Part shown: positions 1 to 64,000 of the stretch, in pieces
Numbering within the stretch: position 1 is the stretch's first letter
How the letters are laid out: each line of letters opens with the position of its first letter
DNA from: Shouchella clausii
GTDB lineage: Bacteria > Bacillota > Bacilli > Bacillales > Bacillaceae_D
DNA length: 64,000 nucleotides
Direction of reading: 5' to 3'
Assembly (NCBI RefSeq): GCF_001598215.1
Contig: NZ_BCXJ01000001.1
Span: 124,001 to 188,000, forward strand
The notes under the pieces: generated by a model
What the model was told of the DNA's origin: nothing
Seen by the model: the letters and a program-made list of their open reading frames with translations, nothing else
Database searches by the model: none
Made by a program: the position numbers and the translations under genes

Positions 1-516
1 CATTAAGTACTTGTTAGCCCGTTCGATCCCGTTTTTAATGCCAAAAGACAACACGACGACATTAAGGGACATGAATACCACAAGACCGAGTATGCTAGAC
101 CAAGGGCTGGCGGTAATACTGACAAACAACTGCTCGTAATCGCGTCCATCGGCCAGGACAAAATTGCCAAACGATAAGAGCACGTAAAGCAAAATCCAGC
201 CGCCAACGACCGCATAAAACGTCATCAGCAAAAAGCATCCGACAACGCCAAAACGCCCAATCCAAGACCACGCTTTGCTGTTGACAAGCTTCGGGTAAGC
301 CGATACCGCCTCCCGCTTTGCGCCACGGCCAATGACAAACTCGGCAATAAGCAGCGGCAGACCAATGAAAACGGTAAATAAAATAAATAAGAGAAAGAAT
401 GCGCCCCCACCATTTGTCCCCGTTAAATAAGGAAAGCGCCATAGAGCGCCAAGCCCAATTGCAGCGCCCGCAGAAGCAAGTATAAAACCGATTTTAGATG
501 TCCACTGTTCACTCAT
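1..516 (-). CDS. Sodium-dependent neurotransmitter:Na+ symporter (SNF family), N-terminal part
   Basis: Read on the minus strand from the ATG at 516, this is the first 172 residues of a membrane transporter; the rest lies beyond the window. The opening WTSKIGFILASAGAAIGLG, followed by WRFPYLTGTNGGGAFF, is the TM1 signature of the SNF (LeuT-type) family, with the unwound Na+/substrate-binding stretch. About four hydrophobic segments are visible. Members co-import amino acids or related amines with sodium, which suits a sodium-cycling alkaliphile. The exact substrate cannot be read from this part. Confidence 0.93.
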   Translation of the reverse strand, partial: MSEQWTSKIGFILASAGAAIGLGALWRFPYLTGTNGGGAFFLLFILFTVFIGLPLLIAEFVIGRGAKREAVSAYPKLVNSKAWSWIGRFGVVGCFLLMTFYAVVGGWILLYVLLSFGNFVLADGRDYEQLFVSITASPWSSILGLVVFMSLNVVVLSFGIKNGIERANKYLM

Positions 517-747
517 ACGATTGCTGGCTTTGCAGCAGTCACCTGCCTTATTATGTATTGTTTTCCACTTTACCATAGAAAAGCGAATTTGCCGAGAACC
601 GTTTTGGGACGAGTCACATGATTAGGCACGTCAATGGTAGAGTTGGCAACGACGAAAGGGATATCGTAGAGGAGAGGGATAATGAAAGAAGCACATCCAG
701 GGCGTACTTTTTCCATTATCTCAGCATACTGCTTTATAAATAAAGGA

Positions 748-1530
748 TTATCGCTCAGCCTGCTTCTCGGCAATCCATAACGTCCAACGATCCTTCTCAA
801 CGATCGGGCCGTCCTGTTCGAGTGACGTATCAATCACATGTACAAGTTTAGCCAATTCCTGGTCAGAAAGCTGATGTAAAATCGAGCGCCCTTTCCGTTT
901 CGATAGATCAACGAGAAGTTCCTGCTTGCTTGGATGGATCGCCCGTGTCTCCCATAACGTTTCCTCATGCAACAATAAAAAGCCGTTAGAATGGAGAGCT
1001 TGGCGAACGTAAGCGCTAGAAAAACGGCGTTTTGCTTCTATTTTCCTCAGGCGTGGGAAGGCAGAAAAAAAGTAGCCACGTACATGCTCAGTGCTTCCGG
1101 GAAGAAAGCAATCGTCAAGCGTACGGTTTTGAATAATAAACAGGCCACCCCTTGTTAATGTCCGCGCCGCTTCTTGAAAAAAAGGCTGCACGCTTGGCAG
1201 ATGGTGAATGAGCGCTCTTGCCAAAAGCAAATCAGTCGATTCGCTTGCGAGAGGAAGGTCCTCACAATCCCCTTTTCTAAGCTCAATTTGTTGAAACTCC
1301 CGGCATGCTTTTTTGGCGTCAGCGAGCATTTGCGCCGACGAATCGACACCGATGACATGAGGAATACCGATCATTGCCAGCGCTCGTGTGTAGATTCCTC
1401 CACCACAGCCAATGTCAGCGGCAATATCGATGTGTTTCCTTGACAGATGGCTGGCAATAGTCGTAAGCCACCGTGAATCGGCATTGCGGCCGCTATAGCT
1501 GTTTTGGTTGCGCTTATCATGGAAATCCAT
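748..1530 (-). CDS. Class I SAM-dependent methyltransferase
   Basis: A 260-residue protein with a Rossmann methyltransferase core. Motif I is DIGCGGGIYTRAL near residue 40, the acidic end of beta 2 is VIGVDSS, and DCEDLPLASESTDLLLARALIHHL covers motifs II-III in the manner of UbiE/YcgJ-like enzymes. The start follows AAAGGAGG by about 8 bases, so the ATG at 1530 is well supported. It stands alone and the methyl acceptor cannot be inferred. Small-molecule rather than nucleic-acid methylation is likeliest from the Methyltransf_11 style. Confidence 0.88.
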   Translation of the reverse strand: MDFHDKRNQNSYSGRNADSRWLTTIASHLSRKHIDIAADIGCGGGIYTRALAMIGIPHVIGVDSSAQMLADAKKACREFQQIELRKGDCEDLPLASESTDLLLARALIHHLPSVQPFFQEAARTLTRGGLFIIQNRTLDDCFLPGSTEHVRGYFFSAFPRLRKIEAKRRFSSAYVRQALHSNGFLLLHEETLWETRAIHPSKQELLVDLSKRKGRSILHQLSDQELAKLVHVIDTSLEQDGPIVEKDRWTLWIAEKQAER

Positions 1531-1808
1531 TTGGAAAGCCTCCTTGCCCTTTTCTTTTAGCGTACAACAGCCAGCCGCGTGTAGATAGGACCGATTTTGA
1601 ATAGGAGGCGATAAGAAAATGTTTCGTCATTGAATGATGTATGTTGGTCAAGCTCAATAAATCGTTTCGACAAACTTATGGTAAAGGAAGGGATGGCTCA
1701 GTGCTATGTAGAAGGGTAGCAGCAGGGGGCATAGAAACTCTCTCTTTGACTTATTTATCTTGCTCTTTTCGTAAACGTTGTTCCTTTTTAAGTTGAATCA
1801 ATACACTC

Positions 1809-1838
1809 ATTCCTATTTTTATATGGTAAGATAGGAAT
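1809..1838. promoter_or_regulatory. Inverted repeat upstream of the nucleotidyltransferase gene
   Basis: ATTCCTAT at 1809-1816 and ATAGGAAT at 1831-1838 form a perfect 8-base dyad 14 bases apart, starting about 60 bases before the next gene. A -10-like TAAGAT lies inside it at 1827-1832. It could be an operator for a dimeric repressor or part of the 5' leader. The rest of 1531-1871 shows nothing I can name. Confidence 0.35.
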
Positions 1839-1871
1839 GTATGTTCGTTTTGCGAGAGGGGTTCATTCAAG

Positions 1872-2435
1872 ATGTTACAGAATAAAGAGGATGTCATAAA
1901 GCTCATTCATAGTGATGAAAAAATGATGGAAATCATTAAGGCTGCAAGCTCCCTTGATTTACCTGATTGGTGGATATGTGCAGGGTTTGTACGGTCTAAA
2001 ATTTGGGATACGTTACACGGCTTTAATGATAGAACGAAGACACCAGATGTGGATGTTATTTATTTTGATAACACCAACATCGACGAGAATGTCGAAAAAG
2101 GATTAGAGGGCAGTTTGAAACACTTGATGCCTGATATCCCTTGGTCTGTTAAAAATCAAGCAAGAATGCATGTCTTGAATCATTTTTCGCCTTATACGTC
2201 TTCAGAAGATGCGATTTCAAAGTTTCCAGAAACTGCAACTGCTTTAGGCGTGAAGTTAGACAAAGACGATCATTTGGTTCTTGCTTCTCCTTGTGGGATA
2301 GAAGATGTCCTCCATTTAGAATTAAAACCGACCCCATATTTTACTGAGACAAAAGAACGAGCTGCCATTTATAGGGAGCGGATGATGAAAAAGAACTGGA
2401 AGGCTATTTGGCATAAGCTTAAAGTTCACTATTAA
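1872..2435 (+). CDS. Nucleotidyltransferase family protein (PF06042/DUF925-like)
   Basis: A 187-residue cytosolic protein. WWICAGFVRSKIWD near residue 33, followed by TPDVDVIYFD about 30 residues later, matches the bacterial nucleotidyltransferase-like family PF06042; the paired aspartates in DVDVIYFD are the expected metal ligands. The C-terminal part, with WSVKNQARMH and a late KNWKAIWHKLK, also follows that family, and the length is normal. The ATG at 1872 follows GAGAGGGG. The substrate is unknown. No operon partner is evident. Confidence 0.85.
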   Translation: MLQNKEDVIKLIHSDEKMMEIIKAASSLDLPDWWICAGFVRSKIWDTLHGFNDRTKTPDVDVIYFDNTNIDENVEKGLEGSLKHLMPDIPWSVKNQARMHVLNHFSPYTSSEDAISKFPETATALGVKLDKDDHLVLASPCGIEDVLHLELKPTPYFTETKERAAIYRERMMKKNWKAIWHKLKVHY

Positions 2436-2706
2436 ATAAACTATTCAAGAGGAGGATAGATGGGAGCTTGCGCTTAGTTCGGTAATGAAGGCTTCTTTTC
2501 TGAGTAGTATGCTTTTTCTCCTTTTATTTTTGAGCGAAAAGACACGGGCGTGTTTTACGTCATTTATGCAATGTAAGCGCAACCAACCGCCTGCTAGGAA
2601 AAGGTGGAAATAGACAGTGGGGAAAAGCTATGTTAGAATCATTTTTGCTGCCGTCAACTAGTGCAGTAATATGTCAGATAATTGCATTTTTCAGAAAGGG
2701 ATTGTT

Positions 2707-4014
2707 ATGGAGTCAACAGGAAGGATTTCAAACAAAGAAATATTTTTTATTGGTCTCATGCTATTTTCTCTTTTCTTCGGCGCTGGAAATTTAATTTTTC
2801 CGCCGGAATTGGGGCTGAACGCTGGTGAGCATGCATGGCCTGCCATAATTGGGTTTTTAATTTCGGGCGTAGGGCTGCCGATCCTAGGTGTGCTTGCGAT
2901 TACGTATATTGGCAGCTCCGATGCGGAAGGGTTAAGCAGGCGTGTTCATCCTAAATTTGCGGTAGCGGTGACAACGTTGGCGTACTTTACTATTGGCCCG
3001 CTGTTTGCTGTGCCGCGGACGGGAACGGTATCTTATGAAATGGCGATTGTGCCATTTTTAACGAATGGCGGAAGTTCGCTTTCCCTTTTAATCTTCACAT
3101 TAATTTATTTTGCGATCGTTTATGCGCTTGCCCTGAATCCGGGGAAATTTGTTGATCGCATCGGGAAAATCATCACGCCTTTTTTGCTGCTTGTCGTTTT
3201 TACATTGTTAGCAGCGGTTGTGTTCGGGCCACTAGGCACATACCAGGCCCCAACCGAAGCATATACAAGTTATCCGTTATTTAAAGGAATCACAGAAGGC
3301 TACTTGACGATGGACACGATTGCCTCCATTGTGTTTGGTGTCATCGTTGTTAAAGCGATTGAAGACAGAGGTGGGAACAATCGGTTATTGGTCCAAAAAG
3401 CAGCGTGGAAAGCAGGGCTTGTGGCTGCGGTTTGTTTAGGGACCGTTTATGCAGGACTCGGTTATCTAGGTGCGACTAGCGCAACTGCGATTTCCGCGCA
3501 AACGGGCCCTGAAATCCTTGCAGCTGTATCCAATGCGTATTTTGGCGTTTATGGAAATGTGATTTTAGGCCTTGCGCTCTTATTTGCTTGTATTCCGACA
3601 GCGACAGGGCTGATTTCTTCATGTGCGATTTATATTAATAGACGGTTTCCGCGTCTTTCTTATTCATCGCTTGTGTTGGTGTTTACGTTATTGAGCCTTG
3701 TTATTGCCAATTTTGGCTTGGCAAATGTGATTTCGTTGTCAGTGCCGGTGCTCCATTTTATTTATCCGATTATTATGGTGCTCATTTTTCTTGCTTTTCT
3801 GGATAAAATGATTGGTGAAAGACGCTCTATTTACCAATTTGCTGTCTTGTTTACCGGAATCGTAAGCTTAAACGACGGCTTGCTAGCTGCAAACCCAGAT
3901 TGGGGCTATCTCGGCTTTCTAGCGTTGCCGTTTGCCGAACTTGGATTAGCTTGGGTGGTTCCCGCCTTGCTCGGGGCAGTAATTGGTTTTGTTGTTTCGT
4001 TGTTTCAAAAATAA
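2707..4014 (+). CDS. brnQ: Branched-chain amino acid:cation symporter, BrnQ family
   Basis: A 435-residue integral membrane protein with about 12 hydrophobic segments. The N-terminal FFIGLMLFSLFFGAGNLIFPP is the LIV-transporter (LIVCS) signature. It imports leucine, isoleucine and valine with Na+ or H+. I place the start at the ATG at 2707, which has AAAGGG six bases upstream, rather than at the in-frame ATG at 2671, which lacks a ribosome binding site and would add a non-hydrophobic tail. It appears monocistronic, with a GC-rich hairpin just downstream. Confidence 0.95.
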   Translation: MESTGRISNKEIFFIGLMLFSLFFGAGNLIFPPELGLNAGEHAWPAIIGFLISGVGLPILGVLAITYIGSSDAEGLSRRVHPKFAVAVTTLAYFTIGPLFAVPRTGTVSYEMAIVPFLTNGGSSLSLLIFTLIYFAIVYALALNPGKFVDRIGKIITPFLLLVVFTLLAAVVFGPLGTYQAPTEAYTSYPLFKGITEGYLTMDTIASIVFGVIVVKAIEDRGGNNRLLVQKAAWKAGLVAAVCLGTVYAGLGYLGATSATAISAQTGPEILAAVSNAYFGVYGNVILGLALLFACIPTATGLISSCAIYINRRFPRLSYSSLVLVFTLLSLVIANFGLANVISLSVPVLHFIYPIIMVLIFLAFLDKMIGERRSIYQFAVLFTGIVSLNDGLLAANPDWGYLGFLALPFAELGLAWVVPALLGAVIGFVVSLFQK

Positions 4015-4020
4015 TCATCT

Positions 4021-4134
4021 ACTGATAGAAAAGTCCCAGGGCTGCGGTGAGTGCAGCCCTTAAGGTTGTCGACAAAGTCGACAAAATCATTCAGACTGAT
4101 AGAAAACGCTTGTCAGACGAGGAGTGCAGCCCTT
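4021..4134. repeat. Imperfect tandem duplication of about 75 bases
   Basis: The word ACTGATAGAAAA occurs at 4021 and again at 4096, and AGTGCAGCCCTT occurs at 4050 and at 4123, so the two copies are offset by 73-75 bases. The copy nearer brnQ keeps the hairpin and the second has lost one arm. The duplicated stretch carries the beginning of the leader of the next gene. Confidence 0.5.
4038..4060 (+). terminator. Hairpin after brnQ
   Basis: AGGGCTGC at 4038-4045 pairs perfectly with GCAGCCCT at 4053-4060 around a 7-base loop. Only two Ts follow, so it is a weak intrinsic terminator at best. Part of the sequence recurs degenerately near 4096-4134, described as a repeat. Confidence 0.45.
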
Positions 4135-4158
4135 TTACACAACAAGGGAGTGAGCAGC

Positions 4159-4473
4159 TTGCCAAACATACATGGGTTTCCAATTGACGAAGAAACACGC
4201 TGTATTCATTACCAGCAAGAAATGGATGTCGTTGCGATCCAATTTGCTTGCTGTGGCCATTTTTATCCGTGTTATAAGTGTCATGCTGAGTCTGCTGGGC
4301 ATGAGATTAAAAAGTGGCCAAAGAGTGAGTTTAGCACGAACGCGATTTATTGTGGAAAATGCCGAAAAACGCTGGCGATTAGCGACTATCTTGAAAAAGG
4401 GGAATGCACCCATTGTCGTACACGCTTCAACCCCGGATGCGCTAGACACTACCACATTTATTTTGATGTGTGA
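4159..4473 (+). CDS. CHY zinc finger protein
   Basis: A 104-residue protein rich in cysteine and histidine. The order CIHY, FACCGHFYPCYKCH, CGKCRK, CTHCRTRFNPGCARHYHIYF matches the CHY-type zinc finger (PF05495), which binds several zinc ions; small bacterial versions have no firm function. I choose the TTG at 4159, which follows AAGGGAGTG at normal spacing. An in-frame ATG at 4051 would run through the duplicated, hairpin-forming leader. The C-terminus HYHIYF is complete. Confidence 0.82.
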   Translation: MPNIHGFPIDEETRCIHYQQEMDVVAIQFACCGHFYPCYKCHAESAGHEIKKWPKSEFSTNAIYCGKCRKTLAISDYLEKGECTHCRTRFNPGCARHYHIYFDV

Positions 4474-4626
4474 TGACCCGTTTCGAATGGATGCTTGAAG
4501 AGGGCTTTTTGGCTATTCGTCCCTTCAATCAAGACTATTTTACACAAAGCATGCGATCCCATTTGTTTCCTCATAACCAGATCGTTTCCATCATAGGATA
4601 TATGAAGAAACAAACAGGAGGAAAGC

Positions 4627-5559
4627 ATGAAAAAAAAGGTGCTGATGTTTTGCGACCCTGGAATCGATGATTCGTTGGCGATTATGTATGCCCTCTCCGC
4701 CCCATTTATTGAGTTAATCGGGCTTGTCGTTAGTTATGGCAATGTCAGTAAGAAGCAAGCAGTTACGAACGCTGCGTATTTGCTCCATTTAGCGGGGCGG
4801 ACAGACATCCCGCTTATATCTGGAGCAAGCATGCCAATTGTTGAGGAAAACTTAGCATACTATCCTAATATTCATGGAGAGGGCGGAATGGGTCCGATTC
4901 AATTGCCTGCCCATGACGAGATTCCAGTGCGTCCGTTTGCTATGGTTCCTGAAATCATTGCCCGTTTTCAGGGAGAAGTGATCATTGTCGATACGGGGAG
5001 AATGACAGCGCTCGCAGCTGCTTTTGTCGGGTTTGAGAAAGAAATGACGTACGTCCATTCTTTTTATGTAATGGGAGGAGCCTTTTTTATTCCCGGAAAC
5101 GCCACTCCGCTAGCTGAAGCAAATGTTCACGGCGACCCACACGCGGCACAGCTTGTCATAAGCCGTGCTACTCCGCTAACGCTTGCCCCCTTAAACATCA
5201 CCAATCAGGCGGTGCTGCCAGCAATAATAGTGGACAAGTGGGCAGAACAAGCAAAAAATCCATTTTCCCATGTCATACGGGATATTTGCGCCTATTACAT
5301 GGAGGTGCACCAGCAAATGATGCCTGGCATCATTGGGGCCCCTATTCATGATTTGGTGCCGCTTATGCTCATCCGGACACCGGAGATGGCTGGTTATATT
5401 GAACGTCCAATTGAAATCATTACATATGGTAAAGAACAAGGACTGACCTATGTTGATTTTCGTCCTGGCATTAGAAATGAAGGCCCCCGAATTGCCGTCA
5501 CGCTTGATTACCCGCTGTTTTTGCGTGCGTTCAAGGAAGGAGTGGGGTTATCTTCATAG
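4627..5559 (+). CDS. Inosine/uridine-preferring nucleoside hydrolase family protein
   Basis: A 310-residue enzyme. The N-terminal VLMFCDPGIDDSLAIMYAL is the DxDxxxDD calcium-binding signature of the IunH family, here with C in place of the usual first aspartate or threonine. The central stretch containing NVHGDPHAA and the closing aspartate-rich segment IHDLVPLMLI also match. It hydrolyses the N-glycosidic bond of ribonucleosides for salvage. AGGAGGAAAGC lies just before the ATG. A terminator follows, so it is likely a single-gene unit. Base preference cannot be read. Confidence 0.88.
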   Translation: MKKKVLMFCDPGIDDSLAIMYALSAPFIELIGLVVSYGNVSKKQAVTNAAYLLHLAGRTDIPLISGASMPIVEENLAYYPNIHGEGGMGPIQLPAHDEIPVRPFAMVPEIIARFQGEVIIVDTGRMTALAAAFVGFEKEMTYVHSFYVMGGAFFIPGNATPLAEANVHGDPHAAQLVISRATPLTLAPLNITNQAVLPAIIVDKWAEQAKNPFSHVIRDICAYYMEVHQQMMPGIIGAPIHDLVPLMLIRTPEMAGYIERPIEIITYGKEQGLTYVDFRPGIRNEGPRIAVTLDYPLFLRAFKEGVGLSS

Positions 5560-5715
5560 CGCCAAGTGGCTGTTAGGCCGATGAGGTGGTTTTCATCATT
5601 GGCTTCTATTTGTAGTGGATCGGTGCCTGGCGAACCGGGTGAATGTTTTGGCAAATTGTTAATGTCCTTTCTCCTTCGCATGAACTTCCTAGGCGTTTAC
5701 TCTTTTTCCCTTATC

Positions 5716-5737
5716 AAGGCATAGTAAGCCTTTTTTA
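5716..5737 (+). terminator. Intrinsic terminator of the nucleoside hydrolase gene
   Basis: AAGGC at 5716-5720 and GCCTT at 5728-5732 form a short stem followed by a run of Ts. It sits between convergent genes and overlaps the last codon of the Nudix gene on the other strand. Confidence 0.55.
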
Positions 5738-6370
5738 GCGTGGTTTTTCATTTTTCAGCAATTGGTCGATTGAAATGGCTACTAGCTGCAAAAAACTTGG
5801 TTGATGAGGAACAAGATCATTCAATGTTACTCGCTCGCAATAAGGGCGGCGAATCTTGCCTTCTTCGACAAACCCGTCACTTTCGATCGCTTCGACCGAA
5901 CCAAAACAGAGTTGATAGAAAGCAGAAAAAGGCACGCGCACCATACCAGCGACTTCTTCCTCTTGTAATCGAAATTGCCCAAACGGGATATGTTGCCTGT
6001 ATACGTACGTATAAGCAAACTCATAATCATAGATATCATGGTGTTTCGGCATACAGCGGAATTGGCCGAGAAAGTCTAGGTCAGCAAAAGGAATGTCGAT
6101 CCCTAATTCTTCTTTGACTTCGCGCATACCGTCTTCAGCTGTTTCACCTGCGAGCAAATGGCCAGCTGCGGTAATATCAAACAAGCTAGGGAAATCTTTT
6201 TTGTGGGCGCTCCGTTGTTGCAAATAGATGTAAGGCTCGGTTTGTGAATCATCGACGATCCAACAATGGAATGTTTCGTGCCAAAGCCCCTTTTCGTGGG
6301 CTGTTTTTCTTGTTGCTGTGCTAATTTTTTGTTTTGCTTGATTGTAAATGGCAAGTGTCTCTGTGTCCAT
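5735..6370 (-). CDS. Nudix hydrolase
   Basis: A 211-residue protein. The Nudix box is around residues 70-91 (GHLLAGE then REVKEELGI); the gap between its first glutamate and the RE pair is one residue shorter than the textbook pattern, which I also associate with isopentenyl-diphosphate-isomerase-like Nudix proteins. The preceding YLQQRSAHKKDFPSLFD is typical of that group. It should cleave a nucleoside-diphosphate-linked substrate with Mg2+. The ATG at 6370 follows AAGGAG. It is convergent with the nucleoside hydrolase, whose terminator touches its end. Confidence 0.87.
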   Translation of the reverse strand: MDTETLAIYNQAKQKISTATRKTAHEKGLWHETFHCWIVDDSQTEPYIYLQQRSAHKKDFPSLFDITAAGHLLAGETAEDGMREVKEELGIDIPFADLDFLGQFRCMPKHHDIYDYEFAYTYVYRQHIPFGQFRLQEEEVAGMVRVPFSAFYQLCFGSVEAIESDGFVEEGKIRRPYCERVTLNDLVPHQPSFLQLVAISIDQLLKNEKPR

Positions 6371-6410
6371 TTGTATGCTCCTTATAAGCGGTTTATGGTT
6401 AGTATACCAC

Positions 6411-6510
6411 GTGAACTACCCACCACTTATCACCCTTGCAGGTCGCTTGAAGTGGGAGCTGACGAAATGGACCAAACGCCCCCTCTTGTTCCAAGAGTTT
6501 ATCGATTCAT
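6411..6510 (-). ncRNA. IS200/IS605-type right end / omega-RNA-like segment of the TnpB remnant
   Basis: On the minus strand this stretch directly follows the TnpB stop codon. It carries CTCTTGGAACAAGAGGG (6497-6481), then a 46-base block at 6456-6411 that starts CCCACTTCAAGCGACC and ends GGTAGTTCAC. That block matches 52597-52642 at 45 of 46 positions. Position and orientation after tnpB are those of the right end, which in TnpB systems is transcribed as the omega-RNA scaffold; bases after 6411 would be the guide. Compared with the other copy it has lost about 25 internal bases. Confidence 0.6.
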
Positions 6511-6922
6511 TAGGCAGTGGCTAATAAGCGAATCCGTTCTTTTTTGATATGGATTGCTGAATTGTAATCCATATCCAGGCTTCGTCCACAAACACATTGA
6601 TACGTACGTTCGGATCATGCCTTTTTTTATGGAACCACATTGCGAACAAGTCTTTATAGATGGAAACCATTTATCGATGTTGATCAGTTGTTTTCCTTTT
6701 GTATTGTAAGAAAGAAGTGGACATTCCCCATCCATTATCAGCGACAGTTTTACCAAACTTCAGTGCTTGTGCCATTCCTTTTATATCTAAATCTTCAATT
6801 ACAACAGCATCATAGTTAGCTGATTGGCTATCGCCCAACCGATGTTCATCTCCCCTCACCGTTGGCGTGAAGAGGGAGACTTCTTTCGGAAATGTGTTAA
6901 AAGAAGGCGTTTTTGCTTTCAT
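6510..6922 (-). pseudogene. tnpB: Decayed TnpB (IS605 OrfB) remnant
   Basis: Two overlapping minus-strand frames give recognisable C-terminal TnpB. The upstream frame carries YDAVVIEDLDIKGMAQAL and FGKTVADNGWGM; the next frame carries KQLINIDKWFPSIKTCSQCG; after a further frame change comes CVCGRSLDMDYNSAIHI and a stop at 6510. These are the RuvC region and the CxxC/CxCG zinc ribbon. The N-terminal two thirds is missing and at least two frameshifts are present, so no active nuclease can be made. The upstream part of the 6922 frame (about 35 codons) is not TnpB-like. Confidence 0.85.
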
Positions 6923-6974
6923 TTGTATAAAAGCTTGTTATCATAGTACTACTGTATGAAAAGGAGTGCCTGTC

Positions 6975-8585
6975 ATGAAAGGGTATAAGCGGCTGCCGCT
7001 AAAAGGGCAGATTATGCTGTTTAGCGGTTTAATTGTACTCGTTTCGATTTTGATTTTGAGCGCCTTTGTGGCCCATAGCCAAGCAACTGGCGCAAGAGAA
7101 CATTTGGCGGAAAAAGTGCGCATTAGTGCAAGCCATATCGCCCATAGTGAGATGGCTAAGGCTGCTCTAGTTGCCGGAGAAACCAATGACGAGCTAAAAG
7201 CTTACGTAGAAACGGTTCGGGAGGAAAATGACCTTCAATATATCGTCGTAATGGATAACGATCGTATCCGTTACACACATCCAGTAGCGGAACGAATTGG
7301 GCAAACATTTGTTGGTGAAGACGCGGCGGATGTGTTTAACGGCCATCGCTACACATCAGAAGGAGTGGGGACGCTTGGGCCGTCGATGCGTGCTTTTGAA
7401 CCTGTCTGGGACGAGGCAGGCAAGCAAATTGGCGCTGTTTCTGTCGGCATCTCGACTGAGGCTATCGCCGCAGCGGTAAAGGATAGCCAATCGATGCTTA
7501 TTTGGAGCGTATTTTGCAGCTTGCTCATTGGCATTGTCGGTGCTTCGATGTTAGGGCAAAGCATTAAAAAAACGCTTAACGGGTTGGAGCCTGCGGAGAT
7601 TGCTTTAGCTGTCGAGGAGCGCAATTCGATGCTTGAAGCAGTCGATGAAGGGATTTTGGCGATCAATAAAGACGGCGAAGTCCTCATGGCTAATGATGCG
7701 GCGAAACAATTTTTGCGGCGTACTGGGTATCATGGAGAGTTTGATGGCGTACCAATTGATCGGATTTGGCCTGAGCTTAAGCTACAAGAGGCGTTGACAG
7801 CGACTAGCGCATTCTCTAGTGAGCCGATTAAGAAAGGCGATGTGGAAACGGTGGCGACACGCGTACCGATGTATGTAGCAGGAAAATGTGTTGGCGCCCT
7901 TGCGACTTTTAATGAGCGGAGCCACTTAGATGATGTAATGAGACGCCTTGCTGGCGCCGAAGTGTATGCCCATAGTTTGCGTAGTGAAACACATGAGTTT
8001 ATGAATAAGCTCCACATCATTCATGCAATGGTGGAAACGGAGTCGTACGAAGAATTAACAAACTATATTGAGGAATTATCGGAACGGTACCATAAACGGA
8101 CAGCAAGTGCAGCGAGCCAAGTCGAACAGCTTGTAGAGGATGTCAGCATTGCCCACTATTTGGCCAAAAAAATTGGCTGGATTGAACAAATGGGCGTGAC
8201 TGTGCACGTGCAAAGCGGCACACCTTGGCCAAGCATGAATACCGCTTTAACAGACGTCTGGGTAACGGTCATTGGCAACACGTTTGACAATGCGTGGGAA
8301 GCAATGCAACACATAGACGAAAAAAAATTAACACTGACGCTTAAACAAGCTGGTGGAGTACTCCGATATGTGATTGAAGACAATGGCATCGGTTTTTCAC
8401 CGACTGAACAGGAGACCTCCCAGCGTTCTACAAAAGGAGGCGACCGTGGTTACGGTCTTGCGAATATTAGAGAAAAATTGAAGCCGTTTTATGGCACGAT
8501 CGACATTTTGTCGGAAAAAGGGAAAGGCACGATTGTCACGATCCATATTCCTTATGGAGAAAAAGGAGGGGACGGCCTTGATTAG
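6975..8585 (+). CDS. Sensor histidine kinase, CitA/DcuS/MalK type
   Basis: A 536-residue membrane sensor for citrate or C4-dicarboxylates by family. It has a TM segment near residues 12-32, an extracytoplasmic Cache/PDC domain to about 165, a second TM near 170-190, a PAS domain around 215-310, then SETHEFMNKLHIIHAMVE with the phospho-accepting histidine, and a HATPase with N, G1 (DNGIGF) and G2 (GYGLANI) boxes. I prefer the ATG at 6975, 8 bases after AAAAGGAG, over the GTG at 6966 inside that site. Its end overlaps the response regulator start by 8 bases, and a dicarboxylate transporter follows. Confidence 0.92.
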   Translation: MKGYKRLPLKGQIMLFSGLIVLVSILILSAFVAHSQATGAREHLAEKVRISASHIAHSEMAKAALVAGETNDELKAYVETVREENDLQYIVVMDNDRIRYTHPVAERIGQTFVGEDAADVFNGHRYTSEGVGTLGPSMRAFEPVWDEAGKQIGAVSVGISTEAIAAAVKDSQSMLIWSVFCSLLIGIVGASMLGQSIKKTLNGLEPAEIALAVEERNSMLEAVDEGILAINKDGEVLMANDAAKQFLRRTGYHGEFDGVPIDRIWPELKLQEALTATSAFSSEPIKKGDVETVATRVPMYVAGKCVGALATFNERSHLDDVMRRLAGAEVYAHSLRSETHEFMNKLHIIHAMVETESYEELTNYIEELSERYHKRTASAASQVEQLVEDVSIAHYLAKKIGWIEQMGVTVHVQSGTPWPSMNTALTDVWVTVIGNTFDNAWEAMQHIDEKKLTLTLKQAGGVLRYVIEDNGIGFSPTEQETSQRSTKGGDRGYGLANIREKLKPFYGTIDILSEKGKGTIVTIHIPYGEKGGDGLD

Positions 8586-9276
8586 AGTAGCGGTGATTGA
8601 AGATGATATCGATGTAGCAAGGTTTCACCGTCTTTTCTTAAGCAAAGTAGCAGGTTTTGAATTAATTGGAGAAGCCCACACGCTTGAACAAGGCATACAC
8701 TTGATCCAAGAGCAAAAACCGGATCTGCTTTTGCTGGATGTGTTTGTCGGCCAGGAAAATGGCCTCGACGTATTAAAACGGATCCGCGCGGAAGACACGA
8801 ATACCGATGTGATTCTGATTACATCCGCTAACGATGCGAAGACCGTGCAAACGGGTTCCCGTTACGGCGTTGTCGATTATTTGATCAAGCCATTTTCATT
8901 TGCTCGCTTTCAAGAAGCGTTAAACCGTTACCGTGCTAGCCGGCTAGACGCCAATGTATCCTTTACACAGCAAGATGTAGACAGGCTTCTTCATAAAGGC
9001 GGGCAACAAAAAGTTTACGCGTTGCCTAAAGGCATTGCCAAGGAAACGGCTATCCGCGTGCTGCGTTGCCTGATCGAAGCAGACGACTGGCTTGCTGCTG
9101 CAGAACTGGAAGCGCGCACGGAAATCTCCCATGTGTCGTTGCGTAAATATATGCGTTTCTTTGAAGAAGAGCAGCTCGTTGAAAAAGAACTCGTTTACCA
9201 AAGTTCCGGCAGACCCTTGCAAACGTATAAAGCAAGCCCAGAAGCAGCCTTGTTTTTAAAAGCTAGTTTCATTTAA
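8578..9276 (+). CDS. Response regulator, CitB/DcuR/MalR type
   Basis: A 232-residue partner of the preceding kinase. The receiver domain runs to about residue 120, with the acidic pair in VIEDDIDVAR, the phospho-acceptor aspartate in LLLLDVFVG and the lysine in LIKPFSF. The C-terminal part contains a winged-helix-like region (TEISHVSLRKYMRFFEEEQLV). The start is the TTG at 8578, preceded by AAAAGGAGG with 8-base spacing and overlapping the kinase end, which suggests translational coupling. It probably activates the transporter gene that follows 70 bases downstream. Confidence 0.92.
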   Translation: MIRVAVIEDDIDVARFHRLFLSKVAGFELIGEAHTLEQGIHLIQEQKPDLLLLDVFVGQENGLDVLKRIRAEDTNTDVILITSANDAKTVQTGSRYGVVDYLIKPFSFARFQEALNRYRASRLDANVSFTQQDVDRLLHKGGQQKVYALPKGIAKETAIRVLRCLIEADDWLAAAELEARTEISHVSLRKYMRFFEEEQLVEKELVYQSSGRPLQTYKASPEAALFLKASFI

Positions 9277-9317
9277 TTAAAAAAACTAGACGGAGCCCCC
9301 TCTCTTATGGAAAAATA

Positions 9318-9331
9318 AGAAAACGCTTTCA
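9318..9331 (-). promoter_or_regulatory. cre box (CcpA site) before the dicarboxylate transporter
   Basis: Read on the minus strand the 14 bases are TGAAAGCGTTTTCT, a full match to the catabolite-responsive element consensus TGWAARCGYTWNCW. It lies between the response regulator stop and the transporter ATG, so CcpA would be expected to repress transport of the organic acid when a preferred sugar is present. Confidence 0.65.
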
Positions 9332-9348
9332 GATTAGGGGTGATCATC

Positions 9349-11019
9349 ATGAAACAAGCTTTTTCAATTACATGGGACCGCTTATGGCAGCAACATAAAA
9401 GAACGAAAAGCGCCCTTAATGTTTTTTCATATGCCCAAAAAGGGAGCAGTGCATTAAAACGAGAAGCGGCTGAGTACGAACAGTCAACGCAAAGCCATGG
9501 AGGGCAGCCAGAGCCGAAAGGAAAAAAACCCTATTCCCGCGCTCAGCTTGTCGGCCTTTTGTTAGGCCCGCTCTTGTTTTTCCTAACGCTGATGTTCTTT
9601 CATCCAGAAGGGCTGCCAACAGAAGGGCGCCACGTGCTGGCGGTCACATTATGGATTGCAACATGGTGGATGACGGAGGCCATCCCGATTCCAGCGACAT
9701 CGCTCATGCCATTAATTTTACTGCCGATCACAGGGGCAATGGAAGGCTCCGCTGTTGCTTCATCCTACGGTAATGACATTATCTTTTTATTCTTAGGTGG
9801 ATTCTTTATCGCAACGGCCATGGAAAAATGGAATTTGCATAAACGCATTGCCCTCTTTATCATTGCCGTCATCGGTACAAGTACGCAGCGGATTTTGCTC
9901 GGTTTTATGGCAGCAACGGCGTTTTTGTCAATGTGGGTATCAAACACGGCTGCTGTTATGATGATGGTGCCAATGGCACTTGCGATTACGGCGCAAGTCG
10001 CTGAAACGCTAAAAGGGCAAAAAGAGGGGCGCGAGCTGCCTAAATTCGAGAAAGCAATGCTTTTCGGTGTCGGCTATGCTGGTACGATTGGCGGCTTTGC
10101 GACTTTAATTGGAACACCGCCGACGATTATCTTTGCTGGACAAGTGAGAGAACTGTTTGGCGTTGAAGTCTCGTTCGCCTCGTGGATGCTATTTGCTGCG
10201 CCACTTATGCTCGTAGTTTTGCTGCTTACGTGGTTTTATTTAGGCAGAATTGCCTTTAAAACGAAAATTAAAGAGCTGCCAGGCGGGAAAGAAGTGATCC
10301 AATCCGAAAGAAGCAAGCTTGGACGCGTCTCTTATGAAGAAGGCATTGTCGCGGGCGTGTTTGCCTTTGCTGCCTTTATGTGGATTACAAAAGATTTCTT
10401 TTGGAGTGGCGATAATGCAATGATCTTCCAACTTCCAGGGATTTCAGACGGCATGGTGGCTATCATGGCAACGATGTTCTTGTTCCTAATTCCTGGAAAA
10501 GCAAGCGCTCGCATTCTGGATTGGGCTGATTCTAAAGACATTCCATGGGGCGTACTATTATTGTTTGGCGGCGGTTTAGCAATTGCAGCCGGTTTCCAAT
10601 CAAGCGGACTGTCTGTATGGCTTGGTGAACAACTGACCGTTCTAGACGGACTCCATATGTTGCTTATTATCGGTGGTGCAACGTTGCTCATTATGATGTT
10701 GACGGAAATCACGTCGAATACAGCAACAGCAACGATGATTATGCCGGTTCTTGCTTCGTTGGCGGTGGCAATTAATGTCCATCCATTTGCAGTGATGGTG
10801 CCATGTGCGATTGCGGCAAACTGTGCATTCATGCTGCCAGTCGGAACACCGCCGAATGCAATTATTTTCGGTACAGGCAAGTTGAAAATTATTGAAATGG
10901 TGCGTGCCGGATTTTGGCTTAATCTTTTCTCTACCCTTCTTATCGTGCTCGCCGTCTACACGTTCTTGCCAATCGTATTTGACATCGATTTAAGCGTCTT
11001 TCCAGACAGCTTGAAGTAG
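9349..11019 (+). CDS. Sodium:dicarboxylate symporter, DASS family (SdcS-like)
   Basis: A 556-residue transporter. After a hydrophilic N-terminal tail of roughly 60 residues come about 11-12 membrane segments. The two repeated SNT motifs that bind sodium are visible as MWVSNTAAVMMM and TSNTATATMIM, and the substrate loops are GTPPTIIFAGQ and GTPPNAIIFGTG. Such proteins import succinate, malate or fumarate with Na+. I use the ATG at 9349, spaced 8 bases from AGGGG, not the GTG at 9340. The adjacent two-component system and cre box imply induction by substrate and repression by glucose. A terminator follows. Confidence 0.93.
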   Translation: MKQAFSITWDRLWQQHKRTKSALNVFSYAQKGSSALKREAAEYEQSTQSHGGQPEPKGKKPYSRAQLVGLLLGPLLFFLTLMFFHPEGLPTEGRHVLAVTLWIATWWMTEAIPIPATSLMPLILLPITGAMEGSAVASSYGNDIIFLFLGGFFIATAMEKWNLHKRIALFIIAVIGTSTQRILLGFMAATAFLSMWVSNTAAVMMMVPMALAITAQVAETLKGQKEGRELPKFEKAMLFGVGYAGTIGGFATLIGTPPTIIFAGQVRELFGVEVSFASWMLFAAPLMLVVLLLTWFYLGRIAFKTKIKELPGGKEVIQSERSKLGRVSYEEGIVAGVFAFAAFMWITKDFFWSGDNAMIFQLPGISDGMVAIMATMFLFLIPGKASARILDWADSKDIPWGVLLLFGGGLAIAAGFQSSGLSVWLGEQLTVLDGLHMLLIIGGATLLIMMLTEITSNTATATMIMPVLASLAVAINVHPFAVMVPCAIAANCAFMLPVGTPPNAIIFGTGKLKIIEMVRAGFWLNLFSTLLIVLAVYTFLPIVFDIDLSVFPDSLK

Positions 11020-11030
11020 TAGAATAAAAG

Positions 11031-11059
11031 CCCGCCTCCTTTTAGGAAGCGGGTTTTTT
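11031..11059 (+). terminator. Intrinsic terminator of the dicarboxylate operon
   Basis: CCCGCCTCC at 11031-11039 pairs, with one internal mismatch, with GGAAGCGGG at 11045-11053 and is followed by six Ts. Confidence 0.85.
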
Positions 11060-11220
11060 GTACAAAAAAGCAATTAAGCAATAGTTGCTTATTTATAGGT
11101 CATGCGCTTATATACGTTTAGCAAAGACTATTTTTCAAATAGTGGTTCAATTGTTTAAAATGAAACTAGGAAAACGGTTTTTTCCATGGCAAAATAGAAA
11201 AGTGGAGAGGAGGCCGCTAG

Positions 11221-11886
11221 TTGAAACAGATTGAACTGGAGAAAGTGACAGTCGGATTTGGACGGGGTAAAAGACGTCGTCAAGTACTTAAAAGCCTCTC
11301 CTTACGTGTGGGCCGAGGCGAGTGTTTGGCGATTTTCGGCAGCAAAGGTGCGGGAAAGTCGACGCTGTTGGCGATCATTGCTGGCCTTTTAGAACTAGAC
11401 GATGGAGAAGCAGTCGTAGGAACGTACAACTTAACGGTTTGCAGCACGGAAGAAAAAGCCCGTATGCGCCGTGAAGAAATCGGCGTCTATAGTGAGGAAG
11501 CACCGTTGTTCGCTGAATTAACTGTACAAGAAAACATCGCCTTTTTTTTAGCTACATGGCAACAAAAAAAGCGCAACCCAGCGTGGCTTAAAGAAGTTGC
11601 CGGTCATTTTGGCGTTGACCCGTTGTTGGCGCTTCCTACCAAAGAGCTGAGGCACTATGACTGTCAGGCCGTTCGTATTGCCCGGGCAGCTGCTGGTGAG
11701 CCGGCTGTCTTTTTAATAGATGGCCCAATTGACCCGCTGTTGTTCCAAAAACTTCGGCAATGGGCGAGAAAACGCCAGCAAACGATTTTATTTGCGACGA
11801 GTTCGTATGAAGAGGCACTGTGGGCTCCCCATATCGTGGAGCTGGATAATGGCGTTATTCGTGAATGGGGAGGCAACAAATGCTGA
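11221..11886 (+). CDS. ABC transporter ATP-binding protein with degenerate catalytic motifs
   Basis: A 221-residue ABC ATPase with an intact Walker A (FGSKGAGKST, residues 39-48). The signature position near 142-149 reads ELRHYDCQ instead of LSGGQ, Walker B is VFLIDGP with glycine where the catalytic glutamate should be, and the H-loop position near 194 reads TSSY without histidine. By family knowledge it could bind but probably not hydrolyse ATP normally. The start is the TTG at 11221 after GAGAGGAGG. It overlaps the permease gene by 7 bases. The reading frame itself is intact. Confidence 0.85.
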   Translation: MKQIELEKVTVGFGRGKRRRQVLKSLSLRVGRGECLAIFGSKGAGKSTLLAIIAGLLELDDGEAVVGTYNLTVCSTEEKARMRREEIGVYSEEAPLFAELTVQENIAFFLATWQQKKRNPAWLKEVAGHFGVDPLLALPTKELRHYDCQAVRIARAAAGEPAVFLIDGPIDPLLFQKLRQWARKRQQTILFATSSYEEALWAPHIVELDNGVIREWGGNKC

Positions 11887-13994
11887 TACATAGGCTATGG
11901 AAAGTGATTTGGCTTAACATAAGGCATGATAAAAAAGCACTGCTTTTTCCATTGGTGGGGGCGATGTTTGCGTGTGCAGCTTTCGCCTGCATATTTTTAA
12001 TTGCACAACAAATAAATGCCAATTATAAGCAAAACGAAGCATTTCAACTTGGCTATACATACGACTTTTCGATTAATCAGGCTTCTCCAGAAACAATGGC
12101 CCAAATCGCTGCTTTGCCAGAAGTGCATGAAACATGGAGGAGCATGACGATAACAGATTGGAAAACAGTAGCTGGAGAAACGATAGAAGTATCGATGTTT
12201 GATCAACCAAAGTTTGTAGAAACGGGCCATTATTATTTTACCAATCGTTCACCTGTTCAAAAGGGTGAAATTGCGCTCGAGCACAATTTTGTTACCGTCC
12301 ATTTTCCAGACATCCAATACGGAGACAAAGTTGAATTGATTGACAGCAACGGCAACAGTCATTCATACACATTTGTCAGCCTGTTTTACGGCATGTCGGG
12401 AGAAGTGTTATTAATAGAAGACATCGATGAAACCGCCACCGTTTACATTCGGGCAGATACCGACGATAAGACTACAGTAAGAAACGATATCGAAGCGCGT
12501 ACTGGCAAGACAGTCCGCCAAAATATTGACACGCAATCAGGGTTATTTTACATCGAAGGGCTAGAGGCTGCTTCCTTTCAACAACTACGATTTGCGGGCT
12601 ATCGTTTGCTTTTTGGAGCGGCAGCGATGTTTATCGCGTTTTGGCTAATAGCGATGAAACGTTTTGGCTTGGCGCTTCGAAAAGCGGCACGAACAGTTGT
12701 TTATTTAAGGTACTCTCCTAAAAGGCTAGATCGACAATTGGTCGTTGCCAGTAGTGTGCTAGCGATTATTTTAGCTGTCTTTTCTACGCTTTTGGCGTTG
12801 GCGGCGTTCCATCTGTTTGGCTTTGCTTTAGCAAAAGACTTGGCGCCACAGTTATCACTTTATATAGATGTTGCTCAATTGGCTTATATTCCGGTTCCAC
12901 TTCGTTTTGCCTTGCTGGCAATGGTCCTTCTTCTACTTTTGGCCGTAGTGCTTGGAAGAAGCATTCTCATAGCTCATGCACTAGCCGATCCCAAACCACA
13001 TCGGCATCTACCGTGTCCAGTTAAGACGGGATTCGTGGTAGTCGCTTTATCGGCGGTTGTTGCTTTTCTTGCCATTTCATCTTATCAGCAACTGACGGGC
13101 CAGATCGACAAATTGCAGCAGGAGCGAGAAGCGCTTTATGGTTGGACAGCTGAGGAAGAGCACATATGGCCGTTTGTCCGCTTACAAGCGCCTAAGAAGC
13201 AGGCTGACCAGTTTCTAGAACAGCTAAGCGCGGATGGTTTTTCATTTGTGACGTTAACGAACCAAGGCAATTATCTGATTGTCGAGGAAAGCGAAACAAG
13301 TTATTCGGAAATATACGTAGACTTGTTAGCCGTTCCAGATCAGCACTGGAAAATGATTCTGTCGCTGCTGGATGTGACACCGTTGCTGTCAGTAGACGAC
13401 ATGAAGGCGAGCAACGGAGCCGTCGTTATTGGCAACGATCTAAGCCTCCCGTATATGATTGATCAGACAGTCAAGTTAGTGTCGTGGGAGGAGGAAACCA
13501 CAGCCAATAGTGAGAGAACGTTAGGCGATGGCGTTGATTTCCATGTGATGGGCACAGCCAAAAAGAATTTTCAACATTTAGGCCGTTATTCGTTCTTAAT
13601 CCCTGCATCTTTAGCAGCTCAACTTGATGTAAAAATAGACAGGTTTACGGAGGAGGAGATGGTGTATCCACTAGAAACCGAAGCAGCGAAAGTCAGTGCC
13701 CATTTGCGGGAAATGACTGCCTCTTATCCGTTCGCGAACATATATGATGAAGAGCCTTATTGGACAACGGCTACCGACAATCCTCCTGTTTCGATGTACT
13801 ATTTCTTGATGGTAGCACTGTTTCCTATTGTGTTGGCTTTATGCTGGGCACTTTTTCGTATAAACACGTATTGGCAAATGCGCTTATGGCTGCGGCTGCT
13901 GATTGTCGTGGTGCTGATTGGTGTCGGTGCAGGTGCAGGCTGGACGGCAAGCCAACTGTTCCTATCATTTGGTTATACGAGTATGGCTGAATAG
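11880..13994 (+). CDS. ABC transporter permease, FtsX/MacB-like
   Basis: A 704-residue membrane protein. One TM lies near residue 20-45, followed by an extracytoplasmic domain of about 190 residues, a group of three to four TMs (around 240-370), a second large extracytoplasmic domain, and C-terminal TMs after about residue 635. That layout is typical of FtsX-domain permeases that act on lipids, peptides or extracellular substrates. The ATG at 11880 follows GGGGAGG and overlaps the end of the ATPase gene, so the two are co-translated. A lipoprotein gene follows. I cannot tell the substrate. Confidence 0.82.
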   Translation: MLIHRLWKVIWLNIRHDKKALLFPLVGAMFACAAFACIFLIAQQINANYKQNEAFQLGYTYDFSINQASPETMAQIAALPEVHETWRSMTITDWKTVAGETIEVSMFDQPKFVETGHYYFTNRSPVQKGEIALEHNFVTVHFPDIQYGDKVELIDSNGNSHSYTFVSLFYGMSGEVLLIEDIDETATVYIRADTDDKTTVRNDIEARTGKTVRQNIDTQSGLFYIEGLEAASFQQLRFAGYRLLFGAAAMFIAFWLIAMKRFGLALRKAARTVVYLRYSPKRLDRQLVVASSVLAIILAVFSTLLALAAFHLFGFALAKDLAPQLSLYIDVAQLAYIPVPLRFALLAMVLLLLLAVVLGRSILIAHALADPKPHRHLPCPVKTGFVVVALSAVVAFLAISSYQQLTGQIDKLQQEREALYGWTAEEEHIWPFVRLQAPKKQADQFLEQLSADGFSFVTLTNQGNYLIVEESETSYSEIYVDLLAVPDQHWKMILSLLDVTPLLSVDDMKASNGAVVIGNDLSLPYMIDQTVKLVSWEEETTANSERTLGDGVDFHVMGTAKKNFQHLGRYSFLIPASLAAQLDVKIDRFTEEEMVYPLETEAAKVSAHLREMTASYPFANIYDEEPYWTTATDNPPVSMYYFLMVALFPIVLALCWALFRINTYWQMRLWLRLLIVVVLIGVGAGAGWTASQLFLSFGYTSMAE

Positions 13995-14091
13995 AGTGAT
14001 TGATTCGTTTCTCCGTTTACAGAGAGAGGGGCATACACAAATGGTCTCTATAGAAAAACAGAAAATAAAGTTGGCAAAAGGAGAGGTCTTT

Positions 14092-14700
14092 ATGAAAAAG
14101 AAACAAGCGTTTTTATTGCTATCTGCCTTGTTGTTAACAGCTTGCAGCCAAGCGGAGGCGAATCAGTTAGAGCCTAAACAACTTTCTGAACTCGAACAAC
14201 GTTATTTGCAAGTCGGCAACAGCCATTCATTTGTGTATGACGTTTCCCGTTTCGACCCAGATGCGACGACACTATCATTCAAGCTCCAAGCCTATGAAAA
14301 TGGCGAACGCTCAGAAGAGTGGACACAAGAGATTTATACAATGCATGCAGAGGAAGGCGAGGGGTTGTTTTCAAGGTGGGAAGAAATGATCGTAACGATT
14401 GACAGTCCTAGGCTTTACGAAGAGGTAGGCGAAATGGCGATATACGAAGCTGGATTTATGCTTGCCGAAGAAGGAGGGTCTATGGAAAGCAGTCAACGGA
14501 TGGAGCTGCCAAATCTGAAAGATGACCCGTTTACAAGTATAGCCAATACAACGCTTGATTTTGAGAAAGAAGGGCAAAACCTTGTCGTTTTCTTTAATGG
14601 AGAGGAAGTATCTTCTGGCCCAGCGGGAACGGAAGAAGGGATAGCGCAAATTATTGAGGCGTGTGAATATGTATTTGTATTTCGGTTGGAATGGGAATAG
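14092..14700 (+). CDS. Putative lipoprotein
   Basis: A 202-residue exported protein. MKKKQAFLLLSALLLTAC is a lipoprotein signal with the lipobox LTAC, so the mature protein would be anchored outside the membrane by the cysteine at residue 18. The mature part is acidic, with no motif I recognise. The ATG at 14092 has AAAAGGAGAGG upstream. It follows the ATPase/permease pair in the same direction and is probably part of that system, for instance as a substrate-binding or accessory subunit. Confidence 0.78.
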   Translation: MKKKQAFLLLSALLLTACSQAEANQLEPKQLSELEQRYLQVGNSHSFVYDVSRFDPDATTLSFKLQAYENGERSEEWTQEIYTMHAEEGEGLFSRWEEMIVTIDSPRLYEEVGEMAIYEAGFMLAEEGGSMESSQRMELPNLKDDPFTSIANTTLDFEKEGQNLVVFFNGEEVSSGPAGTEEGIAQIIEACEYVFVFRLEWE

Positions 14701-14777
14701 ATGGGGAAGGGGAGCGTTCACTAGACGACGCGTGCCGTTAATCGCTTCATGTTTCCTTCCGGCTATACCTTAAAGCC

Positions 14778-14816
14778 AGCATGGCGGATCCTATCCCTAG
14801 TTAGGGCCGCCATGCT
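14778..14816. terminator. Long hairpin between convergent genes
   Basis: AGCATGGCGG at 14778-14787 and CCGCCATGCT at 14807-14816 form a perfect 10-base stem, with a nested CCCTA/TAGGG pair in the loop. Neither side has a T run, so it may block transcription from both directions by structure, or it may be a small palindromic repeat. Confidence 0.45.
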
Positions 14817-14839
14817 TGCAAGGGTAGTGGTGTTTCGTT

Positions 14840-16666
14840 TTATCCATTTCTGTGCTTCACATGAAACGATACCTTTGTTCCTTTGCCTTTTTTACTATCG
14901 ATTTGAAGCCCTGTGCCGAAGTGCCGTTTTAACCGCTGGTCCGTATTAATTAATCCAACCCCTGACCGGCTAGCGGCTTTTCTCTCTAAAATCCGTTGCT
15001 GTTGAACGTCGTCCATTCCGACTCCATCATCTTCTACTGATACGACGGCATGTGTTTTATTGTTAGAAACCCGAATGAGGACCTTTCCGCCGTGGGGGCG
15101 TTTCATAATACCGTGCCTTATCGCATTTTCTACTAATGGTTGAATGGAAAGAAACGGGACTTTTATGTCACTATCTTCTACTTGCCAATCAATTTCCAAC
15201 CTCTCCTCAAAACGGACTTTTTCAATAGAGAGATAGGAGCGCACCAGGCTAAGCTCTTCCTCAATCGGAACGAGTTCATCCATATTTTGAAATTGGAATT
15301 TGGCGCGCAAAAAGTCGCTAAATTCTTGTAGCAAATCATGCATTTTATCCAGATCGGTTTCACTTAAAGCTGCTACCGCATTTAAGGCATTGAATAAAAA
15401 GTGTGGTTGAATTTGTGCTTGGAGCCATGCCGTTTCCAAGCGCAATTGTTCCTGAACCATTTGTTTGATCGTCGTTAGCGCCTCAATCCGTGCTCTTAAT
15501 TCTAGCGCTTTTACTGGTTTTGTCACGTAATCGTTGGCCCCGGCCATAAAGCCACTTTGAATATCTTTCGATTGGCTTCTGGAAGTAAGGAGCAAAACAG
15601 GGAGCTCGATCAGTGTAAATCGCTTGCGAATCATTCGGGTTAGCTCGTAACCAGACATCTGTGGCATCATCGTATCTGAGATAACGAGATCCCACTCTTG
15701 CGCATCTAACATAGCCAACGCCTCTTTGCCGCTTGTCACCATTGTTACATCATAATCTTCTGGTGACAGTATCCCTTCAAGTACTTGAAGATTGGCAGGA
15801 TCGTCATCAACCATTAATATACGGGGACAGCCATGATGTATTTCGCTTAAACTAGTTTGTGTCGTAGCTAACTGGGCTTCGACTTCTTTCATATAGAGTG
15901 GCTTTTTTTTCAGGGTGGGCACGATTGACGACGACTGTTCGAATGTGTGATGGACGCTCTTGTCTTGCTCGTCTTTCAATTCAGCTAATTTTAATGAAAG
16001 TGTAAAAGTTGAGCCTTCTCCTAAAACAGAGGACACATCTAATGTGCCTCCATGAAGCTCCACTAATTGCTTACTTATGCTTAAACCTAGCCCAAAACCT
16101 CCTTCAATCATAGTCTCGTTTGTACTAGCTTGCTCGTACGGTTGAAATAGGCGCTTAAGGATGTCCTCATCCATGCCAATTCCTGTATCGGAAATCACAA
16201 TAAAAGCATTTCCGTTCTCCTTAAAAGCTCGGACGGAAATAACCCCTTCATCCGTATATTTGACAGCATTATGCAATAAATTGTAAACAATTTGAACGAG
16301 CCGACTTTCATCAGCGATGACGGGTGGGAAGTCTTTAGCGATTTGATTGACCATTTTAATACGCTTGACTTCTGTGCTATATTGCAGCATGTCAAGGACT
16401 CCAGTGACAATAGGTTGAATCGCTATCGCTTTTTTCTGTAGACGTAGGGATCCTTCTTGCAGGCTCATCATGTCAATCAAATCGTTTAAACGCAATGTTA
16501 GCCGATGTCCGATCGACAAAACGGTTTCAAGCTCTTTAATGCTTCTTTCCTGTAACATATGCCGTTCTCTCTTTAAAACGGATTGGGACATGTTAAGAAT
16601 ACCATGGAGTGGATTCTTAAATTCCTCTGACATGTTTGCCAAAAATTGATCTCTGTGTTCATTCAT
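14840..16666 (-). CDS. Hybrid histidine kinase: HisKA(degenerate)-HATPase-REC-LytS-type kinase
   Basis: A 608-residue cytosolic signalling protein. Residues 1-75 are a dimerisation domain whose H-box reads FLANMSEEFKNPLHGI, with glutamate (residue 14, codon gag) where the phospho-accepting histidine belongs. A HATPase with DTGIGMD and GFGLGLS follows, then a receiver domain (aspartate in DLVISDTMMPQMSG, lysine in YVTKPV), then a His_kinase module with an intact QIQPHFLFNALN and a second HATPase (DDGVGMD, GVGLINT). Such hybrids normally sit behind a 7TMR-DISM receptor. Here the receptor part is in a broken frame just upstream, with ATGA overlap. Confidence 0.85.
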   Translation of the reverse strand: MNEHRDQFLANMSEEFKNPLHGILNMSQSVLKRERHMLQERSIKELETVLSIGHRLTLRLNDLIDMMSLQEGSLRLQKKAIAIQPIVTGVLDMLQYSTEVKRIKMVNQIAKDFPPVIADESRLVQIVYNLLHNAVKYTDEGVISVRAFKENGNAFIVISDTGIGMDEDILKRLFQPYEQASTNETMIEGGFGLGLSISKQLVELHGGTLDVSSVLGEGSTFTLSLKLAELKDEQDKSVHHTFEQSSSIVPTLKKKPLYMKEVEAQLATTQTSLSEIHHGCPRILMVDDDPANLQVLEGILSPEDYDVTMVTSGKEALAMLDAQEWDLVISDTMMPQMSGYELTRMIRKRFTLIELPVLLLTSRSQSKDIQSGFMAGANDYVTKPVKALELRARIEALTTIKQMVQEQLRLETAWLQAQIQPHFLFNALNAVAALSETDLDKMHDLLQEFSDFLRAKFQFQNMDELVPIEEELSLVRSYLSIEKVRFEERLEIDWQVEDSDIKVPFLSIQPLVENAIRHGIMKRPHGGKVLIRVSNNKTHAVVSVEDDGVGMDDVQQQRILERKAASRSGVGLINTDQRLKRHFGTGLQIDSKKGKGTKVSFHVKHRNG

Positions 16667-17303
16667 TTTTTGCAGTGTTGCCGCATGCTTTTATGTTCTA
16701 GTATGCATGTGAAGTCATCCCTAAACCAGATAGAGACAGCACTACCCATTAAATGAAGCAAATCGAACGGATAGTACACATTGCCAAACCGCTTTCCCGA
16801 ACGAATGTTCAAAGGAACTAGCGCAGCAGCGCAAGATAGAGAAGTCAGTAGTAAAAGAGGGCCCTTTCTATGATTAAAAATCCTTTTAACAATTGATATT
16901 GCCATGCTCACTGTGGAAACATGAATGAACAGGACAATCTGTTTTCCTAGGAAGGGCAAAGCCGCTTTTGGCAAATACCCTACTCTGGCATCCAGTAAAT
17001 CAGGATTGGCCCCTTCCACAACAGGAAGCCTCCTTTCCAGATTAAAAATATCCGATGCCGCATAAGCATCGCCTTGTACGGCGAAAAAGCTTTTTTGTCT
17101 CAAAATTTCGCCAATCTGTTTTTGCGCTTCTCCACTTCCATCCATCACCGTTTCTAAAGCATTTGTTGGCTGTTGGTATATCTCAATAGCGAACGACCCT
17201 GGAAAAACGAAGCTGTTCTTATTCGTAAAAAAATCCTGCAGCTTGAAACTCGCTTTTCCTGCTTGTCTAATGAAATAAAACCAATCTTTTCGGAATCGTT
17301 CTT
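16663..17303 (-). pseudogene. Broken N-terminal membrane receptor part of the hybrid kinase
   Basis: This frame is open from about 17303 down to the stop at 16663, and no start codon before 17148 is convincing. It encodes a non-membrane region with the peptide VQGDAYAASDIFN, then hydrophobic segments (QIVLFIHVSTVSMAISI and LLLLTSLSCAAALVPL) and ends FTCILEHKSMRQHCKK. The tail immediately precedes the kinase start and would normally be its juxtamembrane linker. The number of TM segments is far below seven, so I read it as a truncated, rearranged receptor rather than an intact gene. Confidence 0.55.
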
Positions 17304-18046
17304 GCTAAATGCGTTTATCTATGAAAATAGCAATCTATTTTCAATTTAATTCGCTTCCAAAATCACGTCAAGACTTCTGAAGAACGACACGACTAGTCGC
17401 CCGTTTTATTCCTTCAAAATGGAGTTCATGTTCGTTTTTACCATTTTGTAGTCCTTATGGACAGGTCCTTTGAGACTGTTTTTTTGGATGCAATATGGTG
17501 TTCTTTTTTATCGGAAGAAACGCTTAATCCGTTGATATTAGCGAAATGAATGAGTTTGTTTGTTTTTATTAATTGGTAATTAAGGCGATTAGTGGTTTAG
17601 AGGGGATGGGTAATAAACCATTATTATTTTCTTTTATTTTACAATTGGATTTTAAAGAGGTGTAAATTTTGTCATATTACAGGTCGTTTTCACTAAAAAA
17701 ACCTTGTTTGTTTAGCTATTTGTTTGCTAATGGGTCAAAGGAAATGTAATTGGTAAGGGGGAATTTAAGGCCCGCCAAAATAGAAATCGAACCTTCCAGC
17801 AACCATGTATGATTTCTCGTACTCCTTAATGAGCGATAGCCTAAGCTTTATGCTGTGAAAATTTCATCCTTTTAAAGCGAAAACTGCTATATGATTACTT
17901 GGAAGGACTCACCATTTTTAGTAAAGAGCAATGGGAATGAAGGAGAGAGTGTGGTGAATTTGTTGGCCAAAGTGGCTAAGGGGGGCCACACATACAATTA
18001 GCAGCGGCTAAAAGGTCTCTCCTAACCGCTGCGTATTTTGAACAGT
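17304..18046. other. Gene-poor AT-rich stretch
   Basis: I find no convincing gene here. One short plus-strand frame, TTG at about 17670, follows AAAGAGGTG and would encode 26 residues, but it has no other support. GCAGCGG near 18001 and CCGCTGC near 18026 form a stem just beyond the ribD stop and may terminate ribD, although no clear T run follows on the minus strand. The stretch adjoins the broken receptor and is probably decayed sequence. Confidence 0.4.
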
Positions 18047-19150
18047 CTAGTTCGTCGTCTTATCTGAAACGATATAGGCAGTCAGTTTTACGTCCGGTCC
18101 GATTTGCGTGGCTTCACTGAAAACAAGCGGCAACGCGTCAGCCATGTTGTCGATGCCGCTTCCTTCTAAAAAGGTTGGCGCCAATGCGCCGCCAATGAGC
18201 TTTGGGGCCACATAGACGATTAGTTTTTGCACAAGCTGGGCTTCAAGAAAAGCGGCATTCAACGTTCCCCCTGCTTCGAGGAGGGCAGAGGAAATCGACT
18301 CTTTGTACAAATACGCCATCATTTCCTTGAGATCGACTTTCGTTGTCCCGCTCGTTTGTACGAGGCGGACGCCAGCCTTTTCCAATCGCTCCTGCTTCTC
18401 GGGCAAATGCTTAGGTTCCGCTGCCGTAAAAATCCATGTCGGGGCAAGGCCGTCTGTTGCGACAATTGCATCGACCGGTGTGCGCAAATGGGAGTCAACA
18501 ATCACTCGGATCGGGTTGCGCCCATTGGCGATTCGCGCCGTCAACGAAGGGTTGTCCTTTAAAACAGTGTCAACGCCAACGATAATCGCTTGGTTTTCTG
18601 TACGCAGGCGGTGGACATCTTGGCGCGCTTCACTGGAAGTAATCCATTTGCTGTCGCCTGTTTTTGCGGCAATCTTTCCATCGAGCGAGACAGCTGCTTT
18701 TAGCGTCACATAGGGCATACGATTGACAATCGAGTAATTAAACACGTCATTTAACTGCACCGCTTCTTTTTCCAAGATACCGGTTTGAACATGGACGCCG
18801 CCTTCCTCAAGGATACGTACGCCATTACCGGAGACCAAGGGATTTGGATCAAGGGTAGCAATAATGACTTCTTTGACGCCGGCTTCCACTAACGCAACAG
18901 CGCACGGTCCTGTTCTCCCTGTATGGGAACAAGGCTCCAGCGTAACATAAGCGGTGCTGCCTTTCGCTTCAGAGCCAGCCATGCGCAACGCGTTTATTTC
19001 TGCATGGGCTTCCCCAGCTTTCAAGTGGGCGCCCACGCCAATAATCCGTCCTTCTTTCACAAGCACGCAGCCGACAAGAGGATTTGGGTCTGTTTGCCCC
19101 TTCATTGCTTTAGCATTGTCTAGTGCTAATCTCATGTAACGTTCATGCAT
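18047..19150 (-). CDS. ribD: Bifunctional riboflavin biosynthesis deaminase/reductase RibD
   Basis: A 367-residue two-domain enzyme. The N-terminal zinc deaminase (residues 1-145) shows HAEINAL and PCSHTGRTGPC, and converts the GTP-derived diaminopyrimidine. The C-terminal reductase (from about 146) shows VTLKAAVSLDGKIA, SKWITS and LLEAGGTLNAAFL, and reduces the ribosyl group with NADPH. I choose the ATG at 19150, 10 bases after AAAGGA, over the TTG at 19159, which abuts that site. No ribE, ribA or ribH and no recognisable FMN riboswitch lie beside it, so it is a lone copy here. Confidence 0.94.
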   Translation of the reverse strand: MHERYMRLALDNAKAMKGQTDPNPLVGCVLVKEGRIIGVGAHLKAGEAHAEINALRMAGSEAKGSTAYVTLEPCSHTGRTGPCAVALVEAGVKEVIIATLDPNPLVSGNGVRILEEGGVHVQTGILEKEAVQLNDVFNYSIVNRMPYVTLKAAVSLDGKIAAKTGDSKWITSSEARQDVHRLRTENQAIIVGVDTVLKDNPSLTARIANGRNPIRVIVDSHLRTPVDAIVATDGLAPTWIFTAAEPKHLPEKQERLEKAGVRLVQTSGTTKVDLKEMMAYLYKESISSALLEAGGTLNAAFLEAQLVQKLIVYVAPKLIGGALAPTFLEGSGIDNMADALPLVFSEATQIGPDVKLTAYIVSDKTTN

Positions 19151-19263
19151 TTCGATCAAATCCTTTCAACATAGAGGCCATTCTGCCTGGTGCGTGGAAT
19201 AGGTAAAAAGAAACGAGGCCCGTTTTGCCCGTACAAAGCTACTTGCAACAGGTCCACATTCAA

Positions 19264-19998
19264 TCAAGCAATCGTAAAATTACTTCCATAGTAGGCTAAA
19301 CCTAACTTACTTGCAACGCTTTGAGATGAATGGTTTTCCGCTAACGTGCTGTATAATGGCAAACAACCCAACTTTCGTACAGCGATAGCCCAGGCGGCAA
19401 CAACGGCAGGAGCAAACCCATTTCCGCGATATTCCTTTAATGTTTCGATTCCCGCTTCATGCGCGAAATTGGTAATACGAACGCTCCGGCAGATGGAAAC
19501 GGCTATATTTTGATGGACAAGGGCAACGCAAGGCTGAGACACATCTAATTCTCGGATAAGCCACTCAAAGTCATGTGGCAACCAGTTAGCAGCATTATCC
19601 CGGGTGAGGCTTTTGACTTGTAGTGAGGGAGTGACAATTCTAGGGACAAAATAGCACGGTCCCATTGTATATTGTTGCCCATGAAGGAGAGCCATGTATT
19701 CTGCAAAGTACTTTGGCTTTGTTGGGAACTCGCTTATGGGGGGCTCTTCTAAAGACAACTCTTGTAAACGCCTAGCAGTCTTGTCTGCTACATCATAGCG
19801 AAATCGGCAAACGGCTTTACCGTCAATCGTTCGGCCTAAGAAAAATGTAGGAGCGGGAACGGTTGGATCCAAGTTTTCGTTTATTGTCAACAGCCGTGAA
19901 TGTTGATCGTGGACAAACAACGCTTCAACATGATACTCCATTAATTTGTTAGCAGTGTTTTCCCAGTTTGGTTCATACAAGTCGTCCAATTGATTCAT
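19264..19998 (-). CDS. GNAT family N-acetyltransferase
   Basis: A 244-residue protein. The C-terminal third carries the GNAT core, with EAGIETLKEYRGNGFAPAVVAAWA (beta 4 and the acetyl-CoA-binding Q/RxxGxG/A variant EYRGNGFA) and the closing NHSSQSVASKLGLAYYG. The N-terminal region, with WLPHDFEWLIREL, forms the rest of a double-domain architecture seen in several Bacillus GNATs. The acceptor is unknown. The ATG at 19998 follows AGAGAGGAT. It stands alone. Confidence 0.85.
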   Translation of the reverse strand: MNQLDDLYEPNWENTANKLMEYHVEALFVHDQHSRLLTINENLDPTVPAPTFFLGRTIDGKAVCRFRYDVADKTARRLQELSLEEPPISEFPTKPKYFAEYMALLHGQQYTMGPCYFVPRIVTPSLQVKSLTRDNAANWLPHDFEWLIRELDVSQPCVALVHQNIAVSICRSVRITNFAHEAGIETLKEYRGNGFAPAVVAAWAIAVRKLGCLPLYSTLAENHSSQSVASKLGLAYYGSNFTIA

Positions 19999-20126
19999 TG
20001 AAGATGAATCCTCTCTGTTTGATTGAATAAAAACAAAAGGTAGGTCAATAAAACAGTGGGGGCTATTAAATGGGAATAGCTTCTATGATCGCTAGCATAA
20101 ACATCATATTCGATACACAACAAATT

Positions 20127-20531
20127 TTACTCAGCCTCGTCTAGATGCAATAATTCCTTTATGCGCTCCGAGTTCTTTTCAGAGACTGAATAATACTGAT
20201 CTTCTTCAATACCCCGACGAAAAGTAATAGTAGAATTATTGTCAAACCAAAGATAGACCATCATCACCATCGTCGAGTTATCCCAGTTATTTATATGGAT
20301 CACACTATTAGGATATCCCTCTGTAGAGGCAGGCTCTTCGCTAATAGCCGACTCATAAATAATAGCCTTAAACTCATTAATTGTGTCTGGGTCTTTGATT
20401 GTCTTCTCCTCGTTAAAAACGATTTGATCATCACTTTAGTAAGAACCGATTAACAACTCCTCACCATTTGAACACCCAAACATAGACATAAAAAATACCA
20501 CTGCTAAAAGAGCGCTAATCTTCCAATGCAT
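20127..20531 (-). pseudogene. Small lipoprotein gene broken by one in-frame stop
   Basis: Read from the ATG at 20531, the product starts MHWKISALLAVVFFMSMFGC, a lipoprotein signal with a cysteine at residue 20. It reaches an in-frame TAA at codon 32 (20438-20436). The same frame then continues for 102 codons with good protein character (TINEFKAIIYESAISEEPA, MVMMVYLWFDNNSTITFRRG) to a stop at 20127. A single base change explains the break. The general form resembles short Bacillus lipoproteins of the YhfM kind. It sits downstream of the lipase locus and may have been part of it. Confidence 0.7.
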
Positions 20532-20844
20532 AACGACCCTCCTTTTATTAAAATAATACAATATTTTCATTTCATTTCTATAAAAAGGTTTGTCTTATTT
20601 ATTATTCAGGTGAGTTGAAAGGGGGGGACTAGCGTTGTTGTTTCTCTTTCGTAATAGAGCTGATGCTCGCTTTTGGTAGTAGTGATAGTCCCTGTGTCTT
20701 TTTGCTTGCCTCTGTGAAGGAGCGGGGGTCAGTTTAGAAATGTAAGTAGGATAGGCTGCACGAAAAAGCAACTTGACGTGATGAAACAGTAACCTAAAGA
20801 CAAAGTGAAAAAGGAACAGCGCACATTTTTTTGCACCATTCCTT

Positions 20845-21231
20845 TCACAAAAGGCCAGGCCCTCTATTTGACAAACGCTCAGTAAGCCGGTCCAGCGCGT
20901 CTTGGTCCATTTCTGTATGAATGTCGTACTTTTGTTTATGGTAATCAGCGACCGTGTTTCCTAACGTTGCGGTATGGAGGAAAATGGCATTGCGAACAAA
21001 CAATCCTTTTGTTTGCTCAGAGGAAATCTGGAATTTGAGGCGCTCCCTCAAACGATCCGCAAACTTGCCTTCTTGCCCTTCAAGGCAAGTTAACGCATGG
21101 GTGAGTTGGTCAGTGCCTGTCTCCATTTGTTCTTGGGCCAGGTTAGGCTGTCGCCGTACATCTTCTTCAAAGCCGCTTTGATTAAAAGAAAAGCGGTAGG
21201 TACCCACATTCGGATTTAGCCAATCAAACAA
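20845..21231 (-). CDS. Small helical protein of the lipase-toxin-like locus
   Basis: A 128-residue protein with no signal peptide and mostly predicted helix (for example EEDVRRQPNLAQEQMETGTD and ALDRLTERLSNRG). I recognise no family. The start is the TTG at 21231 after AAGGGGG. It begins 12 bases after the lipase stop and belongs to the same operon. By position it could correspond to the small helical partner proteins that accompany type VII-secreted LXG-type and TslA-type effectors. That role is inferred from context only. Confidence 0.65.
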   Translation of the reverse strand: MFDWLNPNVGTYRFSFNQSGFEEDVRRQPNLAQEQMETGTDQLTHALTCLEGQEGKFADRLRERLKFQISSEQTKGLFVRNAIFLHTATLGNTVADYHKQKYDIHTEMDQDALDRLTERLSNRGPGLL

Positions 21232-21243
21232 CGATATTCCCCC

Positions 21244-22899
21244 TTACTTAATTGATTGAGCCAATGCTTCATCAGCCGCAAACAATCCACGCAAATTTTC
21301 TTTGTAGTCAAGCACCAATTGTTCCAGCGCGCGCATATTCAATTCATACATTTCAATGATTCCGTCGATTTGTTCAACCGCACTGGCGGGAACAGGATCA
21401 AACTCCTTACGGAAAGTCACCCCTGTTGGCTTGCGGATGGCATCCTTGGAATACGTATGGCCTGCTTCTTGCAAAAACGCTTGCCAATTCGCCTCTTTGT
21501 TGCTCATCATACCTTCGACCCGTTCCCGTTGTTCGAACATCCGTTCATGAAGTTCCATATTACGATAGTGGTAAAGAAGGCCAAGAGCCTCGCGCTTTTG
21601 TTCCAGTGCCCCTTCCATGGCCTGCAACGCGTTAACAAGGCTGTCTTCATCAACGAGGATGTGTGTACCTGTCCCAGGCTCAAGCCGGTACGTGACCGGT
21701 TGATGGCCAGGCTGGTCATACAGTTCAATTAATGTCCCGATGCTATGCAAATCAAATTGCTCCTTGGCATTGATTACAGCAAGCACTTTTTCATAGACGG
21801 CTGTATTTTTTAAGGCCCATAACCCGCCGACGATATGGCCGAGCCCTACCTCTTCTTTCAGGCGTTCATTTACAGATTCAGGCATGTCTGAAAGTGCTGC
21901 CCACGGATTGTCTTTAGCTTTGCCGATTAATTCTGAAAGCTCGGCAACCGTCATTTCCTCGCCAATGATCGTGATAAATTGCAAAAGATGATTGATATTG
22001 GCGTTATAGGCAACCCGATCTAAATCTGCATTTATGCCAAGTCCAAGAGAAACAAACGTACCAAACATAGGGGGTCTGGAAAATACCTCCGTTAATCCAG
22101 GCCACGGCGTCCTTGGCGTCAGCACATCAGGAAATTCAGGCATTTCTATATCGCCTAAATAATGAATGCTTGCCCCTGGATAAAACGTATACGGAATCGA
22201 TTGCGCATAAAGAGGCTCCCCTTTCACGCGTGTATGGCTAATGGTGTTCGCTTCAGCAGCATAAAAGTCGCGAGCAAGGAGAACGAGCTCTTCTTCGGGT
22301 ATGTCGGAGATGTCTGTTGTGCCCATATTTCGTTCAATAAGGCGTCTAAATTCTGGATCCAGTTTTACAAGTTGTTTTAAGTTAACGGGGGCATCATTTA
22401 AACCGCGCACGTCATCAAAGTTTTTTTCAATTAAGGCGACACTAACGATCAAATGCCCTCCAAGAGAATGACCATCGCCATAGCGTTTAATTTCGTCACC
22501 ATTTGTTTTTTTGGCAATGTCTGACTCAACCCTGTTATAAAAGCGGCGAGCATCATCGATTTGCTTATCTGAAACACCTGCAACAACACCGAAAGCATCG
22601 TAAATGACATCTTCGGGTGCGTCGAGGTCAACTTCAGTGCCGCGAAAAATGTAGTAAATGTCGTTAATGCCTTCTTCTTCGTTGTAGTGGTGGATCGCAG
22701 CACCGTCAAAGCCAGACTCGTTGCCGATAGGGGAGTCAATATTTTCGCCACTGCTTTTATAAATCGTAATGTCGTTGTAGTTGATGTCGGTAATGTTATA
22801 AGAATCCAACACCTTTTTAAGGGAGTCAATATCCAATGGCTCTCCACTTTCATATTGGAGAGCGGTAATAGCATTACGAGTGTTATCCTCAAATCCCAA
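21244..22899 (-). CDS. Lipase-like protein with C-terminal helical domain (TslA-like candidate)
   Basis: A 551-residue protein without a signal peptide. The N-terminal half is an alpha/beta-hydrolase: YYIFRGTEVD at residues 82-91 (oxyanion-side segment of class 3 lipases), DARRFYNRVESDI, and the nucleophile elbow GHSLGGH with Ser145. The last 130 or so residues are long amphipathic helices rich in E, Q and R. A lipase in front and an LXG-like helical domain behind is the reverse arrangement reported for the type VII-secreted lipase toxin TslA. The start is the TTG at 22899 after AGGTGA. It lies between a membrane-anchored protein and a small helical protein. Secretion is not shown by the sequence. 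Confidence 0.7.
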   Translation of the reverse strand: MGFEDNTRNAITALQYESGEPLDIDSLKKVLDSYNITDINYNDITIYKSSGENIDSPIGNESGFDGAAIHHYNEEEGINDIYYIFRGTEVDLDAPEDVIYDAFGVVAGVSDKQIDDARRFYNRVESDIAKKTNGDEIKRYGDGHSLGGHLIVSVALIEKNFDDVRGLNDAPVNLKQLVKLDPEFRRLIERNMGTTDISDIPEEELVLLARDFYAAEANTISHTRVKGEPLYAQSIPYTFYPGASIHYLGDIEMPEFPDVLTPRTPWPGLTEVFSRPPMFGTFVSLGLGINADLDRVAYNANINHLLQFITIIGEEMTVAELSELIGKAKDNPWAALSDMPESVNERLKEEVGLGHIVGGLWALKNTAVYEKVLAVINAKEQFDLHSIGTLIELYDQPGHQPVTYRLEPGTGTHILVDEDSLVNALQAMEGALEQKREALGLLYHYRNMELHERMFEQRERVEGMMSNKEANWQAFLQEAGHTYSKDAIRKPTGVTFRKEFDPVPASAVEQIDGIIEMYELNMRALEQLVLDYKENLRGLFAADEALAQSIK

Positions 22900-22909
22900 T
22901 TAAATTCAC

Positions 22910-23581
22910 CTACTTTTGGAAGCGGACATTATGTATAAGTGTATTGAAAAAGCGGTTTTCTTGTTCATCGTTGATGGTACATGATTCTTCTTCCTTGCAA
23001 TATAACTCATAATCAACAACCAAGAATTCTTTACGGTCAGGGCTTAGAACCAACGCAAAGTATTGATTTGCAGAATGCGTGGCTGGATCGTAAGTTACGC
23101 CCCTGTTTTCTTCCAACTTATAGTAGGAAGAGCCGTAATAGATCGTTGCAGCTTCTGTTTGAAGTTCTTCATACTGGTCATTAAACCCGAAGTCTTTTAG
23201 TAGAATTTGTAATTGTATCTCAGCATCATGTTCTGTCATATTGCCACGGTACTTTAATTGAATAAATCCCCAGTACTCTTTTTCGTTAGAATGTGATTGA
23301 TCTTCATGGATATTGAGAAATTCAAAATGGTCTTTACTTTCGTAACCGACAGGATCATTTTCGATGTAATACCCCGCAGGAAACCACATGGAAAAGTTGT
23401 TTTTTTCGGATTGAAAATAATGGAAGCCTTCATCCGTTTCGACCTCTGGGTCAAGAAAGCTACTCGTAAAATCATCTGTTAAGGCAATATCGTCTGAACC
23501 GTTGAGTGCGAACGCCATGGCGACCCCTCCTCCTAATACAATTAAGACAATGATCGGAATCCAAATGCCTTTTTTCATCAT
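22910..23581 (-). CDS. Membrane-anchored protein, candidate immunity protein of the lipase locus
   Basis: A 223-residue protein with one N-terminal TM segment (IWIPIIVLIVLGGGVAMAFAL) and the rest outside the membrane. There is no lipobox cysteine, so it is an anchored protein rather than a lipoprotein. The external part has a compact alpha/beta look with CKEEESC as a possible disulphide. I recognise no family. I choose the ATG at 23581 after AGGTGG; the open frame extends upstream to 23689 but with no ribosome binding site. It ends 10 bases before the lipase start, which suggests it shields the host from that enzyme. Confidence 0.65.
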   Translation of the reverse strand: MMKKGIWIPIIVLIVLGGGVAMAFALNGSDDIALTDDFTSSFLDPEVETDEGFHYFQSEKNNFSMWFPAGYYIENDPVGYESKDHFEFLNIHEDQSHSNEKEYWGFIQLKYRGNMTEHDAEIQLQILLKDFGFNDQYEELQTEAATIYYGSSYYKLEENRGVTYDPATHSANQYFALVLSPDRKEFLVVDYELYCKEEESCTINDEQENRFFNTLIHNVRFQK

Positions 23582-23837
23582 CCATCCCACCTTCACTCTC
23601 GCCATGAGGTGTTTAATTTTATCATAGAAAAGAAGAAGGAAAAGTTCCACTAGTATCCGCAATAAATGGAAAAACGGCGCTTTAGGCATAGTGAAATAGT
23701 CTTCATTTTTAAACGTGTTGTTAAAAATGGAGTTAAGGTTTAGGGGGGGAAAGCAACTGAGTGTGATGGGGAAGTTTTGTGTCGCATTCTAACCGTGGGA
23801 TTTCGAAGGTTGGTCTCATGGCCCATCTCTTTTTCAC

Positions 23838-23882
23838 CTACTTTTGGAAGTGAATGTTTTGAATACGGTTCATTATTGTCCG
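23838..23882 (-). pseudogene. 3' remnant of a second copy of the candidate immunity gene
   Basis: Fifteen codons read RTIMNRIQNIHFQK-stop, against ENRFFNTLIHNVRFQK-stop at the end of the gene at 22910. The DNA following the stop (GTAGGTGAA) is also shared. Upstream of it the frame is closed. It looks like a leftover of a duplicated or exchanged immunity gene. Confidence 0.5.
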
Positions 23883-24081
23883 TCATTATGGGCGGTGGGC
23901 TATCCCTTTTCAACTAACGGCCTGTTTAGAGATGATCTCCTTTTAAAAGAGTTATAGGGGTCTTCAGAATATATAGTGGACTAATGGATTAATTAAACTA
24001 ATATATCAGAAATAGTTTTAAAAAATAGCTTGAAAAATATTTTAAATCGGATTACTTTATCTAAGAAAGGAGAATTAAAAT

Positions 24082-24531
24082 ATGAAAATAACTATTGAAG
24101 AAGTACCTGAATCAAGGATTGCTTATTTCCGAAATGTTGGGGAGTATGGTGAAAAGCAAAACAAAAAATTAATGGAGAATTTTAAAAAGTGGGCAAAATT
24201 AAATGGTGTGTTTGATGATTCTATAATTTTAGGCATACCGCAAGATAACCCAGAGATTACTCCTAAAGAGGAGTGTCGTTATGATGTTTGCGTTGTTATA
24301 AATAAAGATTTTAATGTGACAAAACCAGCTCATATTGGAGAATTTTCTGGTGGGAAATACGCTGTTTTTTTGCTTGACCATACAAAAGAGGCAGTCAGTG
24401 AATGTTGGGGCAATATTTTTTCTGAGATAGAAAGAAATAATCTATCAATAAGAGAACAACCAATTATAGAAAGATATACTTCACAAATGATTGATAATCA
24501 TTTGTGTGAAATATTAGTTCCTATACAGTAA
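24082..24531 (+). CDS. GyrI-like / AraC effector-binding domain protein
   Basis: A 149-residue single-domain protein. It opens with ITIEEVPESRIAYFRNVGEYGE, the characteristic beginning of GyrI-like small-molecule-binding domains (PF06445), and continues CRYDVCVVINKDF and the conserved GGKYAVF. Such domains bind small drugs or cofactors; stand-alone forms can protect gyrase or act in stress responses. The ATG follows AGAAAGGAG. The gene and its surroundings are AT-rich compared with the flanks. It is separate from the T-box leader downstream. Confidence 0.85.
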   Translation: MKITIEEVPESRIAYFRNVGEYGEKQNKKLMENFKKWAKLNGVFDDSIILGIPQDNPEITPKEECRYDVCVVINKDFNVTKPAHIGEFSGGKYAVFLLDHTKEAVSECWGNIFSEIERNNLSIREQPIIERYTSQMIDNHLCEILVPIQ

Positions 24532-24721
24532 CGAAGCAGGGACATTTCCTACCTTCTATTTGAAGGACGAACAACTGACACACCTACTATGTATTTCAGA
24601 TCTAACTGCAGAAACCACCATAAGAAAATGACACAGATATGATGTTTAAATGTTATAACTTTAATATCCTATTAATTTTGAAATTTATTTAAATTGGATC
24701 TACAAAAAGCGAAAAGAAGGG

Positions 24722-24750
24722 TTGCGGTTAGGAGACATTTACTGTATCAT
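24722..24750 (+). promoter_or_regulatory. Candidate promoter of the thrZ T-box leader
   Basis: TTGCGG at 24722 and TATCAT at 24745 are 17 bases apart, about 40 bases before the first T-box stem. An alternative, TTGAAA at 24678 with TACAAA at 24701, also has a 17-base spacer. I cannot decide between them from sequence alone. Confidence 0.4.
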
Positions 24751-24786
24751 GTAAAACAATTTAACAGTATCGTTTGATTTTTTAAA

Positions 24787-25033
24787 AGCACTGATAAGGA
24801 TATGAGTTACTTTTTACGGTTTCCAGAGAGGGAAGGAGAGCTGAAATCTTCCTAACGCAGGAGAGTAACTTACCACCTTTGAGCTGTATTGGAGAATGAA
24901 GTACCCAATACCGTCTATGCTACGTTACAGCACCAGAGCCGTAAGTTCTTTTTAACTTATGGGAAATTGGGTGGAACCACGGGTAGAACGCACTCGTCCC
25001 TTCTTGGGGGATGAGTGCGTTTTTGTGTTTTTA
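24787..25033 (+). promoter_or_regulatory. T-box riboswitch 1 (threonyl)
   Basis: The leader starts with a stem I region (AAGGATATGAGTTAC pairing back with GAGTAACTTA). It then has the T-box sequence TGGGTGGAACCACGG at 24969-24983 and ends in a terminator (AACGCACTC / GAGTGCGTT plus T run, about 24988-25033). A threonine ACC codon lies in AATACCGTC in the specifier-loop region. Uncharged tRNA-Thr would stabilise the antiterminator. It is followed directly by a second, similar unit. Confidence 0.9.
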
Positions 25034-25040
25034 CAATTAC

Positions 25041-25290
25041 AAAGAAAGAGCGATGAAAAGGACAGGAATTATTTTTACGGTTTTCAGAGAGGGAAGGGTA
25101 AGCTGTGATCTTCCTAGCTTAGGAAAATAATTTACCACCTTTGAGCTGTATTGGGGAACTTAGTATCTAATACCGTTTATGCTACGTTACAGCACCAAAG
25201 CCATAAGTTTTTCTTTTTAGCTTATGGGAAATTGGGTGGAACCACGGGTAGAACGCACTCGTCCCTTCTTGAGGGATGGGTGTGTTTTTA
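25041..25290 (+). promoter_or_regulatory. T-box riboswitch 2 (threonyl), tandem copy
   Basis: This is a diverged copy of the preceding unit with the same order: AGAGAGGGAAG, CCACCTTTGAGCTGTATTGG, ATACCGTTTATGCTACGTTA, and TTGGGTGGAACCACGGG at 25232-25248, then a terminator up to about 25290. The specifier ACC is conserved. It ends about 30 bases before the synthetase ATG, so transcription must pass two tRNA-sensing terminators. Confidence 0.9.
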
Positions 25291-25322
25291 TTTTATTTAC
25301 TTTAAAAGGAGTGCTTCTTATT

Positions 25323-27236
25323 ATGAGTAAACCATTAATAGCGATTCAATTTCCAGATGGAAAGAGAAAGCAATTTCCGCAAGGTGTAACACTGGCTGAG
25401 CTTGCACAATCCATTAGTCCGAGTCTTTACAAAAAAACGATTGTTGGATGTATAAATGGTGTTCCTTCCGATTTAGCACGTCCAATCACAGAAAACGCTC
25501 ATATTTCCTTATATGATGTCACTTCAAAAGAAGGAATAGAAGTGCTTCGTCATTCAACAGCCCACTTATTGGCACATGCATTAAAGCGATTATACCCGGC
25601 TGTTCATTTAGGAGTGGGTCCTGTCATCGGAGATGGATTTTTTTATGATGTGGCGTTGGACCAACCGATTACCGTCAGTGATTTGCCAAAAATTGAACAG
25701 ATGATGAAGCAAATCATTAAAGAGAACATGGAGATAACACGTAAGGAAGTTACGCGCGAAAAAGCTAAACAGTTGTTTAAACAGGACCCTTTAAAACTGG
25801 AGTTGCTTGAAGATATACCGCCAGAAGAAACAGTGACTGTGTACGAACAAGGTGATTTTTATGATTTATGTCGTGGTCCTCATATACCTTCAACAGGCAA
25901 AATCAAGCATTTTAAGTTAACGAAAGTGTCTGGTGCATATTGGCGGGGCAATAGCGATAATCAAATGCTTCAACGTATTTATGGTGTTGCGTTTGCGACA
26001 AAAGATGAGTTACAAGATTATTTTGCCTTTCTAGAGGAAGCAGAAAAGAGAAATCACCGTAAGCTTGGAAAAGAGCTGGAATTATTCATGTTCTCAGAAG
26101 AAGCTCCAGGAATGCCTTTCTATCTTGCCAATGGTCAAATTATCCGAAATGAGCTTGAATCTTTTTTGCGAAATCTTCAAGCCGAATACGACTATAAAGA
26201 AGTTCGCACGCCGATCATGATGAATCAACGGCTATGGGAACAATCTGGTCACTGGGACCATTACAAAGAGAATATGTATTTTACACAAGTGGATGAGCAA
26301 CAATTTGCGCTAAAACCGATGAATTGCCCTGGCCATATGCTCATTTTTAAAAATGGGCTGCATTCGTACCGGGATTTACCGATTCGCATGGCAGAGTTTG
26401 GCCAAGTGCATCGTCATGAATTCAGTGGTGCCTTGAATGGTTTATTGCGTGTCCGTACATTTTGCCAAGATGATGCCCACATTTTCGTGACACCGCAACA
26501 AATTGAAGAGGAAATCACACTTGCATTAAAAATAATCGACCATGTCTACCAAGTATTTGGGTTTAAGTTCGAAATTGAATTATCAACACGTCCAGATGAT
26601 TTTATGGGGAGTGAAGACCTTTGGGAGCGGGCTGAAACTGCTTTAGAGAATGTACTGCAAAAACTTAATTATGCTTATAAAGTCAATGAAGGCGATGGGG
26701 CGTTTTATGGTCCGAAAATTGATATTCACATTAAAGATGCCATTCAACGCAGCCACCAATGCGCCACTGTTCAACTTGATTTCCAACTACCTGAAAAGTT
26801 TGATTTATTCTATATAGATAAACAAAACGAAAAAATGCGTCCAGTTGTTATTCACCGTGCTGTATTTGGTTCAATTGACCGCTTTTTAGGAATTTTAATC
26901 GAACATTTTGCGGGTGCTTTTCCTGTTTGGCTTGCGCCGGTACAAGTACAAATTGTCCCTGTTTCCCACGTTCACTTGGACTATTGTTTAACGATACAAT
27001 CAGAACTGAAACAAGTAGGGGTAAGGGTAAACATTGATGAAAGTGATGAAAAACTAGGTTACAAAATTAGAAAAGCACAAATGCAAAAAATCCCTTGCAC
27101 GATCGTGCTAGGTGACAACGAATTAAAAGAAGAAACAGTCACGGTTAGACAGTACGGAAAACCAGAAACAGAAAGGGTTCCATTTGAATGTTTTAAAAAG
27201 AAAATAGTGCGACAGATCAAAGAACGGAGCATTTAA
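25323..27236 (+). CDS. thrZ: Threonyl-tRNA synthetase
   Basis: A 637-residue enzyme that charges tRNA-Thr. It has a TGS domain (residues 1-65), an editing domain with the HxxxH in RHSTAHLLAHAL and the CRGPH motif, then the class II core with motif 2 in FGQVHRHEFSGALNGLLRVRTF, the zinc ligand region KPMNCPGHML, and a C-terminal anticodon-binding domain. The start is the ATG at 25323 after AAAGGAG; the open frame extends upstream into the T-box. The tandem T-box leader resembles the regulated second copy thrZ of Bacillus subtilis rather than thrS, hence the symbol. A strong terminator follows. Confidence 0.93.
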   Translation: MSKPLIAIQFPDGKRKQFPQGVTLAELAQSISPSLYKKTIVGCINGVPSDLARPITENAHISLYDVTSKEGIEVLRHSTAHLLAHALKRLYPAVHLGVGPVIGDGFFYDVALDQPITVSDLPKIEQMMKQIIKENMEITRKEVTREKAKQLFKQDPLKLELLEDIPPEETVTVYEQGDFYDLCRGPHIPSTGKIKHFKLTKVSGAYWRGNSDNQMLQRIYGVAFATKDELQDYFAFLEEAEKRNHRKLGKELELFMFSEEAPGMPFYLANGQIIRNELESFLRNLQAEYDYKEVRTPIMMNQRLWEQSGHWDHYKENMYFTQVDEQQFALKPMNCPGHMLIFKNGLHSYRDLPIRMAEFGQVHRHEFSGALNGLLRVRTFCQDDAHIFVTPQQIEEEITLALKIIDHVYQVFGFKFEIELSTRPDDFMGSEDLWERAETALENVLQKLNYAYKVNEGDGAFYGPKIDIHIKDAIQRSHQCATVQLDFQLPEKFDLFYIDKQNEKMRPVVIHRAVFGSIDRFLGILIEHFAGAFPVWLAPVQVQIVPVSHVHLDYCLTIQSELKQVGVRVNIDESDEKLGYKIRKAQMQKIPCTIVLGDNELKEETVTVRQYGKPETERVPFECFKKKIVRQIKERSI

Positions 27237-27261
27237 AATGTTGTGTAACGGAGGTTTTACT

Positions 27262-27310
27262 ACGAGCGAAGCTGCAACATGCCGGTAAAAACAGCTTCGC
27301 TCGTTTTCGC
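27262..27310 (+). terminator. Terminator after thrZ
   Basis: ACGAGCGAAGCTG at 27262-27274 pairs perfectly over 13 bases with CAGCTTCGCTCGT at 27292-27304, and TTTT follows. Confidence 0.85.
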
Positions 27311-27447
27311 TCTAATTCCCACGCATGGTGGTTTTACCCTTTGTGGGAGAACATAGGCAACATGGATAGCGGTACTATTGCAACGGAATGAAGGTTACTT
27401 GTTGTTAGCGTTCTATGTTACAAGATAATCACGGTATGCCAAGCGTT

Positions 27448-28029
27448 CTACTCAACCGAGTTTGCTCGCTCCATGATTTCCTGGACGATCGTGCTTTTCG
27501 CATCAGCATAATGTTGCACGTGGCGCCATTGACGTTGAGCAAGGTGGCGTTTGACGCTTGCGTACTTATCCCGGTCGGCATTGTTGCTTCGGAGCCAATC
27601 ACGGAAACGTAACATTCTATTGACTTCAGAAGCGCCTTCGCTGAATACATGCAGGTTGATGTCTGTATCTGGCCCTTTGAATAAACGATGTTCAAACCAT
27701 TCAGGTTCCCGAATGCGTAGTGTGTAACCGGCTTTTTCTAAGTCCGGCACATAAGTCGTCTCGTCAGCAGAATCGTTTACAACTAGTAGTATATCAATGA
27801 TTGGCTTGGCACAAAGGCCCGGAACCGAAGTTGAGCCAACATGTTCGAGTTGCAATGCCTTGTTTCCGAGCACAGAACGAATTCGGCTAGCCTCTCGATC
27901 GAATTGATTAGGCCACTCTGGATCGTACTCTAGGAGGGTAACAGGCGCATTGTGGGGTTTACGCTCACCAACTGTGACCTTCTGAAGATCTTCATCACTT
28001 TTACGTGGCGGATTTGAATGACTCTGCAT
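27448..28029 (-). CDS. GrpB family protein (UPF0157, nucleotidyltransferase-like)
   Basis: A 193-residue protein. LQLEHVGSTSVPGLCAKPIIDILLVV is the GrpB/UPF0157 signature, a nucleotidyltransferase-fold core with the GS motif and paired acidic residues. TDINLHVF and the later FRDWLRSN complete the family pattern. The catalytic substrate is unknown. I use the ATG at 28029 behind GGGAGTGAG, not the in-frame TTG at 28044 that overlaps that site. In Gram-positives these are often stand-alone genes, as here. Confidence 0.9.
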   Translation of the reverse strand: MQSHSNPPRKSDEDLQKVTVGERKPHNAPVTLLEYDPEWPNQFDREASRIRSVLGNKALQLEHVGSTSVPGLCAKPIIDILLVVNDSADETTYVPDLEKAGYTLRIREPEWFEHRLFKGPDTDINLHVFSEGASEVNRMLRFRDWLRSNNADRDKYASVKRHLAQRQWRHVQHYADAKSTIVQEIMERANSVE

Positions 28030-28281
28030 GGAGCTCACTCCCAAGTTATAAAATTAGTTTAGCATTTCATCTTACCATAATGGTTGAAAAAAAGTTAAGC
28101 AGTTATTCTTCTTCATTCTTGCCGTTGAAGGGGAAGAAAAAGGGCCAATTCGTAATAGCGGTAAAAAATCCGTCCCATCTTTGGTTGTAAACGTGTGGTT
28201 GCGAAGCAATCTGAGTGGTATAGTCGGAGCCAGCTGTATCTAGCAGGGCTTGGTGTATTTATTGACCACGAAAATAAAGGC

Positions 28282-28312
28282 TTGACTCTCACGTTACGTA
28301 ATACTTCACACT
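28282..28312 (+). promoter_or_regulatory. Candidate MerR-type promoter/operator
   Basis: TTGACT at 28282-28287 is followed by a spacer containing the 8-base palindrome TTACGTAA, and a weak -10 candidate (CACACT) about 19 bases on. A long, operator-filled spacer is typical of MerR-controlled promoters, and the operon it precedes ends with a MerR gene. Nothing else is recognisable in 28030-28343. Confidence 0.45.
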
Positions 28313-28343
28313 TTGAATGATCAAAACGTAGAGGTGAAACGAT

Positions 28344-29270
28344 ATGAACATTCAAGCACTACGCTCAGACCACATTTACCACCGAGTGATGGAAGTTCCG
28401 CCAGCAGAGAAAACAGAGTTATACCGGGAAAAGATGTTGGCCCCATTCATGAAAAAATGGGAGACGCAGCATGTTCCATATAAGGCTGCCGATCCAGGCG
28501 GTTTTGACGTGATGACAATCAATAATTTCATATTCCGTGCGCCGGAAGAGATGACACCTGAGATTTCCACGGAACTCGAACTGATATCGTCTGATACGTT
28601 CTGGCAGGAATGCGAAGCAGTCGTGGCCCGGAGCCTGGGCCAATTTACAGAAAACGGCGTGAAACTCCCGGTATCCGAGTACTTGTTCACCGTTCTGCTA
28701 GGCAACCCGAAGAGCCAGTCTTTGCTGCTAAACGAGGGTTATAGCGGCGACGGGGGAATTCCTGGATATATTTTATGTACGTTAATTCCAAATGCTTATA
28801 CGCTGCCCCGGATGAAGGCAGCACTGGCCCATGAAGTCAATCATAACGTACGTTACCAGTATATCCAGTGGGACCACACGGTTACTCTAGGCGAGCTGAT
28901 CGTTAGCGAAGGGCTGGCGGAAAATTTTGCAACCTTACTGTATGGGGAGGAGCTTCTCGGCCCTTGGGTGTCGAAAACGGACGCCGAAACACTAAATCGC
29001 CAGATCAAGCCTGTATTGAAGGAACAGCTGGATGTAACAGGGTTTGACCGAATCGCGCCGTATCTGTACGGCGACGAATTGGCAAAGCTCCAGAATTTCA
29101 TGCCAGTCGGCATGCCTTATTCCGCCGGTTATGCTTGCGGATATTATTTAGTACGATACTATCTAGAGAAGACGGGGAAATCGATCGTCGAAGCAACTAT
29201 CACCCCAGCGGCTCAAATCCTGGACGACGTCAGGGGATACTGGAATGAAACAACCATTATTAGCGGTTAA
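28344..29270 (+). CDS. DUF2268 putative Zn-dependent metalloprotease
   Basis: A 308-residue protein. MKAALAHEVNHNVRYQYIQW around residue 165 has the HExxH-like zinc motif HEVNH, and VSEGLAENFATLLYG about 25 residues later supplies the downstream glutamate. Both match the DUF2268 family (PF10026). No signal peptide is present, so it acts in the cytosol. The ATG follows AGAGGTG. The last 26 bases overlap the next gene, a MerR/TipAS regulator. The protease may therefore be induced by a small molecule recognised by that regulator. Confidence 0.82.
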   Translation: MNIQALRSDHIYHRVMEVPPAEKTELYREKMLAPFMKKWETQHVPYKAADPGGFDVMTINNFIFRAPEEMTPEISTELELISSDTFWQECEAVVARSLGQFTENGVKLPVSEYLFTVLLGNPKSQSLLLNEGYSGDGGIPGYILCTLIPNAYTLPRMKAALAHEVNHNVRYQYIQWDHTVTLGELIVSEGLAENFATLLYGEELLGPWVSKTDAETLNRQIKPVLKEQLDVTGFDRIAPYLYGDELAKLQNFMPVGMPYSAGYACGYYLVRYYLEKTGKSIVEATITPAAQILDDVRGYWNETTIISG

Positions 29271-30018
29271 AGACATCGTGCATATCACCGGCATTACCAC
29301 CAGAACCTTGCATTATTATGACGAGATCGAGCTGCTGAAGCCTACGCTCGTCGCCGACAATGGCTATCGCTATTACGATCAGGAAAGCTTAGCTAAACTA
29401 CAGACGATCTTGTTCCTGAAGGAAATGGATATGCCTCTGAAAGAGATTGCAGCCATCTTGAAGCTTCCACTTGAGGAGCAGCGACAAGTATTAAAGCAGC
29501 ACAACCATACGTTACGTTTGAAAAAACAGCGCTTAGAGCGGATCTCCACGGCATTGGAGGAGTTTGTGGCTGGAAAGGATGTTTACCATCTTGGTATTTT
29601 CCATGATTCTGCGATTTTGCCCTTGCCAGAGCAATATGATCGAGAAGCGAGATGGCGCTACGGCGAGACGGAAGCTTACCAGTCCTATGACAAGAAGCTG
29701 CAAGAATTGTCCTCCACTGAAAAAGAACGCCGGTGGCACCATATGGAGGGCGTGTTCCGAAAGATTGCCGCCTGCATGCATCTCACGCCGGATGCGGCGG
29801 AAGTACAGCCACTCGTCGACGAGTGGCGGGGAATCCTCGAGCAGTCGATGTCATGCGACGCACACTTATTAACGTGTATCGCCAACACGTATCAAGCCGA
29901 TGCCCGGTTCAAGCAGTATTTTAATCGGTTCAGTGAGCAAGGAGATTTAGCAGCATTCATGTATGAGGCAGTTATATATTATGTGCAGGGAATGGATGAA
30001 AGTAAGAGAGAGAATTGA
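29245..30018 (+). CDS. MerR family regulator with TipAS antibiotic-recognition domain
   Basis: A 257-residue transcription factor. Residues 1-70 form the MerR winged helix (VHITGITTRTLHYYDEIELLKPT), residues 75-110 are a dimerising coiled coil, and from about 120 to the end there is a TipAS-like helical domain (YGETEAYQSYD, then ADARFKQYFNRF and AAFMYEAVIYYV). TipAS domains bind bulky peptides or drugs. It overlaps the protease gene and starts without its own strong ribosome binding site, so the two are translationally coupled. It probably controls the promoter near 28282. Confidence 0.92.
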   Translation: MKQPLLAVKDIVHITGITTRTLHYYDEIELLKPTLVADNGYRYYDQESLAKLQTILFLKEMDMPLKEIAAILKLPLEEQRQVLKQHNHTLRLKKQRLERISTALEEFVAGKDVYHLGIFHDSAILPLPEQYDREARWRYGETEAYQSYDKKLQELSSTEKERRWHHMEGVFRKIAACMHLTPDAAEVQPLVDEWRGILEQSMSCDAHLLTCIANTYQADARFKQYFNRFSEQGDLAAFMYEAVIYYVQGMDESKREN

Positions 30019-30415
30019 GATGTGACGGTATATGGAGAAGACAGATCGAATGAATGATAGAGTAGATAGTTCAAAGTCCGATAAAAAGCATATTCTGCCT
30101 TGGGCCAACCTGAAAGGGTTGGAAACAACCTAGTGTAGGCGGTGCCTGTTTTGGCGACGATGAACTAGAAAAAATGAGCGACCTGGAGTTGGGAGGAAAA
30201 CCCCTCCAGCTCCAAAGTCAATCGGTCTGGACTTGCCTATCCAGGCTTAGACAAGTGTTGATTCTCTTTGAGCACTTGCGAAACAGATCCAGAGGTTTCA
30301 TTTACTAAGAGACTTCCCTCAGTTTTAGATGGTCAGGTGATAAATATTATACGGCTACTAGATTTAAATAGATCTTCCTAAACGCTTTAAAATTGGTTCT
30401 TTTTCTGTCTTCAAA
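30019..30415. other. Non-coding stretch with two hairpins
   Basis: No gene is recognisable. CCAACC at 30105 pairs with GGTTGG at 30117. A longer interrupted stem joins TGGAG (30185-30189) with CTCCA (30211-30215) and GGAGG (30093+100 = 30193-30197) with CCTCC (30204-30208). Neither has a T run. It lies between a plus-strand operon end and the convergent zwf end and could be a structured RNA or a decayed element. Confidence 0.35.
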
Positions 30416-31846
30416 TTACCACCATTTGTATCCGTGTGTATTTACTAATTGATTTGCTGCTTCTGGTCCATTGGACCCTGCTGGATATAGATGAAGGGGG
30501 ATGGCATTCGTCTCAAAATTCTCGATGATTGGTTGAATGGCTTGCCAAGCTAGTTCTACTTCATTCCAGTGTGTAAAGTAAAAGGGATTGCCCTTTATTG
30601 CATCGGCAAGCAAATATTCGTAAGCCTCTGGGATCTCTCTATCACTGGATGAAAAATTAATCTGAATGGGCTCTAACTCACCTGTTAGTGGGTGTTTGCT
30701 GTTCAACTGAAGAGTGACCCCATCATTTGGGTTGATCCTAATAATGAGGAGGTTTGGTTCTCCTTCATTCGTCTTCCCACTCAAGTTTTTAAATTCAACG
30801 ACAATCTTCGTCTCTTTTTTATTGAGTCGCTTGCCCGTGCGAATAAAGAAAGGGATGCCTTCCCACAAAGGGGTTTGAATGGTAAGTCGAGCAGCAACAA
30901 ATGTATCAACCGTTGAGAATGAATCGACGCCTGCCTCTTCTCTATAGCCTGTAATGACGGAATGATGATCTACGTCTAATCGTGCGTACTGTCCCCGGAC
31001 CACATCACGCTCTGGTATGATTTGAATGGCTTTCATTAAGTTAATCTTTTCACTTCGCAGTTTAGCTGCGTCTTCTCTCTCGGCCATTTGGACAGCCGTC
31101 ATCATCACTAATTGCAGCATGTGATTTTGCACCATATCGCGGAGCGCGCCAGTTTGCTCATAATACGCAGCTCTTGACCCAACTCCTACCGTCTCGTTCG
31201 CGGTAATCTGCACATTCGAAATCATGTCTTTTCGCCAGATTGACTGCAAGATCGGATTGACGGAGATAAGTGTTTCAAGATTTTGAACCATCGGCTTTCC
31301 GAGATAGTGGTCAATCCGGAAAATCTCCTCCTCACTAAACGCTTGCTGAACAATGTGGTTTAATTGCCGAGCCGATTGAAGGTCATGACCAAATGGTTTT
31401 TCAATCATGACTCTTTTCCATCCCTTGGTGTTTGCTAAGCCACTTTGTTTGATGTTTGTTGTAATCACATCAAACAATTCAGGAGCCACCGATAAGTAAA
31501 AGATTCGATTTTCTTGAAGCTTATTTTCCGATTCTAATCGTCGTACATGAGTGGATAGCTCCTGATAGCTAGCTTCTTTCGTCAGATCCAAGCTGATATA
31601 TGAGAACTGTTTTACAAATGCCAACTTCTGTCGCTTATCATCGGTTGAATGTCTTGAAAATTTATATAGAGAATCAATGATGTTTGCTTGATACGCTTCT
31701 TTTGAGAGCGGCTCTCTCCCAACACCTATAATAGAAAACGATGCTGGAAGCTTCTTGTCCATATAAAGATTAAAGAGGGCTGGATAAATTTTTCGATTTG
31801 CCAAATCTCCAGTTGCTCCAAATAAAATAAATGATGTGGATTCCAT
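30416..31846 (-). CDS. zwf: Glucose-6-phosphate 1-dehydrogenase
   Basis: A 476-residue enzyme that oxidises glucose-6-phosphate to 6-phosphogluconolactone with NADP+. The N-terminal FILFGATGDLANRKIYPALF is the nucleotide-binding loop and RIDHYLGKPMVQN is the catalytic signature with its histidine and lysine. The length is normal. The ATG at 31846 follows AAAGGA at 10 bases. It is encoded beside hxlR and hxlAB. Its promoter shares a box and spacing with the hxlA promoter, which suggests it serves a cyclic ribulose-monophosphate route that oxidises formaldehyde to CO2. Confidence 0.95.
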   Translation of the reverse strand: MESTSFILFGATGDLANRKIYPALFNLYMDKKLPASFSIIGVGREPLSKEAYQANIIDSLYKFSRHSTDDKRQKLAFVKQFSYISLDLTKEASYQELSTHVRRLESENKLQENRIFYLSVAPELFDVITTNIKQSGLANTKGWKRVMIEKPFGHDLQSARQLNHIVQQAFSEEEIFRIDHYLGKPMVQNLETLISVNPILQSIWRKDMISNVQITANETVGVGSRAAYYEQTGALRDMVQNHMLQLVMMTAVQMAEREDAAKLRSEKINLMKAIQIIPERDVVRGQYARLDVDHHSVITGYREEAGVDSFSTVDTFVAARLTIQTPLWEGIPFFIRTGKRLNKKETKIVVEFKNLSGKTNEGEPNLLIIRINPNDGVTLQLNSKHPLTGELEPIQINFSSSDREIPEAYEYLLADAIKGNPFYFTHWNEVELAWQAIQPIIENFETNAIPLHLYPAGSNGPEAANQLVNTHGYKWW

Positions 31847-31899
31847 CTAAAACGCATCCTTTGTCGTAAAAAATAGATTCACCTTGCCTGTCTTGACTT

Positions 31900-31936
31900 A
31901 GTATAGTCCTCGTGTTCAGATCCTGTAAGTACGCAC
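31900..31936 (-). promoter_or_regulatory. zwf promoter with HxlR-type box
   Basis: On the minus strand GTGCGTACTT occupies 31936-31927, and a -10 element TATACT occupies 31905-31900, 31 bases from box start to -10 start. The -35 position (TTACAG) is poor, as expected for an activated promoter. The same 10-base box stands 31 bases before the -10 of hxlA. Confidence 0.6.
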
Positions 31937-32042
31937 TTTTTTTGCAGATAGTGTGCAATTTCTTACTATGTGTGTTAAAGGGAACGACAAAAAGGCCGTT
32001 CCCCTTAATCAAGAAGAACAGCTGCAAATCGGTTGCTAACAA

Positions 32043-32384
32043 TCATTCTTTTTCTAATACATTCTCGATGTAATCCCTGCCCCATTCATACATCGCATCT
32101 AATATAGGCATTAAACTTCTTCCGTGCTCAGTAAGGGAATATTCAACCTTAGGTGGAACAACAGGATACACTTCACGGTGAAGAATTTGATGATCCTCTA
32201 GTTCGCGCAGTTGATTCACTAGCATTCGTTGGGTTATTCCAGGCATCAGGGCTTTCAGCTCTCCAAAGCGTTTCGTCCCTTCTTTGCCTAAATGCCAAAG
32301 AATCAACATTTTCCATTTACCTCCAATGACCGATAGAGTCAGCTCTTTTTCACAATTAAATGTTCGTTCTCCTAGATTAGGCAT
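32043..32384 (-). CDS. hxlR: HxlR family transcriptional regulator
   Basis: A 113-residue winged-helix regulator. [22 protein letters not shown] with the following [21 protein letters not shown] is the classical HxlR domain, and the cysteine in the first motif is the conserved sensor position of this family. In Bacillus subtilis HxlR activates hxlAB in response to formaldehyde. I use the ATG at 32384, 9 bases after AAAGGG, since the ATG at 32393 abuts that site. It diverges from hxlA, with the shared control region between them. Confidence 0.93.
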
Positions 32385-32443
32385 AGCGTTCATCCCTTTA
32401 ACGATTAGTCAAAGTATACTTTTATACACTATATGTGTGAAAT

Positions 32444-32480
32444 GTGCGTACTTTCAAACTTAATGTGTACTTAGTATAAT
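32444..32480 (+). promoter_or_regulatory. hxlA promoter with HxlR-type box
   Basis: GTGCGTACTT at 32444-32453 and a related GTGTACTT at 32465-32472 precede a consensus -10 TATAAT at 32475-32480. The -35 region is poor (TTTCAA). The arrangement fits activation by HxlR bound to direct repeats. Box and spacing are the same as in the zwf promoter. Confidence 0.65.
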
Positions 32481-32571
32481 GGCATCCAGGCAGCGAAGTA
32501 AATAGTCTAACCGAAATTGGCAAGACTAGGTACGCTCTGTCAAATCACATTTACTAAGGGAGATTGTGCAC

Positions 32572-33204
32572 ATGAAATTACAATTAGCATTAGATCTTGT
32601 TAACATACCGGAAGCGATTGAGCTTGTAGCGGAAGTTCAAGATTCTATTGATGTGGTAGAAATTGGAACGCCAATCATTAATAGCTTAGGTCACGAAGCT
32701 GTACGTGCAATGAAAAAGGCTTATCCAAACTTAACAGTCCTGGCAGACGTGAAAATCATGGATGCTGCTGGATATGAAGTACAACAAGCATCAGCTGCTG
32801 GAGCTGACATCGTAACGATTCTAGGTGCAGCAGAAGATAGCTCCATCCGTGGTGCTGTTGAAGCAGCTAAAGAAGAGGGAAAAGAAATCCTAGTTGATAT
32901 GATTGCCGTGAAGGACATCGAAACACGTGCAAAAGAATTGGATCAGCTCGGAGTAGACTATATCTGCGTTCATACTGGATATGATCTTCAAGCAGAAGGA
33001 AAGGATTCTTTCGAAGATCTTCGCAAAATTAAAACTGTCGTTAAAAATGCAAAAACAGCGATTGCTGGCGGTATCAAGCTTGAGACTCTTCCAGAAGTGA
33101 TCAAAGCTCAACCAGACCTTGTCATCGTTGGGGGTGGCATTACGTCTAAAGAAGATAAGAAAACAGCTGCACAAGAAATCAAAGCACTTATCAACCAAGG
33201 GTAA
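32572..33204 (+). CDS. hxlA: 3-hexulose-6-phosphate synthase
   Basis: A 210-residue TIM-barrel enzyme of the OMP decarboxylase superfamily that condenses formaldehyde with ribulose-5-phosphate. Diagnostic segments are LALDLVNIPEAIEL, DVVEIGTPIINSLG, the catalytic LADVKIMDAAGYEV (DxKxxD) and the phosphate loop GGIKLETLPEV. The ATG at 32572 is 9 bases after AAGGGAG; an in-frame GTG at 32566 is less well placed. The gene ends 2 bases before hxlB. Expression is probably induced by formaldehyde through hxlR. Confidence 0.96.
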   Translation: MKLQLALDLVNIPEAIELVAEVQDSIDVVEIGTPIINSLGHEAVRAMKKAYPNLTVLADVKIMDAAGYEVQQASAAGADIVTILGAAEDSSIRGAVEAAKEEGKEILVDMIAVKDIETRAKELDQLGVDYICVHTGYDLQAEGKDSFEDLRKIKTVVKNAKTAIAGGIKLETLPEVIKAQPDLVIVGGGITSKEDKKTAAQEIKALINQG

Positions 33205-33206
33205 CC

Positions 33207-33767
33207 ATGAACACCACTGAGTATCTTAAGGCGATTATTCAGGAGCTCCAGGGAACGGTGCAAGCCATCTCTGAGACGGAGGCTGACCAGCTAGTCGAAG
33301 CCATTTTTAAAGCGAAAAAAGTCTTTGTAACGGGGGCTGGTCGTTCTGGCTTTATGGGTAAATCGTTTGTCATGCGCATGATGCATATGGGCATTGATGC
33401 TTATGCAGTCGGGGAGACAGTGACAGCGAATCTTGAAGAAAGCGATCTACTGATAGTTGGGACCGGCTCAGGAGAAACGAAGACCTTGATTCCAATCGTA
33501 GAAAAAGCGAAAAGTTTGGGCGGTGCAGTCGCTGCAGTGACGCTATCTCCAGAATCTACGATTGGAAAACTTGCAGATTTAAAGGTGATCCTACCAGGAG
33601 CACCAAAGGATCGAGAAGAAGACAGCCAATACGAAACCATTCAACCAATGGGCTCACTTTTTGAACAAACCTCTCTTCTTTTCTATGATGCAGTGATCTT
33701 GCGTTTTATGGAGAAACGAGAGCTGAACTCAAAGCAAATGTATGGCAAGCACGCCAATCTTGAATAA
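33207..33767 (+). CDS. hxlB: 6-phospho-3-hexuloisomerase
   Basis: A 186-residue SIS-domain isomerase that turns hexulose-6-phosphate into fructose-6-phosphate. The phosphosugar site reads VFVTGAGRSGFMGKSF and the second loop LLIVGTGSGETKTL. The conserved C-terminal DREEDSQYETIQPMGSLFEQ is family specific. Its ATG is 2 bases after the hxlA stop, so the pair is co-translated. A terminator follows the gene. Confidence 0.96.
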   Translation: MNTTEYLKAIIQELQGTVQAISETEADQLVEAIFKAKKVFVTGAGRSGFMGKSFVMRMMHMGIDAYAVGETVTANLEESDLLIVGTGSGETKTLIPIVEKAKSLGGAVAAVTLSPESTIGKLADLKVILPGAPKDREEDSQYETIQPMGSLFEQTSLLFYDAVILRFMEKRELNSKQMYGKHANLE

Positions 33768-33776
33768 GAAAACAAG

Positions 33777-33824
33777 CACCTTCGTGTTCACTGCAATGTA
33801 CAGTCGAAATCGAAGGTGTTTTTC
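33777..33824 (+). terminator. Terminator of hxlAB
   Basis: CACCTTCG at 33777-33784 pairs with CGAAGGTG at 33811-33818 and five Ts follow. The loop is long (26 bases). Confidence 0.75.
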
Positions 33825-33901
33825 TCTCCATTGGATACCTAGGCCATTTCCAAACGATTATCGTCTGATCTCGCTGTCAACCACCGCTTAACGTTTACCT
33901 T

Positions 33902-34849
33902 TTAAAGAAACAAACCGGTTTCCCTTTCCTCATCGCTCCCTCGGTCTTTTTCTTGTTGTCCTGTAATAAAAGCAAGAGCCTGTTTATGAAGTGTATAGGA
34001 GACGGGTGTCTGTTCATTGATTTCGCCATCGCTGTCGACATCGAGTGTTTGGCGGCATGTGAGCGTAAATTGATCTAGTTCGAGTGCTTCGATCCCTTCT
34101 GCGTCGTTAAGCCAATTTTCATCGGTGAAAGCGTGGCTGTACATATTTTTTAAGAGCGTGAAGCCTGCCTCTTTGACAATAAACAGATGAAGTTTGCCGT
34201 CTGAAAGGGAGATGTCTTTTAAGAATAAGCCGATTGTGCCAATGTATTGACCGTTCATCGCTAAGATCATGACTGCATCGCCGCTATATGTTTCTCCTTT
34301 TGCTGTTGTGATCGTGTACGAAAATGGGTTTGGTTCTTTGATCGATCGAATCGCGCTGATGATATACCCCAGTTTTCCAAACCGTGCTTTTGTCTCCGCT
34401 TCTATTTCTTTTGAAGCCTCGGCAATCATGCCTACTCCAGAAAAGTTGGCAAAATAGCTGTCGTTTTGTTGGCCGATGTCAATCGCAACAGTTGTGCCGT
34501 TTACAGCTGCCGTGAGGGCGTCGTCTACTGTGGGAATTTGCAAGCTTCTAGCCAAATCATTGCACGTGCCAGCTGGCACAATTGCCACAGTTGGTTGGTT
34601 GTCTCCCATCATCAAACCGTTGACGCATTCATGCACAGTGCCGTCACCGCCAACAATGATTAACAGTTCAATGTCCTCAGACAACTGTTTGCATCGTTGT
34701 TTTGCTTCGCCTGGCGCTTGCGTCTGGATGAATGTCAGCTCTCTTACTTCAGGAGCAAGTGTTGCCAATGTTTGTTGGAGTAGTTCGTTGACGTCTCCTT
34801 GCCCTGCGTTCCTATTGTAGAGCAGAATGGCTTTTTCGTAACGGGGCAT
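33902..34849 (-). CDS. Diacylglycerol/lipid kinase family protein (DagK/YegS-like)
   Basis: A 315-residue lipid kinase. ELLIIVGGDGTVHECVNGL carries the nucleotide-binding GGDGT motif and VAIVPAGTCNDLARSL the second conserved loop. The C-terminal beta-sandwich includes VDSDGE, the site of the structural acidic residues. The family phosphorylates diacylglycerol or similar lipids at the membrane. I start at the ATG at 34849 behind AGGTGG; the frame is open to 34921 but that extra segment is basic and unrelated. Which Bacillus paralogue it matches cannot be settled here. Confidence 0.88.
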   Translation of the reverse strand: MPRYEKAILLYNRNAGQGDVNELLQQTLATLAPEVRELTFIQTQAPGEAKQRCKQLSEDIELLIIVGGDGTVHECVNGLMMGDNQPTVAIVPAGTCNDLARSLQIPTVDDALTAAVNGTTVAIDIGQQNDSYFANFSGVGMIAEASKEIEAETKARFGKLGYIISAIRSIKEPNPFSYTITTAKGETYSGDAVMILAMNGQYIGTIGLFLKDISLSDGKLHLFIVKEAGFTLLKNMYSHAFTDENWLNDAEGIEALELDQFTLTCRQTLDVDSDGEINEQTPVSYTLHKQALAFITGQQEKDRGSDEERETGLFL

Positions 34850-34944
34850 GCCATGTCCACCTTTCAGCTTAAAATCACTTTCCAATTGGCAACGAAGGAA
34901 TCGTTTTCCATACTTTGTCATACATGTACCCGTTTTCTAGCATT

Positions 34945-35595
34945 TTAGTCTGTCGTTGCACTGTTTTTTTTCTGGATGAAAAAATCTCCTTGGAAACGAC
35001 TGCAATAAAAAACATCACGAATGTCGTGAATGCCCTCTTCACGCAGTGCTTGATGAACTTCTTCTTCTGGAATATCGAGAATGTCTAAATGCTTATGTTG
35101 GAGGATGCCATCCATAATAAGCGGGAGTGAAAGGGGGCTGTTGTCGTCTTTTTTAAACACAGACAATGAACCAGATGACTCTAACAACGCCCAATCCACT
35201 TCTTGAATGTCGGCAATGTCTTTATCACGCAGCTGCATCATAATGTCATCGATGTTGTAGTTTTGTTTAAATAAATTTTCCTCGATAAAAACGCCATCTC
35301 GTATTAACAGTACCGGTTTGCCATCAACGATGTCGCGAAAACGCTGATTTTTAACTTGCAGATAGGAAAAAATACGGGACAATAATATGAGCAGCGCAAT
35401 CGGAGTAAGGCCGCGAATGAGAGGCATCTTTGTATCTTCAATTAAAATGACAGCTAGCTCTGCGACCATGATTGTAATAATGATATCAAGGACGCTTACT
35501 TCGCCGACGTCCTTTTTGCCTGTTAAGCGGAAAAAAAGCAGGACTGCAACAAACATAACGATCGTTCGTCCTGAGATGGAAATGAGCTCTTCCAC
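34945..35595 (-). CDS. DUF421 domain membrane protein (YetF/YdfR-like)
   Basis: A 216-residue protein with two to three N-terminal TM segments (TIVMFVAVLLFFRLTGKK, VLDIIITIMVAELAVILI and LTPIALLILLSRIFSYL) and a cytosolic C-terminal domain. RFRDIVDGKPVLLIRDGVF is the DUF421 hallmark. GKKDVGEVSVLDIIITI is the conserved first loop. Relatives in Bacillus are linked to spores and stress but lack a known activity. AGGTGATAG lies before the ATG at 35595. Confidence 0.9.
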   Translation of the reverse strand: MEELISISGRTIVMFVAVLLFFRLTGKKDVGEVSVLDIIITIMVAELAVILIEDTKMPLIRGLTPIALLILLSRIFSYLQVKNQRFRDIVDGKPVLLIRDGVFIEENLFKQNYNIDDIMMQLRDKDIADIQEVDWALLESSGSLSVFKKDDNSPLSLPLIMDGILQHKHLDILDIPEEEVHQALREEGIHDIRDVFYCSRFQGDFFIQKKNSATTD

Positions 35596-35714
35596 TTTCT
35601 ATCACCTCAGCTTCAGTATTGGCGAAAGCGGACGAAGGTAAACGTGATCCTTTCTCTTGAACCATTCGACAAAAACAGGGACAATGAAAACAAAAGGCAA
35701 ATGGAGGGGATGTC

Positions 35715-36335
35715 ATGCGTTTACTACGAATGGACGAACTATCAGCAAGAGACCGCTACCGCTGGATGAGCGGGGCGATTGTGCCTCGCCCGATTGCATT
35801 GGTCACGACGGTAACGGAAAAAGGAGGCGTGGTCAATGCCGCACCATTCAGCTTTTTTACGATGCTTGCTAGCGATCCGCCACTTTTGTCCATTGCTGTA
35901 GGCAGGCGTGAGGGGCAAATGAAAGATACGGCGCGCAATGCGGTTGCCATGAAAGAAATGGTGATTCATGCCGTCAGTGAAAAAATCGTAGGCGATATGA
36001 ATGAGACAGCAGCAACGCTTGGGCCAGATGAGAGTGAGCTGGAACGGACGTCTTTTCATTTGACGCCTAGTGTGACGGTCTCAGTGCCAGCAATTAAGGA
36101 AGCCCGTATTCGGTTTGAGTGTAAGCTTGAATCCCACTTGCCGACCAAAAACGATGCAGGGGATGTTTCATTTGATTTGCTTATTGCTCGTGTCTTGGCT
36201 ATGCATATTGCGGAGGACGTTGTAGACACGGAGACGAATGGCATCGATATGGACGGTCTTCAACCTGTTGCCCGACTAGCGGGGCCGAACTACGCAGGGC
36301 TAGGCTTGCGTTATTCCCTTAAGCGGCCAAAATAG
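35715..36335 (+). CDS. Flavin reductase-like, FMN-binding split-barrel protein
   Basis: A 206-residue protein. YRWMSGAIVPRPIALVTT and NAAPFSFFTMLASDPPLLSIAVG are the FMN-binding segments of the flavin reductase/DIM6-NTAB family (PF01613). It probably binds FMN and reduces flavin or a small substrate with NAD(P)H. The ATG at 35715 follows GGAGGGG. No monooxygenase partner is next to it, so its role is open. Confidence 0.88.
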   Translation: MRLLRMDELSARDRYRWMSGAIVPRPIALVTTVTEKGGVVNAAPFSFFTMLASDPPLLSIAVGRREGQMKDTARNAVAMKEMVIHAVSEKIVGDMNETAATLGPDESELERTSFHLTPSVTVSVPAIKEARIRFECKLESHLPTKNDAGDVSFDLLIARVLAMHIAEDVVDTETNGIDMDGLQPVARLAGPNYAGLGLRYSLKRPK

Positions 36336-36550
36336 CTTCGGAAAAGTCTGTGAAAGTAATGAAAAACAGACGAAAATGTTGTATGGTCTGTTTTTTTTTG
36401 CGCAAATCCGTCATAATGAAGGAGCCGCGATCAGTGAAAGAGGAAATGCTTCCTAAAAACAACTGACGCACGACAAATGAGGATGGCGCATATATAGCTA
36501 ATGATAGGCGTCCGTCATTTTTGAAATGATTAGGTTAGAGGAAGATGATG

Positions 36551-37486
36551 ATGAAACGATATATTGAAATATGCAAGCCTTTATGGACGTTATTGCCAGA
36601 AGGAACGATCCATGAAAATGAGCGATTATGCAAACATACGTATACGCAAATGGGCGGCGCAGCCGATTTGTTTATTACGCCTCAATCGTATGAGGAAACA
36701 CAAACCGTTTTGAAGTTTGCCCATGAACATGGTGTTCCTGTTACGTTGCTCGGTAACGGTTCAAATGTAATTGTAAAAGACGGTGGCATTCGTGGAATTA
36801 CATTAAGCTTAAAAAAGCTCAATACGATCACATGCACAGGAGTAGAGTTAGTCGCGCAGACAGGGGCGACGATCATTGAAGCGTCACGGAAAGCCCGTGA
36901 TGCAGGGCTGACTGGGCTTGAGTTTGCTTGTGGCATTCCTGGCACGGTAGGCGGTGCGTTTTATATGAATGCCGGTGCTTATGGCGGACAGATTGCCGAT
37001 GTGCTTGAAAGTGTATTGGTATTAACAGAACAAGGGGAGTTTAAAACGCTCTCGAAAGAAGAGTTTGATTTTGATTACCGTAAAAGTGTGTTTTCGGCAA
37101 AACGTTATATCGCCTTGGAGGGCACGTTCCGACTGCAAAAAGGCGACCAGGCGCAAATACAAGCAAAAATGGATGAGTTGACGATTGCAAGGGAAACGAA
37201 ACAACCACTCGAATACCCATCATGCGGTAGCGTGTTTAAGCGTCCGCCTGGCATGTTTGCTGGCAAGTTGATCCAAGACAGCGGCCTCCAAGGGACACGC
37301 ATCGGTGGAGCTGAAGTGTCAAAAAAACATGCAGGCTTTATTGTAAATGTGGATAATGCGACTGCTACAGAGTATATGAGCCTTGTCCGCCATGTTCAGC
37401 AAACGGTAAAAGACAAGTTTGGCGTTGAGCTGGAAACGGAAGTGATAACAATTGGTGAAGACCTCGAAGAACCTGTTAGCGATTAG
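36551..37486 (+). CDS. murB: UDP-N-acetylmuramate dehydrogenase
   Basis: A 311-residue FAD enzyme making UDP-MurNAc for peptidoglycan. The FAD domain shows VTLLGNGSNVIVKDGGIRG and GLEFACGIPGTVGGAFYMNAGAYGG (given in part), the catalytic serine is in PSCGSVFKRPPG, and the active-site glutamate is near the end in GVELETEV. Three in-frame ATGs occur at 36545, 36548 and 36551; the last has the best distance to AGAGGA. It is of the shorter type II MurB form usual in Firmicutes. It is alone, not inside a cell-wall cluster. Confidence 0.94.
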   Translation: MKRYIEICKPLWTLLPEGTIHENERLCKHTYTQMGGAADLFITPQSYEETQTVLKFAHEHGVPVTLLGNGSNVIVKDGGIRGITLSLKKLNTITCTGVELVAQTGATIIEASRKARDAGLTGLEFACGIPGTVGGAFYMNAGAYGGQIADVLESVLVLTEQGEFKTLSKEEFDFDYRKSVFSAKRYIALEGTFRLQKGDQAQIQAKMDELTIARETKQPLEYPSCGSVFKRPPGMFAGKLIQDSGLQGTRIGGAEVSKKHAGFIVNVDNATATEYMSLVRHVQQTVKDKFGVELETEVITIGEDLEEPVSD

Positions 37487-37651
37487 TTAATAGGTTTTTC
37501 GGTGCTGTTCGTTGTGTTTGTTGACTTATAGAATGGCTGCGCTGCTAACAAGTGTCAAATGTATGAATGTTTATTTTGCAATTCGAAACAGTTCTTGGTT
37601 AAATAAAAGAGGGGGTTGCCGGCCTGTTAGATCAGAAAGAAGGTTGGAGCA

Positions 37652-39370
37652 ATGATTAAACGTTTTTTTTCCTATTATGTACCGCATAAAAAGTTGTTTT
37701 TTATTGACTTTTTCAGCGCCATTGTCGTCGCTGTTTTAGATTTGTTTTTTCCTATTGTCGTCCAATGGTTCATTAACACGCTTTTGCCACAACAAGAGTG
37801 GGACAAGGTCGTCTGGGTATCAGGGGGGCTGTTGCTCACCTATTTAATCAGCGCGTACTTACAATACAATGTCAATTTTCTTGGGCATAAGCTCGGGATC
37901 CACATTGAGACGGACATGCGCCAAGATTTGTTTGAAAGCATCCAGCGCCAATCGTTCCGTTACTTTGACAATACGAAAACAGGCCACATTATTAGCCGCA
38001 TTACAAATGACCTGTTTGACATTGGCGAATTAGCGCATCATGGCCCCGAGGACTTATTTATTGCGTTAATGACGTTTGTAGGTGCTTTTGGCATTATGTT
38101 TTATGTGAACCCGACGTTGGCTATTGTAGCGCTCGTATTTGTACCGTTCCTGATTGCCTTGATTACTTATACCAATATAAAAATGAATCAGGCATGGTCG
38201 AAAATGTATGCGGAAATTGGCGATGTGAATGCTCGTGTAGAGGACAGCGTTTCTGGCATGCGCGTTGTCCAATCGTTTACGAACGAAGCCCATGAAGTTG
38301 AAGAGTTCCGCAAGAACAACCGTCGTTACCAAAAAGCAAAAGTAGGCGGCTACAAAGTGATGGGCTATACATCTTCAGGCATCTTTTTAGCAACGCGGCT
38401 GATGATTTTATCTGTGCTCCTTGTCGGCGCATGGCTGCTCTATAGCAATTCCCTTGATGTTGGCGAGTTTGTCCTCTTCATTCTCTACATCAACATTTTG
38501 TTTAAGCCGATTGAGAAAATTAGTGCCATTTTAGAGCTTTATCCAAAAGGGATGGCCGGTTTTAAACGTTTTACTGAAGTCCTTGATACAGAAGTAGATA
38601 TTGAGGATAAGCCAGACGCTAAAGTGGCGCCTGTGCTTAATGGTGATATTGAATTTCGCAATGTCACGTTCAGTTATGAAAACAATCGGCCGGTTCTTAA
38701 CGATCTCAATCTCTTTATCCCGGCTGGAAAAACGGTCGCCTTCGTTGGTCCGTCTGGCGCTGGGAAAACAACGATTAGCTCGCTCATTCCGCGCTTTTAC
38801 GATGTAGACAGCGGCGCTATTGCCATTAATGGCATCGACATTCGCGACATGACGAAGAAGTCGCTGCGTTCGCAGATTGGCATTGTCCAACAAGACGTCT
38901 TTTTATTTAGCGGCACGCTGAAAGAAAACATCCGCTATGGCAAACTCGATGCAAGCGACGAAGACATTTACCGCGCCGCCAAGTTGGCGAATTTGGACGG
39001 GCTCATCGAATCGCTGCCGGAAGGCTATGAAACGCAAATTGGCCAGCGCGGCTTGAAGTTGTCGGGTGGACAAAAACAGCGGATTGCGATTGCGCGCACA
39101 TTCTTAAAAAATCCGCCTATCTTGATTTTAGACGAGGCGACTTCTGCATTAGATACAGAAACAGAAGCGCTTATTCAAGAATCCTTGCAAGAGTTGGCGG
39201 CAGACCGGACAACGCTTGTTATCGCCCACCGACTAGCGACGATCCGCCATGCGGACCATATTGTCGTCGTAACGAAAGACGGCATTGCCGAGCAAGGGAC
39301 TTACGAAGAGCTAGTCGCCAAAAATGGCGTGTTTGCGACTCTAAACAATGTCCAGTTGACACATGTGTAA
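37652..39370 (+). CDS. ABC exporter, fused permease and ATPase (type IV)
   Basis: A 572-residue half-transporter that should act as a dimer. Residues 1-310 hold six TM segments, and residues 330-572 the ATPase with Walker A GPSGAGKTT, signature LSGGQ, Walker B ILILDEATSALD and the H-loop in VIAHRLAT, all intact. It is similar to Bacillus YknU/BmrA/YfiB-type exporters of drugs or lipids. The ATG follows GGTTGGAG. It is monocistronic with its own terminator. Confidence 0.92.
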   Translation: MIKRFFSYYVPHKKLFFIDFFSAIVVAVLDLFFPIVVQWFINTLLPQQEWDKVVWVSGGLLLTYLISAYLQYNVNFLGHKLGIHIETDMRQDLFESIQRQSFRYFDNTKTGHIISRITNDLFDIGELAHHGPEDLFIALMTFVGAFGIMFYVNPTLAIVALVFVPFLIALITYTNIKMNQAWSKMYAEIGDVNARVEDSVSGMRVVQSFTNEAHEVEEFRKNNRRYQKAKVGGYKVMGYTSSGIFLATRLMILSVLLVGAWLLYSNSLDVGEFVLFILYINILFKPIEKISAILELYPKGMAGFKRFTEVLDTEVDIEDKPDAKVAPVLNGDIEFRNVTFSYENNRPVLNDLNLFIPAGKTVAFVGPSGAGKTTISSLIPRFYDVDSGAIAINGIDIRDMTKKSLRSQIGIVQQDVFLFSGTLKENIRYGKLDASDEDIYRAAKLANLDGLIESLPEGYETQIGQRGLKLSGGQKQRIAIARTFLKNPPILILDEATSALDTETEALIQESLQELAADRTTLVIAHRLATIRHADHIVVVTKDGIAEQGTYEELVAKNGVFATLNNVQLTHV

Positions 39371-39398
39371 GCAGAGGGAACAATCCCTCTGCTTTTTT
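39371..39398 (+). terminator. Terminator of the ABC exporter gene
   Basis: GCAGAGGGA at 39371-39379 pairs perfectly with TCCCTCTGC at 39384-39392, followed by six Ts. Confidence 0.9.
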
Positions 39399-39459
39399 GC
39401 ATAGTTTTACGTCTATTGGAAAAGCTAGGCTGGAATAAAAGGAAGGAGTTGGCTAACCA

Positions 39460-41082
39460 ATGGATGAATCAAAAAAGTCGCCCTCGTTTGGAACCAATGT
39501 AACGGGGCAAGGCGATGCGCTTGATCAGCGCAAAGCCGCAAATGAAAAAGACGATACATTGACAACCCGTCAAGGCCATCCCGTGAAAGACAATCAAAAT
39601 GTACGCACTGTCGGCAACCGCGGGCCTATGACATTAGAGAATTACGATTTCTTGGAGAAAATTAGCCATTTCGACCGGGAGCGTATTCCGGAGCGAGTTG
39701 TCCATGCCCGCGGTGCAGGGGCACACGGCTATTTTCAATCGTATGGAAAAGTAGGAGATGAACCAATTTCTAAATACACAAGAGCAAAAGTGTTTACAAA
39801 CACGGAAGTGAAAACGCCTGTATTTGTCCGGTTTTCTTCTGTTATTCATGGCATCCATTCCCCTGAAACACTTCGTGATCCCCGTGGCTTTGCGGTAAAA
39901 TTTTACACAGAGGATGGCAACTGGGACTTAGTCGGCAATAACTTGAAGATTTTTTTCATTCGCGATCCGCTAAAATTCCCGGATATGGTCCATGCGTTTA
40001 AACCGGATCCAGTAACGAACCGGCAAAGCATGGAACGGTTTTTCGATTTTGTCTCGCAAAGCCCAGAGTCGACCCATATGATCACGTTTGTGTTCTCCCC
40101 GTGGGGCATTCCGGCAAACTACCGGAACATGCAAGGATCGGGCGTCCATGTGTATAAATGGGTCAACGAGGAAGGAAAAGCGATGCTTGTTAAATACCAT
40201 TGGGAGCCTGTACAAGGGATTAAAAACTTGACCCAAAAAGAAGCAGAGCAAATCCAAGGAAAAAATTTCAACCATGCGACGCAAGATTTGTATGAAGCAA
40301 TTGAAAAAGGCGATTACCCTGAATGGGAGCTTTATGTGCAATTGATGGAAGACGGTGAACATCCAGAGCTGGACTTTGATCCTCTTGACCCGACTAAGCT
40401 TTGGTATAAAGACCAGTTTCCTTGGCACAAAGTCGGCAAGATGGTGCTCAACAAAAACCCGGAAAATTATTTTGCGGAAGTGGAACAAGCCGCCTTTGGC
40501 ACCGGCGTACTCGTCGATGGCCTTGACTTTTCCGATGACAAACTGTTGCAAGGACGCACGTTCTCCTATTCTGACACGCAGCGTTACCGCGTTGGCCCGA
40601 ACTATTTGCAACTGCCAATCAATGCCCCGAAAAAACGGGTAGCGACCAACCAACGAGATGGGCAAATGACGTATCATGTCGATAGTCCTCCAGGAATCAA
40701 TCCACACGTTAACTATGAGCCATCTGTACTTAACGGCTTAAAGGAAGCAGAAAAAGTCAACCCAGACCACACGCCGCACGTATCAGGCGAAGTGAAATAT
40801 GAAGCGATCAGCCGCCCGAACAACTTCGGCCAAGCAGGTGAAACGTATCGCCGTTTTTCTGACTGGGAACGGGACGAACTAATTGCCAATTTAGCTAATG
40901 CCCTGGCCGACGTCGATAAAAGGATCCAAAAGCAAATGATCGAGAATGTTACAGAAGCGGACCGCGACTACGGCAAGCGTCTAGAAGAAGCGATCAAACG
41001 TGTTCAAGAAAGCGTAGACGACAAAGAAGGACATGCGGTCAAGGAAGCAGAACAAGAAGGAATGCCGTCTGATCCTTACTAA
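39460..41082 (+). CDS. Catalase (heme, small-subunit type)
   Basis: A 540-residue monofunctional catalase that splits hydrogen peroxide. The catalytic segment is [20 protein letters not shown], with the essential histidine in [24 protein letters not shown] and the proximal heme signature with the tyrosine ligand ([15 protein letters not shown]) are intact. The acidic, lysine-rich C-terminal tail and the N-terminal [13 protein letters not shown] resemble the Bacillus spore-type catalase KatX more than vegetative KatA, but I do not fix a symbol. The ATG at 39460 follows AAGGAAGGAG. It is flanked by terminators on both sides. Confidence 0.95.
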
Positions 41083-41103
41083 AAAAACGAACTCCAAAAA
41101 AGG

Positions 41104-41138
41104 AAACCGTAGGCGTCGATTCGATACCTACGGTTTTT
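41104..41138. terminator. Terminator between catalase and the minus-strand cluster
   Basis: AAACCGTAGG at 41104-41113 pairs with CCTACGGTTT at 41127-41136 and Ts follow; reversed, the stem is also preceded by A-rich sequence, so it can serve both converging units. Confidence 0.85.
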
Positions 41139-41140
41139 GA

Positions 41141-41689
41141 TCAATTGAACTTATAATATTTTTTGCAAAGTTGAAAATGGTGATTTTCATGTATACAAAG
41201 CAAATGTATGCTTTGTATTAGATTAGGATAATCGGCGATTGGGTCTGGATAGCGAATATGGCCAGCGATTTCGTCTTTTATTTGACGGACCATGGTCTCC
41301 AATTGTTTTGTTTCGGCGTCTATGGTTGTCATTAATTGAGCGAATGACGTGTTCTTTTGGATCTCTTTTGGTGGTACTAACATACTTGGCGCTTTCATTG
41401 GCTTGTTATGCTTATTGTGATATTCCTTGTATATGTCTTTACTGTGCGTTTCATAAGGCTTGTTTTTCCTTATTGCAGCGATCGGTTTGGACAATGGCAA
41501 ATACAGCTTATTTAGCTGTATAAAACGTTTGATCATTAAAAATAAATGGTAGTACGTTTCTCCAAACGACCATTTATTTTCACAGGGTCTTTTCCATTCT
41601 TCCCCTTTAAAAGGTTCCATCGCAATGGACATTTCATCTCTCTGCTTGTAAAGTGTGTGAAAATGCTTTTCCATATAACTGCTCTTCAT
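41141..41689 (-). CDS. DinB superfamily protein
   Basis: A 182-residue four-helix protein. WSFGETYYHLFLMIKRF carries the first metal-binding histidine and LLCIHENHHFQLCKKYY the C-terminal HxxxH-type pair of DinB/YfiT-like proteins. Members include thiol S-transferases that disarm electrophiles. The ATG at 41689 follows AGGAGGCG. It is the last gene of the AT-rich minus-strand cluster and starts 8 bases after the phosphopantetheinyl transferase stop. A role in self-protection or tailoring is possible but inferred. Confidence 0.8.
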   Translation of the reverse strand: MKSSYMEKHFHTLYKQRDEMSIAMEPFKGEEWKRPCENKWSFGETYYHLFLMIKRFIQLNKLYLPLSKPIAAIRKNKPYETHSKDIYKEYHNKHNKPMKAPSMLVPPKEIQKNTSFAQLMTTIDAETKQLETMVRQIKDEIAGHIRYPDPIADYPNLIQSIHLLCIHENHHFQLCKKYYKFN

Positions 41690-41697
41690 AACGCCTC

Positions 41698-42366
41698 CTA
41701 GTAATGCTCTAAAGCATCAATGAGTTGTGAACAACCTAGTAAGTGTATGTTGTAATCAAAGCTTTCTTCGCTTAGGACACACCAACTATAACCTTCAATA
41801 AAACCTCGGACATAATATAAGGATTCACCATTTACTTCTAAACAATTCCTTTTGAAGTAATTGACTGTTAACGGGGTATTGAGGGTTCTCATAATATCAA
41901 TTAGCCGAATCCCTTTACATTTCACATAACTTTCTTTAAACGTCCAAGTGTCCAAGAAAAAGATATTTCTTGAGTGAGGAGAAAGACTTAGTAAGTGGCT
42001 TAACTCGTTATCTGTAAAAAAAAATTGAGCCAATTCTTGATTATATTCTTTGTACGCTTCTATGTCGGCTCCTATTAACCCTTTATTGTCATACGCACAC
42101 ATAATCCATTCATTGCAATGAGATAGGCTAAAGTAATCCTTTAATAAAAAAGGTTTTCCGTTTTCATTATAATGTATTTTTAACGGATGTTTTATTCCCT
42201 GTTTCTTAATAAGCACATACTGTAAAAGTAAATCACTATACAGAAGGTGGAGCCTCTTCACTGGATGAGAAGCTTTATTTAAACGATTTATCGTTCGCAG
42301 CGATAGATTTATTTTAGGTGAAAATTCTATTATGGAAGCCTTAATGTTTAAAAGAAATATATCCAT
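41698..42366 (-). CDS. 4'-phosphopantetheinyl transferase (Sfp type)
   Basis: A 222-residue enzyme that attaches phosphopantetheine to carrier proteins. KPFLLKDYFSLSHCNEWIMC, GLIGADIEAYKE and DTWTFKESYVKCKG are motifs P1, P2 and P3, including the Mg2+ ligands D, E and E. The ATG is 2 bases after the ketosynthase stop without a clear ribosome binding site of its own, so it depends on translational coupling. In this cluster its likely target is the ACP domain encoded at 48925-49533. Confidence 0.9.
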   Translation of the reverse strand: MDIFLLNIKASIIEFSPKINLSLRTINRLNKASHPVKRLHLLYSDLLLQYVLIKKQGIKHPLKIHYNENGKPFLLKDYFSLSHCNEWIMCAYDNKGLIGADIEAYKEYNQELAQFFFTDNELSHLLSLSPHSRNIFFLDTWTFKESYVKCKGIRLIDIMRTLNTPLTVNYFKRNCLEVNGESLYYVRGFIEGYSWCVLSEESFDYNIHLLGCSQLIDALEHY

Positions 42367-42368
42367 TT

Positions 42369-43577
42369 TTAATTTTGAAATGATGACAATAAGAGGGATG
42401 CATTATGACCGCCAAATGCAAAAGAATTATTTAAAATTTCCCCGCCGTTGTAGTTAGCGGTTTTTTCTAAAAGAAGATTCACATCAATGTCCTCATCCAC
42501 CTCTTCACTTCGTACATTGATAGTAGGTATCAATTTTCCTCTGCTAATCATCATAGAACATAGCGCTGTTTCAATTGCTCCAGCTGCTCCTAAAGCATGT
42601 CCATGTATAGACTTAGTGGATGCGACTAAAGGGTTATGACTAAACAACGCTTTAATCGCTGCTGACTCTGTTAAATCATTTAATTTAGTTGAGGTGCCGT
42701 GAGCATTAATGTATTCTATTTCATTAGAGGCGATTTTGGCATCCATTAATGCATTCTCCATGCAGCGTGTAATACCATTCATATCGGGAGCTAGCAATGA
42801 TTTAGCGTCTGAGGAACTCCCATAGCCTTTTACTTCACAATAAATGTGAACGCCTCGTTCTTTTGCATGATTAAGTTCTTCAAGAACTAGGAAAGCAGCA
42901 CCTTCACTCATCACAAATCCCGATCGATCTTTCGAAAAAGGTATGCTAGCTTTATCTATAGTCTTGGAATTAGTTAAAGCTCTTAACTTTCTGAAAGCCT
43001 CAATAACTTGTGGAATGACACAAGCCTCTGTCCCACCGGCCAATATCATTTTTTGGTTCCCTTGCTGAATTTTCTTAAAGGCTTCCCCTATAGCAACGGT
43101 ACCGGAAGCGCAGGCAAGAGAATAAGCGAGAGTTTCGCCTTTTATACCTAAATCAATACTTATGTTTGCAGTGATCATATTGATGAGATTTCTCGGGATA
43201 ACGAGCATCGTCATTTGGTCGACGCCGGCTAATGCTGCTGCACCAAATTCATCGGCGAGGGCACGAATCCCACCGACGGAGCTTCCAACAAAAACAGATA
43301 TGTTTTCACTATTCTCATCATTCATTTCAAGGTTGGCATCTTCAATAGCTTCCCTAGAAGCGATCAAGGCTAATTGGGTGCACCGGTCCATATAGCGCCT
43401 TTCTTTTGTAGACAAAGGTTCATTGAAAATGTCATCAACTTCCCCAACAAATTTTGTATTTTCATGTTTTGATGGAATAATCCCACTCTCTAGATTAAGA
43501 ATGCTTTCCCAAGTACTTTCTCTTGTAATTCCATTAGGTGATACGATCCCTATTCCTGTCACTACAACTTTTTTCAT
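42369..43577 (-). CDS. Beta-ketoacyl-ACP synthase, FabF-like
   Basis: A 402-residue condensing enzyme. The catalytic cysteine is in YSLACASGTVAIGE, the two histidines are in INAHGTSTKLND and STKSIHGHALGAAG, and the lysine before the second histidine is kept. It is FabF-like in length and opening (VVVTGIGIVSPNG), but lies in a secondary-metabolite-like cluster and differs from a housekeeping fabF in low GC. I choose the ATG at 43577, 9 bases after GAGGAGG; the ATG at 43583 is only 3 bases away. It probably extends or condenses an acyl chain on the cluster ACP. Confidence 0.9.
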   Translation of the reverse strand: MKKVVVTGIGIVSPNGITRESTWESILNLESGIIPSKHENTKFVGEVDDIFNEPLSTKERRYMDRCTQLALIASREAIEDANLEMNDENSENISVFVGSSVGGIRALADEFGAAALAGVDQMTMLVIPRNLINMITANISIDLGIKGETLAYSLACASGTVAIGEAFKKIQQGNQKMILAGGTEACVIPQVIEAFRKLRALTNSKTIDKASIPFSKDRSGFVMSEGAAFLVLEELNHAKERGVHIYCEVKGYGSSSDAKSLLAPDMNGITRCMENALMDAKIASNEIEYINAHGTSTKLNDLTESAAIKALFSHNPLVASTKSIHGHALGAAGAIETALCSMMISRGKLIPTINVRSEEVDEDIDVNLLLEKTANYNGGEILNNSFAFGGHNASLLLSSFQN

Positions 43578-43583
43578 AAGCAT

Positions 43584-43906
43584 TTGCCTCCTCGTTTGTT
43601 AGGGTTAAGCCCTTAAAATGGATGTGATTGGTAAAAGTCTTTTTTACTAAAATGTGGACCAGCTTTTTTTAATGCTTCAAAGGTCGTAGCTTGTTTGGTC
43701 ACGACAATGAAGACCCGTGAAACCGATACGGTACCGAGTCTCCTTGCCGGTGCTATCCGTCTAAAAAGGTTGCATAGAAATAGCGGGAATTACTAAGCAG
43801 CACAAACGAGTACTTGTTCTAACCGTTAAAGCCCTTAGTGATATGCTACTATGAACTGTTAACTCTTTATGTCTGAAAATTCCTTGACCTATCACCGCAG
43901 TTTATG
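43584..43906. other. Spacer in the cluster with an unrecognised open stub
   Basis: The minus strand has a 57-codon open stretch ending at 43613, from just after a stop near 43785. It reads through RLGTVSVSRVFIVVTKQ to KKAGPHFSKKDFYQSHPF. There is no good start codon and I recognise no family. It may be a gene remnant or the leader of the ketosynthase gene. Confidence 0.35.
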
Positions 43907-46048
43907 TCATTTAATGTTTTTTATTTTTGCTCTTGTTCTTATTAAGAAGAAGGTAAAAATAGCAATTACCATTCCATTACTTGCTAGTATAATCAACAGA
44001 TTGTCAGTTACTTTAACAAAGTTAACAAAATCAAACATAATTTGATCAAGGAATGTTCTCACTACAATTTGTGATAAAAGATAGGATCCAATAATACATA
44101 GGACCGCAATAGGAAAAGAGAAAGCAAAATGCATTTTCATCACTTCAGCTGTTGAAAAACCTTCTAACTTTAACGTTCTAATTGATTGAATGCTGTTTTG
44201 ATAACTGAATTCTAAAAGTGAGTACAACAAAGCAATTTGCAAAACAATAGCCAATGAAAGGATTAGGGTAATCTGCTTGTTTATCACTTCTAAAATATTT
44301 TCCCCAGATGTTATGATCTCGTCTCTAGTCAAAGTAGCTTCTATTCCATCATCATTAGCCTCTTCAAATGGCTCTGCGCGGGCAATGGCTGGCGTAAAAT
44401 ATGTCTCACTGTTAAATAGATCTCCGTCATCGGAGACTAAATAAATAGTGCTTACTGTGGTGACGTTGTTGATTTTATTGATCTTAAACGAGTAATCTTC
44501 CTGGTTCGTTACGTCTTTAAGAACCAATTCATCCCCAACGGCCTTCCCGTATTTATCAGCAAACGCTTGAGTGATGATTACATCCCCGTCTTCAAGCTCT
44601 AAATCGTATTTATAGTACGTTGAATCAGAGCCTATCACATAAACGCTCTGTGTAATTCCCTCCTGATCGTATAGGCTATACAATTCAAATTCTTCGCCAT
44701 TAAACTCATCCTGATTCAATGGCTTTAAAAACAGGATTTCTTCAAAAATATTTTCGGATGCTAAATCATCCACATACTTAGTTACTGAGTCTTTTAACAA
44801 GAAAGAGAAGTTAATCAATAACCCAACAAAGAAAATCAATATCATAAACAAGGCCATTTCTTTTTTATTCCTGTTTATTCGTTTTAAACGATAACGATAA
44901 GTGAACGGAATTAAATGTATAAATTTGCTTGTCACTTTTTTGGCTGATTTGATTTTACTTTTTTTCTTTTTGGCCTTTATATAAAATTGATACACTAAAA
45001 CAAAGTTTATAACCAACACGACTATTAATGAAACTATTAAACAAATAGCCAGAAGTGCCCAATCCATTTCGAGTAAGGGATAATTATAAATACGGCTATT
45101 CATTTGCATGATGGTTTCAATGGAAAAGAATCCAAGTGTACAGCCAATGATCCAGGCGATTAATAGTGTTAAATTTGTTTCAGTTGTGTAATGTTTGAAA
45201 ATGGTTCGCTTACTAAAACCCAACTTATTAAAGATTTCCAAGTTGTTTGTTTCTTTTTTTGACATTTCAAAGTGATAAACACTTAAGAGGACACCTACTA
45301 TTAGATATAGCAAGAACGTCAGAAGCAGGGCAAGATCTCTCGGTGCTTCCGCATCCCCTATGACTTGTTGTATTCTAGTATTGTTTTGAGAATCATTTAG
45401 ATAGATTGGTTCAACTATCTCTGAAACTTCTTCTACACTGAGGTCGCTCTTATAAGCATAGTAGGACGAGAACTCGTTCCCAAAAAGAGTATTAAATGTT
45501 TTTTCGTTAACAAATGCAATGCCAAAAACTTCTGAATTGGCCTGTAAAACAAGGTCGCTGTTTTTGGTTGTAATGTAATCTGGAGAAATGGCCGTTCCAA
45601 CAATCTTTAAAGTTTCACCATCAAGATTTAATTCATCATTAATAGCTAAGTCATTAGAAGTTAAAAAGTTACTGTCGATCAATATTTCATTAACACTCTG
45701 AACATCTTGACCATCTGTAACTTGGTGCTTGTTGATTTTTTCCCTCTCTTGAAATATACGTATGGTGGTGCCGTCTTGCCGTATCTCACCGTATTTAATT
45801 TCTTCATAATCAATGTTCTTAAGTGTTTTAGGCGCCTCAATAGTAATAAATGTCCCGTCCTCCACATTGTAATCACTATTAAAGTTTTCAACTGACTGGA
45901 GAACGCTGCTAGTGCCTACAAAGAAACTTACAAAAATACTTGTTGTAGCAAAAACGACAAGAAATATCACTAACAATTTTAGCTTATAAGTATTCAACCT
46001 TCTGCCGATTCGTTTTTTAAGCTTTTTCTTTGTATTGTTATTTACCAT
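43907..46048 (-). CDS. ABC transporter permease, FtsX/MacB-like, of the biosynthetic cluster
   Basis: A 713-residue membrane protein. One TM segment lies near residues 24-47, an extracytoplasmic domain runs to about 225, then three TMs to about 355, a basic linker (KAKKKKSKIKSAKK), another TM near 400, a second outside domain and three C-terminal TMs. The layout is that of FtsX permeases which export or resist peptides and lipids. It overlaps the ATPase gene by 7 bases (ATGGTAA). It probably exports, or gives resistance to, the cluster product. Confidence 0.88.
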   Translation of the reverse strand: MVNNNTKKKLKKRIGRRLNTYKLKLLVIFLVVFATTSIFVSFFVGTSSVLQSVENFNSDYNVEDGTFITIEAPKTLKNIDYEEIKYGEIRQDGTTIRIFQEREKINKHQVTDGQDVQSVNEILIDSNFLTSNDLAINDELNLDGETLKIVGTAISPDYITTKNSDLVLQANSEVFGIAFVNEKTFNTLFGNEFSSYYAYKSDLSVEEVSEIVEPIYLNDSQNNTRIQQVIGDAEAPRDLALLLTFLLYLIVGVLLSVYHFEMSKKETNNLEIFNKLGFSKRTIFKHYTTETNLTLLIAWIIGCTLGFFSIETIMQMNSRIYNYPLLEMDWALLAICLIVSLIVVLVINFVLVYQFYIKAKKKKSKIKSAKKVTSKFIHLIPFTYRYRLKRINRNKKEMALFMILIFFVGLLINFSFLLKDSVTKYVDDLASENIFEEILFLKPLNQDEFNGEEFELYSLYDQEGITQSVYVIGSDSTYYKYDLELEDGDVIITQAFADKYGKAVGDELVLKDVTNQEDYSFKINKINNVTTVSTIYLVSDDGDLFNSETYFTPAIARAEPFEEANDDGIEATLTRDEIITSGENILEVINKQITLILSLAIVLQIALLYSLLEFSYQNSIQSIRTLKLEGFSTAEVMKMHFAFSFPIAVLCIIGSYLLSQIVVRTFLDQIMFDFVNFVKVTDNLLIILASNGMVIAIFTFFLIRTRAKIKNIK

Positions 46049-46731
46049 TCTAAACTCTCCACCAATGTAACTTCTGTTTGTACTTCATCGTTTATCTTTT
46101 GGCCATCATGAATGGTAATGACGCGATTAGAGATCTTTGTAATTTGCTCATTATGGGTTATAAGAACAATCGTAGTTTGATGGCTTTGTTGTAGGTTTTG
46201 CAGTACTGTCAAGACTTCCCTAGATGACTTACCATCAAGTGCTCCAGTAGGTTCATCACAAAATAGGATCTTAGATTCTTTTACAAGGGCTCTTAGTATA
46301 GCCGCTTTTTGTTGTTGTCCTCCAGAACATTGATGGGGGAATAAATTTATAGCTTTGCGAATGTCCCATTCATCAATAAAGCTTTCAATTTCTTTATTCA
46401 ATGGATGTTCTAAATAAATATTTTCATGCAAAGTTAGGTCGTCTATTAAATTATATTCTTGAAAAACAAAAGCAATATCATTGCGTCTAAAATCATTTAC
46501 TTCTTTTTTAGTAAGTTTACAAACATCGCGATTGTTTACCTCTATGTCTCCTGATGTAACGCTTTCTAGCCCAGACAAACATTTAAGCATTGTTGTCTTA
46601 CCGGATCCCGATTTTCCTATTATTGTACAAAACTCGCCTTTCCTTATATCAAGATTAATGCCCTTTAGCACCTTTAATTCGTTTTGCTTATTTGCGTTAT
46701 AAATCTTCGTGATGTTTCTAGCCTTAATCAT
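46042..46731 (-). CDS. ABC transporter ATP-binding protein of the biosynthetic cluster
   Basis: A 229-residue ATPase with all motifs intact: Walker A GKSGSGKTT, signature CSGGQQQK, Walker B ILFCDEPTGALD and H-loop LITHN. It is of the LolD/MacB type that works with FtsX permeases. I start at the ATG at 46731, 6 bases after GGAGG. It overlaps the methyltransferase gene by 8 bases and the permease gene by 7, so three genes are translationally linked. Confidence 0.92.
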   Translation of the reverse strand: MIKARNITKIYNANKQNELKVLKGINLDIRKGEFCTIIGKSGSGKTTMLKCLSGLESVTSGDIEVNNRDVCKLTKKEVNDFRRNDIAFVFQEYNLIDDLTLHENIYLEHPLNKEIESFIDEWDIRKAINLFPHQCSGGQQQKAAILRALVKESKILFCDEPTGALDGKSSREVLTVLQNLQQSHQTTIVLITHNEQITKISNRVITIHDGQKINDEVQTEVTLVESLEW

Positions 46732-47977
46732 TCGAACCTCCATTTTTATGGTTAATTGTAATAAAATACGAATAATACGTATCGTCTGCTGGGACAATTT
46801 CACTTACTTTGAAGCCATGAGAATCTAATAGGTCGAGGAAAGGATTCCATTGTTCAGCTTGGGCAAAATCAGTAAGCATATTATTTAATAGAACTTCGGC
46901 TTGAAGAATGCTATTGCAAATATCATATTTATAACGGGAAAGCAAGTTCCATTTTTTGTTATGCTTTGCAATCAATTCTTGATACATTTCGAAGTCAGGA
47001 TAATACTGACATATTACTATCGAGCCGTTTTTATCAAGGATTTCTTTTAGTTTCTTAAATAAGTCCTCCTTTTCCTCTTGATTGAGATAAAATAGCATAT
47101 AACTCATATTGATCATGTCAAATTTTGTATTGAAAGTAAGGTTCTTTATGTCATCGTTATATAACTCCACGTTGTTTCTATCTTTATATTTATGTAGGAG
47201 CTTCTCGAAAACTTCTTGCTGCCTTTCAACTCCAACGATTTTGATGTCATTGGAATCTAAATGAATATCAATATAATTACCATTTCCGCACCCGATATCT
47301 AAAAAAGAGGTAATTTGTTTTTTTGATATAAATGATACATAATTGTTTTTTGTATAAATATTAAAAGCTAATTCTCCAAGATTAGTGTAAAAGTTTTCGG
47401 AAAAACTAGGGGATACTTGTTGACACAAATCTAATCCATTAATTTCTTGCAGATAGGTAAGCACTTCTTTTATATATACAAATTCTGTTTTTCTCATTAG
47501 CTTGCCAAGTGAAGTATGTTCCTCCTGCGTAATGGCATTTTCAATGAAATGATAATCATAAAAAAGTGTAGTTACCTCCTTATTGTAATCTCCATTAACT
47601 AAGTTGATTAATTGATTTTTATTTATTTCATCCACTATGTATTTCTTATTAAGAGAGTAAGTTTCTCCATTTTGAGAAATCATCTCCAATTGAATGCCCA
47701 AGTCCATCAATGAGTTAAATATGTTGTGGTTATAGCAATCGCTTTTTGTTATTTCTTTTACATCAATAAAATTTTTGTATACTTGGCTCAAAAAAATAAA
47801 TCTTATGTAGTTTTTCACTTTAGAGAATAAAAGTAATTGAAATAAAGGGGTATCTCTTACGCCTACTATTTTAGACAGCTTCACTAAAAGGTTTATACGG
47901 AAGGATCTCTCCGGTACTTTATGCCGTTTAGCCGAGAAATATGATTCATGTTTATTTAGTAACACATCGTACTGCAC
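46724..47977 (-). CDS. SAM-dependent methyltransferase of the biosynthetic cluster
   Basis: A 417-residue protein. The SAM-binding core lies in the second half: TSFLDIGCGNGNYIDIHL near residue 222, then IVGVERQQEVFEKL and FDMINMSYMLFYLNQEEKED. The first 190 or so residues are a helical, possibly winged-helix-like region, as in O-methyltransferases of secondary metabolism, but I cannot name it. The start is the GTG at 47977, 7 bases after AGGAGGG. Its place between the oxoamine synthase and the exporter suggests that it tailors the product. Confidence 0.85.
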   Translation of the reverse strand: MQYDVLLNKHESYFSAKRHKVPERSFRINLLVKLSKIVGVRDTPLFQLLLFSKVKNYIRFIFLSQVYKNFIDVKEITKSDCYNHNIFNSLMDLGIQLEMISQNGETYSLNKKYIVDEINKNQLINLVNGDYNKEVTTLFYDYHFIENAITQEEHTSLGKLMRKTEFVYIKEVLTYLQEINGLDLCQQVSPSFSENFYTNLGELAFNIYTKNNYVSFISKKQITSFLDIGCGNGNYIDIHLDSNDIKIVGVERQQEVFEKLLHKYKDRNNVELYNDDIKNLTFNTKFDMINMSYMLFYLNQEEKEDLFKKLKEILDKNGSIVICQYYPDFEMYQELIAKHNKKWNLLSRYKYDICNSILQAEVLLNNMLTDFAQAEQWNPFLDLLDSHGFKVSEIVPADDTYYSYFITINHKNGGSND

Positions 47978-48061
47978 AACGGTACCCTCCTTATGACCGA
48001 TGATGAATCATTAACAGGAAGCAGGGCGCTTCCTGTCTTGGATTTTCGTTTTTATATTAAT

Positions 48062-48907
48062 TTATAGTTTACTAGCAATTCTGTTATCAATTAAAATACT
48101 CAAGTTTTCTTTAATCGTTTCTAATGTGATCTGAAGTTCTTCTTTAGTATGTGCGGCTGAAATAAAAAATCGAAGTCTAGCCTCATTCTCTTTAACTGCA
48201 GGATAAACAATAGGCATTGCATTAATTCCATTTCTGAATAAAACTTCTGAAAATTCAAGGGCCTTCTCAGAGTTTCCCGTAATTAATGGGATAACTGGAG
48301 TGTCATAACTTTCACCAGTATTTACGCCTAATTTCTTTAGTCCTTCCAGAAAATAAGTATGGTTATCGGTCAATTTTTGAAATAACGCATCTCCTGTTTC
48401 GCATAAAGTTAATGAGGCTAAAGCTGCAGCAGCATTGGCTGGAGTCATTCCTACGCTAAAAATAAATCCTGGCGAATTATATCGTAGGTATGTTATAAAG
48501 TCCTTACTGCCGGCGATATAGCCGCCGCAACTATTCAATGACTTACTTAGTGTACCCATTAATATATCTACAGATTTAGGATCAACGCCGAAGTAGCTTG
48601 TAACACCCCGTCCATTTTTACCGATAGTCCCAATTGAATGAGCCTCGTCTACCATGAGAATTGCATTGTATTTTTCTTTAAGGTTAATGAGCTCTGGTAA
48701 TTTACAGATGTCACCATCCATGCTGTAAACACCCTCTACAACGATTAACACTCTACGAAATTTTTGCCTTAATTTCTGTAACTCGTTTTCTAAATGCCCC
48801 ATATCATTATGTTTAAAGGGTTTTCGTTTTGCTTTAGACAGTATAGCTCCTTGAATAATACTATTATGGGCTAAGGCATCGTGTAGAATCAGATCTTCTT
48901 CATTCAT
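48062..48907 (-). CDS. Alpha-oxoamine synthase, C-terminal part (frameshifted from the upstream frame)
   Basis: A 281-codon open frame holding most of a PLP-dependent alpha-oxoamine synthase (the KBL/serine palmitoyltransferase family). VVEGVYSMDGDICKLPEL, ILMVDEAHSIGTIGKNGRG (the PLP-nitrogen aspartate and histidine) and LMGTLSKSLNSCGGYIAG (the Schiff-base lysine in TLSKS) are present. The N-terminal part, including the start of the PLP fold, lies in the previous frame. Adding one base in the G tract at 48941-48946 gives a continuous product of about 490 residues. The internal ATG at 48907 is not a natural start. Confidence 0.85.
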   Translation of the reverse strand: MNEEDLILHDALAHNSIIQGAILSKAKRKPFKHNDMGHLENELQKLRQKFRRVLIVVEGVYSMDGDICKLPELINLKEKYNAILMVDEAHSIGTIGKNGRGVTSYFGVDPKSVDILMGTLSKSLNSCGGYIAGSKDFITYLRYNSPGFIFSVGMTPANAAAALASLTLCETGDALFQKLTDNHTYFLEGLKKLGVNTGESYDTPVIPLITGNSEKALEFSEVLFRNGINAMPIVYPAVKENEARLRFFISAAHTKEELQITLETIKENLSILIDNRIASKL

Positions 48908-48924
48908 AATGTTTCCAATGATAT

Positions 48925-49533
48925 TTACATTTGTACTGTGCCCCCCACTTGAATAATCGCATCTTCTGAACCTAAAAAATGGGAAATTTTTTGCTCGAGT
49001 TCTTGATGGATTTTAATTTCCCCACTAAGTAATCTACTCCCAGAAACACTTGTTCCAAAGCGACTTATCGCTTCTATAACCGATTGATTAATAAAGTCAG
49101 AGCCGTTAATACCTAGATAATTGTAAGTAGAATAATTAATTTTTTCTTCCCCTTCTATAATGATTCTGTTAGACGCTATCCCATCATTCTTTCTAAAATA
49201 TGGAACATGTTCTCTGGCATTTAAATATTGATGGAATTCTATAACTTCGGGCAAGCTGTCTAATAAAGATAGAGGCTTATTGTCAAGGCCTAGTTCTGTA
49301 GAAACCAATGAAAGAATGGTTCCGACTGTTACATCTTCTTGTTGAAATATGTTTTCTAGATCGGCCTCTTTTATTTCAGGAAAATCATTCACTAATAACC
49401 GATAAAAATCCATGGCCATCATGGAGTCCAGCCCAAGGTCATTTACTAATGAATCAGTTAGTGATATGTCAAGTAGATCATATCCTGTTATTTCAGCTAA
49501 ATGATTAATGATAACGTCGTATACTTTATCCAT
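48925..49533 (-). CDS. ACP domain fused to N-terminal part of the alpha-oxoamine synthase
   Basis: A 202-residue product. Residues 1-75 are an acyl carrier protein with the phosphopantetheine serine in NDLGLDSMMAMDF (Ser at about 37). From about 110 it is the N-terminus of an alpha-oxoamine synthase (NYLGINGSDFINQSVIEAIS, RFGTSVSGSRLLSGE). The frame runs out soon after QVGGTVQM, whereas one extra G would give QVGGHSTNVNIIGN and continue into the next entry. The arrangement recalls the ACP plus oxoamine synthase of PigH in prodiginine synthesis, but with one ACP. GGAGGTC precedes the ATG. Confidence 0.85.
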   Translation of the reverse strand: MDKVYDVIINHLAEITGYDLLDISLTDSLVNDLGLDSMMAMDFYRLLVNDFPEIKEADLENIFQQEDVTVGTILSLVSTELGLDNKPLSLLDSLPEVIEFHQYLNAREHVPYFRKNDGIASNRIIIEGEEKINYSTYNYLGINGSDFINQSVIEAISRFGTSVSGSRLLSGEIKIHQELEQKISHFLGSEDAIIQVGGTVQM

Positions 49534-49550
49534 AGTCGACCTCCAATGGT

Positions 49551-50795
49551 TTATTTATTTGGGGCAAAATGATCTACTAGAAACTTAGCAGCGTTTGCTG
49601 GACCGTCTACATGTTCCATAAGTTCTTTCATTTTCTTTGCTTTAATCTTCATTTCTTTACTGTTTAGGGTAGACTCTATTAATTGGCTTAACCTCTTAGT
49701 CGTAATGTCTCTTTTTGTAAGTTCTAGGGCGTTTCCAAAAAGTACGCAATCATGTATATTAGACTTTTGTTCTTGCTGGAGTCCAAGTCCTAAAAAGGGC
49801 TTTCCTGATAAACAAGCTGTTTGAACCGTGCCTTCACCACCATGGATAATCGATAAATCTATGATGTTTCCCAACTTATGGGCGGGAAGATAGTCGCTTA
49901 TGTGAATGTTCCCATCATTTGAAAAATCGTTTGCGCTAGACGCTAATGTTTTTTTCATTGGACAGAGGACGACTACAGGCAAATGCTTTAGTAAGTTTAA
50001 GATCTTTATAAGGATATCTTTACTTCCAGAGCTTCCCATCGCAAAATATATGATCGGCTGACTTGTCTTAATATTCTTTACAAATGAGGGCATAGGAGTA
50101 TCTAATTTAGCGTAAACTGGCCCAATGTATTGATAATGGAGGGGGAGATCATATATACCGCTAATTTCTGGAATTGTTGTGATTAAATTATAATCGGCAT
50201 CTAGTGCATCTATCGTATATTTAGGGAGACTGACTCCTTCCTCTTTTGCTATTTGAGAAAAAGACTTTGGTTTGTAAGTAATGTTTAAAGCAATTTTTTT
50301 ATAAAGGTTTAAAATCGTTTTTTTGGGCACTAGAAAATTATTTAATATGGCGGGTATTTTATGATGTCCTTTTAAAAAGTGTGTTCTTGTGTACGCCAAA
50401 GGCTTAATATATACGATAGGGATTTCACAAGCTCTTGCTGAAATAAAAATACTAAGAGTCGTTCCAATAACAACAACTGTAGGGCGAAATTCATTGAAGA
50501 TTTTTTTCTCGCTGTTAACCCGTTTTCTCAGCATGCTATATGTAAAAGGATGTTTTATACCTTTCATCTGATCAACTTTCATGATTTGCTCAATGTGTTT
50601 TTCTGTTAAGTGGGGCTCTAGATGAAAAAATTCAAAGTTTGCTTCTTCGATGAGGTAAGCATATTTTGTTGAATAACCTATAAATATGCAGCGGAAATAC
50701 GCAGAACATTTCTTGGCAACTTCTATTGATCTAGTGGTTTCAGCTAAGTTAAAAGTTTCTGGAGCAAAAAGAATGGTTTTCTTTATTATCCTCAC
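49551..50795 (-). CDS. Glycosyltransferase, GT1 (MGT/UGT-like)
   Basis: A protein of about 414 residues with the GT-B fold. The donor-binding C-terminal half has IIYFAMGSSGSKD, LSIIHGGEGTVQTACLSG and GLGLQQEQKSN, the nucleotide-sugar signature of macrolide- and antibiotic-type glycosyltransferases. It is the first gene of the cluster and ends 17 bases before the ACP gene. The start is uncertain: I use the GTG at 50795. A strong AAAGGTGAGG overlaps that GTG and would be better placed for an ATA triplet downstream. The in-frame TTG at 50846 lies in the promoter -10 region. Confidence 0.87.
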   Translation of the reverse strand: MRIIKKTILFAPETFNLAETTRSIEVAKKCSAYFRCIFIGYSTKYAYLIEEANFEFFHLEPHLTEKHIEQIMKVDQMKGIKHPFTYSMLRKRVNSEKKIFNEFRPTVVVIGTTLSIFISARACEIPIVYIKPLAYTRTHFLKGHHKIPAILNNFLVPKKTILNLYKKIALNITYKPKSFSQIAKEEGVSLPKYTIDALDADYNLITTIPEISGIYDLPLHYQYIGPVYAKLDTPMPSFVKNIKTSQPIIYFAMGSSGSKDILIKILNLLKHLPVVVLCPMKKTLASSANDFSNDGNIHISDYLPAHKLGNIIDLSIIHGGEGTVQTACLSGKPFLGLGLQQEQKSNIHDCVLFGNALELTKRDITTKRLSQLIESTLNSKEMKIKAKKMKELMEHVDGPANAAKFLVDHFAPNK

Positions 50796-50831
50796 CTTTT
50801 TCTCGTTAAATTTTCCCAATAGATTAAAATT

Positions 50832-50860
50832 AGTATACAAAACCAATTACCATAAAGCAA
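50832..50860 (-). promoter_or_regulatory. Promoter of the biosynthetic cluster
   Basis: On the minus strand TTGCTT (50860-50855), a 17-base spacer and TATACT (50837-50832) form a good vegetative-type promoter about 35 bases before the likely glycosyltransferase start. No other gene precedes it on this strand until the MFS gene, which has a terminator. Confidence 0.6.
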
Positions 50861-51055
50861 GTATTATTTTCAATTTTTTGTATTTGTTATGTAAAAAAAG
50901 TAATATAATTGTGTAAATATAATCGATCTTATAGTCTCTCTATGCCAACTTCTGAAATTAATTATAAGAGTGAGCGCTATTATGCAATATTAGCGTTTAT
51001 TTTAATTACAAATTTACTAGTCCCATTCTAAACTGGATTGTCTATAGGCAAAGCA

Positions 51056-51084
51056 AAAGCCGGTTAAATGCACTAACCGGCTTT
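51056..51084 (-). terminator. Terminator of the MFS gene
   Basis: AAAGCCGGTTA and TAACCGGCTTT form a perfect 11-base inverted repeat around a 7-base loop. On the minus strand TTTTGCTTTG follows. It separates the MFS gene from the cluster. Confidence 0.85.
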
Positions 51085-51106
51085 CTAAACAGCTTCGACC
51101 TTTGGC

Positions 51107-52309
51107 CTAAGAGGCTTCGTCGCTTTTACTCGGTTCGTTCTTGTCTCGCCGCAAAAGTGGCATTGTAATCGCTAAAGCGAGAAGCGAGATAATTCCTGCC
51201 AATGTGAAAATGTGAGCGATGCCGATATGTTCAGCAACAAAGCCTGCGCCGTACGGGCCAATAAAAATGCCGATCGCATAGACAGATTGGTAGAAACCCA
51301 TAACGGACGTTTTTAAAGAAGGCTGTGGGAGTGAAGCAATTTGTGAGAGCAACAGCGGCAACACTACACCGATTGTCAAGCCAATGACGCCGTGCAACAG
51401 ACTGATCGTTGCCAGTGTTGTAGCAAACGGCATACAAAAAAAAGTGAAACAAGCGACAATGAGAGAAAGCACAATCAACCGGATTTCATTGCGCTTTGAA
51501 ACATTAAAAAAAGCAACTCCTAAAGATGCAGCGGCATGTGGAATAAAGAAAGCAGCCATCAGCCAAATAAGCTGCCCTTCACGAACGCCGTGGGCATTTG
51601 CATAAACAGGCGTGAACCCAAAAATCGAAATAAACAACAGAGCGTGCGCAAATAGCGATACAAACGTTAATGGCAGCAGATGTTTGATTGACAGCACTGC
51701 CTTGACTTGTTTCCCTAAACGTTGAGAGCCATGATTCTCTGCTTCTTGCGGCACTTCCTTAATAAAAAGGGCAAGTAAGAGTCCGATTCCTGCCGCGACG
51801 ATCCCGACCCAAAACGGAATGCTCCAGCCAAATTGTTCAACGAGAATGCCGGCCGTTACCATGCTGAGAAATTGCGGCATGACCGTCAAAAATTGCAACG
51901 TTCCCATTGCTCGACCAGATTGACCTGGACCAAAATAGTCGGCGTACATAATCGTCGCCATCACCCACATGGCAGCAGTAACGCCTGCTAGCAAACGTCC
52001 TGTCAAAACCCATGCAAACGAAGTCGACGATAGTAAAATGATTCCGCTTAGGATAGCGACTACAAAGCCGCCTACATAAAAATGCTTGCGCAAATGTCGC
52101 AATGAATCAAGCAAGACGCCAAGTGGAAAACGGAGCAACACTTGCGTAATGCCGTAACTGCCGAGAATAATCCCAATCGCTGCATACGTAAAGGGAATTT
52201 GTTCTAAATAAAGGCTAAATATTGGCACATAGCTGTAAGTGCATAGCCAAAAACAGAAAACAGACGCCAAAAAGACGAGATGGTGTCTCCGTTTCAATGC
52301 AATAGACAC
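51107..52309 (-). CDS. MFS transporter
   Basis: A 400-residue protein with 12 hydrophobic segments. The A-like motif FPLGVLLDSLRHLRKH after TM2 and repeated GAGFVAEHIG late in the chain fit the major facilitator superfamily, with an efflux-type look (drug or sugar exporters of the YfcJ/YxiO kind). The cytosolic central loop is near residues 195-210. I choose the GTG at 52309, 7 bases after AGGAGG; an ATG at 52315 lies only two bases from that site. The substrate is unknown. Confidence 0.9.
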   Translation of the reverse strand: MSIALKRRHHLVFLASVFCFWLCTYSYVPIFSLYLEQIPFTYAAIGIILGSYGITQVLLRFPLGVLLDSLRHLRKHFYVGGFVVAILSGIILLSSTSFAWVLTGRLLAGVTAAMWVMATIMYADYFGPGQSGRAMGTLQFLTVMPQFLSMVTAGILVEQFGWSIPFWVGIVAAGIGLLLALFIKEVPQEAENHGSQRLGKQVKAVLSIKHLLPLTFVSLFAHALLFISIFGFTPVYANAHGVREGQLIWLMAAFFIPHAAASLGVAFFNVSKRNEIRLIVLSLIVACFTFFCMPFATTLATISLLHGVIGLTIGVVLPLLLSQIASLPQPSLKTSVMGFYQSVYAIGIFIGPYGAGFVAEHIGIAHIFTLAGIISLLALAITMPLLRRDKNEPSKSDEAS

Positions 52310-52514
52310 AGGCATTCCTCCTTGCTTTCATCCATCATCTTACCATCTTTTGGCGTTTTGTGGCTGTCCTTTTATTTTAACGTACTTCCTAAAAAGTCTC
52401 CCTCTCAAAGGGAAGGCCAAGTTCCCAACATTCAAAAGGAAACGCTATAAACAAAGCGACACAACGAATGTCGTCAATGGGAATATTCAGTTATTGGGTG
52501 GTCATATCAAATGA

Positions 52515-52642
52515 CCTAATGAAAGACAACTCTTGGAACTAGAGGGTTCGTTTGCTTCATTTCCAGCTACCAAAAGGGGCGATTACCCAAGAAGCCCCCA
52601 CTTCAAGCGACCTGCAAAGGTGATAAGTGGTGGGTAGTTCAC
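52515..52642 (+). ncRNA. Solo IS605-type right end / omega-RNA-like element
   Basis: This 128-base stretch has no transposase gene. CTCTTGGAACTAGAGGG at 52530-52546 and the 46-base block ending GGTAGTTCAC at 52642 match the right end of the TnpB remnant at 6411-6510 (45 of 46 in the block). About 25 bases (from ACCAAAAGGGG to AAGAAGC) are present here but missing there. It could make an omega-RNA whose guide would start at 52643 (GAAACCTGGTTGG). The rest of 52316-52514 shows nothing I can name. Confidence 0.6.
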
Positions 52643-52664
52643 GAAACCTGGTTGGAGACTCGAT

Positions 52665-52693
52665 TTGAAATCATCACGTGACAGCGTTATACT
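52665..52693 (+). promoter_or_regulatory. Promoter of the nicotinate phosphoribosyltransferase gene
   Basis: TTGAAA at 52665-52670, a spacer of 17 bases and TATACT at 52688-52693 make a near-consensus vegetative promoter about 50 bases before the start codon. It lies only 22 bases beyond the solo right-end element. Confidence 0.7.
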
Positions 52694-52744
52694 GGCAATG
52701 ACTACGGAATCAGAGAGGTTCCCGTGACAAAAGGAGAAGCACCG

Positions 52745-54418
52745 ATGCCACAAGCGAAAACCATATTTGATTACATTAAGCCGACCGACTATCGTTTTGT
52801 ACATATATGCAGGCGCTGTGACCAGCCGCAATTTTCAAATGAACGAGAGTCAGCAGAAGCATGCGTTCGCTGTGGAAATCACTCGTTCCACGTTGTTCCT
52901 TATTACAACCCAGCGCAAGATTATGGTTTAGATGTTGACTATTATGCGATCACAATGATGTATGCGCTGTGGAAAGAAGGGTTGCACAAAACGCAAGTTG
53001 TTTACGATGATTTTTACCGAAAAGCGCCGTTTGTAAAAGGCGTAGGCGATTTTAGCGGCGAGCTTGGCGGTTATGTTGCTTTCGGCGGCCTTGGGCACTT
53101 AATTGAAACGATGAACAACCTCCATTTCACGGAGGCTGATCTCGATTATTTGCGCCAGCAACCAGAAGGATTTGAAGAAGCGTTTCTTGAAGATTTGCGC
53201 AAATTGCGCTTTAGTGGTGATATGTATGCAGTCGAAGAAGGCAACCTTGTGTTCCCGAATACACCCCTTATCCGTTTAGAAGCACCGATATGGGAGTGCA
53301 TTTGGATTGAGGCGATGCTTTTAAACATTATCAACGCTGAGTCTCTTGTGTTGACTAAGGGATCACGCATTAAAACCATTGCCGGAAAAGACGGCTTGCT
53401 TGAAATGGGAAAACGCCGGGCGCAAGGGCGAGACGCTAGTGTATATGGCGCCAAAATGGCTTACATTGCGGGCTTCAATGCGACAAGCAACGTGAAAGCA
53501 GGCAAACAGTTTTCGATGCCGATTACAGGAACACAAGCCCATGTATATATTATGTTTCATCCATCAGAGCTAGAGGCGTTTCTCGCTTATGCCAACGTGT
53601 TTCCTCAAAAGACGATTCCCCTGCTCGACACGACGGATACGTTAAACAGCGGTTTGCCTCATGCGATTACGACTGCACGCAAGCTACAAGAAAAAGGCTT
53701 TGAGATGACGGCAGTGCGCCTAGATAGCGGCGACTTGGCGTATTTGTCGAAAAAAGTGCGCAAACGCCTCGATGAAGAAGGGCTTGAGCATGTAAAAATC
53801 GCGGCGACCAATGACTTGGATGAATACACCATCGCTTCTTTAAAACAGCAAGGAGCACAAATTGACATTTGGGGCGTAGGCACAAAATTTATTACCGCTT
53901 ACGATAACCCAGCCTTAGGAGGCGTCCATAAAATTGTAGCTCGACGGCCTCTGCCCCAAGAGTTGCAAGCGGGCACCTACAACGAGGATGACTGGATTCC
54001 GCTTATTAAAATATCAGAGAGCATCGAAAAAATTCTTAATCCAGGCCGCAAAAAAGTGTATCGATTATTCGGCCCAGACGGAATGGCAAAAGGGGACTAC
54101 ATTTGCTTAGCCCATGAAAGCCTGGATGGCCAATCAGAAATTGTCTTAAAACATCCGACCAATCCGTTGAAAGCGAAGAAAATCCGCGATTTTGAGGCAG
54201 TTGAGCTCCATAAGCAAATTTTTAAGCAAGGCAAATGCGTGTACGATGTCCCGACATTAGAAGAAGTGCGGGCCTACCATCAGCGCCAAAAGAACACGTT
54301 TTGGGAAGAGTATTTGCGCTTAGAAGTTCCCGAAGTGTATCCGGTTTCCCTTTCTGACGAACTAAGAAGCATGAAAGAACGACTGATTGAAGAAAAAAGG
54401 CAACATGATGATGTGTAA
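52745..54418 (+). CDS. pncB: Nicotinate phosphoribosyltransferase with N-terminal zinc ribbon
   Basis: A 557-residue NAD-salvage enzyme joining nicotinate to PRPP. The core shows DVDYYAITMMYALWKEGLH, KGSRIKTIAGKD, TGTQAHVYIM, AVRLDSGDLAYLSKKVR and WGVGTKFITAYD, as expected for the PncB family. Unusually, residues 18-45 form a CxxC...CxxC zinc ribbon (cysteines 22, 25, 40 and 43) before the core, making it longer than the usual 480-500. The ATG at 52745 is 8 bases from AAAGGAG; an in-frame GTG at 52724 lies upstream of that site. A terminator follows. Confidence 0.93.
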   Translation: MPQAKTIFDYIKPTDYRFVHICRRCDQPQFSNERESAEACVRCGNHSFHVVPYYNPAQDYGLDVDYYAITMMYALWKEGLHKTQVVYDDFYRKAPFVKGVGDFSGELGGYVAFGGLGHLIETMNNLHFTEADLDYLRQQPEGFEEAFLEDLRKLRFSGDMYAVEEGNLVFPNTPLIRLEAPIWECIWIEAMLLNIINAESLVLTKGSRIKTIAGKDGLLEMGKRRAQGRDASVYGAKMAYIAGFNATSNVKAGKQFSMPITGTQAHVYIMFHPSELEAFLAYANVFPQKTIPLLDTTDTLNSGLPHAITTARKLQEKGFEMTAVRLDSGDLAYLSKKVRKRLDEEGLEHVKIAATNDLDEYTIASLKQQGAQIDIWGVGTKFITAYDNPALGGVHKIVARRPLPQELQAGTYNEDDWIPLIKISESIEKILNPGRKKVYRLFGPDGMAKGDYICLAHESLDGQSEIVLKHPTNPLKAKKIRDFEAVELHKQIFKQGKCVYDVPTLEEVRAYHQRQKNTFWEEYLRLEVPEVYPVSLSDELRSMKERLIEEKRQHDDV

Positions 54419-54466
54419 CAACAGCAACACGTTTTAGGTGAAGAGGGGAATATGCAAACATCCCAG

Positions 54467-54494
54467 AGCCGTACCTTTGGTGCGGCTTTTTTTG
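54467..54494 (+). terminator. Terminator after pncB
   Basis: AGCCGTACC at 54467-54475 pairs with GGTGCGGCT at 54479-54487 with one mismatch, and seven Ts follow. Confidence 0.85.
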
Positions 54495-54614
54495 TTTTCT
54501 TTTCAGGTCAGAGTGCCCAATTGCAGAAAAGATTGTCAAATTTTCTACAAATCTCTTTACTTTGCTCGCTTTTTGCCGATGTAAAAGAAAAGGACGTAAA
54601 AGGCGAGGGGAAAG

Positions 54615-56588
54615 ATGATCGGAAAAAAGACGCTTAACTTAAAATGGAAACTCTTTTTGGCTTTTGGCCTTTTTCTACTAATACCAAGCTTAGTCATCGG
54701 GTTGTTTTCTTATGCGAGCACGAGAGACAATGTCGAAGAAACGATGCTTGAGCAAGCAAGCCATACGACAGCCAATGTCCATGCATCGCTGCAACAATTT
54801 ATGGAGCTGCAAACAGATAGCGTCCATTACGCTGGCCGTACGATCAATGTAAAGGAACTCTCAGAGGAACAACTTGAGCAGCGCCTTGTTGATTTAACGA
54901 ACATTAACGAGAATATTTTAGAAGTCTATTTAGTTGGACAGACAGGCGAAGCGGTTGCCTATAACAGCTCAACTGGATTTGGCTCAGAAGAAGAGCTCCA
55001 AGAATCATCATGGTTTAAACAGGCGAATGCCAGGCAAGTCGAGGTGTCGATTAGTGAACCGATTTTGACAGTCGAAGGGGAAGAGGAGCACGTCGAGGTC
55101 ATTATGGGGACGTTAACTGCTGACTCTACGAACGTTCTTGGTATTCGCATTAGCCTGAAAGAGCTGACGGATCAAGTCAATGCTGCAAAAATCGGCAGTA
55201 CAGGCTATATGTATTTAGCCGACCAATTTGGACGGATTGTCACACATCCGAATAAGGAAACAGGTGAATTTTTGCCGGTTAACTTAATGCAGCAATTTGA
55301 AGATGAAAGCGGGCAATTCCAGTCTGATGAAGACGGCGTTGTGCGGGAGCTGAATTATAATAAAATTAGCTCAACCGACTGGGTGTTAGTTGGGACAATG
55401 TTGCCGAATGAGGCAAGCCAAACGGTTCAACCAATCTTGCAGACGATGCTGATTGTCATTGCAGCGACATTGGTGGGCGGGTGTGTCATCATTTACTTTG
55501 TCGTCCGTTCCGTCGTTGCTCCCCTTTCCGGATTGGCTAAAATGGCAAACGTGATCAAAAGCGGCAATTTAGGTGCGAAGTACGAAGGAAAGGCACTTGC
55601 CAATGACGAAATTGGCGCCCTTGCTGAGGCGTTTGACGATATGCGGAATTCACTTATTCTGACAGTAAGCCATATTCAAGATAAAGCGACTTATTTGGCT
55701 TCTTCCTCTGAAGAATTACAAGCGAGCACCGAGCAAAATATGCAGGCAACTGAGCAAATCACACTCGCAGTCCAAGAGGTCTCTTCTGGGGTTGACGCCC
55801 AATCGTCCAGCATGGAACAGGGGCGGAAAGCAACCACTTCTGTGTCACAGGGCATTTCCGATATTGTCATGTCTGCATCTAGCGTGCAAACAGCCGTTGA
55901 CCAAGCGGCTGCGATTGTGGATAGCGGACAGAAAGGCGTGGAACGCAGCGTTTCGCAAATGAATGCCATTGATGCCCATGTATCTGAGCTTGCTGGCACG
56001 ATTGAGTCGCTGGAACAACAAGCGAAAACAATTGGCCAAGTGATTCGCTTAATTTCCGATATTTCCGAGCAAACGAACTTGCTCGCTTTAAACGCTTCGA
56101 TTGAAGCTGCACGAGCTGGCGAGCATGGCCGCGGTTTCGCAGTCGTTGCCGATGAAGTCAGGAAGCTAGCAGAACAGACAAACGAAGCTGCCCAAAACGT
56201 GCAGGAGCAAATTCGCGACATTCAAACAGGGACGATGAGTGCTGGAAAAGCGATGCAAGCAGGCAAAGGCGAAGTGGCAAAAGGGGTCGAAGTCATTCAA
56301 GATGCAGGTGCTTCCTTTACAGCTATCCAGTCAAACATGGATGAAGTGCGTGAAAAAATAAATCAAGTCACAAACGAAGCGAAACAAATGGCTATTCAAA
56401 CTGAACAGTTTATGCTTTCGTATGACGATATTTCGCAAGCAGCTGAAACGACGTCTGCTCATGTCCAAAACGTATCAGCAGCAACTGAAGAGCAGCTTGC
56501 TTCAATGGAAGAAATTTTAAGTTCGACCACAAACTTGTCGGCGTTGGCTGAAGAACTGGAAGAAATGATTCAGCGATTTAAATGGTAA
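54615..56588 (+). CDS. Methyl-accepting chemotaxis protein
   Basis: A 657-residue chemoreceptor. TM1 lies at residues 10-31, an extracytoplasmic Cache sensor from about 35 to 275 (with [19 protein letters not shown]), TM2 at about 280-300, a HAMP linker to about 355 ([17 protein letters not shown]), then a long coiled coil with the signalling hairpin [20 protein letters not shown] and [12 protein letters not shown]. It senses a small ligand outside and controls CheA. The ATG follows AGGGGAAAG. It is a single-gene unit. Confidence 0.94.
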
Positions 56589-56592
56589 CGAC

Positions 56593-56650
56593 AACAGGGG
56601 TTGCCCCAAAAGCGCTTTGCAGCGATCTTTTGAGACAACCCCTGTTTTTA
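56593..56650. terminator. Long terminator between convergent genes
   Basis: AACAGGGGTTG at 56593-56603 pairs with CAACCCCTGTT at 56636-56646, with an inner stem CAAAAG/CTTTTG, and a T run follows on the plus strand. Confidence 0.85.
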
Positions 56651-56656
56651 AGTTGC

Positions 56657-57817
56657 TTAAAAGAAGTCGACAAGAGCTGGCTGCTCTCCGGGAATAAGGC
56701 GAAAAAAATCTTGTAATGCTTTTTCGTCGCCGCGGATGAAGCCGGCATTCTTGAAAAAAGTAGGACGTTTATAGCCGAGCATGAGCGCTGTCAGTGTTTG
56801 GATGTCCGTTTCGAATATTGGCTTATCTCCGCCAACGGTTGTCGGTTGTGCTTTTCCATTTTTAACTGAGAACGCAAACAATCGATTGTTCCACTCCGCG
56901 ACTGGGTCACTAATATGGAACACAAAGTCGCCTTGCTCTCCGGCAAGAAACGGGTAAGCTTGGAAGAACTCAGCGACATCAACAATGCGGGCCATAAAGT
57001 ATGGAATTGTCTCTGCTTTTGTTTTTGCGTCTGGCAGAAAATACGACAAGCCTTCTGCTGCTGGCACAGTCAACTCAGCCGTGTCAGCCATGGAATCGTG
57101 CTGGCCGATAAAGGCAAACAAAGCAGTTAAGTCTTCTTGGTTGCCAAAGATCAGTTCCGCTGTTGCAAAATTCCGTTTTTGAATCGTATACATCATATAA
57201 GCGCTCGGCTCTCCGCTTGCGTCCATGTACAAAACGGCTTTCTTTGTTTTGTGCGCTCCGTTTTGTAGATGCTCCCACCATTGCGCATCGCGGACGAGCA
57301 TTCCATGGGAGAGGTGCTTCTCGTAGACGGTACGAATTCTCGAATCAAATGGGTCGACCCGTTCTAGCTTGCCGGCAGCAATTGGCAAGGGCTTCGGCAG
57401 TTGTTTGGCATTTAGTCTATAGGTTGTCTCCTCACAAAGAATTTCCCAGCCGAATTTGCGGTAAAAGCTCACCGAAAATGGCGCTAAATACGACAATAAG
57501 TGGCCTTCTGCGCGCATCGTTTGCAATGTGTGGTCAAGCAGTTGGCGCACATGGCCTTTGCGCCGTTGTTCAGGATAGGAAGCAACGCCGGCAAGGCCAC
57601 CCATTGGCATCGTTTTTCCGTGGATGTGGACAGCTAAAGGCAAAAGTGCTAGTTTTGAGATGAGCTGGCCATTTTCAGTGGCGCCGATGTTAATTGATCT
57701 CTCCCATGCTTTTTGGGCATGTTGGCGGTGGTCATCAGGGTTGTCAACTTGAAAAGCGTAGCAGCTAAGCTGAAAAGCTTGCTCGAAATCTTTGTCAGTT
57801 AGTCTATGAATCGTCAT
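56657..57817 (-). CDS. Eis-like GNAT N-acetyltransferase
   Basis: A 386-residue protein of the Eis family. It has an N-terminal GNAT domain with GGLAGVASYPEQRRKGHVRQLLDHTL (acetyl-CoA loop RRKGHV), a second GNAT-like domain and a C-terminal SCP2-like sterol-carrier fold (VKNGKAQPTTVGGDKPIFE). Eis proteins acetylate amines, including aminoglycosides in some species; the substrate here is not known. I start at the ATG at 57817, 8 bases after GGGGGG, because the open frame upstream to 57862 lacks a start signal. Confidence 0.9.
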   Translation of the reverse strand: MTIHRLTDKDFEQAFQLSCYAFQVDNPDDHRQHAQKAWERSINIGATENGQLISKLALLPLAVHIHGKTMPMGGLAGVASYPEQRRKGHVRQLLDHTLQTMRAEGHLLSYLAPFSVSFYRKFGWEILCEETTYRLNAKQLPKPLPIAAGKLERVDPFDSRIRTVYEKHLSHGMLVRDAQWWEHLQNGAHKTKKAVLYMDASGEPSAYMMYTIQKRNFATAELIFGNQEDLTALFAFIGQHDSMADTAELTVPAAEGLSYFLPDAKTKAETIPYFMARIVDVAEFFQAYPFLAGEQGDFVFHISDPVAEWNNRLFAFSVKNGKAQPTTVGGDKPIFETDIQTLTALMLGYKRPTFFKNAGFIRGDEKALQDFFRLIPGEQPALVDFF

Positions 57818-57938
57818 AGTAGCATCCCCCCAGGTTTTGCAGGCTATGTTTAAGTTTAGCACGGCAGACGAAGAATGAAAGCGAAAAAATATGATACAAT
57901 ACGATGAAAGAACTTAATCATAATGGGGTGTAGCGTGA

Positions 57939-59312
57939 ATGGCAAGTTCAGTGAAGGAACGGCTGCGTCAAAACCGCGCCGCGCATTTAGAAGAATTGGC
58001 TGCATTTTTAAAAATTCCAAGCATTAGCTCCATTTCCGAGCATAAGGCAGATATCCGTGCTGCAGCAAAATGGTTGAAGCAAGCGTTTCTAAACGCAAAA
58101 ATGGAAAAAGTGGAAATCATTGAAACGAAAAAGCATCCAATCGTTTATGCAGAGTGGCTTGGAGCAGGGCCAGAGGCAAAAACGATATTGATTTATGGCC
58201 ATTATGATGTTCAGCCAGTTGACCCTTTGCATTTATGGGAAACGGAACCGTTTGAGCCGACCGTTCGCGACGGCAAGCTTTATGCCCGTGGGGCAAGCGA
58301 TGACAAGGGCCAAGTGTTCATGCATCTGAAAGCGGTGCAAACGATGCTTGAAGTAGAAGGGACATTGCCGTTTAACGTCAAATTTTTAATCGAGGGCGAA
58401 GAGGAGATTGGCTCGCCTAATCTTGATGAGTTCGTGGCCAACGAAAAAGAGCGTTTAGCTGCGGATGTGTTGCTCATTTCCGATACGACGATGCTTGAAG
58501 CAGGCAAACCGGCCATCTGTTCCGGGCTGCGCGGCATTGCCGCGTTAGAAGTCCGCGTACAAGGAGCAAAAAGCGATTTACACTCTGGCCTGTATGGGGG
58601 CGCGGTACAAAATGCCCTTCATGCCCTTGTGCAATTGCTCGCTTCGATGCGCGATGAGAACGGCAAAATTACGATTGACGGCTTTTATGAAGGGATCGAA
58701 ATGCCTTCTGCAGAAGAAATGGAAAGCATCAAGTCGTTAGGGAGCGGGGAAGAGGCACTGAAAGAAGAGCTTGGTGTCAACGAGCTTTTCGGAGAAAAAG
58801 GGTATACAGCCCGAGAGCGTACGTGGATTAGGCCGACGCTTGAATTAAACGGTGTGTATGGCGGTTTCCAAGGGGAAGGCGTCAAAACGGTCATTCCTGC
58901 GGAAGCAACCGCAAAAATTACATGCCGCTTAGTGCCGGGACAAGATCCAATTGACATATTGGAAAAAATCGAAGCCCATATCCAAGCACATACGCCGCCT
59001 GGAGTGACAGTGGCAACAGAGCGTCATGATACAGGCAAGCCTTTTGTAGCTCCAGTCACAGATCCTGTATTTGCTGCATGTGCCCGCGCTTATGAGGAAG
59101 TCTATAAGACAGAAGTGGCGTACACAAGGATGGGTGGGTCCATTCCTGTAGTGGAGACATTTGATTCGCAACTTCATATTCCGATTGTCCTTATGGGATT
59201 CGGTTTGCCGAGCGAGAATTTCCATGCTCCAAATGAACATTTTCATCTCGAAAATTTTGACAAAGGGATGGAAACCATTGTCGCTTTTTGGAACCAATAT
59301 GCAAATAGGTAA
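57939..59312 (+). CDS. M20 family dipeptidase/carboxypeptidase
   Basis: A 457-residue zinc peptidase. ILIYGHYDVQPVDP holds the first zinc histidine and the catalytic aspartate, DDKGQVFMHLKAV the bridging aspartate, FLIEGEEEIGSPN the catalytic glutamate and zinc ligand, and ENFHAPNEHFHLENF the last histidine. An inserted dimerisation domain lies at about 205-370. It is of the CNDP/ArgE-DapE group that cuts dipeptides in the cytosol. The ATG follows GGGGTG. Confidence 0.93.
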   Translation: MASSVKERLRQNRAAHLEELAAFLKIPSISSISEHKADIRAAAKWLKQAFLNAKMEKVEIIETKKHPIVYAEWLGAGPEAKTILIYGHYDVQPVDPLHLWETEPFEPTVRDGKLYARGASDDKGQVFMHLKAVQTMLEVEGTLPFNVKFLIEGEEEIGSPNLDEFVANEKERLAADVLLISDTTMLEAGKPAICSGLRGIAALEVRVQGAKSDLHSGLYGGAVQNALHALVQLLASMRDENGKITIDGFYEGIEMPSAEEMESIKSLGSGEEALKEELGVNELFGEKGYTARERTWIRPTLELNGVYGGFQGEGVKTVIPAEATAKITCRLVPGQDPIDILEKIEAHIQAHTPPGVTVATERHDTGKPFVAPVTDPVFAACARAYEEVYKTEVAYTRMGGSIPVVETFDSQLHIPIVLMGFGLPSENFHAPNEHFHLENFDKGMETIVAFWNQYANR

Positions 59313-59532
59313 AGGAAAACGGATCGCCATGTTCGTCGCCGGCCTGTCGACTACGTTTTGGACGCGTAACCAAAACGGTCGAGAGGCCTTTTCTTTCCCT
59401 TTCATTCGTCAATGATGGCGTAGCAAGCCTATGTGAAGACAGCTTTAAGATTCGTTTGCATAGGCATCAGGCACGATTTATTTATAGTAAACTAAAGATA
59501 GAAAGCATTGTGAATGGAGGAGACATTTTCGT

Positions 59533-60330
59533 ATGGACCAACAAATAGGACCACACATTCAGTTAATTGCCCTTGATATGGATGGGACACTACTGGATGA
59601 CAATCACGAAATTTCGGAAGGCAATCGCGAGGCGATTGCAGAAGCTCAGGAATTAGGTGTCCATGTTGTTTTAGCAACAGGCAGGACGTTGGCAAGTTGC
59701 GGGAAGTACGCAACATCGCTTGGGCTGAAGTCTTTCTTAGTGACCGCTAATGGCGGTGAGATTTATGACTGTGAAGGAAGTGTTTTTAATACGAGTTTGG
59801 TGCCGCCAGAGGCGGTTGACCATGTATACGAACTAACGGAGAAACACGGCGTTCATGTATGGGGCGCTTCAAGGAAATCCATATTCCGCGGCAAGTTGCC
59901 TGATGATAGGCATGGCCACGAGTGGCTGAAGTTCGGATTTGATACGGAAGATGATGAGGTGCGCAAAGAAATTATTGCTGAGCTACAGCTGCGGGCCATC
60001 ACAGAAATAACCAACTCAAGCCCAACTAATATCGAAGTCAATGCCCTCGGCATTAACAAAGCGTTTGCGTTAAAGAAAGTATGCGATGACTTAGGCATTT
60101 CGTTGCAAAACGTGATGGCCGTTGGCGACAGTTTAAATGACATTGCTATGATTACCGAGGCAGGCCTTGGTATCGCCATGGGCAATGCCCAAGAGGCTGT
60201 AAAGCGGAAAGCCGATTGGATTACAGCAACAAACACCAATGATGGCGTTGCCGCTGCTATTCAACGCTGGGTCGTATTGCCGCAACAGAAGGAAAAACGG
60301 AAAGCAGAGGAGAAATCAGGTTCTCATTAA
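59533..60330 (+). CDS. HAD superfamily phosphatase, Cof type
   Basis: A 265-residue hydrolase. The nucleophile loop LIALDMDGTLLDD is motif I (first Asp nucleophile), VVLATGRT motif II, and MAVGDSLNDIAMI motif IV, with a C2B cap between, as in Bacillus YcsE/YitU-like sugar-phosphate phosphatases. The central substrate stretch includes IEVNALGINKAFALKKV. GGAGGAG precedes the ATG. The substrate is not determined. Confidence 0.92.
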   Translation: MDQQIGPHIQLIALDMDGTLLDDNHEISEGNREAIAEAQELGVHVVLATGRTLASCGKYATSLGLKSFLVTANGGEIYDCEGSVFNTSLVPPEAVDHVYELTEKHGVHVWGASRKSIFRGKLPDDRHGHEWLKFGFDTEDDEVRKEIIAELQLRAITEITNSSPTNIEVNALGINKAFALKKVCDDLGISLQNVMAVGDSLNDIAMITEAGLGIAMGNAQEAVKRKADWITATNTNDGVAAAIQRWVVLPQQKEKRKAEEKSGSH

Positions 60331-60721
60331 ACGACGGACTGTGTGGAAACGAAGATCTTGGTGTTCGGACAAAATAGGTTTCTCAATTTTGTGAGGGATA
60401 AAGAAAGCAGAGGCTCGCTGTGCTGTAGTGTGGACGTGAGCAATCGAAAGCGTGCTCTGCTGGATATAATGGTTATAGAGTTGTCTAAGGCATGTATAAG
60501 CGGCCTTAAGACGGCTCTTTTTTTATTTCCTGTCAAATGCCAATCAAAGCAGTTGTCCCACCGAAGATGGATAAGGCTCGTTTTGTGGTGCCACAGAAAC
60601 CTGGAACCTCTTTTTACTGGTAAGTATGATAACGTCGAACTAGACGCACGCTATGCAGAAGAACAGGAAAAGATCTCGGTACGTTGTATTGCTTGTTGTG
60701 AATATTTTTTGTCTATGAGTC
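60331..60721. other. Region between the HAD gene and the mnt promoter
   Basis: An open frame of 134 codons at 60343-60747 has no ribosome binding site and a random-looking composition, so I do not call it. A weak hairpin (AAGCGGCC / GACGGCT) with seven Ts near 60496-60525 may end the HAD transcript. Confidence 0.4.
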
Positions 60722-60767
60722 TTGACAAAGTTGGCATTGGTTATTAAAGTTGCATTAGAGAAACTTT
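60722..60767 (+). promoter_or_regulatory. mnt promoter with MntR-type operator
   Basis: A consensus -35 TTGACA at 60722-60727 is followed after 17 bases by TAAAGT at 60745-60750. Overlapping that -10 is the dyad AAAGTTGC-attaga-GAAACTTT at 60746-60767, which resembles the Bacillus MntR site (TTTGCxTNAGGRAAAC type). It would let manganese-loaded MntR repress the importer that follows. Confidence 0.65.
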
Positions 60768-60836
60768 ATTGTGGACAGGAAAGTGTCCTGCATTTATGCA
60801 TAAAGTAATGAAAAGAGAATATGGCTAAAGGGGGAT

Positions 60837-61799
60837 ATGTCATTGAATAAGAACATATGGGGTATAAGTTCAATAAGTGCAGCAGTTGTCTTACTTGCTG
60901 CGACAGGTTGTTCAGATGGAGCGGGCGGAGAAGTCGAACCAAGTGAGGATGATCCCATTCAAGTCGTCGCCACGATTGCCCAAATTGGCGAGCCATTAGA
61001 AAGAATTGGCGGCGATTTTGTGGAAGTAAAAACGATTATGGGGCCTGGGGTAGACCCGCATTTATATGAGGCATCGCAAAGTGATTTGCAAACGATTGGT
61101 AATGCGGATGTCATTTTCTATAATGGCCTTCATTTAGAAGCACAAATGTCTGACGTATTTGCCAATGTGGATGTACCTGCACTGGCTATTGGCGAAGAAG
61201 TGGCGGAAAGTGAATTGCTAGATGATGAAGAGGACGCTTCGGCGACAGACCCGCATATTTGGTTTGACGTAAACATGTGGCAACAGGCGATTGACGCCGC
61301 CGTTGAACAATTAAAGGAAATAGCGCCAAGTGAAGCCGATTATTTTGAACAAAACAAGCAAGATTATTTTGCAGAGTTAGATGAGCTCTATACATTTTCG
61401 GTCGAGAAGTTAGGCGAAATTCCTGAAGAGCAGCGGATTTTAGTAACAGCCCATGACGCGTTCCAATATTTTGGGCGTATGAATAACATAGAAGTGGTCG
61501 GCTTGCAAGGTTTAAGCACAGAAGACGAGGTTGGCATTTCTGACATTCAATCAACGATTGATACAATTGTCGAAAAACAAGTACCTGCTGTATTTGTAGA
61601 AAGCAGTGTCAATGATTCTTCGATACAGGCTGTGATTGAAGGCGCTGGAGAAGCTGGTGTTGACATTGAATTAGGAGGCACACTTTATTCTGATGCAATG
61701 GGAGAAGCAGGGACAGAGGAAGGCACATATATTGGGATGTACCGACACAATGTCGAAACCATTTATGATGCGCTTATGAATGGAGGCGGCCAAGACTAA
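60837..61799 (+). CDS. mntA: Manganese/zinc ABC transporter substrate-binding lipoprotein
   Basis: A 320-residue protein of the TroA/PsaA cluster 9 family. The signal peptide ends with LLAATGC, so a lipid-anchored cysteine is expected near residue 25. Metal ligands are the histidines in GVDPHLYEAS and ATDPHIWFD, a glutamate in the LQGLSTEDEVG segment and the aspartate in LGGTLYSDAMG. An acidic linker (LLDDEEDASATD) precedes the second histidine. The ATG at 60837 follows AAAGGGGG. First gene of an mntABCD-type operon behind an MntR-like site, hence manganese is the likelier metal. Confidence 0.9.
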   Translation: MSLNKNIWGISSISAAVVLLAATGCSDGAGGEVEPSEDDPIQVVATIAQIGEPLERIGGDFVEVKTIMGPGVDPHLYEASQSDLQTIGNADVIFYNGLHLEAQMSDVFANVDVPALAIGEEVAESELLDDEEDASATDPHIWFDVNMWQQAIDAAVEQLKEIAPSEADYFEQNKQDYFAELDELYTFSVEKLGEIPEEQRILVTAHDAFQYFGRMNNIEVVGLQGLSTEDEVGISDIQSTIDTIVEKQVPAVFVESSVNDSSIQAVIEGAGEAGVDIELGGTLYSDAMGEAGTEEGTYIGMYRHNVETIYDALMNGGGQD

Positions 61800-61851
61800 T
61801 TAAATGATGGCGGATTAGTGGCGGAGCGCACCAACAGGAGATGAACAGAAC

Positions 61852-62607
61852 ATGAATGTAATTGAAGTCCGGCAGCTTAGCGCTGCTTATCGAAAAAACA
61901 CGGTGTTGCAAAATGTCTCATTTGAGATCGCCCCAGGTACATTAACGGGCATTGTTGGGCCAAACGGAGCAGGGAAATCAACGTTAATCAAAACGGTGCT
62001 CCAATTGCACCCTTACTTGTCAGGAGACGTAACCTTTTTCGGCGAACCCCTTAAAAAAGTAAAAACGCGGATTGGTTACGTTCCACAGCGAGGCTCAGTT
62101 GATTGGGATTTTCCGACAAACGCTCTAGATGTTGTGCTGATGGGGCTGTATGGCCGGATTGGCTGGCTGAAATGGCCGCAAAAAAAACATCGGGAAAAAG
62201 CAATGCAAGCACTTGAAAAAGTCGGGATGACTGAGTACGCAAATCGGCAAATTAGCCAGCTTTCTGGTGGGCAGCAGCAACGTGTGTTTTTAGCACGTGC
62301 CCTTGTACAAGAGGCTGATCTTTATTTTATGGATGAGCCACTTGCTGGCGTCGACGCTGCTACAGAGCGAGCGATTATGGCGATATTAAAAGAGTTGCGT
62401 AAAGAGGGAAAAACGGTTCTTGTCGTTCACCATGATTTACAGACAGTGGCTGATTATTTTGACCACGTGCTTTTTCTAAACAAGACGGTTATTGCCCATG
62501 GGCCGACGGAAGAAGTGTATACGGCTGCTAATATTGAAAAAACGTACGGCGGTGCGATCCACTTCATGAAAGGGGATGGGCGCAATGTCAGTGCTATCAT
62601 CCATTAA
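61852..62607 (+). CDS. mntB: Manganese ABC transporter ATP-binding protein
   Basis: A 251-residue ATPase with Walker A GPNGAGKST, signature LSGGQQQR, Walker B LYFMDEPLAGVD and H-loop VVHHD, all intact. The order and similarity of neighbours match Bacillus mntB. The ATG at 61852 follows AGGAGATG. Its end overlaps the next permease gene by 23 bases. Confidence 0.93.
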   Translation: MNVIEVRQLSAAYRKNTVLQNVSFEIAPGTLTGIVGPNGAGKSTLIKTVLQLHPYLSGDVTFFGEPLKKVKTRIGYVPQRGSVDWDFPTNALDVVLMGLYGRIGWLKWPQKKHREKAMQALEKVGMTEYANRQISQLSGGQQQRVFLARALVQEADLYFMDEPLAGVDAATERAIMAILKELRKEGKTVLVVHHDLQTVADYFDHVLFLNKTVIAHGPTEEVYTAANIEKTYGGAIHFMKGDGRNVSAIIH

Positions 62608-63517
62608 CTTTCAATGGGTCCTCGTTAGTGCGATTTTGCTCGGTGTTGCCTCAGGCATGTTCGGCACGCTAGCTTACTGGAAAAAACAAAGCTTAATGAG
62701 CGATGCTTTGTCTCACGCAGCGTTGCCAGGTGTTGTGATTGCCTTCATGATCATTCAAGAGAAACAATTGCTGTTTTTGATTATTGGCGCCGCTTTAAGT
62801 GCCTTACTAGGCGCTTGGCTTATTTATGCGATCCGGTCTGCGACACGCATAAAGGAAGATGCGGCAATGGGCATTATTTTGTCCGTCTTTTTTGGCGGTG
62901 GGATTGTGTTGTTAACGATTGTTAACCGCACTGCTGGTGGCAATCAAAGCGGACTTGACACATTTATTTTTGGCCAGGCGGCGAGCATGGTGCGCCAAGA
63001 TGTGTACACAATGGCGGCGCTGGCGGCAGCGGTTATTTTGCTTATCGTGATTGCCTTTAAAGAGTGGAAGCTCTATTTGTTCGATGCTGATTTTGCCAAA
63101 GGGCTGGGGCTGCCAGTACCTGTTATGAATGGGTTCTATGTGTTTGGCCTCGTTACGACGATTGTAATCGGCATACAAGCCGTCGGAGTGATTTTAATGG
63201 CTGCTCTTTTAATCATTCCTGCCGTCAGCGCCCGTTATTGGACCCATTCCTTTAAGGGGATGATGGTCCTCTCTGCTGTTTTTGGCGGTTTTTCTGGAGC
63301 GTTTGGCACGTTTATTAGCGCTCAAGGAGCGGGCTGGCCTACTGGCCCGTTCATTGTTCTTTCGGCAACAGCCTTTTTCCTCGTTTCCCTTGTATTTGGA
63401 AAAGAAAAAGGCTTGCTTACTGAACGAATTGAATTTAAAAAGCAACAACGGGATGCACGCGCCCAAAATGACGAGGAAGCAAAGCGGATTGCAGCAGAAG
63501 GGGGTGGGCAGCCATGA
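62585..63517 (+). CDS. mntC: Manganese ABC transporter permease
   Basis: A 310-residue protein of the ABC-3 family with eight or nine TM segments. ILLGVASGMFGTLAYWKKQSL and SLMSDALSHAALPGVVIAF are conserved entry motifs, and the C-terminal tail after residue 280 is cytosolic and charged (RDARAQNDEEAK). I choose the ATG at 62585; one at 62576 lies too close to AAGGGG. It overlaps the next gene by ATGA. Confidence 0.92.
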   Translation: MSVLSSINFQWVLVSAILLGVASGMFGTLAYWKKQSLMSDALSHAALPGVVIAFMIIQEKQLLFLIIGAALSALLGAWLIYAIRSATRIKEDAAMGIILSVFFGGGIVLLTIVNRTAGGNQSGLDTFIFGQAASMVRQDVYTMAALAAAVILLIVIAFKEWKLYLFDADFAKGLGLPVPVMNGFYVFGLVTTIVIGIQAVGVILMAALLIIPAVSARYWTHSFKGMMVLSAVFGGFSGAFGTFISAQGAGWPTGPFIVLSATAFFLVSLVFGKEKGLLTERIEFKKQQRDARAQNDEEAKRIAAEGGGQP

Positions 63518-64000
63518 TTTCGTATGAAGGGTGGATTCTAATAACTGGAGCCCTGGTCGGCATTACATGCGGCCTCGTTGGCGCCTACTTAATTTTGCGG
63601 CGGATGGCGATGATGGCCGATGCGATCAGCCATACCGTTTTGCTTGGCATTGTCATCGCGTTTCTCATTACCCAGAGCTTAGAAGGCGTGCATATGCTCA
63701 TTGGCGCGATTGGCGCTGGGATATTGACCACATTTCTCGTTCAGTGGTTCCATTCCAAAGGGGTCGAACACGACGCTTCAATTGGCGTTGTGTTTACGTC
63801 GCTATTCGCTCTTGGCGTCATATTAATATCAACAGCTGTAGGCAACGTTCACCTTGATATTAAGCATGCCTTAATGGGAGAAATTGCTTTTATTCCTTGG
63901 AATCGATTGACGCTCTTTGGCTTTGAGATCCCTGTTGCTACGGCCACGTTGCTGCTTGTGTTGGTGATCGTTTTGTTTTTTGTGCTCGCTTTCTACAAAG
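63514..64000 (+). CDS. mntD: Manganese ABC transporter second permease (partial)
   Basis: The first 162 residues of another ABC-3 permease run to the end of the window. ILITGALVGITCGLVGAYLIL and MMADAISHTVLLGIVIAFLI repeat the motifs of the previous protein. The ATG overlaps the stop of mntC (ATGA), so the two subunits are made in step. The C-terminus is outside the window. Confidence 0.92.
   Translation, partial: MISYEGWILITGALVGITCGLVGAYLILRRMAMMADAISHTVLLGIVIAFLITQSLEGVHMLIGAIGAGILTTFLVQWFHSKGVEHDASIGVVFTSLFALGVILISTAVGNVHLDIKHALMGEIAFIPWNRLTLFGFEIPVATATLLLVLVIVLFFVLAFYK

Follow-up and report, generated by a model that had tools for sequence, protein, structure and literature searches.

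The minus strand at positions 41141-50846 of the window, i.e. the whole 64-kb stretch of DNA analysed here, contains a gene cluster that, judged from its gene order across genera, is passed on as a unit. It looks like an undescribed pathway in which an acyl chain is joined to an amino acid to give a probable small pyrrole-like ring, followed by addition of a methyl group and a sugar and by export. We favour a self-contained biosynthetic cluster that moves horizontally and encodes a dissociated RedL- or PigJ/PigH-like pathway; this explanation is given about as much credence as doubt, a judgement that applies to all of its parts jointly. Literature searches found no description of the cluster among the matches listed. 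All functions that a sequence-only reading had placed behind one another on this strand were present as ORFs supported by Pfam and NCBIfam profiles (DinB_2, Sfp-type ACPS, N- and C-terminal ketoacyl-synt, FtsX, ABC_tran, Methyltransf_25, Aminotran_1_2 in the alpha-oxoamine synthase (AOS), PP-binding, and GT1-type C-terminal domains).

Seven genes, encoding the GT1 glycosyltransferase, the ACP-AOS, the methyltransferase, the ABC ATPase, the FtsX permease, the FabF-type ketosynthase (KS) and the Sfp protein, keep their order in Shouchella, Gracilibacillus, Alkalicoccobacillus and Terribacillus, and the flanks of the clusters in these four Bacillaceae genera are unrelated (4 cross-locus matches among 56 mechanical flank ORFs, 26-39% identity). 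This bears out co-inheritance of the genes as opposed to their separate conservation. Enterococcus carries part of a diverged version of the cluster; the KS was not seen in this locus, where the contig ends. The cluster is rare, being detected in three of 41 family genomes, two of them from the window's own species. Over 64 kb, the window and G479, the counterpart of the same-species strain FJAT-45399, are 99.4% identical, with 339 mismatches and 16 gaps. In the plasmid collection, the methyltransferase had no match and the ACP-AOS matched 34 records, with identities below 60% throughout the best 20 of these 34; the cluster was absent from the four ACP-AOS plasmid records examined. The cluster was confirmed to be AT-rich and unlike its flanks, with a GC content of 0.30-0.40 per kb compared to approximately 0.43-0.48 in the adjoining kilobases, and of 0.349 versus 0.46 for the copy in FJAT-45399. 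Elsewhere in the window, single kilobases also reach values as low as 0.33.

The genes are tightly packed, with gaps of 17, 17, 84, -80, -7, 2 and 8 bp between mechanical ORFs, apart from one spacer of 323 bp (43584-43906, minus strand). No convincing gene was found in this spacer and no second copy of it in its own genome; FJAT-45399 also has it, whereas the clusters in the three other genera lack it. Rfam matched nothing in 41000-51200. The promoter proposed at 50860-50832 (minus strand, TTGCTT-17-TATACT) scored below the threshold of the promoter scan, which found 3 sites there compared to 1.6 expected. Nevertheless, this candidate is probably right because the glycosyltransferase gene is preceded, in the window and in three other genera, by TATACT and, 16-18 nt further upstream, by a TTG hexamer, as read by eye and without a chance control.

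The ACP and AOS functions recognised in the sequence-only reading are present, but in the window they are divided between two ORFs with a frame break between them. The ORF at 48925-49533 (minus strand) encodes the ACP (PP-binding, residues 7-59) and the N-terminal part of the AOS, which is matched by AOS profiles from residue ~89-135 on and ends early at the break. The ORF at 48062-48907 (minus strand) encodes the C-terminal part with the PLP lysine and His/Asp/His (Aminotran_1_2 and bioF-type profiles). In contrast, the ACP-AOS is one ORF in the other carriers, with 490 aa in FJAT-45399, 490-497 aa when the three other genera are included, and 485 aa in Enterococcus. Since FJAT-45399 and these four carriers have a single open AOS frame, a programmed frameshift was ruled out. 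As the AOS is broken in this strain's sequence, the pathway is, as far as can be read from it, off here unless the break is a sequencing error, which it may be.

The DinB-superfamily protein (DinB_2; 41141-41689, minus strand), previously counted as a cluster member, turned out to be loosely attached and accessory. In Shouchella, Gracilibacillus and Terribacillus its gene comes after sfp; in Alkalicoccobacillus it does not, and the genome has DinB on a different contig. DinB also occurs without the cluster. Matches at E <= 1e-25 were found in 10 of 396 class-sample genomes and, counting the window's own genome, in 9 of 41 family genomes. A role as core gene was thus ruled out. In the sister species G010 and G008 the cluster is missing and DinB stands alone at the same site, where ~12 nt before DinB match the end of sfp (no chance control). 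Because DinB and these sfp-like nucleotides remain, deletion of the cluster is suggested in both species; alternatively, the cluster may have been inserted next to an older dinB. The solitary DinB would also fit a decaying or inactive pathway remnant kept by chance in the window's species, as would the AOS frame break and the 323-bp spacer found in that species. We consider such a remnant unlikely, as the remaining cluster genes are full-length ORFs in the window and the AOS is whole in the carriers named above.

The nearest solved structure to the AOS is a bacterial serine palmitoyltransferase (SPT). H223, D296, H299, K331 and R455 (L010 protein numbering), which presumably have catalytic roles, are invariant in 5 AOS and align with the same residues of SPT. 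In a tree that took in PKS-linked ACP-AOS, 7 Kbl-type enzymes and a single SPT, the AOS joins those of the PKS loci in a 100/100 clade that excludes the Kbl-type enzymes and the SPT. It reached 337.9 bits on the curated SPT model compared to a cut-off of 640. Membership in the sphingolipid-type SPTs was ruled out by this score and by the separate tree branch, and the AOS is, on phylogenetic grounds, kin to PKS-linked ACP-AOS units and not to Kbl or SPT. The ACP weakly matches the PigH ACP in the PDB (5y08; E 2.7e-5, no single stretch passing alone). Altogether, the earlier comparison with PigH of prodiginine synthesis gains support. In the class sample, three other ACP-AOS were found (G168, G375 and G426), with an AMP-binding ligase, ACP-KS-AT, a NAD-epimerase-type reductase and an Sfp-type gene as neighbours (Pfam), a gene set that we read as RedL/RedK-like.

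These data also bear on an open-chain lipid amino ketone as product, which corresponds to the sequence-only reading. Here the KS would do no more than supply a special acyl chain and the AOS would add the amino acid, yielding a sphingoid-like aminoketone that is methylated, glycosylated and exported as a glycolipid-like molecule. The structural proximity to SPT points in this direction, as do two plasmid-borne AOS relatives that adjoin PKS and capsule or sugar genes. However, the tree and the SPT score place the AOS elsewhere, and Pfam detected neither a ketoreductase nor an N-acyltransferase among the nine proteins scanned, leaving this route possible but doubtful.

The KS (42369-43583, minus strand) is a FabF-type enzyme with Cys-His-His that scored 408.7 bits on the fabF model (cut-off 493.75). 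Cys158, His295 and His329 are invariant across 5 aligned KS, two of which are identical, and the KS tree places this free-standing protein on the FabF side. On the PigJ model it reached 79.5 bits compared to a cut-off of 900, outside the PigJ family, and a search of its own genome and 14 controls with this model returned nothing above the cut-off. Further genes on the minus strand encode the Sfp-type phosphopantetheinyl transferase (41698-42366; Pfam ACPS), the FtsX-type ABC permease (43907-46048; Pfam FtsX in two stretches), the ABC exporter ATPase (46042-46803; Pfam ABC_tran, NCBIfam DevA/LolD-like under cut-offs), which by eye probably starts at 46731, and the GT1-type glycosyltransferase (49551-50846; Pfam EryCIII-like_C and UDPGT, NCBIfam MGT under cut-off). 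Orthologues of the latter in three genera share 61-64% identity, and inspection by eye places its true start probably nearer 50795 at a non-ATG codon.

The methyltransferase (46724-47977, minus strand) is a class I SAM enzyme of 417 aa with a helical N-terminal domain (Pfam Methyltransf_25). Fold comparison of its AlphaFold model (pLDDT 75.8, pTM 0.69) is compatible with either C- or O-methylation because Foldseek and VIA-align disagree; O-methyltransferases score equally well. The SxtA start module has the architecture MT-GNAT-ACP-AOS in one chain. The cluster resembles it in combining a methyltransferase with an ACP-AOS, and differs in its separate genes, its free KS and the lack of a GNAT domain among the nine proteins scanned with Pfam, which places it outside the SxtA type. 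A methylated short-chain route of this kind, with methylation of malonyl- or ketoacyl-ACP, formation of a small amino ketone by the AOS, and a KS acting late or elsewhere, is highly improbable given the missing GNAT and the equal scores of O-methyltransferases.

For the preferred RedL- or PigJ/PigH-like pathway we infer substrates, order of steps, ring closure, product and export from the genes, domains and kinships described above. Sfp would charge the ACP, and the FabF-type KS would extend a starter, probably a host fatty acyl-ACP, with malonate, giving a beta-ketoacyl thioester bound to the fused ACP. This thioester would then be condensed by the AOS with an amino acid of the glycine, serine or alanine type under loss of CO2. 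The resulting 2-amino-1,3-diketone would close upon itself, probably to a 5-alkyl-pyrrolin-3-one/3-hydroxypyrrole, comparable to what RedL and PigJ/PigH do in prodiginine synthesis. The methyltransferase could add its methyl group either to the ketoacyl-ACP, at the alpha carbon, or to a ring oxygen, the GT1 would attach the sugar, and the FtsX-type ABC pair would export the product. The previously proposed route via an acyl-amino-ketone that is built on the ACP, methylated, glycosylated and exported agrees with the co-inherited gene set and the prodiginine kinship. However, this strain has an interrupted AOS frame, and the open-chain compound may not be the end point because pairing a KS with an ACP-AOS is how prodiginine synthesis closes pyrrole-type rings (PMC11188435, PMC12654105).

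If the pathway is right, Bacillaceae gain a small-molecule family for which no description was found in the literature searched, and an ACP-AOS unit works outside a large synthase, unlike most of the relatives compared. The eight genes would also provide a minimal system for reconstituting the building of pyrrole-type rings one step at a time, with KS, ACP-AOS, methyltransferase and glycosyltransferase as the separate steps. More tentatively, the cluster might be a 'type II' counterpart of RedL, in which the ACP-AOS, together with a free KS of FabF type and a C-methyltransferase acting in trans, produces a methylated alkyl 3-hydroxypyrrole. A sugar would cap the unstable enol oxygen of this compound before export. 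The product would represent a new class of glycosylated alkyl-hydroxypyrrole from Bacillota, moved between genera as one 9-kb block.

The cluster shares with the prodiginine MBC branch (PigJ/RedX KS, PigH/RedN carrier protein-AOS, methyltransferase) a KS next to a carrier-fused AOS, a methylation step and the ACP match to 5y08. It differs in its FabF-type KS far below the PigJ model, its one ACP, the lack of pyrrole starter genes seen, and its GT1, exporter and own Sfp. The RedL/RedK undecylpyrrole branch is similar in that the AOS is kin to KS-AT-ACP-AOS units and a fatty starter is expected. Unlike RedL, which has KS and AOS in a single chain with a RedK-like reductase alongside, the cluster has a separate FabF-like KS, no acyltransferase, ligase or reductase among its proteins, and methyl and sugar steps instead. 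The AOS shares fold family and aligned PLP residues with bacterial SPT, but is ACP-fused, on a separate branch and partnered by a KS. Outside the cluster family, the closest ACP-AOS seen are those of the loci L055-L057 from the same class (AMP-ligase, ACP-KS-AT, ACP-AOS, NAD-epimerase, Sfp), with 44-47% identity and likewise an Sfp-type gene alongside. In contrast to the cluster, these loci encode a large PKS and a reductase, and translations inspected by eye revealed no methyltransferase, glycosyltransferase or ABC pair by the AOS.

Eight functions are encoded on the minus strand at 41141-50846, namely a GT1-type glycosyltransferase (GT), an ACP with an alpha-oxoamine synthase (AOS), a methyltransferase, an ABC ATPase, an FtsX permease, a FabF-type beta-ketoacyl synthase (KS), an Sfp protein and DinB, and window GC per kb affirmed the sequence-only reading that this cluster is AT-rich compared to the adjoining kilobases. 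The drop in GC against the flanks is clear in Shouchella and smaller in three other genera (0.326 vs 0.368/0.334, 0.327 vs 0.406/0.342 and 0.390 vs 0.44). The genes are almost contiguous, except for a 323-bp spacer separating the permease from the KS gene. This spacer (43584-43906) is absent from the clusters of three other genera, occurs once in the window's genome and is possibly a scar. At 50795-50846, translation of GT is more likely to begin near 50795, from GTG or some other non-ATG codon, than at the TTG of the mechanical ORF, which coincides in part with the promoter's -10 region.

The window is Shouchella DNA and shares 99.4% identity over 64 kb with the same-species genome G479. Scanning 84,980 species genomes with two exact peptide patterns from the methyltransferase yielded 146 matching stretches, five of which were relatives; since exact 7-residue peptides were required, diverged carriers can be missed. 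Methyltransferase identities were 99% in S. tritolerans FJAT-45399, 63% in Gracilibacillus halophilus, 61% in Alkalicoccobacillus porphyridii, 57% in Terribacillus halophilus and 34% in Enterococcus sp. RIT-PI-f. At E <= 1e-25 a methyltransferase profile matched 3 of 41 family genomes (the window's own, a same-species genome and A. porphyridii) and, among 398 genomes of an even class sample, only the window itself.

GT, ACP-AOS, methyltransferase, ABC, permease, KS and Sfp genes keep their order in the four Bacillaceae relatives, with DinB added in Shouchella, Gracilibacillus and Terribacillus. Among 56 mechanical ORFs flanking these four loci, the only four cross-locus matches (26-39% identity) appear to reflect shared domains rather than shared neighbours. 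This constant order of seven genes without shared neighbours bears out co-inheritance. In the Enterococcus stretch ACP-AOS, methyltransferase, ABC and permease are visible, with no GT ahead of ACP-AOS, and the contig stops inside the permease. Upstream of this diverged version lie an AvrD-family gene (PF05655; L014:3519-4478) and an AAA_28 gene, accompanied by another ABC/FtsX pair and by a response regulator of LuxR type.

The methyltransferase was found in none of 11 other genomes of the genus. In these, match positions gave catalase-MFS spacings of ~60-75 bp (G001, G009), ~470-480 bp (G002, G005), ~720 bp (G008, G010), ~3.9 kb (G004) and ~19-25 kb (G003, G007, G011); G006 had no MFS match. 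The sole content of the ~720 bp spacings is an intact DinB, 88-91% identical. In these two cluster-less Shouchella genomes (G008, G010) the DinB gene between catalase and MFS (L043:1685-2233, L044:1684-2232) is preceded by ~12 nt matching the sfp end. The cluster has been gained or lost as a block at the catalase/MFS site.

ACP and AOS are both present as previously read, but that reading did not mention that a frame break splits the window AOS in two; the break is a difference of one base in the length of a short homopolymer. The FJAT-45399 AOS is a single 490-aa ORF. As the PLP residues are missing from the N piece and held by the C piece, the AOS gene as sequenced should be inactive. No further AOS was detected in the window's genome at E <= 1e-10.

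Among those seen, the nearest ACP-AOS outside the cluster family (44-47% identity) are in G168, G375, G426 and one Planktothrix plasmid. These four, the cluster AOS, a Streptomyces plasmid AOS and the AOS of two plasmid loci that also carry PKS genes along with capsule or sugar genes form a 100/100 clade, inside which the five cluster AOS are one branch (94/95); seven Kbl-type enzymes, a subset of 20 extracted, and a single serine palmitoyltransferase fall outside. ACP-AOS of this kind at E <= 1e-120 occurred in 4/396 class-sample genomes. One is the window's; the other three lie in loci (L055, L056, L057) where the ACP-AOS is accompanied by an AMP-binding ligase, ACP-KS-AT, an NAD-epimerase-type reductase and an Sfp-type gene by Pfam, which we read as a RedL/RedK-like set. 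These three loci are candidates for alkylpyrrole synthesis; in L055 the KS runs across two overlapping frames.

The cluster KS is free-standing and of FabF type; it shares 39% identity with the host's FabF-like protein and 38% with another KS of the host, and its nearest solved relative is 3-oxoacyl-ACP synthase 2 (4ls5). In the tree, four KS from the clusters share a single branch (99/98), which falls on the FabF side and not with three PKS-type KS of AOS loci.

In excerpts of two prodiginine papers (PMC11188435, PMC12654105), a KS makes a beta-ketothioester that PigH/RedN (serine) or RedL (glycine) condenses with an amino acid to a 4-hydroxypyrrole or 4-keto-pyrroline. Compared to the systems in these excerpts the cluster has the same logic, but its KS, ACP-AOS and methyltransferase are separate parts. 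Following this logic, we propose that the product would be a methylated alkyl hydroxypyrrole or pyrrolinone, which would then be glycosylated and exported; enzyme order and substrates are likewise proposed. The biology read earlier was mostly right, with its acyl-amino-ketone end product probably one step short. The cluster is real, co-inherited and rare, a variant of the KS/ACP-AOS kind, and no published description was found in the literature searched.

Elsewhere in the window, two tandem T-box leaders at 24782-25269 (Rfam RF00230, 105.9 and 111.1 bits) precede a threonyl-tRNA synthetase-like ORF at 25224-27236.
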